Virus record (IMG/VR): IMGVR_UViG_3300008516_000146
Coordinates: 1-25,292 of that record
Strand: one strand, 5' to 3'
From: a virus
Length of the DNA: 25,292 nucleotides
Positions 1-25,292 of the stretch are shown here, piece by piece (positions within the stretch are counted from its first letter, which is position 1; each line of letters opens with the position of its first letter). A model generated the notes under the pieces. The model was not told the DNA's origin, searched no databases, and saw only the letters and a program-made list of their open reading frames with translations. The position numbers and the translations under genes are program-made.

Positions 1-49
1 GTAATTTTTTATAGCTTAGTGTTTTGGGAGTTAGTTCTTTGACGTGTTT

Positions 50-241
50 TTAGTTTCCATAGGCTTCATCCAACATCATCCAACAAACGCCCTCGGAATA
101 GGATGACATATTCAGGGTGCTATCCCAGTTCGTAAATGCCCTCATGAATTTAGTATAATATTCATCTGGAACATTATTCCTGATAAAATCATATACATTA
201 ATTTGATTCTCTTTTTTAAAATTATCTGAATGGATTTTCAT
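50..241 (-). CDS. hypothetical protein, 63 aa, last gene of a leftward operon
   Basis: I do not recognise this protein. It is small, soluble-looking and rich in Asn, Asp and aromatic residues (NVYDFIRNN near the N-terminus, a CWMMLDEAYG stretch near the C-terminus), with no membrane segment or metal motif. Its ATG lies 3 nt after the stop of the next upstream leftward gene (245-418), so it is probably co-transcribed with it. Four small leftward genes follow each other here with gaps of 3, 5 and about 70 nt, as in early or accessory phage operons. The function is unknown; existence as a gene is supported by operon spacing and an intact frame. Confidence 0.55.
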   Translation of the reverse strand: MKIHSDNFKKENQINVYDFIRNNVPDEYYTKFMRAFTNWDSTLNMSSYSEGVCWMMLDEAYGN

Positions 242-244
242 AGC

Positions 245-418
245 TTAATTTTCAGGATATTTAAAACCAAACGCTGCACAATAGGCAGCATTAAAAACAA
301 ATAGAATTCCAAAGGGAATAATTAAAAAATTAACAACTGGTTCACCAATTGAAAAAATGAGAGATAGGGAGATAAAAAGAAGGGTAAAAAATTTGGTGTC
401 GATTTTTAGAGTTTTCAT
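245..418 (-). CDS. small membrane protein, 57 aa
   Basis: An ATG-started leftward frame of 57 residues. After a short basic start (MKTLKIDTKF) there are two hydrophobic stretches, roughly residues 11-22 (TLLFISLSLIF) and 29-50 (VVNFLIIPFGILFVF), separated by SIGEP, so a two-helix inner-membrane protein is likely. It ends with GFKYPEN. It is packed 5 nt after the gene at 424-597 and 3 nt before the gene at 50-241. Its role is unknown; small membrane proteins in phage operons are often holin-like or exclusion factors, but nothing here decides between these. Confidence 0.6.
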   Translation of the reverse strand: MKTLKIDTKFFTLLFISLSLIFSIGEPVVNFLIIPFGILFVFNAAYCAAFGFKYPEN

Positions 419-423
419 GGTTT

Positions 424-597
424 CTATTTGATTAAGTTAACAAAGTCTTTTTTTAAGTATTTAGGCAATGTTTTCAAGTTGTTAGCTATTGGAGAATTAC
501 CTTTGATTTTTGGAGATACATTGAATTGATAGTGGTCTAATGATTCAATAAGCACCTGTATATCTGCCTTAGATAGTGAAATTTTGTATAGTTCCAT
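424..597 (-). CDS. hypothetical protein, 57 aa
   Basis: An ATG-started frame beginning MELYKISLSKADIQVL and ending LKKDFVNLIK. It looks like a small helical soluble protein with alternating Leu/Ile and Lys; no motif is recognised. It stops 5 nt before the start of the membrane-protein gene at 245-418, which suggests one transcript with coupled translation. About 70 nt separate it from the gene at 666-863. The function is unknown. Confidence 0.55.
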   Translation of the reverse strand: MELYKISLSKADIQVLIESLDHYQFNVSPKIKGNSPIANNLKTLPKYLKKDFVNLIK

Positions 598-665
598 AAC
601 TTTATTTTTTAGATTCTTGTTTTTTATTAATAAAATATCCTATTAAAAGGATTAAACCGAAAAGT

Positions 666-863
666 TTAAAATTCAGTGTCGCAAATTTCACAAACTTTAT
701 CTATAAACGTTTCAGACTCCCATCCATTTATATCTAAGTCGCCAAAGATAGAACCTAGATAAAAATAAAATGCGCCGTCTCCATTGTTTTCAGCCTGCAT
801 TTTTAATGCGTCTCGTCTCCATTTGTGAGTTCTGAGATATTCGAAAAATTCAATTTGTTTCAT
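666..863 (-). CDS. hypothetical protein, 65 aa, first gene of the leftward operon
   Basis: A 65-residue frame with a basic N-terminus (MKQIEFFEYLRTHKWRRDAL) and an acidic, aromatic C-terminal half that ends ICDTEF and holds two Cys. I do not recognise it. It is the promoter-proximal leftward gene: a TACATTTT box, matching the Bacteroidota -7 pattern, lies at 883-890 on the same strand, about 20 nt upstream of the ATG. The leader is A/T-rich and has no Shine-Dalgarno sequence, as expected for this phylum. The function is unknown. Confidence 0.6.
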   Translation of the reverse strand: MKQIEFFEYLRTHKWRRDALKMQAENNGDGAFYFYLGSIFGDLDINGWESETFIDKVCEICDTEF

Positions 864-882
864 AACTGTATTATTTAAAATT

Positions 883-937
883 AAAATGTACCTGTAATTA
901 CATCAAAGCATAGAGTCTAATTAAGCTCTTTACAGGT
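883..937 (-). promoter_or_regulatory. leftward -7 box with overlapping inverted repeat
   Basis: On the minus strand TACATTTT (883-890) resembles the Bacteroidota -7 box TAnnTTTG. A perfect 8-bp inverted repeat, ACCTGTAA (890-897) and TTACAGGT (930-937), begins at the last base of that box, and a smaller AGAG/CTCT pairing lies inside. The arms could be an operator for a repressor of the leftward operon or a structured upstream element. No convincing -33 TTTG lies at the usual spacing, so promoter strength is uncertain. Confidence 0.4.
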
Positions 938-1264
938 GAGCCGCAATGTTTTCTTTTGTTTTCACATTACTAGATAATTACCGCTTATCCTTTGCGCTTA
1001 GCGTATTTTTTGGTGCGGTTCGCTTTCCGATTCCCATAAGTTAAAAACCTATGTTTGTTTGCTTTGCAGTAATTAACCCGTAAAAACCGCGCGACCTTGG
1101 CAGGAGTGCCAGACTGAAAGTATTAATAAACTTTCAATAACCAAATATAGTTAATTAATTAATACTGTGCAATAGTTGAGGCGAAAAAGATCAACTATCC
1201 TGGACCATAAACACTAATCAATAACTGTTCTAAGTAACATCTAAAGAAAACAATAACTAAAAAG
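938..1264. other. non-coding, hairpin-rich region upstream of the terminase genes
   Basis: No convincing gene lies here. Four pairings were read by eye: GTGCGGTT (1013-1020) with AACCGCGC (1085-1092, one wobble), TGGCA/TGCCA (1098-1102/1107-1111), TGAAAGT/ACTTTCA (1115-1121/1130-1136), and ATAGTTGA/TCAACTAT (1172-1179/1191-1198). The last three stand in tandem. The region separates leftward and rightward operons and lies a few hundred bases before the small terminase, where phages often keep a pac or cos site. It could be a packaging site, a structured RNA or an operator region; the sequence alone does not decide. Confidence 0.4.
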
Positions 1265-1311
1265 ATTTTCAATAGATTATTTCTATAAGTCAGGAAAATT
1301 TCATATCTTTG
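1265..1311 (+). promoter_or_regulatory. promoter for the small-terminase operon
   Basis: TATCTTTG at 1304-1311 matches the Bacteroidota -7 box TAnnTTTG, with TTTC at 1280-1283 (20-nt spacer) as a near -33 TTTG. A 25-nt A/T-rich motif beginning ATTTTCAATAGATT at 1265 recurs with few changes at 11326 upstream of the portal gene, which suggests a shared late-gene signal. The start site should fall around 1316-1318, at the GTG of the next gene, so the first message may be leaderless. Confidence 0.55.
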
Positions 1312-1316
1312 TATAG

Positions 1317-1496
1317 GTGAGAAATAAAGGGAAAACATATAAACAGGGTAATTTTAAGGACTTTCAGATAACAAAGTCAGGAGCTTTCCAAATCAAAAGC
1401 TTCCCGGCGCGAATAGAACTATACAACAAAGCTATATTGTATAAACTGTCAACATTCTCAATAAATGAATTATATTTTGAAACAATACTAAACTAA
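1317..1496 (+). CDS. hypothetical basic protein, 59 aa, GTG start
   Basis: A frame beginning with GTG and running to TAA immediately before the ATG of the next gene. It starts (M)RNKGKTYKQGNFKDFQ, continues with IKSFPARIELYNKA and ends in an Ile/Leu/Phe-rich helix-like segment. I do not recognise it. Support comes from protein-like composition, zero-gap junction with the 1497 gene, and a promoter whose predicted start lies at the GTG itself. There is no room for a leader, so translation would be leaderless. An alternative is that this is an untranslated leader that is open by chance. Confidence 0.45.
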   Translation: MRNKGKTYKQGNFKDFQITKSGAFQIKSFPARIELYNKAILYKLSTFSINELYFETILN

Positions 1497-1649
1497 ATGA
1501 ATTCAAACCAAAATATAACAAATAGCCTGATAAGCTCAGTTAGTTGGAAACAAAAAGAAGATTACAGAAAAGAGTTGGAAGGATTAAAAGCAAAAGTAAA
1601 GGAACTACACAAGAAACTAGGGATAAAAGAATCAGACTTGAAAGAATAA
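1497..1649 (+). CDS. small coiled-coil protein, 50 aa, upstream of TerS
   Basis: An ATG-started frame of 50 residues. The N-terminal third is Asn/Ser-rich (MNSNQNITNSLISSVSWKQ). The rest is a charged heptad-like helix (LEGLKAKVKELHKKLGIKE), probably a short coiled coil. Its stop overlaps the ATG of the small terminase as TAATG at 1647-1651, the same coupling used at the TerL start. This overlap sets the TerS start and argues that this is a real gene. The position before TerS suggests a DNA-packaging accessory or regulator, but no family is recognised. Confidence 0.6.
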   Translation: MNSNQNITNSLISSVSWKQKEDYRKELEGLKAKVKELHKKLGIKESDLKE

Positions 1650-2323
1650 TGAAACAACCAAAACAAAAACATAAAACCCAAGGCAATAGAGGAGACCACA
1701 CCTACTTAAAAGGAAATAACTTCTGGAAGCTCAGAGAAAGCTCAGGAAGAAAGCCATTATTTAGTCACCCTTCTGAATTATGGAATTTAGCACAAGAATA
1801 TTTCGAGTATGCTTTCAAACGTACATGGGATAAACAAGAATGGGTTGGAAAAGATGGAATAGAAGTATCAAGAAAAATGTTACTACCTTTCAGCAAGGAA
1901 GCTATGTGCAACTATATAGGTATTACAGTTCATTCATTTAATAACTATAAACAAAAAAAAGGGAAACATCTGCAGGAACACGAAACAAATGAAAATAATA
2001 TCTCAAACACCAATGAAATAGGGATAATTGAAGCCCAAAACGAAATAGATTTTTTTCACATTTGCACACGTATAGAGCAAATTATTTTTCAGCAACAGTA
2101 CGAAGGCGCGACCGTTGGAGTCTATAATGCCAACATCGTAGCCCGTAAACTGGGGCTTACTGATAAGCAGGATATAACAAGTGGTGGCAAAGAGATAAAC
2201 AGGCTTACAGGCGTTAAAGTTGAATTACCTGAGGGAATGAGCTTGGAGCACATAGAGGATGCTAATGTAATCGAGGAGGTTACTGATAGATCAGGTATGG
2301 AAGTTAAAAAGAATGTAAGTTGA
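1649..2323 (+). CDS. terminase small subunit (DNA-packaging protein)
   Basis: Small subunit of the packaging motor: it recognises the packaging site and hands DNA to the large subunit. The 224-residue product has a basic N-terminus, then GNNFWKLRESSGRKPLFSHP, a short helical region (LWNLAQEYFEYAF), a helix-turn-helix-like stretch (FSKEAMCNYIGITVHSFNNYK), and a C-terminal core with IEQIIFQQQYEGATVGVYNA followed by ANIVARKLGLTDKQD. The last block is typical of small terminases of Bacteroidota phages as I know them. The ATG at 1649 is preferred over an in-frame TTG at 1544 because it overlaps the preceding stop and the upstream bases encode another protein. A terminator follows, so TerS is separated from TerL by about 4 kb. 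Confidence 0.82.
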   Translation: MKQPKQKHKTQGNRGDHTYLKGNNFWKLRESSGRKPLFSHPSELWNLAQEYFEYAFKRTWDKQEWVGKDGIEVSRKMLLPFSKEAMCNYIGITVHSFNNYKQKKGKHLQEHETNENNISNTNEIGIIEAQNEIDFFHICTRIEQIIFQQQYEGATVGVYNANIVARKLGLTDKQDITSGGKEINRLTGVKVELPEGMSLEHIEDANVIEEVTDRSGMEVKKNVS

Positions 2324-2347
2324 TTTAGTTTTGTAGTTTTTGTTTTG

Positions 2348-2378
2348 AACCCGTTTATTAAGTTAGGCGGGTTTTTTT
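2348..2378 (+). terminator. rho-independent terminator after TerS
   Basis: The arms AACCCG (2348-2353) and CGGGTT (2368-2373) form a 6-bp stem with a 14-nt loop, and a run of T (2372-2378) follows directly. It lies 25 nt after the TerS stop and would end the 1317-2323 transcript. Confidence 0.75.
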
Positions 2379-3006
2379 GTTTAGTTCCTGACACATAGGC
2401 ACATAACTTTTAGTTATTTTCAGTCTATAATATAAACAGTATGATAAATGTTAGATTTATACCAACATCCAGAATATGCCGGTTTCTGGTTGTATCCACC
2501 CCGTGCAATACCCTGACTAACTACCTGATAACTAAGCGTGTGCGAAATCGTAAGTAAATCAAATATAATTTATTGTTAAGGACTTTGTGGCAGTCTCTTA
2601 ATCACTATGTTGCAGCGTATTAGGCGTATTTAGGTATAAAGTGAACAGGGTTGGTAAATTGAGTATGTCTATTAATCCTGACCACATAACAAGCCAATAG
2701 AATTAAATATGTTATTCTTAATTGATCGGTTGGTACACTGGAGCATAATCCTATTTAACAGAATAACAATTATAAGACAAAGTGTTGATTTTCAAATAAA
2801 TAAGGGGGTATCTCTTACAGTTTGATATTAATGGTTTGCTGTCTATCCATAATAGCATATCAAGAAGGCATGCACACTAGAAATAAGATACTGGCTACAA
2901 ATAGACCCCCTATACACCTAGAACGGCAAGGCTATAACGATCAATACCATCACTGAAATAATCCTACCCATTTTTTAGTTTCTATGGTTTTTTGATGGAA
3001 AATGCT
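2379..3006. other. long non-coding stretch with nested inverted repeats
   Basis: About 630 nt without a convincing gene. Between 2803 and 2911 nested pairings can be read: AGGGGGT (2803-2809) with ACCCCCT (2905-2911), GTATCT (2808-2813) with AGATAC (2886-2891), and TTGATAT (2822-2828) with ATATCAA (2857-2863). These would form a branched RNA of about 110 nt. No tRNA T-arm, CRISPR repeat or known riboswitch core is recognised. Since a truncated homing endonuclease gene follows, the stretch could be the remains of a mobile intron-like element, a packaging site, or an unknown ncRNA. Confidence 0.4.
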
Positions 3007-3070
3007 TATATTTGTATAGGGATAGTCTGGGGTCATGTCCAGATGAAAGCGGAAGTACTGACCGTTTCCC
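3007..3070 (+). promoter_or_regulatory. promoter and structured 5' leader before the truncated HNH gene
   Basis: TATATTTG at 3007-3014 matches the Bacteroidota -7 box and is followed by TATAGG, as at the 1304 promoter (the two share TTTGTATAGG). A transcript starting near 3019 would begin GGGA, which pairs with TCCC at 3067-3070. This encloses two hairpins, TCTGG/CCAGA and CGG/CCG, giving a three-way junction. The -33 element is weak. The fold may be a leader structure or part of an old intron core. Confidence 0.4.
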
Positions 3071-3103
3071 GATTTCTTTCAGTATAGTTTAATAAAAAGT
3101 ACA

Positions 3104-3376
3104 ATGAGTGAAATTTGGAATGATATTGATGGATTTGCTGGTTATTACCAGATAAGTAGTATTGGGCGAGTTAAAAGTATGTATCGTACATTTGGAGGCA
3201 GAACTATCAAAGAGAGAATACTGGCAACCAAAACGGGTAAGGGTGGTTATTTATGGGTTACGCTGTGTAAAAATGGAGACATGTCCTATTTTATGATTCA
3301 TAGGCTAGTGGCGTGTGTATTTATTCCTAATCCAGAGAATAATCAGAACTTACGATTGTATAGATTTAGTCTATAA
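3104..3376 (+). pseudogene. truncated NUMOD4-type HNH homing endonuclease
   Basis: The N-terminus carries a clear NUMOD4 DNA-binding module (EIWNDIDGFAGYYQISSIGRVKS, given here as WxDIxGFxGYYQIS-GRVKS). A linker and the start of an HNH region follow (GGYLWVTL, then IHRLVACVFIPNPENN). In intact relatives the next residues supply the catalytic His-Asn-His (of the type NHIDGN...N). Here the frame runs into an unrelated LRLYRFSL tail and stops at 90 aa, and neither other forward frame restores the motif. It is therefore a remnant without a nuclease centre. It may still bind DNA. It points to past homing activity next to the terminase genes. Confidence 0.75.
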
Positions 3377-3425
3377 TGGCTTAAATGGGCTTTGAAGTGA
3401 CCTTAAAATGGTTTATATTTACTGC

Positions 3426-3773
3426 ATGAAGAAAACAATGAAGATTCCGATCTACTTTGGTGATTTAACGATTTATCAAGTTGAGGATTTGAAAGAGATT
3501 CAAAAGAGTCATGGATTAATGGACATGCATGGTTTTGAGGCATGTTCTTTCAGGGATCACGACAAGGGTGGTTATTCGAAGTATTTTATTGGATTCACGA
3601 TGGATTGTAATAGTAGGATGATTGCCCACGAGTGTTTACATTTGCTTGCTTTGATATTTGAAGATCGTGGAATAATGCTTGAAATCGAGAATGATGAGCC
3701 TCAATGTTACTTTTTGGGGTGGATGGTTGGGATGTGCCACAAATACCTAAAGGTTGACGATTCTGCACTTTGA
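3426..3773 (+). CDS. putative zinc metallopeptidase-like phage protein
   Basis: A 115-residue protein with a zincin-type HExxH motif inside MIAHECLHLLALIF and a downstream acidic segment ENDEPQCYFLGWMVG, whose Glu could be the third zinc ligand. Small proteins with this arrangement (HExxH, then E..aYl.G) are frequent in phage accessory regions, and their substrates are generally unknown. The N-terminus (MKIPIYFGDLTIYQVEDL) is a plain beta-strand pattern. In-frame ATGs exist at 3408, 3426 and 3438; 3426 is a middle choice and the true start is open. It lies between the truncated HNH and a gene of unknown function. Peptidase activity is an inference from the motif. Confidence 0.6.
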   Translation: MKKTMKIPIYFGDLTIYQVEDLKEIQKSHGLMDMHGFEACSFRDHDKGGYSKYFIGFTMDCNSRMIAHECLHLLALIFEDRGIMLEIENDEPQCYFLGWMVGMCHKYLKVDDSAL

Positions 3774-3942
3774 AAATTCTCCCCTGAAAAATTTGAGGCT
3801 CTATGGCGGATTTGGTGAAATGCTGAAAAAAAAATCGAGCCTTCGGCTGTAGTGGTTATTTTTGGGGCGTTGGTGTTGTTTAGCATGTTTGAATTATTGT
3901 GAGTGTATTTTTGGTTTTGTATATTGCGGTATAAATAAAGAT

Positions 3943-4278
3943 ATGGGAAAAGACGATATTGAAATGGTTGTGTTATTCGCAAAAAGAATAAAGATAAGGA
4001 TAGATAGAATCCAGAGTAAGTTTGGATACTACTCAATTCTCGATTTTATAGACCACGATGCTACACGCATATTGGAACTTACTAAGGGAGAGTTTGACGC
4101 TACGATAAATAGCAACACCACTATCACCGAGGTTATGCCGACATATTCTACAGAAGACGTTAATCAAATTATGTTAGATTGTATAAACGCATCACTCACT
4201 CACATGTACAATAAGCAAGACCCAAGGCATTTGGACATTAGGTTTAATAACATTAGCAAGAAATGGCGTTTAAAATAA
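3943..4278 (+). CDS. hypothetical protein, 111 aa
   Basis: A protein starting MGKDDIEMVVLFAKRIKIRI and ending NNISKKWRLK, with mixed helical character and no membrane segment. I do not recognise a family. The frame is open further upstream to a TTG at 3862, but that extension is Cys/Trp-rich and not protein-like, so the ATG at 3943, preceded by an A/T-rich leader, is chosen. The stop is followed after 3 nt by the next small gene. It belongs to the accessory run between the two terminase genes; the function is unknown. Confidence 0.55.
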   Translation: MGKDDIEMVVLFAKRIKIRIDRIQSKFGYYSILDFIDHDATRILELTKGEFDATINSNTTITEVMPTYSTEDVNQIMLDCINASLTHMYNKQDPRHLDIRFNNISKKWRLK

Positions 4279-4281
4279 ACC

Positions 4282-4428
4282 ATGAGTAACTTTTGGCTAA
4301 TGATAATTTTTACAGTCCTTGCTGGATTCTTCACAATAAAAGGATACATAGACGACAATTGGTATTGGTGCTGTATTGGTGCTGTATTTATCGTAGCAGC
4401 AAGTGTAATGTGGTTTATTGTGCATTGA
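4282..4428 (+). CDS. small two-helix membrane protein, 48 aa
   Basis: A short ATG-started frame reading MSNFWLMIIFTVLAGFFTIK, a polar turn GYIDDNWYWCC, then IGAVFIVAASVMWFIVH. Two hydrophobic stretches of about 16 residues, joined by an acidic turn, predict a hairpin in the inner membrane. It starts 3 nt after the upstream stop, which supports co-translation. The size and topology fit a holin-like or superinfection-related peptide, but no lysis gene is visible nearby, so this stays speculative. Confidence 0.5.
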   Translation: MSNFWLMIIFTVLAGFFTIKGYIDDNWYWCCIGAVFIVAASVMWFIVH

Positions 4429-4447
4429 TGCCAGATGAAATTATTAT

Positions 4448-4945
4448 ATGAGTAAATATGACAAAATAGCCAAGGCAAAAAAAAACAAAAATATGAAACT
4501 TTACAAAATTACAGCAGAAATGATTATAGAACACAATAAAGAAATGGAACGACTACACAAAGATTTAAAAATAGGTGTAACAACGGAAGAGTTTGAAGAA
4601 ATTGCAAAAGATGCTATACTGTTTGTAGATAACGGTGGGCTGGAAAAGCTTTCACACAAGAACGCAGCATTACCTATCGTTACCGTTTCATTGCCTTCTG
4701 ACAATGAAATTGAGAAGCGGGCAGAAAAGGAAGTCAATTATTGTGTTGAACTTGGGATAGACCCGGAATCACTATATGAACAACAAGGATTTGAAAAAGG
4801 AGCTAAATGGATGCGTGATTTAATCGGATATGACAACGATAATACAGTACAAAGTAACCAGTTCACCGCCGAGGAAGTTGCCAATAAACTTGATGACTTT
4901 TTGGAATTGGACGAAGCTAGAGAATGGTTCAGGGAGAATGGGTAA
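4448..4945 (+). CDS. hypothetical charged protein, 165 aa
   Basis: A strongly charged, helical protein with a Lys-rich start (MSKYDKIAKAKKNKNMKLYK), a central helix-rich part (EEFEEIAKDAILFVDNGG) and an acidic C-terminus (LDDFLELDEAREWFRENG). A GFEKGAKWMRDLI segment near residues 119-131 resembles short motifs common in uncharacterised phage proteins. An alternative start at 4493 (MKLYKITAEM) would remove the Lys-rich leader. No catalytic motif is seen. It belongs to the accessory gene run before TerL; the function is unknown. Confidence 0.6.
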   Translation: MSKYDKIAKAKKNKNMKLYKITAEMIIEHNKEMERLHKDLKIGVTTEEFEEIAKDAILFVDNGGLEKLSHKNAALPIVTVSLPSDNEIEKRAEKEVNYCVELGIDPESLYEQQGFEKGAKWMRDLIGYDNDNTVQSNQFTAEEVANKLDDFLELDEAREWFRENG

Positions 4946-5120
4946 GCTTTCCATGACGGATATCGTATGGAAACTGGTTTGAATAAGAATAGTAGGCAAA
5001 ACAACGCTGAAAAAACTTAGATTAACCGCAAAGATTGAAAATAGAATTAAAATTAATTATAAACCACAGACTGCCTATTATTTTATTTATTGTTAGGTAT
5101 CTGTAAAAAATAAAAAAGCG

Positions 5121-5319
5121 ATGGGTAAAATTATTTTAAAAAAAAGACTGGGTTATACCAGCAGGAACAGTATTTGAAAACTGCGATGATTTAACAGTAC
5201 AATTTGCATCAGATAATTTTGAGGCTATGCAAGGAACTGGAAAAGATGGAGTGATAACAATTTATATTGATAAAGGGACAAGTGAAGATAAGCCAGACCA
5301 ATTTGAATACGTGGAGTAG
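5121..5319 (+). pseudogene. small gene broken by an indel in an A8 tract
   Basis: ATG at 5121 reads MGKIILKKRLGYTSRNSI and stops. One nucleotide away, from 5140, an open frame gives KDWVIPAGTVFENCDDLTV, continues through FEAMQGTGKDGVITIYIDKG and ends QFEYVE at TAG 5317-5319. Removing one A from the A8 run (5138-5145) joins ATG and body into a coherent 65-residue protein, MGKIILKKDWVIPAG and so on. So the gene is a real mutation, a homopolymer sequencing error, or a case of transcriptional slippage on A8. The family is not recognised. Confidence 0.6.
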
Positions 5320-5359
5320 GCTTTTATTTTTTATTGTGCCAACATGGAAATAAAAACAA

Positions 5360-5560
5360 ATGAACAAAACTAAAAAAGCAGTAAAATCTTTCCGGTCTAA
5401 AGCAAAAGAGAACGGAATGAAAAAGAAGACCATCAATAAGATAGTTGAATCTATCTTGGAGGCAAGTATTGAACTTGAATTACATCCAGATGAATGTTTT
5501 GGAGTGTTTTTGGCTTTGGAGCAAATGATAGAGAGGGACGTACAACAAAAAGACATTTAA
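5360..5560 (+). CDS. hypothetical protein, 66 aa
   Basis: A short protein with a very basic N-terminal third (MNKTKKAVKSFRSKAKENGM, then KKK) and an acidic helical remainder (ILEASIELELHPDECFGVFL, then ALEQMIERD). The charge split resembles small nucleic-acid-binding or regulatory phage proteins, but there is no specific motif. It ends in TAA at 5558-5560, and the next gene lies in the same frame directly downstream. The function is unknown. Confidence 0.55.
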   Translation: MNKTKKAVKSFRSKAKENGMKKKTINKIVESILEASIELELHPDECFGVFLALEQMIERDVQQKDI

Positions 5561-5605
5561 ACTATAAAGCTAAACGAAGATCAAATAAACGCAGTAGTAG
5601 ATTGG

Positions 5606-5956
5606 ATGAGGGAGTTTTACCAATTGAAAAACGGAGAAATACAGATGAGATTCAAAGAGGATTTTGGGAATAATAAGACTGCTACGGCTAGATTTGTAGA
5701 CACACAGCAATTAAAAAGCGATTCAAAGTCAACGTTATTAGACTTAACCTTACAATATTCAAACCGCAATAGCGACAATAAATCAAAAAGAGACTTACTC
5801 GAAAAGATAAAATTACTAACGAAAGCAATAGAAGTAAATGAGCAGATAACTACATCAAATGGGAATGAAGATGTAATTGTAAATTTGGAAGGATTATATG
5901 ATATAAATATTTGCCAAAAATGCAAAGATATTGATATCAAGGACAATGAAAAATAG
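5606..5956 (+). CDS. hypothetical protein, 116 aa or slightly longer
   Basis: From ATG 5606 the product begins MREFYQLKNGEIQMRFKEDF and ends with a CxxC pair in NICQKCKDIDIKDNEK. The frame is open back to the stop of the preceding gene, and the extra codons from 5567 read KLNEDQINAVVDW, which looks like genuine protein and flows into MREFY. The true start may be a non-canonical ATA at 5564, or an ATG may have been lost. The 3' end overlaps the next gene by 11 nt. It belongs to the accessory run before TerL; the function is unknown. Confidence 0.5.
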   Translation: MREFYQLKNGEIQMRFKEDFGNNKTATARFVDTQQLKSDSKSTLLDLTLQYSNRNSDNKSKRDLLEKIKLLTKAIEVNEQITTSNGNEDVIVNLEGLYDINICQKCKDIDIKDNEK

Positions 5957-6506
5957 AATAGCGAATACTATGAAAAAAGAATTTAAAATAAAAATCAGAA
6001 TGGATAATAGGGATGGGTCAGATGATCTTGCTTCACTTACATCTGATTGTGAAAGCGAATACAGCAACAACAAGGCAAAAGGAATGGTATCTGAATTATA
6101 TTACAAAACAGTAATAGCATCGAACGAAGAATCATTATTGCACATAAAATCAATGTATTCAGAGAAGGCTAAAGAAATTAGTCATTTATTAGTAAGGCTA
6201 GGTGCAGTCGAATTGAAAGAGAAAATTCAGACTCAAGTATTTAAGCTTAAAAAAGATAAAATATATAAGGTTATATATTCTGACGGTAGTTATTGCTTAT
6301 TGAGATACAGGTATCATAGGTATAAATTAAAATATAGCTCAATGGTTGATTTCTGGCTAGACGAAAACAGCGATAGCGAAGAACAGATGGTTAATGCATC
6401 TTCCTGGAATGGTGAGATTATGCTTAATAATATAGTAAAAATAATAAAGCCATCAATAGAAGAAAAAGAATTATTTAAAATCATAGACATTAAATCAAAA
6501 AGATAA
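5946..6506 (+). CDS. hypothetical protein, 186 aa, directly upstream of TerL
   Basis: A charged protein with a basic N-terminus (MKNRIANTMKKEFKIKIRMD), an acidic Ser-rich stretch (GSDDLASLTSDCESEYSNN) and a central/C-terminal part rich in beta-type sequence (KIYKVIYSDGSYCLLRYRYH) ending IIDIKSKR. An in-frame ATG at 5931 would add five residues; 5946 gives a tighter overlap with the preceding stop. It overlaps the TerL start as TAATG, so the two are probably translationally coupled. No family is recognised. Confidence 0.6.
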   Translation: MKNRIANTMKKEFKIKIRMDNRDGSDDLASLTSDCESEYSNNKAKGMVSELYYKTVIASNEESLLHIKSMYSEKAKEISHLLVRLGAVELKEKIQTQVFKLKKDKIYKVIYSDGSYCLLRYRYHRYKLKYSSMVDFWLDENSDSEEQMVNASSWNGEIMLNNIVKIIKPSIEEKELFKIIDIKSKR

Positions 6507-8743
6507 TGGCAGGAAAACAATTAAGAGCAGGTATAAACTACGCTTTTATTCACAATAATTTTGATTGGGATAATAATGGGAGTTATAATTTCCTTCTTCA
6601 AGGCAGTTCTGGCAGCGGAAAAACTTTCGATGCGCTAATTTTCATTCTCACATATTGCACTAACTACAAAAACAAAGGGTTAAGAATACTTATAACAAGA
6701 GAATCGTATGCAGCCACTAAAGATACCGTCCTTGCTGATTTCATTAGAATTCTAAAGGATGCTGGCATATATGATGAAAAAAATCACGTTCAGTCGCATC
6801 CACAAAAATATATACTGGAAGGAAATACAATAAGTTTTAAGGGACGAGATGATTCATCTTCGCATGGGCAACGTAATGATCTTATCTATTTTAATGAGTT
6901 AATGAACGATGATAATAGCTCAGCATTTGATCAACTAGAGGGTAGGTTAAGCGGAATATTTATAGCAGATTACAATCCGAAGTTTACAGCCCACTGGGTC
7001 TATGACAAGATAAAAAACAGACCAGACGTCAAATTTCTTAAAACAACATTCTTGACCTGTGCGTTTCTTCCTCCAAAAGAAAGATTGGCTAAATTAAGAT
7101 ACGAACCAACTCATCCAGAAGACAGGCATCTTCCAATGAAAGATCGCAGACCACACCCTGTAAATATTTCAGCAGGAACGGCAGATGAATACATGTGGAG
7201 AGTTTACGGAGAAGGTGAAGCAGCGGCAGCAGAGGGTATAATATTTCAACATGTTAAATGGATAGATAGGTTTCCTGACGGGATGGGATTTATTTACGGA
7301 ATGGATTTTGGATACACTGTTGATCCTTGTGTTATCGTGAAGTATGCAGAGGACAATATTAAAGACGAATCATTTGACGGTAATATATGGATTGAGTTAT
7401 TCAGTTACGAGCCGATGGAAACGCCGGAGGCTATAAACGAACACGCGATAGCAACTGGATTAAATATAAAAATAAAAACATTCGCAGATTCTTCAGATAA
7501 ACACATTTCAGAAAATAAAGGGTCAATTGAATTTGTAAAAGGATTGAAAAATATCGGATGGTCTAATATAGAAAAAGTAAAGAAGACAAAATCTATAATG
7601 TATTGGATAACATCTATGAAAAAAAAGAGAATACATATAGTTAAAAATCAATACTATAAAGAAGCTAAAAGAGAACAGGAGAATTATAGATTAAAAACAA
7701 TAAATGGATTCCAAATAAACCAACCGATAGATAAATTTAATCACTGCTTTATTGGGAATACATCAATATCAACAATCAATGGGGATGTGCAAATAAATAA
7801 ACTAAAACATGGTGATTTAGTTCTTACTTCCAATGGATACTTCCCAATATTGGAAGTATTTGACAATGGATTGCGCGAGGTATTTGAATATACGATAAAT
7901 TTTAGTAACTTTGCTGTTAAGTTAACATGCACTAGCGATCATTTAATAAAAACAGATAAGGGATGGAAAAAAATAAAACAGTTAAGGTCAATGGACAAGA
8001 TATACCTGTCCAAATGTTTGATGGGAAAAGTTACAAATTATATAAAGGAGAAAGATACTTTTCAAGAGGAGCGAAACGACTGCACATTGTCGTATGGAAG
8101 TACTATAATGGGGAAATACCAAGCGGACACGACATTCACCACAAAAACGAAAATCCATTCAATAACGACATATCTAATCTCGAAGTTATTGAAAGTTCAC
8201 TTCATCAAAGAAATCATCAAAAAGATAGGTTTAAAAACAATCCAGAATATTGGAATAAATTCCATTCAAGAGGGATTGAAGCAGCAAAGGAGTGGCATAA
8301 AAGCGAAGCTGGGAGGGAATGGCACAGAGAACACGCTAAAAAGTTTGATTTTGGGAATAAAACATTTGGTGAAAGAAAGTGTGAAATATGTGATTCTATG
8401 TTTGAGGCAAAAACATCTGAGCAGAGATTTTGCTCAAACAAATGCAAATCAAAATACAGAAGAATTATGGGATTTGATAACATTACGAAAATATGCGAAT
8501 ACTGCGGAGAAGAGTTCACCACAAGCAAATACAGCAAAGCAAGGGTATGTGCAGACTATGCTTGTCGTTGGGGTATCGGCAAGAGAAGATACAAAGAAAA
8601 AAATGGTTTATGATATTTCAGTAGCAAATACGCATGAGTATCTCGCAAACGGAGTTCTTGTGCATAATTGTTGGGACGGGGCTAGATATGCCCACATCGG
8701 ATGGAACACTAAAAAGCAAAGAGTATTCTGGGGTCAACAATAA
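6506..8743 (+). CDS. terminase large subunit precursor containing an intein
   Basis: Motor ATPase and nuclease that drives DNA into the prohead. The precursor has 745 residues. Walker A is GSSGSGKT (33-40), and Walker B LIYFNE (126-131) carries the catalytic Glu. The RNase H-like nuclease acids are Asp267 (in GMDFGY), Asp328 (in FADSSD) and Asp724 (in CWDGARY). Residues 414-721 are an intein inserted between FNH and CWDGARYAH, exactly at the third nuclease motif, so the enzyme can be active only after splicing. Removal leaves about 437 residues, a normal TerL length. The start overlaps the previous stop (TAATG). Downstream it is followed by the accessory cassettes rather than directly by the portal gene, which begins about 2.7 kb later. 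Confidence 0.92.
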   Translation: MAGKQLRAGINYAFIHNNFDWDNNGSYNFLLQGSSGSGKTFDALIFILTYCTNYKNKGLRILITRESYAATKDTVLADFIRILKDAGIYDEKNHVQSHPQKYILEGNTISFKGRDDSSSHGQRNDLIYFNELMNDDNSSAFDQLEGRLSGIFIADYNPKFTAHWVYDKIKNRPDVKFLKTTFLTCAFLPPKERLAKLRYEPTHPEDRHLPMKDRRPHPVNISAGTADEYMWRVYGEGEAAAAEGIIFQHVKWIDRFPDGMGFIYGMDFGYTVDPCVIVKYAEDNIKDESFDGNIWIELFSYEPMETPEAINEHAIATGLNIKIKTFADSSDKHISENKGSIEFVKGLKNIGWSNIEKVKKTKSIMYWITSMKKKRIHIVKNQYYKEAKREQENYRLKTINGFQINQPIDKFNHCFIGNTSISTINGDVQINKLKHGDLVLTSNGYFPILEVFDNGLREVFEYTINFSNFAVKLTCTSDHLIKTDKGWKKIKQLRSMDKIYLSKCLMGKVTNYIKEKDTFQEERNDCTLSYGSTIMGKYQADTTFTTKTKIHSITTYLISKLLKVHFIKEIIKKIGLKTIQNIGINSIQEGLKQQRSGIKAKLGGNGTENTLKSLILGIKHLVKESVKYVILCLRQKHLSRDFAQTNANQNTEELWDLITLRKYANTAEKSSPQANTAKQGYVQTMLVVGVSAREDTKKKMVYDISVANTHEYLANGVLVHNCWDGARYAHIGWNTKKQRVFWGQQ
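7745..8668 (+). other. intein within TerL (308 aa)
   Basis: A protein-splicing element. It begins at Cys414 with the block A pattern CFIGNTSISTINGD, followed by HGDLVL. Block B contains TxxH as TSDH (476-479) and continues DKGWKKIKQLRSMDKI, matching the usual GW..a..L..GD.I. The C-terminal blocks are VYDISVANTHEYLANG with His710, and VLVHN with His720-Asn721, followed by Cys722 of the C-extein. All splicing residues are present, so splicing should work. The roughly 190 codons between about 8015 and 8590 read no recognisable domain in this frame, because that stretch encodes an HNH endonuclease in the -1 frame instead. Confidence 0.9.
7963..8613 (+). CDS. HNH homing endonuclease encoded out of frame inside the intein
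   Basis: A complete 216-residue HNH nuclease in the -1 frame relative to TerL and wholly inside the intein. After a start that overlaps intein block B come GKSYKLYKGERYF and LHIVVWKYYNG, then the HNH core DIHHKNENPFNNDISNLE (57-74) and a linker helix. Two zinc-ribbon pairs follow: C140-C143/C157-C161 and C178-C181/C196-C201. The likely role is to cut intein-free terL alleles so that the intein is copied by repair. It may start at ATG 7963 (an in-frame TAA lies at 7957) or at ATG 8014, where homology-like sequence begins. No Shine-Dalgarno sequence is visible, so how it is translated is unclear. Confidence 0.85.
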   Translation: MEKNKTVKVNGQDIPVQMFDGKSYKLYKGERYFSRGAKRLHIVVWKYYNGEIPSGHDIHHKNENPFNNDISNLEVIESSLHQRNHQKDRFKNNPEYWNKFHSRGIEAAKEWHKSEAGREWHREHAKKFDFGNKTFGERKCEICDSMFEAKTSEQRFCSNKCKSKYRRIMGFDNITKICEYCGEEFTTSKYSKARVCADYACRWGIGKRRYKEKNGL

Positions 8744-8754
8744 TCACACTTATA

Positions 8755-8786
8755 TTTGCATATTAAATTTAATTATCTTACATTTG
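8755..8786 (+). promoter_or_regulatory. Bacteroidota-type promoter after TerL
   Basis: TTTG (8755-8758), a 20-nt spacer and TACATTTG (8779-8786) fit the -33/-7 consensus well. The predicted start falls at the left end of the structured element at 8788, so the transcript would begin with that fold and continue into the small gene at 8933. Confidence 0.6.
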
Positions 8787-8787
8787 A

Positions 8788-8906
8788 ATAACGGTTTGTG
8801 TATGTTTTGTCGTGCAAGAGATAATTAACTAAGTATTAACCATCGTTTCGATTAGCAAATCCGTTTTCAAAGTAATTAATGCACGATGAAATATAAACTT
8901 TGTTAT
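8788..8906 (+). repeat. attC-like structured element, copy 1
   Basis: The ends ATAAC (8788-8792) and GTTAT (8902-8906) pair. Inside, an arm starting GTGTATGTTTTGT (to 8810) partly pairs with ATGAAATATAAAC (8886-8898), CGTGCA (8811-8816) pairs with TGCACG (8880-8885), and TAATTA (8822-8827) with TAATTA (8873-8878). Copy 2 at 10127 has the same outer sequences but a different, still paired, inner stem. The layout resembles a folded integron attC site, but the core does not match the canonical GTTRRRY. A promoter-linked structured RNA is the alternative. Confidence 0.6.
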
Positions 8907-8932
8907 CGTTTCGGTTTTTATTTTTTCTTCCA

Positions 8933-9136
8933 TTGAAAAGGCCGTATATTTTATTTGATAGAAAAGATGATAATTCATTCTCGTGCTTTCATGTTGGGCT
9001 ACTTGGATGTAAATCTATAGAAGAAATTAAACATGGCAAAGATAGCGGCGGAATAGACATATGTTCCTATGTAGTCCATTTTAAAGACGACATCAAGATT
9101 AAGATAGATAATCCATTTTATGTATTCTTATCCTAA
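8933..9136 (+). CDS. hypothetical protein, about 67 aa, TTG start, cassette 1
   Basis: The frame from TTG 8933 reads LKRPYILFDRKDDNSFSCFH, continues through a Gly-rich SIEEIKHGKDSGGIDIC and ends NPFYVFLS. There is no ATG in this frame, so the start is uncertain. The residues upstream of 8933 are Phe/Leu-rich and probably untranslated. It begins about 30 nt after copy 1 of the attC-like element, matching the placement of the 10295 gene after copy 2. Its 3' end overlaps the leftward gene at 9128 by 9 nt. The function is unknown; it could be a decayed gene. Confidence 0.45.
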   Translation: MKRPYILFDRKDDNSFSCFHVGLLGCKSIEEIKHGKDSGGIDICSYVVHFKDDIKIKIDNPFYVFLS

Positions 9137-9328
9137 ATTATTCTTTTTGTTTCCGTCTGGTTTAGATACTGGGGTTTTTATTCCATTTATCTTTTTGACT
9201 ACATATTTCTTGTAATTTCCACCTTCGATTTCTTTGACAAATTGAGTTCTTGTCATTTCTTTATTTTTGGTGGTGTCGAGAAATTTTTCGTTTCTCCCTG
9301 TTGGAGATTCTTTAATTACCTTGATCAT
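9128..9328 (-). CDS. DUF3892-like small protein, 66 aa
   Basis: The C-terminal half contains MTRTQFVKEIEGGNYKKYVV, then KKINGIKTPVSKPDGNKKNNLG. This follows the pattern I associate with the DUF3892 family (an IE.G.Y..Y.V..i.g..tPvs.PDg..NNLG type). The family has no established function as far as I know. An N-terminal extension of about 24 residues (MIKVIKESPTGRNEKF...) precedes it; an internal ATG at the MTRTQ residue is an alternative start. It has its own leader and promoter, nearly identical to those of the gene at 10464-10760 although the proteins are unrelated. The 3' end converges with the rightward gene at 8933. Confidence 0.65.
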   Translation of the reverse strand: MIKVIKESPTGRNEKFLDTTKNKEMTRTQFVKEIEGGNYKKYVVKKINGIKTPVSKPDGNKKNNLG

Positions 9329-9332
9329 TTTA

Positions 9333-9390
9333 GTTAATTTTTAGTTTATGATTTTATCAAGAACACGTTTCGGAGAAATGTACCCCCCAA
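9333..9390 (-). promoter_or_regulatory. leftward promoter and leader of cassette 1
   Basis: On the minus strand a G-run (9383-9388) is followed directly by TACATTTC (9375-9382), a -7-like box, and then a leader containing CATAAACTAAAAATTAAC (9333-9350). The same 18-nt leader and a G-run/TACATTTT arrangement recur at 10764-10830 before the corresponding gene of cassette 2. Confidence 0.5.
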
Positions 9391-9498
9391 TTTTGTTTTA
9401 GTTGTTTTAGTTCATTTTAAATTTTTAGGCAATGAATCGGTTTGGAAAATATTTTTACAATGTTTTATTTACAATAAAATGGATATTTATTGGCTGTA

Positions 9499-9960
9499 CT
9501 ACTTATCTACTATTTGAAGCGTTATTAAAATATCTTTCCAGTTAGCGATAACAAAACCTACAAAACCTCCGATTAAGGCTAGATAAAAGCCCCATCTTGC
9601 ATATTTGAAAGATTCAATTGTCTTTACTCTTATTGTATTTTCTTGGTTTTCTTTCTTAGTGGCTGATTTGTAACCTCCCTTTCTTTTAAATTCATTTCCT
9701 AGTTCCGTTATTGATAGGTTACCATTATTGTCCTTGACTATGTATCCTTTATTCAATAATTCCTTTTCAAAAGACTTCTTCATGTAATCTTCCCATTCGT
9801 ATAACGGCATCATGTCAGCAATAACATCCATATTTATTTTTGATGAATATGTTATATCTGAAATTTCATTAAAGTCAGGAGTTTCATAAAACATTAACAG
9901 CGTCAATATTTCATCTAAAATATCATTTCTTACTATTTGTTTATACTGTTTTTCTTCCAT
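9499..9960 (-). CDS. predicted C-tail-anchored membrane protein, 153 aa, cassette 1
   Basis: About 115 soluble residues are followed by one hydrophobic segment near residues 122-141 (ARWGFYLALIGGFVGFVIAN) and a short tail, giving C-tail anchoring. The soluble part is helical, and the stretch LLNKGYIVKDNNGNLSITEL, then GNEFKRKGGY, resembles the wing of a winged-helix domain; this is a guess from pattern. In the other cassette the same slot holds a different protein (10851-11222), also with a membrane segment near its C-terminus. The upstream side carries a hairpin and the shared TTTTAAACTGAACGAT motif. The function is unknown; accessory or exclusion roles are possible. Confidence 0.6.
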   Translation of the reverse strand: MEEKQYKQIVRNDILDEILTLLMFYETPDFNEISDITYSSKINMDVIADMMPLYEWEDYMKKSFEKELLNKGYIVKDNNGNLSITELGNEFKRKGGYKSATKKENQENTIRVKTIESFKYARWGFYLALIGGFVGFVIANWKDILITLQIVDK

Positions 9961-10025
9961 GATTCATTTCTTTTTCTTTCCCAACAGTTTTACAAAAACT
10001 GAATACCCCAAACATTTTACTTTTC
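9961..10025 (-). promoter_or_regulatory. upstream region of the 9499-9960 gene with a 7-bp hairpin
   Basis: CAGTTTT (9985-9991) and AAAACTG (9995-10001) form a tight hairpin in the leader, and a G-run (minus-strand TTTGGGGTATT) lies just upstream of it. The run resembles the G-run before the other leftward gene of this cassette. No clear -7 box is seen. Confidence 0.3.
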
Positions 10026-10079
10026 TTTTAAACTGAACGATGACTAGTTTGTCTGTTCATATTATATGAATCCACTAGT
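10026..10079 (-). repeat. cassette-end element A, inverted-repeat site
   Basis: The shared motif TTTTAAACTGAACGAT (10026-10041) abuts ACTAGT (10043-10048), which pairs with ACTAGT (10074-10079). Inside is the near-perfect palindrome 10056-10070 (TTCATAT, T, ATATGAA). On the minus strand the element ends GTCATCGTTCAG, close to GTTATCGTT at the ends of the other elements. It marks the upstream end of the leftward gene pair of cassette 1. Confidence 0.5.
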
Positions 10080-10094
10080 TTTTTCTACTTTTTG

Positions 10095-10125
10095 ATTGAT
10101 TATTTAAAAAATTATTGTATATTTA
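10095..10125 (+). promoter_or_regulatory. promoter at attC-like copy 2
   Basis: ATTG (10095-10098), a 19-nt spacer and TATATTTA (10118-10125) approximate the Bacteroidota -33/-7 pattern. They stand in the same position relative to copy 2 as the better promoter does to copy 1. The predicted start is at the left end of the structured element. Confidence 0.45.
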
Positions 10126-10126
10126 A

Positions 10127-10253
10127 ATAACGGTTTGTGTATGTTTTGTTCGCCATTAACAACTAGTCACATTTCATACACTATTTATAGATAATTAATT
10201 TAATATAAACTAGCGTACTTTTGATTGGCGAATGAAATATGACACTTTGTTAT
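10127..10253 (+). repeat. attC-like structured element, copy 2
   Basis: The outer pairing is ATAAC (10127-10131) with GTTAT (10249-10253). The left arm is identical to copy 1 over 24 nt from 10126. The next pairing has GTGTATGTTTTGT facing ATGAAATATGACAC, fully paired as RNA if wobbles are allowed and one G is bulged. The inner stem is TCGCCA (10150-10155) with TGGCGA (10226-10231), where copy 1 has CGTGCA/TGCACG. Both inner stems pair although the sequences differ, which indicates that the fold is conserved rather than the letters. Confidence 0.6.
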
Positions 10254-10294
10254 CGTGCGTTGTTTGTCTTTAATCGGTAAATAAAAATTTATTC

Positions 10295-10489
10295 ATGAGT
10301 AATCCGTCTAATTTACAATTTTGTTATAATTCAAAGTCGTTTGTTTTTGATCCTAAATTATCTAAGAATCAGCACAAAGCATTAAATGATTTGCTAGATG
10401 CTCGAAATATATTAATAGGCATAGATGATAAGAAGGCATTGAAAGAAGTCATTGTGCATTTATTTAGAGCATTAAAAATTCAAGGATAA
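10295..10489 (+). CDS. hypothetical protein, 64 aa, cassette 2
   Basis: An ATG-started protein, MSNPSNLQFCYNSKSFVFDP, then KLSKNQHKALNDLLDARNIL and a C-terminal helix ALKEVIVHLFRALKIQG. It is soluble, of mixed beta then helical pattern, and not recognised. It begins about 40 nt after the end of attC-like copy 2 and converges with the leftward gene at 10464, overlapping it by 26 nt. It holds the same slot as the 8933 gene of cassette 1 but shares no evident sequence with it. Confidence 0.55.
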   Translation: MSNPSNLQFCYNSKSFVFDPKLSKNQHKALNDLLDARNILIGIDDKKALKEVIVHLFRALKIQG

Positions 10490-10760
10490 ATTCTTTTGTA
10501 GTATTCGTGTTGGTTGATTTTGCTTGATTTAATATTTGTTCTCTTAATTTTGTTTCGTATTCTGGGTTCATATTTTCGCAAATTATATCAATTGCTTCGT
10601 TAATATTTGAAAATTGAACTGCGTTCTTATTATTAATGTCTTTCGAAATCCTAAAATCAAATGGATTGGTGGCATTGAAACTTGGGTATTTCCCTGTTAA
10701 AATAATTTTTCCATTATTTATAATGTCGAAAACTTTGTCTGATTTTTCTTCTCTAGTCAT
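10464..10760 (-). CDS. hypothetical protein, 98 aa, cassette 2
   Basis: A soluble charged protein that starts MTREEKSDKVFDIINNGKII and ends TKEFILEFLML. It contains a FSNINEAIDIICENMNPEYE helix. I do not recognise it, and it is unlike the DUF3892-type protein in the matching slot of cassette 1. Its leader and promoter region are nearly identical to that gene's (18-nt leader, G-run, TACATTTT), so the two are probably regulated alike. Its 3' end overlaps the rightward gene at 10295. Confidence 0.6.
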   Translation of the reverse strand: MTREEKSDKVFDIINNGKIILTGKYPSFNATNPFDFRISKDINNKNAVQFSNINEAIDIICENMNPEYETKLREQILNQAKSTNTNTTKEFILEFLML

Positions 10761-10763
10761 AAT

Positions 10764-10830
10764 GTTAATTTTTAGTTTATGTTTTTAAATTATTCTTACA
10801 TCAACACATTTTGAAAAAATGTAAACCCCC
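10764..10830 (-). promoter_or_regulatory. leftward promoter and leader of cassette 2
   Basis: On the minus strand a G-run (10826-10830) precedes TACATTTT (10816-10823), followed by a leader with CATAAACTAAAAATTAAC (10764-10781). This duplicates the arrangement at 9333-9390. Confidence 0.5.
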
Positions 10831-10850
10831 AAGCGTGGGATAGTTTGTTT

Positions 10851-11222
10851 TTAGTCATGTACACCAAAGTCAAATATTCCTTGCCTTATTGCTATAAAAA
10901 GCATTATTAAAATTGTCAACGCCATGAGTACCACTATCGTTATATGCCTTTTGCTTTGTTTGTCTAATCTTTTATTGGGATGGTATGGTTTAATTAATTT
11001 AAGAAAAAACCACAGTAACCGCCACAAGAAATAAGGCTTATAAGGAACAGGAACGAACTCCATGTTGCCGTGTTTATAAAGTTTATCGCTAACTTCTGTG
11101 TATTGTTCTACATGGTTTCTTCCATAGAAATTTACTCCACGATCATTGTTATTACCAACATCAAATTGATTGAACCTGAATTTATCCCTTCGTTTATTAT
11201 ATGACTTTTCTATTTCATTCAT
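10851..11222 (-). CDS. membrane protein, 123 aa, cassette 2
   Basis: An N-terminal soluble part rich in Asn, Asp and Arg (MNEIEKSYNKRRDKFRFNQF) leads to an aromatic stretch PYFLWRLLWFFLKLIKPYHP (a possible amphipathic or re-entrant helix) and then one clear transmembrane segment, ITIVVLMALTILIMLFIAI, near residues 94-112. A short tail (RQGIFDFGVHD) follows. The membrane segment near the C-terminus matches the topology of the 153-aa protein in cassette 1, without sequence likeness. It has the same TTTTAAACTGAACGAT motif and a hairpin upstream. The function is unknown. Confidence 0.6.
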   Translation of the reverse strand: MNEIEKSYNKRRDKFRFNQFDVGNNNDRGVNFYGRNHVEQYTEVSDKLYKHGNMEFVPVPYKPYFLWRLLWFFLKLIKPYHPNKRLDKQSKRHITIVVLMALTILIMLFIAIRQGIFDFGVHD

Positions 11223-11247
11223 TTCCTATTTTGTCTTCAAATTCTTA

Positions 11248-11308
11248 TTTTAAACTGAACGATAACTGAGTATATGAATTGTAATATTTTCATTATGATT
11301 TATATACT
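11248..11308 (-). repeat. cassette-end element B, inverted-repeat site
   Basis: TTTTAAACTGAACGAT (11248-11263) repeats the motif of element A. Beside it, AGTATAT (11269-11275) pairs with ATATACT (11302-11308), with partial pairing continuing inward. On the minus strand the element ends CAGTTATCGTTCAG, so it carries the GTTATCGTT also found at the right end of attC-like copy 1. It closes cassette 2 just before the portal promoter. Confidence 0.5.
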
Positions 11309-11325
11309 TTTTTATTCAAATTTTT

Positions 11326-11396
11326 ATTTTCAATAGATTTTCTTTAATAGTTTTTCTATAGAATATTTTTTATTCAATAGATTTTATCTATATTTG
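11326..11396 (+). promoter_or_regulatory. promoter region of the head and tail operon
   Basis: TATATTTG (11389-11396) is a good -7 box, about 37 nt before the portal ATG. The 25-nt motif at 11326-11350 (ATTTTCAATAGATT...) recurs upstream of the TerS operon at 1265, and a partial third copy TTCAATAGATTTT lies at 11373. The repeated motif suggests a phage-specific activator or sigma signal for late genes. The -33 element is weak, which fits activator dependence. Confidence 0.5.
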
Positions 11397-11432
11397 CTAA
11401 ATAACTGCTCGGTGAGTATACAAATTCGGTGA

Positions 11433-13082
11433 ATGTTATCTTTTATAGAGTTAAAATCTATTATTGAATCAAAGCCTGACCCTAGGATAATTGCAGCTAG
11501 GGAAATGAGCAATAAGCTGGTCTTGCACGTAGATGGTGTAGGATTACAGGATTTCCTTGCCCGTATAAACAACTACGAAAACGAAGAACAGTTTAAGGCA
11601 CGTGAGAAACATGCAATTTCAAATAAGTTTATCACAGAGGAACTACTCCGACCAACAGACAATGCATTTAATGCCCGTGGTGGTTCTAAAAACTACAAAT
11701 TCAAAACAGATTCAGAATTAAAAGAGATTCAGTTCACAAATAAGCTTTCAGAGATAAGAAATTCTCATTCTCTTAGTTGGTATATTGAAAATGAATGGTT
11801 TAATAAATTTATAACAGACCCAAATGGGCTTATCGTTATTGAATCAACCGAAGAAGGAGAAGAGGCGTATCCCACGTATAAATCTATTCATTCGATAAAA
11901 GGATACAAACAAAATGGAGTATTCGTTGATTGGGTTGTATTTGAACCTCACGAAGAAATAAAAACAGAAAAAATAGGGTTATCCTCAGAAATCATTAAAA
12001 GATTTTGGGCAGTCGATGAGGTGAATTGGTATTTAGTAAAACAGGAAGCCGGAAAAGTAATTATAGAAAACGTAATCCCACATGGATTCAATAGAACTCC
12101 GGCGATGCTATGTTCGAGTATTGTGGATAACGTTACCGGATGGAAAAAATCACCAATAGATGCTCAGGTTGAATTATTAAACAAATACGTTGTATCCCAT
12201 TCTGTCCTAAATATAGCAGAGTTTTTCCATAATTACCCACAAGTATATGAGTATGCTGATGACTGCGTTAGATGCGGTGGTAGTGGAAATCTAAATGAAA
12301 CTTTCCCTGATAAGCCATATGAGAAGTGTCCTAATTGTCAAAATGGTAGATTTGTTAAAAAGGATGTTACGGATGTTACGTATATGAAGGTGGCGAAAGA
12401 TAAGGACACGCCTATGTTGACAGTTCCTCCCAAGGGCGTTGTTGACATGCCTACTGAACCATGGGAATTGATGATCAAGTCGGTAGACAGAACGTGGAAT
12501 AGAATTTTCTTTTCTCACTGGGGAACAGTAGTATCAAGAGAAGGTAAAAACGAAACAGCTACCGGAAGATATATTGATGCACAGCCTGTAAATAACAGAC
12601 TTAATAAATATTCAAAATCAATAGAACAAGCGCATACAATTATAGCGAACTTTTTAGGTAATTTTTATTTCCCATTAACATTCGACAAGGCTTTTATTCA
12701 ATATGGTCGCAGATACCTTATAGAAACACCTGATCAAATTTGGGAAAAGTACCTAAAGGCTAAATTAGAAAAAGCCCCAGTTTCAACTTTGGATATTCTT
12801 TTGTCTCAGTATTTAGAATCTGAATTTAGGGAAAATGAGCAAATGTACATCGTAGAAACGAAGAAAGTAAAATTAGAACCATTCGTACATTGGGATATAG
12901 CATTAGTAAGAGAATCCCTTACTATATCAAATAAAGACAAACAAAGAAAAGAGTTCTTTGGCGAATGGGTGCAAACAAAATCAACAGAAGAGATGTTGTC
13001 CAGCGGTATAGAATCGTTAAGAGGCGATTTAAATAAATATGTTAAATTAAAAGTAATTAATGATGAAAGTAAAGTCAAGTAA
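11433..13082 (+). CDS. portal protein
   Basis: Forms the ring at the capsid vertex through which TerL pumps DNA. The 549-residue size, the position before scaffold and capsid genes, and the alpha/beta body with VDWVVFEPHEEI and NRTPAMLCSSIVDN fit the portals of Bacteroidota siphoviruses. A four-Cys cluster, C278-x2-C281-GGSG and C299-x2-C302, probably binds zinc; I associate such a knuckle with portals of this phage group. The C-terminal third (KAKLEKAPVSTLDILLSQYL, then EEMLSSGIESLRGDL) is helical. It overlaps the next gene by 23 nt. The portal call rests on order, size and pattern. Confidence 0.8.
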   Translation: MLSFIELKSIIESKPDPRIIAAREMSNKLVLHVDGVGLQDFLARINNYENEEQFKAREKHAISNKFITEELLRPTDNAFNARGGSKNYKFKTDSELKEIQFTNKLSEIRNSHSLSWYIENEWFNKFITDPNGLIVIESTEEGEEAYPTYKSIHSIKGYKQNGVFVDWVVFEPHEEIKTEKIGLSSEIIKRFWAVDEVNWYLVKQEAGKVIIENVIPHGFNRTPAMLCSSIVDNVTGWKKSPIDAQVELLNKYVVSHSVLNIAEFFHNYPQVYEYADDCVRCGGSGNLNETFPDKPYEKCPNCQNGRFVKKDVTDVTYMKVAKDKDTPMLTVPPKGVVDMPTEPWELMIKSVDRTWNRIFFSHWGTVVSREGKNETATGRYIDAQPVNNRLNKYSKSIEQAHTIIANFLGNFYFPLTFDKAFIQYGRRYLIETPDQIWEKYLKAKLEKAPVSTLDILLSQYLESEFRENEQMYIVETKKVKLEPFVHWDIALVRESLTISNKDKQRKEFFGEWVQTKSTEEMLSSGIESLRGDLNKYVKLKVINDESKVK

Positions 13083-13512
13083 GAAGACCTACAACAAGCA
13101 TCACGTTAAAAGAGATCCGAACACTCTGTTATTTCTGACTAATAAAGAAGGAAATCCAATAGCAGGTGATTTTATTAGGGACACTCGTATTACGGATTCT
13201 GTTGCAGAAGAATTAAACTCAAACTCAGGAGCATCTGGTTATGTTTGGGTTGAGGACAAATCAGCAGAAATTGAAGAAGAAAAGCTAAAAGCTGAGAAAA
13301 TCAAGAAAGAACAGTTGGAAAAAGAACTAGCCAAGAAGAAGGAAAAAGAGAAGATCGAGGCAGAACGCAAAAAGTTAGCTGATCAGAACAAAGAGAGCGA
13401 CCCAGAACTAGACAAACTGAAAGCGGAGGCAAAAGAATTAGGCATCAAGAGTGCCCATGTAATGAAAAAAGAAACATTAATCGAAAAAATTAACGAATCA
13501 AAAGACAAGTAA
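13060..13512 (+). CDS. coiled-coil protein with a C-terminal HeH/Rho-N-like module
   Basis: The basic N-terminus and a beta-type region (PNTLLFLTNKEGNPIAGDFI) are followed by a long Lys/Glu coiled coil (residues about 65-115). A C-terminal helix-extended-loop-helix follows: LDKLKAEAKELGIKSAHVMK, then KETLIEKI. This tail resembles HeH/LEM or Rho N-terminal folds, which bind nucleic acid in some phage proteins. It overlaps the portal gene by 23 nt and is followed by the scaffold gene after 1 nt. A head-assembly or DNA-contact role is likely; the exact function is unknown. Confidence 0.6.
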   Translation: MMKVKSSKKTYNKHHVKRDPNTLLFLTNKEGNPIAGDFIRDTRITDSVAEELNSNSGASGYVWVEDKSAEIEEEKLKAEKIKKEQLEKELAKKKEKEKIEAERKKLADQNKESDPELDKLKAEAKELGIKSAHVMKKETLIEKINESKDK

Positions 13513-13513
13513 A

Positions 13514-14362
13514 ATGGCATTATCACAAGCAGATTTACAAGTAATTCAAACGGTGTTTGGAAAAACAGCCGAAGAATTAAGCGGTGCTTTATCTTCAGAA
13601 GACGAGGTAACGCTTGGGTTGAAGTTAGACGGAACAGTTTATACTCCTGAACAAATAAAAGATATTGGAACAAAAAATCAGGATGCATGGATTGAGGTTG
13701 GCTACAAAAAAATAGCTAAGGAACTTGAATTAGAACTAAAGGAAGGCGATAAAGACGTAAAGATAATCGCAGGGAAACTAAGAGGTGCAGTAGAAGCCGA
13801 AATGGAAGAAAAATACAAAGACAGGACTCCATCAGAAGAATTAAAAGCCGCACAAAAAGCAAGAGACACTGAAATTGATAAGTATAATATCCTATACAAA
13901 ACATACGAGGAAAAACTGACAGAGCTTGAATTGGAAAAAGAAAATTCCAATAAGTTTAAAAACGAAACCAAAGAAAAAGAAAGAGACAATAACATCCTTT
14001 CATATTTTCCTGACAAGATGCTTCAAGATAAAAATGACGCATTATTGATTGCTAAAAATTCAATCACATCAGAAGAAATAGAGGGCGTTACGTATCACAA
14101 GATAAATGGCAAAAACGTACTTGACGCAACTGGCAAGCCAGCAGAATTTCAAGATGTTATTTTGCAACTTGTAGAAGATAAGGGCTGGGTAAAAGGCAAC
14201 GGAAAAGAAGGAAAAGATCAAAATCCAGACAGAAAAACAGTGCCGAATAATTTGAGCTATAGTGATGCAGAAGCTTATTTAGCCAAAAAAGGTATCCCAG
14301 CAATGTCGCAAGAGGGTTCTGAATTATTTGCACAATTAACATTAGAAGGAGAAAAGAAATAG
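13514..14362 (+). CDS. putative capsid scaffold protein
   Basis: Scaffolds guide capsid subunits into a prohead and then leave. The 282-residue product is highly charged and mostly helical, with a long coiled-coil region (about 110-160, EKLTELELEKENSNKFKNET) and a basic or mixed C-terminus (YSDAEAYLAKKGIPAMSQEG). It has no membrane segment or enzyme motif and lies directly before the major capsid gene, which is the usual scaffold position. No protease motif is visible in or near it, so whether it is cleaved is unknown. Confidence 0.7.
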   Translation: MALSQADLQVIQTVFGKTAEELSGALSSEDEVTLGLKLDGTVYTPEQIKDIGTKNQDAWIEVGYKKIAKELELELKEGDKDVKIIAGKLRGAVEAEMEEKYKDRTPSEELKAAQKARDTEIDKYNILYKTYEEKLTELELEKENSNKFKNETKEKERDNNILSYFPDKMLQDKNDALLIAKNSITSEEIEGVTYHKINGKNVLDATGKPAEFQDVILQLVEDKGWVKGNGKEGKDQNPDRKTVPNNLSYSDAEAYLAKKGIPAMSQEGSELFAQLTLEGEKK

Positions 14363-14429
14363 CGGTGCTATAAGAGATATATGGCGGTGTCCATTGTAAT
14401 TTTTAATTATTAACAAATAAATTTTTAAT

Positions 14430-15509
14430 ATGTCGTATTTTGAACCTAGTGCATTAGTCGCAGGACAAGCACTTTTTTTACAAAATTACAAGAAAGGCGA
14501 ATGGAGATTACCTGACACTGCCGTATTGGCTAGTATGCATACAGGGCAAAAAGCCAACCCTTTCTTAGCGTCCCTGAGAACAAGGGAAGATCGTTCTGTA
14601 TATGCTTATATGCCTATACGTAGAGCTAAAGGCACAGCAACAGCTCGTGCATACAATCACACAGGAGATCGTGGTGATTCTGCTGCTTCAACATTAAGTT
14701 GGAACTCAATTGTGGAGACGTTTTCTATTTCATTGAAGCAAAATGATAATAACGTGCTATCTTTTGAGGAAAACTATGCGTCTCAGTTCAATAGTTCTAT
14801 TATGAATATTCTTGAGCGTCAAGAGACGGCTCAGTTAGCTAATTTAATTGCTGATCGTACCCAAATCAACAAAGGGACTATACAAGGAGCATGGAACCCT
14901 GTTGATTATGTGATGGAAATAAATAATTCAGCAGAAGAAAAGTTCTTCCAAAATGTAAGGACATCGATGAAGAATAACCTTTTTCGTAACAATGTGATGG
15001 TTATTGCTGATTCACTTGCTTACATGAATGCTGATTTTGGTGCTGCACAAGGTGCGGCAAATGCCACCAATCTTGGATTCCAATTTAATGGAATGAATAT
15101 AATGGCAACCGCTTCCGATATCGACACTGATTATAACGGTGCTGCAATAGCATTCGATATGAATACTGTTGGTATTATTCCTTGGATTCCGCCTATCAAT
15201 AGGCAACCATTAGACCCCAAGGATGCGTTGAGTTTCAATGGCAGTTTTGGCTCAGTTAAAGTGCCAGTTTATGATGACAAAGGAAGCATTGCTTATTCCT
15301 TAGATTTTGCAATTCACTCTTATGCTCAACGTGCAGATGCTTCTGGAGAAGGTGGGTCAGCGCAAGATGTTGAGATCGAAGTAGAAGTTTCTTTGGATAT
15401 GGCTTATTTGTCAGCTCCATTATCTACATATCGTGCTACTGGAACATGGGCAGGTAAAACTGACTCAATGGTTTATGAATTTGGACTTTTACCAGCAGGA
15501 GTAGATTAA
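14430..15509 (+). CDS. major capsid protein
   Basis: Shell protein of the head, 359 residues, probably HK97-like in fold given the phage type. Features include an N-terminal arm (SYFEPSALVAGQALFLQNYK), a central block LSWNSIVETFSISLKQNDNN, then a helix with ILERQETAQLANLIADRTQI, and a C-terminal beta-rich domain (DVEIEVEVSLDMAYLSAPL). It lies directly after the scaffold gene. The leader (AACAAATAAATTTTTAAT before the ATG) is A/T-rich without Shine-Dalgarno, typical of strongly expressed genes in this phylum. The assignment is by position, length and composition. Confidence 0.78.
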   Translation: MSYFEPSALVAGQALFLQNYKKGEWRLPDTAVLASMHTGQKANPFLASLRTREDRSVYAYMPIRRAKGTATARAYNHTGDRGDSAASTLSWNSIVETFSISLKQNDNNVLSFEENYASQFNSSIMNILERQETAQLANLIADRTQINKGTIQGAWNPVDYVMEINNSAEEKFFQNVRTSMKNNLFRNNVMVIADSLAYMNADFGAAQGAANATNLGFQFNGMNIMATASDIDTDYNGAAIAFDMNTVGIIPWIPPINRQPLDPKDALSFNGSFGSVKVPVYDDKGSIAYSLDFAIHSYAQRADASGEGGSAQDVEIEVEVSLDMAYLSAPLSTYRATGTWAGKTDSMVYEFGLLPAGVD

Positions 15510-15510
15510 T

Positions 15511-16908
15511 ATGAGATATTTCTTAATATTAGCAATACTACTGTTCGGAGCAACAGTGTTTGCGCAGAACAAAACAGTAACAATTGAACCAGAAACAGCA
15601 TCATCTCCCGGTGGTACTTATTCTGACCTTTCATTTAATGCATCTGATACAATTAATGAATCTGAAACATATTGGATTTTATATAATTGCGAAAAGAAAT
15701 ACCATCAGATGCAGAATGTTTGGATTGATATTGATTCTGTTAGTGGCGGGCCAGGTGTTACTATCACCCTAAAAGGAAGGGTGTTTGATAGTGATTCTTG
15801 GACTACTATTGGAACTCCTGTTGTGTGGGCTGGAACAGTCGATACAACATTTCTGTATAGCAATACCACTGCAAACGCATATCGTTTTTATAGACTTGAA
15901 TTTGTTGCCGATGCAACAGATCAACAATCTTTAATTGCTGATGTAAAATTTAAGACATGGCTTACTGGTGGAGATTTATCTACTGCCTCTTTGTCATTGA
16001 GTGGAAATTTAGTTGTTACAGGTACATCTACACTTACGGGTGCAGTAACGGCAAATGGAGGAATTACATTAGGGGCAGGAGATGACCTTATAGGTTCAGC
16101 TACTTCCGACATAACTATCAATACGGATAAGTTTACTGTTGCTGGCGCAACTGGAGATGTAATCGTAGGAAACGACCTAGACGTTGTTGGTGATTTAACC
16201 GCTGGAACTATTGCTTCTGATGCTGGTATTACGGCGACTTCTGGTGTTGATTTAGGAACTTCTCAGGCATTAGTTGGAACAACTTCACTTACAATAGGCG
16301 CAGGAACACAAACGGTAGCTGTAAATAGTTCAGACTGGGATATAGGCGCTACTGGTGACATGACAGGTATTGGAGCGATTACCTCTGATGGTATAATCAC
16401 CGCAGGGGCAGGGATAACAAACCCAACTGAATCTACTCATATATGGGCTACAGGTGGAAGCGTTGCTTTAGCAACTAGTGGTACAGATGTAGCCTGTTCT
16501 GATGGTGCTAGATATTGGACTGAAATAATGATACCTAATAATGTAACATTAACAGGAATATCATATTTGGTAGGCTCTGTTGGTGGAACTGATTCGGTTG
16601 TTGTTCAATTATGTAATTCTGCTGGCGTAGAAGTAGCTACATCAAGAGATGTTGGGGCTGCTGCCGATATAGTAGGAACGGCTGCTGAGTTTCAAAGTGT
16701 TGACTTTGATACTCCTTATGCGGCAACCGCTGGTGTTTATTATGTAGCTGTCCAATTTAACGGGACTACTGCTAAATTCAGAACATACCCAATTGCAGGC
16801 AGTCCATTTGTGGCGGCAACAGCAGCAGGTACTTATGGAACTAAAGCAGACATAACTCCGGGGACTACGTTTACTGCCGATAAAGGGCCAATATTTATAA
16901 CGTATTAA
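15511..16908 (+). CDS. exported repeat protein with signal peptide, 465 aa
   Basis: It begins with a classical Sec signal peptide, MRYFLILAILLFGATVFAQ, probably cut after Ala-Gln or just before Gln. A beta domain of about 135 residues (WIDIDSVSGG, LKGRVFDSDSWTTIG) follows, paralogous to the whole of the next gene's product. The middle part is fibre-like, with short Gly/Thr/Ser/Asp repeats (TGTSTLTGAVTANGGITLGAG) resembling a beta-helix. The C-terminal domain begins near SVALATSGTDVACSDG. It starts 1 nt after the capsid gene, so it belongs to the head operon. A signal peptide on a virion-operon protein is unusual: it may be a fibre or decoration protein, or a surface protein of the infected cell. 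Confidence 0.68.
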   Translation: MRYFLILAILLFGATVFAQNKTVTIEPETASSPGGTYSDLSFNASDTINESETYWILYNCEKKYHQMQNVWIDIDSVSGGPGVTITLKGRVFDSDSWTTIGTPVVWAGTVDTTFLYSNTTANAYRFYRLEFVADATDQQSLIADVKFKTWLTGGDLSTASLSLSGNLVVTGTSTLTGAVTANGGITLGAGDDLIGSATSDITINTDKFTVAGATGDVIVGNDLDVVGDLTAGTIASDAGITATSGVDLGTSQALVGTTSLTIGAGTQTVAVNSSDWDIGATGDMTGIGAITSDGIITAGAGITNPTESTHIWATGGSVALATSGTDVACSDGARYWTEIMIPNNVTLTGISYLVGSVGGTDSVVVQLCNSAGVEVATSRDVGAAADIVGTAAEFQSVDFDTPYAATAGVYYVAVQFNGTTAKFRTYPIAGSPFVAATAAGTYGTKADITPGTTFTADKGPIFITY

Positions 16909-16909
16909 T

Positions 16910-17344
16910 ATGAGACGGTTAATACTAATTCTGGCTTTAGTCGTAGTAGCTACGATGGTCAGAGGACAGACAGCAACATTTACCATCCCTAGTGATGGGA
17001 CATACATTGAACGTGCTACTGATTATTTATTGACAAATACAACTGCATCGTGGTTTAAAATAGTTGCATCAAAGAAATACAATAGCACGCAGATCTTCAC
17101 TTGTATTTTGGATTCTACATCTGGTAACCACACTAATATCGCGGTTAGTTTATGGGGAAGGGAGTTTGATACTAGTTCGTGGACACAGATTGGCTCTACC
17201 GTTAATTCAACGGCTGGAACTGATACTGTAACGATAATAAATACGTCATTCACTGCATATCGGGAATTTAAGTTTAATTATCTCGGAACAGGAACGGGTA
17301 CTTCAACTATCCAAAATCAGGAATTTAAAATGTTTTTACACTAG
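16910..17344 (+). CDS. exported single-domain paralogue with signal peptide, 144 aa
   Basis: The signal peptide MRRLILILALVVVATMVRGQ is followed by one beta-rich domain. It shares with the N-terminal domain of the upstream protein the order LDSTSG..T.I.VSLWGREFD, SSWTQIGS.V, and a later TxDTVT..N. The pair therefore arose by duplication; this copy lacks the fibre-like and C-terminal domains. It starts 1 nt after the upstream stop and abuts the connector gene. Both products would be exported, perhaps forming one complex on the cell surface or virion. No enzymatic motif is seen, and the function is unknown. Confidence 0.65.
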   Translation: MRRLILILALVVVATMVRGQTATFTIPSDGTYIERATDYLLTNTTASWFKIVASKKYNSTQIFTCILDSTSGNHTNIAVSLWGREFDTSSWTQIGSTVNSTAGTDTVTIINTSFTAYREFKFNYLGTGTGTSTIQNQEFKMFLH

Positions 17345-18388
17345 ATGCTAAGATTTTCAAACATATCATTTACGGGTATAGTTGGTTATAAACAGCCAAC
17401 TATATCCACTTATGCTATTGTTGACGATGCAAATTTAGCTTCAACCACTGGTCTTTATGTTCAGGGTGCTAGTAGAATAGCAACTATCAAGAATCTAAAA
17501 CTTCTTATGGAAGATGATGGTATTTCTGATGGAGATTTTAATACTTACTTGACCGAGATCATAAACGAAGCGGCAAGTAATGTATTAAATCAGATTTTCT
17601 CAGAAAAACCAAATCTTCTTCGCAATGAGTTATTGTATAAAGAAGAATATGATTTTCAACACCCGCTTACACTTGAAACAGCATTTGTTGGAGTTGAGAT
17701 AAGTGTTATTAATAAGAAGGAGTTATCGAACATCATAAATAATATTATTCTTAGTTTTAATGGTATTGGAACAATTTCGCTTAAATTATTTCAAAGCGGA
17801 AAGAAAACAGCCATTCAAACAAAAGAAGTAGCCGTAACCGATGGTGAAACAAACTCGATTGTTAATTGGGTTTTAGATTACACTAGCGGTGTAGGCGGCA
17901 AATATTACTTAGGGTATTTAACTTCTGCTTTATCTATTAGTCCATACGACAGAGAATACAAGATGGCAAGCATCCCAACTTCTTTCGGGCATTTTAATGT
18001 TCGTCCAATAAAAGTTGTTGATTGGGATTCTGCTACTCTATTTGATGTAAATGACATAGAGTACACTTCTGAGATTTGGGGCATTAATTTGGATATGTCT
18101 ACTTATTGGGATTACACCGACTTAGTAAACAAAAATAAAACATTGTTTGCAAAAGCGATTCAAATCCAATCTGCTGTTGAGATTTTAAAAGTCATAGCAG
18201 CATCCACGAGGTCAAGCGAAACCGAAAGGATAATTAAGTCACGTGCTAATTTAGAGCTTAACGGCAATAAGTATAACAAGACAATCCCAGAAAGCGTAGG
18301 TATAATGAATGATTTGAATGGAGAAATTAAGCGATTGAGAAATATTTTTTCAGAGCCGCGTATTAAACGGGTAACATTGAGATCATGA
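17345..18388 (+). CDS. putative head-tail connector or neck protein, 347 aa
   Basis: A 347-residue protein with an N-terminal beta segment (LRFSNISFTGIVGYKQPTIS), a helical part (DFNTYLTEIINEAASNVLNQ, then IFSEKPNLL), a central beta domain and a helical C-terminal third (AKAIQIQSAVEILKVIAAST). No family is recognised. Its placement after capsid genes and before short neck-type genes suggests a connector, and its helical start resembles head-completion adaptors in a loose way. It overlaps the next gene by 4 nt (ATGA). Confidence 0.5.
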   Translation: MLRFSNISFTGIVGYKQPTISTYAIVDDANLASTTGLYVQGASRIATIKNLKLLMEDDGISDGDFNTYLTEIINEAASNVLNQIFSEKPNLLRNELLYKEEYDFQHPLTLETAFVGVEISVINKKELSNIINNIILSFNGIGTISLKLFQSGKKTAIQTKEVAVTDGETNSIVNWVLDYTSGVGGKYYLGYLTSALSISPYDREYKMASIPTSFGHFNVRPIKVVDWDSATLFDVNDIEYTSEIWGINLDMSTYWDYTDLVNKNKTLFAKAIQIQSAVEILKVIAASTRSSETERIIKSRANLELNGNKYNKTIPESVGIMNDLNGEIKRLRNIFSEPRIKRVTLRS

Positions 18389-18921
18389 GTATTCATTTAA
18401 AGACAAATGCAGTTGGATTAGATCGTAGGATCAATAGGATCATTGGAAGGCTTAATGCTTCTTTAAATGTTGAGAATAACTGGGGTATAGAAATATACGG
18501 AAAGGTTTATCGAAACACGAGAGAAGTTGATGGTAAGAAAAGTATTGTTCCAGAGGTTTTTACTACGAAATATATCCCAGTATTTGTTGATGATACTCAG
18601 GATATGATTGCGTTTATTCCAGAAAAGATACCAGAAATTAATAATGGTACTGTTTTTCATGATGTAGATATAGCTTTTTCGCTTCAACTTGACAATCTCA
18701 GTGAGTCAACTCAAAGAGAAGATGAAAAAGCGTTTCTCACAGCAAAGAAAGCAGTTGAACAGGCTGGATTAAACATAATTGGCGTTAAAAAAGAGTTGCC
18801 AGATGTGTATTCTGATTTTGATTGGTCAAGATATGAATACAGAAACATGCAGCCTTGGATAAATTTTAGTTTTACAGTTAAATTAACATATAAAAATATA
18901 AATTGTAATGAGTTGTTATAG
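18385..18921 (+). CDS. putative tail-terminator or neck protein, 178 aa
   Basis: A mixed alpha/beta protein, MSIHLKTNAVGLDRRINRII, followed by IEIYGKVYRNTREVDGKKSI and later a beta pair (FHDVDIAFSLQLDNLSESTQ, WINFSFTVKLTYKN). The 178-residue length and the slot before the tail tube candidate suggest a tail terminator or neck protein, but no motif confirms it. It overlaps its neighbours by 4 nt upstream and 14 nt downstream, so translation is likely coupled. Confidence 0.45.
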   Translation: MSIHLKTNAVGLDRRINRIIGRLNASLNVENNWGIEIYGKVYRNTREVDGKKSIVPEVFTTKYIPVFVDDTQDMIAFIPEKIPEINNGTVFHDVDIAFSLQLDNLSESTQREDEKAFLTAKKAVEQAGLNIIGVKKELPDVYSDFDWSRYEYRNMQPWINFSFTVKLTYKNINCNELL

Positions 18922-19786
18922 TACAGGAAATACAGGTCGAAAATATTGTGTCGCTGGCACTATATACGACCGTCCTACTGGATTTATTTTTGCCGACAGA
19001 GGGCATACCCAAACTGCTGCTAACTTTTTGTTAGAAGCAACATGGTTGACTGGTATTAAAAGTCAGTTATTGTATCCAGTAATAGGAGAAGAGATCGTTA
19101 AGAACGTAACAGATTCAAGCTCTGATGTTACGCTTAGAACGTATGAGAACGACACAGAGAAGCTAGTTAAGCGTGGAAAATATAAGTACATGTTCACACT
19201 AGAAGTTAATGAATGCCTTAAAAAGAAATTGATTTATTTCGATGGATTTACAGAAGGCGTTTATTTCACTTATGGCGAAGCAATCCGTGGAAGAACCATC
19301 GATTCTGGAATTAATGTTGTGCCAATAAGAGTTTCAATGACAATAGTTGACAAAGAGAAATTATTGACAACTGGCGGAGAAGGTGGAACTGTTGATATAA
19401 TCATTCAATTAGAGAATCAAAAAGACTTGAACTTGTATGATTATGGAAGAGTTATGTCATGGGAACCCGAAGACCTTGATGGATTAACAGAAGTTGATCT
19501 TACATTAATAGGAACGGCTAGTGCTACAACTGTAGTTGTTGATGTAACATCTACTTGTTATGGAAACACAAAAGCCATTGCTGGACTTGGATTAACGTCT
19601 GCTGATTGGGTAGTTGAAAATGGAACGGTAGTTTCTGCTGTAGAAAGTTCAACTATACCTGGAAGATACACCATAACTGGAACTACGTTTGCAACTGGAA
19701 CATTTAACTTAGCTGCACCATCAGTGCCTAGGTCAGATGATGTCCTTGTTATTTCAAGCGGAACTATTACCATTACGGTAGCATAA
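18908..19786 (+). CDS. putative major tail (tube) protein with an Ig-like C-terminus
   Basis: Residues about 1-170 form a beta-rich domain (GLIFADRG-like GFIFADRGHTQTAANFLLEA, KSQLLYPVIGEEIVKNVTDS). Residues about 190-292 form a Thr/Val/Ser-rich domain with short strands (TASATTVVVDVTSTC, VISSGTITITVA), reminiscent of the Ig-like decorations on many tail tube proteins. Its location two genes before the chaperone-like pair and tape measure is the usual position of the tail tube gene. The assignment is by order and composition only. Confidence 0.55.
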   Translation: MSCYSTGNTGRKYCVAGTIYDRPTGFIFADRGHTQTAANFLLEATWLTGIKSQLLYPVIGEEIVKNVTDSSSDVTLRTYENDTEKLVKRGKYKYMFTLEVNECLKKKLIYFDGFTEGVYFTYGEAIRGRTIDSGINVVPIRVSMTIVDKEKLLTTGGEGGTVDIIIQLENQKDLNLYDYGRVMSWEPEDLDGLTEVDLTLIGTASATTVVVDVTSTCYGNTKAIAGLGLTSADWVVENGTVVSAVESSTIPGRYTITGTTFATGTFNLAAPSVPRSDDVLVISSGTITITVA

Positions 19787-19790
19787 AATA

Positions 19791-19810
19791 GGGGTGGGGC
19801 AACTCACCCC
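19791..19810 (+). terminator. hairpin between the tail tube candidate and the next gene
   Basis: GGGGTG (19791-19796) and CACCCC (19805-19810) form a perfect 6-bp GC-rich stem with an 8-nt loop, followed only by AATTT. It may be a partial terminator or an RNA stability element after a highly expressed tube gene. Because the hairpin covers a possible GTG at 19794, the next gene is taken to start at ATG 19818. Confidence 0.5.
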
Positions 19811-19817
19811 AATTTAC

Positions 19818-20285
19818 ATGAATAAGATTGAACAGCAAATATCGAGGTTTAAGAAGTTGGACATAAATGAACTTTTCAAGCAATCTGTAATAGAAACAAA
19901 GGAAAGTTTATTGGGTCATGTAAAAACACAAAACCTTTTTGGTGTAGCATCTGACGGTGGGATACTTGGAGAATATAAATGGGAAAGTTATGCAAATCTT
20001 AAATCTGAACACATTGCATCTTATCACGCTCCATACGGATTATATAATCTTGAACTAGAGGGTGACTTTCACGATGATATGGTTGTTAGTTTTAATTTGT
20101 ATGGTGACATTGAAATTGACTCAACGGATAATAAAACATTAAAATTAGAACTGTTAGTATCCAAAGAAAGAGGTCAGGATGGTGGACAATTAATATTTGC
20201 ACTTACTAATGAAAATTTAATCATATATACAAAACAACTATATCCTGTTTTAATTAAGAAAATAAGAAATGCACTCGGATACTGA
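19818..20285 (+). CDS. hypothetical tail-region protein, 155 aa
   Basis: It begins MNKIEQQISRFKKLDINELF (helical), then a beta-rich middle (YGLYNLELEGDFHDDMVVSF, LYGDIEIDSTDNKTLKLELL) and a basic end (TKQLYPVLIKKIRNALGY). A GTG at 19794 would add eight residues but lies inside a strong hairpin, so the ATG is preferred. It overlaps the next gene by 17 nt. No family is recognised; a tail-assembly role follows only from position. Confidence 0.55.
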   Translation: MNKIEQQISRFKKLDINELFKQSVIETKESLLGHVKTQNLFGVASDGGILGEYKWESYANLKSEHIASYHAPYGLYNLELEGDFHDDMVVSFNLYGDIEIDSTDNKTLKLELLVSKERGQDGGQLIFALTNENLIIYTKQLYPVLIKKIRNALGY

Positions 20286-20496
20286 TATATTTCATTTAAA
20301 ATACATTCTGTACATGACAGAACTTGAAAATCTAAGAAAGAATAAAAGTTTATTCGGGTTTTTTATAGCGATTTGGTTCATGTGTGTTTTAAGGCTAAAA
20401 TTAGCCAATATAAGAACACTTTATAAGAAAGGCACAATTACAAATGATGTGTCAGATATTTATCAGGGAATGCTTAAAAAAGCACTTAAAATATAA
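20269..20496 (+). CDS. hypothetical protein, 75 aa
   Basis: A small basic protein with one hydrophobic stretch, KSLFGFFIAIWFMCVLRLKL, which could be a membrane segment or a buried helix, and a polar tail TNDVSDIYQGMLKKALKI. ATG 20269 overlaps the previous gene by 17 nt; ATG 20314 (MTELENLRKNKS) would give 60 residues and no overlap. Its position three genes before the tape measure is consistent with a tail-assembly accessory. The family is not recognised. Confidence 0.5.
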   Translation: MHSDTDIFHLKYILYMTELENLRKNKSLFGFFIAIWFMCVLRLKLANIRTLYKKGTITNDVSDIYQGMLKKALKI

Positions 20497-20499
20497 ATT

Positions 20500-20868
20500 A
20501 TGGCTTGTTGTAGTGGAACACAAAGATTAGATAAAGATTATGTCAGGAATTTGGCGGTTAGATATTCAGAAAAGATGGAAGTCGATGTGGCTTTACATGT
20601 ATTCTCACTCAGAGGCGTTGGTAAAAAAGTTTACGATTTCACCGAAGACCTCGAAAGTGTTGGAAGTAACGGACTTGTCGAAATTATTAAGTTTCGAAGA
20701 AATAAAAGCAAAGTTGTTTTATCACATCCAAAAGGAGATGTCGGAGATTCAACAGATGCAGGAGAACTTGCCGAACCTAAACCCAAAAGAATTAAACGAA
20801 AACCTGCTAAACTTACACCAAAAGTGGCAAACAGCAATGAACTTGCTAAAAAAGGGAAAGGCAAGTGA
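20500..20868 (+). CDS. small basic protein, first frame of an overlapping pair before the tape measure
   Basis: A 122-residue protein, MACCSGTQRLDKDYVRNLAV, with a Cys-Cys pair and a small domain (VDVALHVFSLRGVGKKVYDF, GLVEIIKFRRNKSKVVLSHP), and then a low-complexity basic tail (KPKRIKRKPAKLTP) ending KKGKGK. It overlaps the +1-frame gene at 20738 by 131 nt, and that frame is open back to 20540. Two overlapping genes directly before a tape measure are the classical layout of tail-assembly chaperones made by programmed frameshift. An A6-G3 tract near the 3' end (AAAAAAGGG, just before the stop) is a possible slip site. Confidence 0.55.
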   Translation: MACCSGTQRLDKDYVRNLAVRYSEKMEVDVALHVFSLRGVGKKVYDFTEDLESVGSNGLVEIIKFRRNKSKVVLSHPKGDVGDSTDAGELAEPKPKRIKRKPAKLTPKVANSNELAKKGKGK

Positions 20869-21289
20869 CGAAGCAGCTAATGAGGCGTGGAATAAGATAC
20901 TCACAGAGCATTATGAGTACGTAGACCAAGATTCATTTGATTTATTCGTAAAGGGGTTTAAAAAGGATGTTAAGTGGGACTGGGAGTTAGTTGAAATGAA
21001 AACAGCTTTAATGTTAGCTAAAATGGGAATGGATTCAGGATGGGATGCATTAAAGGAAATAGGATTAACTGGAACTATCCAACAAATAGAACAAAAAATA
21101 AAAGGCAGAATAACAAACCATGAATTAAAATTTAAACCATCAAAAACAGAAGACAATAAGCCAATTGATTTTTATGTAATGATGGCACAAATAAGAAAAC
21201 GAGATTATAAGGTAGACACAAACATATTATTAATAGAGTGGGATGGTATCCTTAAAAGTATAAGAGAAGAAAATGAGCGGTCAAATTAA
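20738..21289 (+). CDS. putative tail-assembly chaperone, second frame
   Basis: A helical 183-residue protein starting MSEIQQMQENLPNLNPKELN, then LLNLHQKWQTAMNLLKKGKA and, after residue 85, WELVEMKTALMLAKMGMDSG. It ends GILKSIREENERSN and overlaps the tape measure start by 17 nt. The frame is open upstream to 20540, but the upstream residues look like a shadow of the first gene. Expression may be from ATG 20738 (preceded directly by AAAGGAG) or as a frameshift fusion with the 20500 gene (+1 or -2). The function is inferred from position; no domain is recognised. Confidence 0.55.
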   Translation: MSEIQQMQENLPNLNPKELNENLLNLHQKWQTAMNLLKKGKASDEAANEAWNKILTEHYEYVDQDSFDLFVKGFKKDVKWDWELVEMKTALMLAKMGMDSGWDALKEIGLTGTIQQIEQKIKGRITNHELKFKPSKTEDNKPIDFYVMMAQIRKRDYKVDTNILLIEWDGILKSIREENERSN

Positions 21290-24200
21290 AAAAACGGATA
21301 TTATTAGTGAAGATGCTTTAAAGGTATTTTCCGATATTGTATTGAAGTTTGAGAATATATTAAAGTCCGCTAAAGAAATGAAGTCCGGCATTAAAGATGG
21401 TGGGTTCAAAGAAGTAACAGAAGGTGCGAAAAAGGCTAAAACTGCACTGACTGAAGTAGAGCAAGCAGAAAAAGACCTTGCAGCAGAAGTAGCCCGCAGA
21501 GCAGCGTTAAGCAAACAAAGATCATCTGAATATATAAAGGAAATGGGTCTTCGGGGAAAGGCTGCAAAAAAAGAAGCGGATACAGTAAAACAAGCAGAAA
21601 GAGCGAAAGCAGCAGAAGTAGCCCGCAGAGCAGCGTTAAGCAAACAGCAGTCAAGGGAGTACTTAGCACAATTAAGAAAAGAGGAAGCAGCCGAAAAGAA
21701 AGCAGCAGTAGGAAAGAAAAATCTTGGGCAATCATTCAAGGGACTTATTACTTCTGTTGGGAAATTAGCAGTTGCTTATATTGGCGTATCTCAGGCTCGG
21801 AATTTATTGCGTAAAATATTTGCAGATACTAGAAAATTAGAATCATTGGATTTTGCATTTAAAAAAGTTATTAAAAGCCAAAACGAATTAGCTCAAACGC
21901 AAGAATACTTAATTGATATTTCAAAAAGATATGGACTTGATTTACTTAACCTATCTGAGAGATATTTAAAGTTTAGAGCAGCCACCATCTCAACTAAACT
22001 AGCAGTACAAGAGGTTCAGGATATATTTGAATCATTCGCAAAGGTGTCTGGGGTATTGGGATTAAAGACAGACGAAGTGTCTGGTATTTTTTTAGCATTA
22101 GAGCAAATGCTTAGTAAAGGTAAGGTTACAACAGAAGAATTACGTAGGCAGTTGGGTGAAAGATTACCAGGAGCATTTCAAATCATGGCAATAGCCGTTG
22201 GTAAAAACACAAGAGAACTTGACAAGATGCTAAAGGCAGGAGAGCTTCTTTCCGAAGAAATCATGCCAAAGTTTGCTAAAACGATGGAAGAAGTTTATGG
22301 TATTAGTACCATAACAAATATTAATACACTAACAGCCGCTCAGGGTAGATTTAATACTCAGTGGCTTGAATTTGTTAAATCGCTTGATCAATCTGATACA
22401 TTTAAAGGATTCTTGAACTTTTTCACTAAGTTTCTAAATGATGTTACATACCTAGCCTCTACCGCCGAATACGCAGATTTAAAGCACCTGATAGGCGACA
22501 AGGAAGAAGTTGCCGCCATCGTGCAGGACTTAAAAGATATTCCATACGCTGATTTATTATCGCTAAAGGATGTTACTATAAAAGCCGTTGATGAAGTTAG
22601 TGGAGTGAGAGCATGGAAGGCAAGAAGATTCTGGGAAGAGTATTACGACATGCGAACAAAGGGTGAACAAAGAACGAGAAAAGAACAAGCCCAAATGTCC
22701 AAACTAGGTAAGCTTAATGTTCCTCAGCTAGAGGAGTTGCAGTTGGCACAAGTTCAAATACTTAAATATTATCAAGATGTAAAAAAGGGAGATTTTCAAA
22801 AAGCTACAGACACGATGGCTTATATTGAATTGATTGACAAGGAGATTAGAAGAAGGGAGTTTGATGTCGAAAAATATAAGTCAGGATTAAAGGCGAAGAA
22901 ACAAGCGTTCACTGAATACAATAAACTACAGTCAGAAGAAACAAAAGCATTCTTTGCTGGGAATAATAAATTCATAACAAAAGATGTAGAATCATATAAA
23001 AAATACTTAACTAGTCTACTTATATCAGAAAAAGACAATGTTCAAGCAAGAATATTAATTGAACAAGAATTATTTGATCTTGATAAAGCTGGCAAAACTA
23101 AATTTAAGATACAGAAAGAACAAAATAAACAAGAGCTAGAACTTCTAAAATTAAAACAACAACAAGAATTAGCATTATCACAGTCGCACTTAGCTGAGGT
23201 GTTTCAAAATGAAAGTGACTATAATGCTGCACTAGCATCATCCGAACATGAAAATGCCATTGAGTTAATTGATTTAAAAATAAAACAACAAGATGAATTA
23301 TTAAATTTAGTTAAATCTGGCAGCAAAGAAGAAAAGGCTATATTGGCAGACAGGAATAAACTTTATGCAGACAAAGAAACAGAATTAACTAATTTTCAAA
23401 TAAGCGAAAGAAAGCGTGGGTTCAAAAAGCAGAGAGACGATCAAAAAGAAAAAGACGATGAATTATTAGGCAATACTTATGCTGGTATAAACAAAGAGGC
23501 GTTAGCTTTATCAGAGAAAGCTACAACAGACCTACAAAACAGTAAGAATGTAGCTAGGCAAAAAAGGCTCATAGAATTACAATTAAATCAAGATATACTT
23601 AAACTAGAGTCAGATAGACTACAATCCCTCATTGATACTGGAGACTTATCTATTGATGCAGAAAAAGAAATGGCAGATAGAATTCTTGCCATACATGAAG
23701 CACTTGAAAAAGGGAAAAGGGATTTATTTGCAGAAACAGAGAAAACAAAAAAAGAAAAAGCACAAGAAACAATTGATTTCATAGGTCAAATAGGACAAGC
23801 TGGGTTTGATTTAGCTGGGACGTTGAATGATGCAGCATCTCAAAGGGCACAAAATAGATACGACAGAGAGATTCAACTGGCGGGAGACTCTACGGCTGGG
23901 CAATTAGTGGCAAAGCGAAAATTAGAGAAAGAAGATCGTAAAATAGCAAAAAGAGAGGCAATAAGAAAAAAATTAGAAACTATATTTAGTGTTGGATTAG
24001 ACATTGCGAAGGCTATTGCAGAATACGGATTTATATCACCACAAGCACTGTTAGCAGGAATACTTGGAGGAATTACTTTAGCCGGAGTTGCTGCTACGCC
24101 GTTACCTCAATTCGGGGAAGGTATAAAAGAGGCTCCCGGTGGATTGTCAATACTTGGAGATGCTCCCGGAAAAAAATTAAAGTCAGGTGGAAAAGAAATG

Positions 24201-24467
24201 GTTATAGAGCCTTCTGGTAAAAAATGGCTCAGTTCAGATACTCCATCTATTTATGACATTGTTCCGGGATCTGAGATAATCCCACATGATAAAACGACTC
24301 AAATATTAGCACAGCAAGCAACAAATGCCACTTATGATGCAATAGACATGAGTCCCACAAATTCGGTATTGAAGGAAATAAGAGACAAAACACCAGAATC
24401 AGTTTCTTATGAAGGCGGATATAAGTATGTTAGACGTAAAGGATATATAGGTAAATTTAAGATATGA
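21273..24467 (+). CDS. tape measure protein
   Basis: Sets tail length and helps DNA pass into the cell. The 1064-residue product begins with a charged coiled coil (1-150) containing a 43-residue duplication. The tape-measure domain follows (about 155-360), with LGQSFKGLITSVGKLAVAYI, LESLDFAFKKVIKSQNELAQ, VSGVLGLKTDEVSGIFLALE and TEELRRQLGERLPGAFQIMA. Long coiled coils (about 590-870) come next, then a Gly/Ala hydrophobic patch (SPQALLAGILGGITLAGVAA, about 928-947) that may act in membrane passage. The largest gene here, it follows the chaperone pair and overlaps the next gene by 4 nt (ATGA). Confidence 0.9.
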   Translation: MSGQIKKTDIISEDALKVFSDIVLKFENILKSAKEMKSGIKDGGFKEVTEGAKKAKTALTEVEQAEKDLAAEVARRAALSKQRSSEYIKEMGLRGKAAKKEADTVKQAERAKAAEVARRAALSKQQSREYLAQLRKEEAAEKKAAVGKKNLGQSFKGLITSVGKLAVAYIGVSQARNLLRKIFADTRKLESLDFAFKKVIKSQNELAQTQEYLIDISKRYGLDLLNLSERYLKFRAATISTKLAVQEVQDIFESFAKVSGVLGLKTDEVSGIFLALEQMLSKGKVTTEELRRQLGERLPGAFQIMAIAVGKNTRELDKMLKAGELLSEEIMPKFAKTMEEVYGISTITNINTLTAAQGRFNTQWLEFVKSLDQSDTFKGFLNFFTKFLNDVTYLASTAEYADLKHLIGDKEEVAAIVQDLKDIPYADLLSLKDVTIKAVDEVSGVRAWKARRFWEEYYDMRTKGEQRTRKEQAQMSKLGKLNVPQLEELQLAQVQILKYYQDVKKGDFQKATDTMAYIELIDKEIRRREFDVEKYKSGLKAKKQAFTEYNKLQSEETKAFFAGNNKFITKDVESYKKYLTSLLISEKDNVQARILIEQELFDLDKAGKTKFKIQKEQNKQELELLKLKQQQELALSQSHLAEVFQNESDYNAALASSEHENAIELIDLKIKQQDELLNLVKSGSKEEKAILADRNKLYADKETELTNFQISERKRGFKKQRDDQKEKDDELLGNTYAGINKEALALSEKATTDLQNSKNVARQKRLIELQLNQDILKLESDRLQSLIDTGDLSIDAEKEMADRILAIHEALEKGKRDLFAETEKTKKEKAQETIDFIGQIGQAGFDLAGTLNDAASQRAQNRYDREIQLAGDSTAGQLVAKRKLEKEDRKIAKREAIRKKLETIFSVGLDIAKAIAEYGFISPQALLAGILGGITLAGVAATPLPQFGEGIKEAPGGLSILGDAPGKKLKSGGKEMVIEPSGKKWLSSDTPSIYDIVPGSEIIPHDKTTQILAQQATNATYDAIDMSPTNSVLKEIRDKTPESVSYEGGYKYVRRKGYIGKFKI
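21480..21646 (+). repeat. exact 38-bp direct repeat inside the tape measure gene
   Basis: An identical 38-nt stretch occurs at 21480-21517 and 21609-21646, 129 nt apart, which keeps the frame. It encodes the repeated AEVARRAALSK in the N-terminal coiled coil. It looks like a recent tandem duplication; loss or gain of one unit would change the tape length by 43 residues. Confidence 0.85.
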
Positions 24468-25234
24468 TTTACAACTTTGGAACATTAGGATGGTACACGG
24501 CGAAAACTAATAGGCAGTATGACAATACTGACAATCAGGGGATATTGCATCATTTCGTAACAGATAGCCTTCCTGCTTTTCAGATAGTTATTGATGCAGT
24601 AGTATCTGTGGCTACATATATTCTTTATGATATTAATGATGTTTCGATTAAAGCTGGATCATGTACGGTTGTTTCCACTACTAATGCGGCTGGGACTGCT
24701 TATAGCAAAATTAAACTAACAGGGGCTACTACATCGGGAGAAGATGACGGAAAATATTACTATAAGGTAACTTATGATGCAGTAGATATTTACAGTGATG
24801 TGTTTTGTTGGCGAACAGATGTTAGTTCATTCCTAAAGATTACGGCTGTTATGGCAGCAGCATCTTTAAGTATAGGTAGTTTCCCATTAGATTTATTCAC
24901 CCATACTGTTTATTTAGATGCTATTTTACCAAGCGATGAATTTGAACTAAAAGTCACGGGCATAGAAAAGACATATGGTGACATACCCGCATTTGCATCC
25001 AGTAACAATGTAAAAACATTTGAAATATCAGGGTATAATAAGACATTGAATTTTCTTTCTAGGCTGCCTGTAGTAGAAATAAACGGGACGGTTACAGTAA
25101 CATGGAATGGAGACTCTGTAGACATATATGATATTCAAAATTCAGAAAGTAAATCAACATTTGGGAATGATATTTATATAATAGACTTTAAATTTAAGCA
25201 AAAAGATTATTTACAAAGTTACAATAGCATATAG
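24464..25234 (+). CDS. putative distal tail protein, 256 aa
   Basis: It begins MIYNFGTLGWYTAKTNRQYD, with a beta-rich N-terminal half (KLTGATTSGEDDGKYYYKVT) and a C-terminal half with FPLDLFTHTVYLDAILPSDE and VVEINGTVTVTWNGDSVDIY. It overlaps the tape measure stop (ATGA). The gene right after the tape measure usually encodes the distal tail protein or an adaptor of the baseplate, and the beta-rich composition agrees. There is no sequence motif specific enough to prove it. Confidence 0.6.
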   Translation: MIYNFGTLGWYTAKTNRQYDNTDNQGILHHFVTDSLPAFQIVIDAVVSVATYILYDINDVSIKAGSCTVVSTTNAAGTAYSKIKLTGATTSGEDDGKYYYKVTYDAVDIYSDVFCWRTDVSSFLKITAVMAAASLSIGSFPLDLFTHTVYLDAILPSDEFELKVTGIEKTYGDIPAFASSNNVKTFEISGYNKTLNFLSRLPVVEINGTVTVTWNGDSVDIYDIQNSESKSTFGNDIYIIDFKFKQKDYLQSYNSI

Positions 25235-25263
25235 ATTTAATTATTATTTGATAGAAATTATTT

Positions 25264-25292
25264 ATGTACGATTTTGATGCACGATACAAGAT
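25264..25292 (+). CDS. start of the next tail gene, cut by the window end
   Basis: An ATG after an A/T-rich leader opens a frame MYDFDARYK that runs off the end of the window. It lies 29 nt after the previous stop and continues the operon, so it is probably the next distal tail or baseplate gene. Nothing further can be said. Confidence 0.4.

What the first reader, a model, noticed from the sequence alone, without database searches (positions are those of the whole stretch)
7745..8668. Complete HNH endonuclease gene encoded out of frame inside a TerL intein, with both frames open
Seen: the TerL frame keeps every intein splicing block (Cys414, TxxH, His710, His720-Asn721, Cys722) and stays open for 308 codons. 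The -1 frame over 7963-8613 encodes a full HNH core plus two zinc ribbons. The third forward frame is closed at 7974, 7983, 8043 and 8106, so a long open stretch is not simply the local norm. Known: canonical inteins carry their endonuclease in the same frame as the splicing blocks. Inference: the HNH gene landed out of frame at about 8010, and the intein frame has since been kept stop-free to preserve TerL, giving a dual-coding parasite-within-parasite. Related out-of-frame cases may exist in the literature; I could not check.
Basis: partly seen in the sequence, partly recalled or inferred. Interest (0 to 1): 0.93.

Follow-up and report, generated by a model that had tools for sequence, protein, structure and literature searches.

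The report
Endonuclease gene hidden inside TerL intein
A phage DNA-packaging gene carries a self-splicing insert (an intein) whose DNA also encodes, in a shifted reading frame, a complete DNA-cutting enzyme, and more than a hundred divergent phage sequences share this two-genes-in-one layout, with the enzyme never in the intein's own frame.

Summary
TerL (6506-8743) contains a complete intein (7745-8668, Cys414-Asn721), and a 216-aa HNH endonuclease ORF (7963-8613) lies inside it in the -1 frame, both frames open. It is not a one-off. Profile searches of public viral contigs, phage isolates and bacterial/archaeal genomes gave 124 non-redundant TerL inteins (<90% DNA identity; about 100 HNH clusters at 70% aa) with the same -1 arrangement and a fully open intein frame. 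Five more carry the HNH in the +1 frame, 19 are 'fractured' by stops, two lack the HNH, and none has it in frame. Across 23,104 HNH codons the intein frame has 0 stops against 294±11 expected from synonymous shuffling. Free-standing relatives show no avoidance (138 vs 133±6; 0/22 open). Apart from being open, the intein frame shows no amino-acid conservation over the HNH, so it behaves as a linker. The base completing the HNH ATG before an intein Trp codon is A in 62/73 cases (26±4 expected), implying internal initiation. AlphaFold gives a confident Hint fold in one frame and a confident HNH fold in the other. The nearest precedent found is the ShiLan out-of-frame HNH, which has no intein. One relevant preprint could not be read. 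Splicing and cleavage are untested.

The parts
6506..7744 (+). TerL N-extein (residues 1-413: ATPase and most of the nuclease domain)
   Evidence: Pfam Terminase_3 1.6e-9, Terminase_6N, TIGR01547; intein-free relative L006 aligns across the joined exteins at 45% identity
7745..8668 (+). Intein, 308 codons, Cys414 to Asn721, in the TerL frame
   Evidence: Pfam Intein_splicing, NCBIfam intein_Cterm; AlphaFold Hint fold and Foldseek match to the gp41-1 intein
7745..8011 (+). N-terminal half of the Hint domain (intein residues 1-89, blocks A and B)
   Evidence: mean pLDDT about 95-98 for residues 1-90; aligns to mini-intein L106
8012..8551 (+). Insertion relative to the mini-intein, dual-coded (intein residues about 90-269), a linker in the TerL frame
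   Evidence: absent from mini-intein L106; low pLDDT except one helix; open but not otherwise conserved
7963..8613 (+). HNH endonuclease ORF, 216 aa, frame -1 relative to TerL; HNH_3 core (residues 39-79) and two CxxC...C zinc modules
   Evidence: Pfam HNH_3 1e-14, PHROG 15471 5.9e-35; AlphaFold mean pLDDT 95.5; HNH and zinc residues invariant in 46 relatives
7961..7966 (+). HNH start codon ATG (7963-7965) formed by the wobble A of host Gly486 (GGA) and TG of host Trp487 (TGG)
   Evidence: wobble base is A in 62/73 relatives versus 26.0+-3.9 expected
8609..8614 (+). HNH stop codon TGA (8611-8613) formed by wobble T of host Tyr702 and GA of host Asp703, inside the conserved VYD motif of the C-terminal Hint block
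   Evidence: sequence; same placement of the stop in 55 of 116 relatives, TAT 50 of 69 versus 37.9+-3.9 expected
8552..8668 (+). C-terminal part of the Hint domain (blocks F and G), ending His720-Asn721
   Evidence: pLDDT about 93; NCBIfam intein_Cterm
8669..8743 (+). TerL C-extein, starting Cys722 (CWDGARY..., end of the nuclease domain), and stop codon
   Evidence: intein-free relative reads through the junction

Best explanation
This is a mobile intein at the end of the TerL nuclease domain whose homing endonuclease is encoded as a separate overlapping gene in the -1 frame. Translation in the TerL frame gives a precursor from which the Hint domain excises itself and ligates the exteins; the stretch opposite the HNH is only a removable linker. 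The HNH is translated separately by internal initiation at the ATG at 7963, which is built into an intein Trp codon, and ends at a TGA built into the conserved VYD motif, giving a free 216-aa nuclease. The nuclease presumably cuts intein-free terL alleles so that repair copies the intein, HNH included. Shown: both ORFs, intact splicing and catalytic residues, conservation of the two-frame arrangement, selection against stops in the intein frame, enrichment of the HNH start codon, empty-site and HNH-less relatives. Inferred: actual splicing, HNH translation, cleavage of terL and homing.
For: Both ORFs and families. Same -1 arrangement with open intein frame in 124 non-redundant inteins, in-frame in none, including isolates Acinetobacter phage Highwayman, Tetrasphaera phage TJE1 and a Rhodobacteraceae phage where only terL is annotated. 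With an HNH-only query, so no bias to a frame, 55 of 80 loci were open at -1, 2 open at +1, 8 fractured, 15 without a detected intein pair; on inspection 4 of those 15 are also open inteins (two -1, two +1). Stop avoidance 0 vs 294+-11 in the intein frame, none in the third frame (2594 vs 2592) or in free-standing HNHs (138 vs 133+-6). No amino-acid constraint beyond openness once stops are excluded (z = 0.64). Start codon selection: 62 of 73 vs 26+-4. Structures: Hint halves pLDDT about 95 and 93, linker about 50, HNH frame 95.5; closest folds are gp41-1/DnaB/RecA inteins and I-HmuI. Intein-free relative L006 and HNH-less mini-intein L106 at the same site.
Against: No experimental evidence of splicing, of HNH protein or of cleavage. 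A 4-nt Shine-Dalgarno core sits upstream of the ATG in only 33 of 116 relatives, and in the window the purine run AAGGG touches the ATG, so initiation relies on another route. Start codon and stop counts treat related sequences as independent. At least eleven free-standing or unclear loci remain in the HNH-only search, so not every HNH of this family lives in an intein.
Confidence: 0.85

Rival explanations
1. The HNH is not initiated internally but made by programmed -1 ribosomal frameshifting from terL, giving a TerL-Hint(N)-HNH fusion that cannot splice.
For: The HNH is in the -1 frame in nearly all relatives; one slippery-like heptamer (GGGAAAA, 8023) lies in the window overlap.
Against: Canonical -1 heptamers occur in the entry region of only 15 of 124 relatives against 9 of 124 in an upstream control region, at no fixed place; a few relatives use the +1 frame; the ATG is conserved; the window heptamer lies downstream of the HNH start.
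Confidence: 0.08
2. The HNH ORF is a dead relict; the region is now just a linker in the intein.
For: Some relatives have shortened HNHs lacking the second zinc module, and a few HNHs are degraded (BL3 remnant).
Against: All HNH and first zinc-module residues are invariant in 46-55 relatives at about 39% median identity; start codon under selection; protein-level conservation lies in the HNH frame, not in the linker frame; confident fold.
Confidence: 0.04
3. The element is removed at the RNA level as a self-splicing intron carrying an HNH gene.
For: HNH genes of this kind commonly sit in group I introns (general knowledge); I-HmuI is the closest solved HNH.
Against: No Rfam match in 6400-9000 even at E<=1; intein frame open in 124 relatives with intact splicing residues, which an intron would not need.
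Confidence: 0.02
4. Assembly or sequencing frameshift makes an in-frame HNH look out of frame.
For: Metagenome-derived record; whether the only near-identical record (L001/L005) is an independent assembly is unknown.
Against: Two compensating indels would be needed, and the same register recurs in 124 non-redundant sequences and in sequenced isolate phages.
Confidence: 0.01

Closest known systems
Canonical endonuclease-containing inteins, including TerL inteins of mycobacteriophages (PMC5050341)
   Same: Hint splicing domain interrupted by an endonuclease region between blocks B and F; located in TerL.
   Different: There the endonuclease is a domain of the intein in the same frame (general knowledge); here it is never in frame. 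The mycobacteriophage TerL inteins lie in the ATPase domain (PMC5050341); these lie at the end of the nuclease domain, commonly between ...NH and CxDAxRY.
[quoted passage not shown]
   Same: HNH with zinc fingers in an alternative frame of an insertion whose host frame stays open; re-checked here: the HNH lies at offset 2 (-1) of the methylase frame.
   Different: ShiLan has no intein splicing domain and its host frame product is thought to stay in the methylase; its HNH is only distantly similar (HMM E about 6e-9, zinc module before the HNH core). Here the host frame is a complete Hint intein.
Naturally split inteins and 'fractured genes' (gp41-1, NrdJ-1; Dassa et al. 2009, cited in PMC3229294, not readable here)
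   Same: The Hint domain is closest to the gp41-1 split intein (6qaz, 5.9e-21; Foldseek top hit); in 19 relatives stops separate the N- and C-intein halves with the HNH between them.
   Different: The window intein is contiguous, not split.
Free-standing HNH_3 endonucleases next to terL (e.g. Pseudomonas phage FBPa53, Exiguobacterium vB_EauM-23, Salmonella phage Shemara)
   Same: Same HNH family, 34-40% identity; annotated beside the terminase genes.
   Different: Not in an intein, and the frame corresponding to the intein frame is closed.
I-HmuI (1u3e), HNH homing endonuclease of a group I intron
   Same: Closest solved HNH by profile (8e-4) and top structural hit, though weak.
   Different: Intron-encoded, different DNA-binding modules.

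Membership tests
Intein (class 1) | Nucleophile at position 1, block B TxxH, C-terminal His-Asn and +1 Cys/Ser/Thr | tested here: met
   Cys414, T476xxH479, His720-Asn721, Cys722; C1, T63, H66 and N308 invariant in A4/A6
Intein (class 1) | Hint fold | tested here: met
   AlphaFold and Foldseek to inteins, best E 8.5e-7; Pfam Intein_splicing in 85 of 87 members
Intein (class 1) | Precise insertion in a conserved extein site, with intein-free alleles | tested here: met
   Spliced TerL aligns across the junction in intein-free L006
Intein (class 1) | Protein splicing activity | not testable with these tools
   No experiment possible
Canonical endonuclease-containing intein | Endonuclease encoded in frame with the splicing domain | tested here: not met
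   HNH at -1 in the window and in 124 non-redundant inteins, 0 in frame
HNH_3 homing endonuclease | HNH_3 catalytic motif and zinc-binding cysteines | tested here: met
   HNH_3 in 55 of 55 members; H59, H60, N68, N72, H81, C140, C143, C157, C161 invariant
HNH_3 homing endonuclease | Cleavage of intein-free terL and homing | not testable with these tools
   Indirect only: scattered distribution across free, intein-resident and fractured forms
ShiLan-type hidden HNH insertion | HNH in another frame of an insertion whose host frame is open | tested here: met
ShiLan-type hidden HNH insertion | No splicing domain in the host frame (as described in PMC11855218) | tested here: not met
   Complete Hint domain
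Split intein / fractured gene | Two separate ORFs for the intein halves | tested here: not met
   Window intein frame has no stop; met in 19 relatives
Group I intron | Intron RNA core | tested here: not met
   No Rfam match at E<=1 in 6400-9000

The most novel reading that the evidence does not exclude
Dual-coding inteins are a stable, widespread class in phage TerL: a free-standing terL-directed HNH gene repeatedly became locked into an intein in a non-host frame, which entangles the two parasites (the HNH cannot be lost by frameshift without risking TerL, and the intein cannot lose its linker without losing the HNH), and loss of openness in the linker frame is a direct route to naturally split inteins of the gp41-1 type.
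Probability: 0.35. Interest if true: 0.9.

Novelty: new variant of a known kind. Interest (0 to 1): 0.8.

Why it matters
Inteins are taught as one protein with two domains in one frame. Here a large, diverse family keeps the splicing domain and the homing endonuclease in different frames of the same DNA, so the mobility gene can be expressed, regulated and mutated separately from the protein it hides in. It is a natural case of gene entanglement with a ready control set (free-standing, mini-intein, +1-frame and fractured relatives), it suggests a source for split inteins, and it is missed by gene callers: in three isolate phages only terL is annotated. It also makes the open question of how hidden HNH genes are translated directly testable, because the start codon position is fixed within a conserved motif.

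Tried and rejected
(1) Group I intron: no Rfam match. (2) -1 ribosomal frameshifting: no conserved slippery site. (3) Amino-acid constraint in the intein frame over the HNH: the first test gave z = 9.5, but this came from stops in the null; with stops excluded z = 0.64, so the claim was dropped. (4) The first 'free-standing' control set contained misclassified inteins with more divergent Hint domains (L041, L095, L097, L102, L188, L195, L198, L200) plus the unclear L045; they were taken out and the control redone. (5) Structure search with the HNH model gave only weak hits, I-HmuI first at E 0.14. (6) Literature: searches for out-of-frame, overlapping, dual-coding or hidden endonucleases in inteins returned only the ShiLan work and a phage announcement that mentions it; Dassa 2009 and the 2025 preprint on actinobacteriophage inteins ('Non-Canonical Architecture', doi 10.1101/2025.01.02.630785) are not held. 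(7) Whether record IMGVR_UViG_3300028837_000509 (12,235 bases fetched, identical to the window) is an independent assembly could not be decided.

Full report
What is there. The TerL ORF 6506-8743 is preceded by the terminase small subunit gene and followed by portal, head and tail genes. TerL has an intein from Cys414 to Asn721 (7745-8668), recognised by Pfam Intein_splicing and NCBIfam intein_Cterm. Inside it, in the -1 frame, lies a complete 216-aa HNH ORF (7963-8613) with HNH_3 (1e-14) and a PHROG HNH family at 5.9e-35. The third frame is closed many times.

Is it chance? Keeping the HNH protein and its codon usage but shuffling synonymous codons leaves the intein frame open in 0.04% of shuffles for this window.

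Relatives. A profile of the HNH and a profile of the intein were searched in viral contigs, the HNH in phage isolates and in GTDB genomes. HMMs for the N-intein half, C-intein half and HNH were then run over all six frames of every locus. After collapsing at 90% DNA identity there are 149 intein N/C pairs: 124 with the intein frame fully open and the HNH at -1, 2 open with the HNH at +1, 3 open without HNH (two of them TerL mini-inteins, L106 and L175), 19 fractured by stops or frame change, and 1 spurious pair in L006. None has the HNH in frame. The 124 HNHs form about 100 clusters at 70% identity with 39% median identity. The intein sits at the end of the TerL nuclease domain (commonly ...NH|C...N|CxDAxRY). 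Isolates with the arrangement include Acinetobacter phage Highwayman, Tetrasphaera phage TJE1 and Rhodobacteraceae phage LS06-2018-MD07, where only terL is annotated. Genome records include Bacteroides, Parabacteroides, Byssovorax, Nitrospiraceae, a Thermoplasmatales archaeon and Patescibacteria MAGs, presumably prophages or co-binned phages.

Guarding against selection. Because the intein query could favour the -1 frame, the HNH-only search was counted separately: of 80 loci, 55 open at -1, 2 open at +1, 8 fractured, 15 without detected intein pair. On inspection L041 and L102 (-1) and L095 and L097 (+1) of those 15 are also open TerL inteins with a more divergent Hint domain; with L096, L104 and L200 that makes five +1 cases. 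The tree of HNHs (FastTree, weak deep support) needs 3 changes between -1 and +1, 16 between free-standing and intein-resident (6 forced by supported branches), and at least 4 supported changes involving fractured forms. So HNHs have moved in and out of inteins more than once, but never into the host frame.

Selection on the intein frame. Over 23,104 HNH codons of the 124 sequences the intein frame has 0 stops; shuffles give 294+-11. The set was defined by openness, so the fair comparisons are these: only 11% of such sequences would be open by chance, whereas 124 of the 143 intein-flanked HNHs that are either -1-open or fractured are open; free-standing HNHs show 138 stops against 133+-6 and 0 of 22 are open; the other frame shows 2594 against 2592. 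Amino-acid similarity in the intein frame over the HNH does not exceed the synonymous null once stops are excluded (z = 0.64). The intein frame is therefore kept open but otherwise free, while the HNH frame carries the conserved residues. At both ends the two proteins share sequence that is functional in both: the HNH starts at intein residue 73 inside the Hint fold and ends in the conserved VYD motif.

How the HNH is probably made. The ATG at 7963 consists of the wobble A of Gly486 and the TG of Trp487. In 73 relatives with Trp at this place the wobble is A in 62, against 26.0+-3.9 expected from codon usage in the same genes. The stop codon is formed in the same way in the VYD motif in 55 of 116 relatives; TAT is used 50 of 69 times against 37.9+-3.9 expected. 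These counts do not correct for relatedness. A Shine-Dalgarno core is present in 33 of 116 and the upstream stretch is 45% A. The closest annotated intein-free TerLs come from Rhodobacteraceae, Cellulophaga and Flavobacterium phages, and Bacteroidota commonly initiate without Shine-Dalgarno (general knowledge; the host of this phage was not determined). No conserved slippery heptamer supports frameshifting.

Structure. AlphaFold on the intein frame gives pLDDT about 95-98 for residues 1-90 and about 93 for 271-310, with about 50 in most of the HNH-overlapping part apart from a helix at 118-177. Foldseek and profile search place it with gp41-1, DnaB and RecA inteins. The -1 product folds with mean pLDDT 95.5. 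Mini-intein L106 (TerL 42% identical, same site) lacks the dual-coded part, and L006 lacks the intein.

Fractured relatives. In 19 relatives stops separate the halves, with the HNH between them; many C-halves have their own ATG or GTG. Isolates are Brochothrix phage BL3 (gp2/gp3, HNH remnant), Lactobacillus phage CL2 and Vibrio phage 1.245.O. Since TerL is essential, these may splice in trans; this is inference.

Known precedents. The only published out-of-frame HNH found is the ShiLan domain in a phage methylase (PMC11855218), re-checked here at offset -1; it has no splicing domain. A 2025 preprint by the same group on non-canonical architecture of actinobacteriophage inteins could not be read, so priority is uncertain. 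Hence 'new variant of a known kind'.

Limits. No experiments; splicing, HNH expression and homing are inferred. Tests treat sequences as independent. The window's own assembly has no proven independent copy, but the isolates make an artefact very unlikely.

Noticed in passing
3104-3376: Short ORF with a NUMOD4 motif (Pfam 3.4e-15) and matches to HNH endonuclease families but no HNH core: probably a truncated second homing endonuclease between the terminase small and large subunit genes.
   Followed up: partly
20500-20868 and 20540-21289: Two long overlapping ORFs in different frames just upstream of the tape measure gene; placement fits tail-assembly chaperone genes made by programmed frameshifting.
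   Followed up: no
L009/L010:4377-5000: The TerL of this relative appears to carry a second, shorter Hint insertion in the P-loop (GSAR|C...HN|SGKS), so two inteins in one TerL.
   Followed up: no
L199:920-1981: A second open intein without a detected HNH lies upstream of the dual-coding one in a Berkelbacteria MAG contig.
   Followed up: no
L095, L096, L097, L104, L200: HNH in the +1 frame of an open TerL intein, the mirror arrangement; start, stop and age not analysed.
   Followed up: partly
L017, L020, L021 (isolate phages CL2, Vibrio 1.245.O, BL3): TerL genes that look fractured at the same intein, with separate N- and C-halves; candidates for new naturally split inteins.
   Followed up: partly

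Follow-up and report, generated by a model that had tools for sequence, protein, structure and literature searches.

Twin accessory units between the terminase and portal genes of a Bacteroidota phage resemble integron cassettes

Homologous or illegitimate recombination is the usual explanation for how phages exchange their accessory genes. Integron attC sites, with the consensus RYYYAAC ... GTTRRRY, are cut on their bottom strand at the letter pair AA/C (the slash marks the crossover). Sites of this kind have been described in virulent phages, with 17 CALINs in 10,705 phage genomes; the Polaribacter phage P12002L carries a CALIN with two methyltransferases, and one of its sites, P12002L_attC2, was recombined by IntI1 with attI1 (Qi et al. 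2023, PMC9892861). The locus described here has in common with that study the presence of attC-like sites in phages, one of them a Bacteroidota phage, and differs from it in the spread of the sites over hundreds of viral stretches, in cassette swaps with mapped ends, in an associated recombinase family and in a position inside the head module. We think it probable that the twin units of this locus are integron-type cassettes stacked between the TerL and portal genes of a Bacteroidota phage and mobilised in trans, while the arrival of these two units by cassette exchange, and the enzyme responsible, are inferred.

The window, by which we mean the whole stretch of DNA analysed, is a 25,292-base virus record from IMG/VR for which a near-identical 35-kb contig exists. 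Two units (8785-10097 and 10124-11318) sit between the genes for the terminase large subunit and the portal protein (Table 1). The original prediction held that they share one plan and differ in their proteins, and the plan is indeed common to both: a small rightward gene, a convergent leftward gene that overlaps it and a leftward gene whose product has a hydrophobic segment near its C-terminus, although as a membrane segment this is strong in the second unit only (KD 3.1) and weak in the first (KD 1.6). All three non-coding repeats named in the prediction are present, namely a left arm, AATAACGGTTTGTGTATGTTTTGT, identical over 24 nt (36/40 over 8771-8810 versus 10110-10149), a leader, GTTAATTTTTAGTTTATG, identical over 18 nt, and a 16-nt identity, TTTTAAACTGAACGAT (21/23 over 10023-10045 versus 11245-11267). 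Exact 24- and 18-mers within 2.5 kb lie far beyond what chance can account for. A promoter had been expected in each unit; a promoter-like TTTG-N20-TACATTTG adjoins the hairpin element A1 of the first, and only a weaker version is seen at its counterpart A2. We count the promoter and leader repeats as belonging to the frame, not as independent evidence. The expected inverted-repeat end sites likewise stand in part: B2' (11259-11318) is the only one to score as a member of the hairpin family described below (30.7 bits, E 8e-5 with model R2) and is missed by a sequence-only profile, and the B1' hairpin (10036-10097) is degenerate and has no such score.

Table 1. Features of the two units and their neighbours (positions in the window)
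Feature	Position	Strand	Basis
TerL (terminase large subunit) with intein; left neighbour of the cassettes	6506-8743	+	Pfam Terminase_3 1.6e-9, Intein_splicing 3.7e-9; PHROG terminase large subunit 5.9e-24
Bacteroidota-type promoter-like TTTG-N20-TACATTTG, ending 2 nt before the TAAC of A1	8755-8786	+	sequence reading
Element A1, attC-type hairpin; TAAC edge 8789, GTTA 8902	8785-8909	+	window-free profile; stem pairs; R2 60.6 bits
Cassette 1 small gene, 67 aa, TTG start	8933-9136	+	ORF
Cassette 1 convergent gene, 66 aa, DUF3892-like / PHROG 11939	9128-9328	-	Pfam, PHROG
Shared leader upstream of 9128-9328	9333-9356	-	23/24 identical to 10764-10787
Cassette 1 gene, 153 aa, hydrophobic segment near C-terminus	9499-9960	-	ORF; KD19 1.61 at 121
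End site B1' = TTTTAAACTGAACGAT + degenerate hairpin	10023-10097	.	16-nt repeat
Weak promoter-like TATATTTA at element A2	10118-10125		sequence reading
Element A2, attC-type hairpin; TAAC edge 10128, GTTA 10249	10124-10256	+	window-free profile; stem pairs; R2 54.4 bits
Cassette 2 small gene, 64 aa	10295-10489	+	ORF
Cassette 2 convergent gene, 98 aa	10464-10760	-	ORF
Shared leader upstream of 10464-10760	10764-10787	-	repeat comparison
Cassette 2 gene, 123 aa, C-terminal membrane segment	10851-11222	-	KD19 3.13
End site B2' = TTTTAAACTGAACGATAAC + hairpin, possible family member, poor right R box	11245-11318	+	R2
Portal protein; right neighbour	11433-13082	+	PHROG_7376 portal 2e-42

When viral contigs were queried with the left arm, one base being left free and 15 specified, at least 119 stretches matched, a number similar to what chance could give for the 15-base pattern alone; for about 60 distinct left-arm matches there was a candidate right arm, in many cases clearly complementary. 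An alignment of 23 examples supported the R boxes TAAC/GTTA and a long L stem, and a search with the 23-example model, followed by realignment, gave 96 diverse elements in which the stem letters vary and the pairing is kept. In these 93% of the cells are paired, the covariation score is 0.49 versus 0.14 when shuffled and below 0.1 for slid partners, and the cells with a double change number 332 versus 102 in shuffles (0/500). Fitting this alignment to the structure biases it towards covariation; the first, hand-chosen set agrees. Each element has the two R boxes, an asymmetric spacer that stays unpaired, a long stem whose sequence varies and a variable tip; two fixed stem positions are mostly G.T on the TAACGG strand (83/91 and 68/92), and some members have bulges, A2 having one. 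No match in Rfam exceeded the gathering score.

Models R1 and R2 included sequences from the window, and their scores there are not independent. When a sequence profile was built from 150 other elements, with those of the window left out, its two best places in the window were A2 (E 3.5e-7) and A1 (E 1.1e-6), and the element of another phage contig, L056, received E 2.5e-8. With the family stem held fixed, A1 forms 18 pairs and A2 forms 20, a result obtained in 0/5000 shuffles for each, and minimum-energy folding alone does not single the elements out (z -0.5 and -1.2). The attC-like fold that the prediction placed in each unit is real, as these pairs and the covariation of the family attest, and the prediction would have been refuted had the matching elements occurred only here, which a search of phage and Bacteroidota DNA with the non-coding elements rules out. 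This is a large family, present in hundreds of viral stretches and in the chromosomes of Bacteroidota as well as their viruses. Searching phage records at the nucleotide level, with either 4 kb of the window or a single element, returned almost nothing, because the elements are too diverged.

The family and both window elements satisfy one criterion for an attC site, folding as a single strand in which the R and L boxes pair, the spacer is unpaired and the tip varies, and the resemblance is more than formal. Of the attC consensus, TAAC and GTTA are present; some members fit it (GCCTAAC, GTTATGC), and A1 and A2 read GAATAAC and AAATAAC, respectively, ... GTTATCG. In common with integron cassettes and CALINs are the R boxes, the unpaired spacer, the variable paired stem, the crossover AA/C (G/TT on the other strand), the arrays of small ORFs and chromosomal arrays that read away from a tyrosine recombinase. 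Unlike integron attC sites, however, this family mostly has conserved G.T pairs in the place of clear extrahelical bases, with bulges in some members, the genes of its phage arrays run opposite to the classical direction, and the recombinase beside most of the arrays examined here is without the IntI insert. In P12002L, R2 has 10-12 matches throughout the genome, some of them around and between the methyltransferase genes (among them 30004-30060 and 30905-30959), and we infer from this gene context that P12002L_attC2 is one of them.

An integron integrase above the curated cut-off was found in 105 of 395 sampled genomes of Bacteroidota, and three of these have a site with the same R box, spacer and first L letters about 1 kb (about one gene) beyond intI, in an orientation that makes the TAACGG strand correspond to the classical bottom strand. 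One expectation, that these elements would abound in the IntI arrays of Bacteroidota, was rejected, R2 matches in 45 IntI-positive genomes being sparse and off the IntI contig; the 20-kb IntI flanks held few R2 elements and a simple attC scan of IntI loci gave nothing clear. Comparison with IntI-negative genomes (6/45 against 9/45) makes the presence of IntI in a genome no clear predictor. A complete integron would have an intI gene with the IntI-specific insert, and in eight viral records, the 35-kb relative among them, no TIGR02249 match exceeded the cut-off.

The ends of exchanged modules can be mapped. Read base by base, three pairs of unrelated contigs have one common module each, starting at TAAC and ending at the gene's TAA stop between unrelated flanks. 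A systematic search of 302 viral loci for isolated modules at 85% identity or more found 27 modules of hairpin plus gene between unrelated viral contigs; of the 54 module ends, 27 fall no more than 8 nt from the TAAC edge and 6 at the GTTA edge, where about 0.5 would be expected for each. The module ends meet the test for the attC crossover (AA/C, G/TT) for the family only, the window units not being included. Swapping of whole modules with ends at TAA/C, the integron crossover, is shown elsewhere in the family.

A recombinase related to IntI is also found beside arrays. In the Bacteroidota genome G086, about 16 elements in 19 kb, with genes mostly antisense to the TAACGG strand, end beside a divergent tyrosine recombinase whose match to the integron-integrase profile is confined to positions outside the IntI-specific insert. 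An insert-less family was collected as relatives of the enzyme of a second genome, G069, which is similar to that of G086; R2 elements lie in 14 of 20 regions around its members (10 at E<0.001) versus 1 of 20 Xer-like regions. The 31-column insert is absent in the 22 insert-less enzymes compared and present in 11 IntI. The array-side enzymes share their superfamily, and the want of the insert, with XerC/XerD, but in a tree they group with IntI and not with Xer (support 0.87). With gappy columns removed they form a sister group (0.78), whereas in the untrimmed tree IntI is nested inside them, and with this disagreement the branching order remains open. On a 168-kb viral contig a 13-element array leads to an insert-less recombinase 0.2 kb away, and further viral loci, fetched only for their element or leader motifs, encode such an enzyme (L020, with an identical protein, L105, L130/L134/L136 and, in part, L284). 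We found no description of an insert-less family with arrays in the open-access literature. Since no recombinase was found in the window or in the examined segments of its near-identical 35-kb relative (L005 and L009 were searched), we take the enzyme to be supplied in trans. Recombinase action on these sites has not been shown, the association being correlative.

Within arrays, one hairpin stands between successive small genes, and a 71-kb viral contig has at least 22 copies between consecutive co-directional small ORFs. The element's own TAA is the stop codon of the upstream gene in 54 of 172 cases; a sense-strand hairpin starting at stop codons is compatible with an mRNA element too. A rival explanation, which we regard as unlikely without setting it aside, is that the hairpin is a structured mRNA leader with a regulatory or processing role in phage operons; the cassette-like look of the modules would then follow solely from gene and leader together being the natural unit of mosaic exchange. 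It draws on the orientation of the hairpin in viral arrays, nearly always sense to both neighbours (140 of 202 viral elements, 3 being antisense to both), on the two near-invariant pairs, G.U on the sense strand, on conserved letters that run past GTTA towards the next start codon, and on the promoter adjoining both A1 and the L056 element (TTTG-N19-TACCTTTG in the latter). In bacteria, however, both neighbours are antisense to the TAACGG strand for 7 of 10 elements, where a leader could not act; the excess of module ends at TAA/C over those at GTTA (27 versus 6) and the association with IntI and IntI-like recombinases likewise speak against it.

Integron-type cassettes remain our preferred reading, and the same frame is met in other phages. 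The TerL-portal interval of L056 has promoter, element, small gene, convergent gene, membrane gene and end site with other cargo, and L135, whose contig ends before any TerL, has beside its portal gene an end-site leader, a partial element and two proteins with membrane segments, again with different cargo. In the portal relatives L010-L013 that interval holds other small genes and no such element. The exchange of cargo within a fixed frame, as originally proposed, is upheld by these two phages and by the family modules swapped at TAA/C, although movement of these two units was not observed, and a complete module with the cargo of either was not found elsewhere.

The proteins of the two units do differ, as had been claimed, partners having no BLASTP similarity. 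Searches of Pfam, PHROGs, NCBIfam and PADLOC assign a family to one cargo protein only, the DUF3892-like product of 9128-9328 (Pfam DUF3892 5e-5, PHROG_11939 2e-23), whose identity to Anaerostipes and Lactobacillus phage proteins is 50-53%; weak matches were judged to be chance. The 8933-9136 protein had no match in Pfam or PHROG, the 10295-10489 product no family and the 9499-9960 and 10464-10760 products no confident family in the four collections. The membrane tail of the 123-aa protein (residues 82-121) is 50% identical over 40 residues to its L056 counterpart, with E 5e-10 when 11 proteins were compared. If one accessory unit had been duplicated in tandem, its genes then diverging rapidly while selection for expression kept the non-coding parts, the result would be neighbouring units that share a gene plan and identical non-coding blocks; we give this reading little credence, as partners lack protein similarity despite identical 24- and 18-nt blocks, as the frame carries yet other cargo in other phages and as module exchange is family-wide. 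The prediction had named simple diverged duplicates, by structure prediction, as grounds for refutation; the sequence half of that check was run, and by BLASTP the cargo is not recognisable as duplicates. That a transposase spread a REP- or MITE-like repeat, which inserted behind stop codons and has no cassette function, is scarcely credible. The hairpins are indeed short, imperfect, intergenic and in many copies, and blocks of about 120-135 bp are common to unrelated flanks, but the common modules in many cases take in the downstream gene as well and stop at the next TAA/C, and the arrays are ordered, with roughly one gene to each hairpin, and lie next to a tyrosine recombinase.

If the units are integron-type cassettes, each would start with a folded recombination site of the attC family (A1, A2), on whose single-stranded fold a tyrosine recombinase, either IntI or the insert-less IntI-related family found beside arrays, would act. 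It would join cassettes at TAA/C, so that one could replace another, and a promoter adjoining TAAC would have the joined cassette transcribed from its first base, as at the Pc-attI of an integron. The function of the cargo, small soluble proteins and a C-terminally anchored membrane protein, is unknown, and a role in host takeover, exclusion or anti-defence is inferred.

More broadly, and here our judgement is evenly divided, Bacteroidota and their phages may share a cassette system parallel to integrons, with its own attC family, an insert-less IntI-related recombinase lineage, arrays that are classical in chromosomes and reversed in phages, and some viral contigs that carry the recombinase, the units in the window being cargo of this system docked in a head-gene module. 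An insert-less IntI-related recombinase beside attC-type arrays bears on the origin of integrons and on the purpose of the insert. A family of plug-in sites with mapped junctions would offer a specific and testable route by which phages could swap small genes with one another and with their hosts, and such sites would show where to mine for unknown phage genes, possibly ones for host takeover, exclusion or anti-defence.

The only positive among the Xer-like control windows was L440, where three weak elements lie close to the control recombinase G174. On the viral contig L134, and likewise on L130 and L136, an insert-less IntI-like recombinase lies about 0.4 kb from an element, encoded as two ORFs in one frame with a stop separating them.

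Within the window, a weak match to the hairpin element between ORFs is possibly a third member of the family there. The HNH endonuclease ORF within the TerL intein is read in a different frame from TerL, whose own frame is also open over the same 650 bases, and the HNH-type ORF carrying NUMOD4 is apparently a truncated homing endonuclease.

Features in the window and in two compared loci
Sequence	Position	Strand	Feature	Match
Window	3104-3376	+	HNH-type ORF	NUMOD4, 3e-15
Window	4968-5099	+	Candidate hairpin	R2 (covariance model), 18.4 bits, E 0.11; sequence profile, E 0.056
Window	7963-8613	+	HNH ORF	PF13392, 1e-14
L134	2625-3464	-	Insert-less IntI-like recombinase	
L440	4300-5798		Three weak elements	

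In six of the compared loci (L014, L061, L110, L019, L090 and L121) the element's right arm is coding, because the gene that follows has its start codon inside the loop, and this arm often encodes the peptide ...TIPVV....
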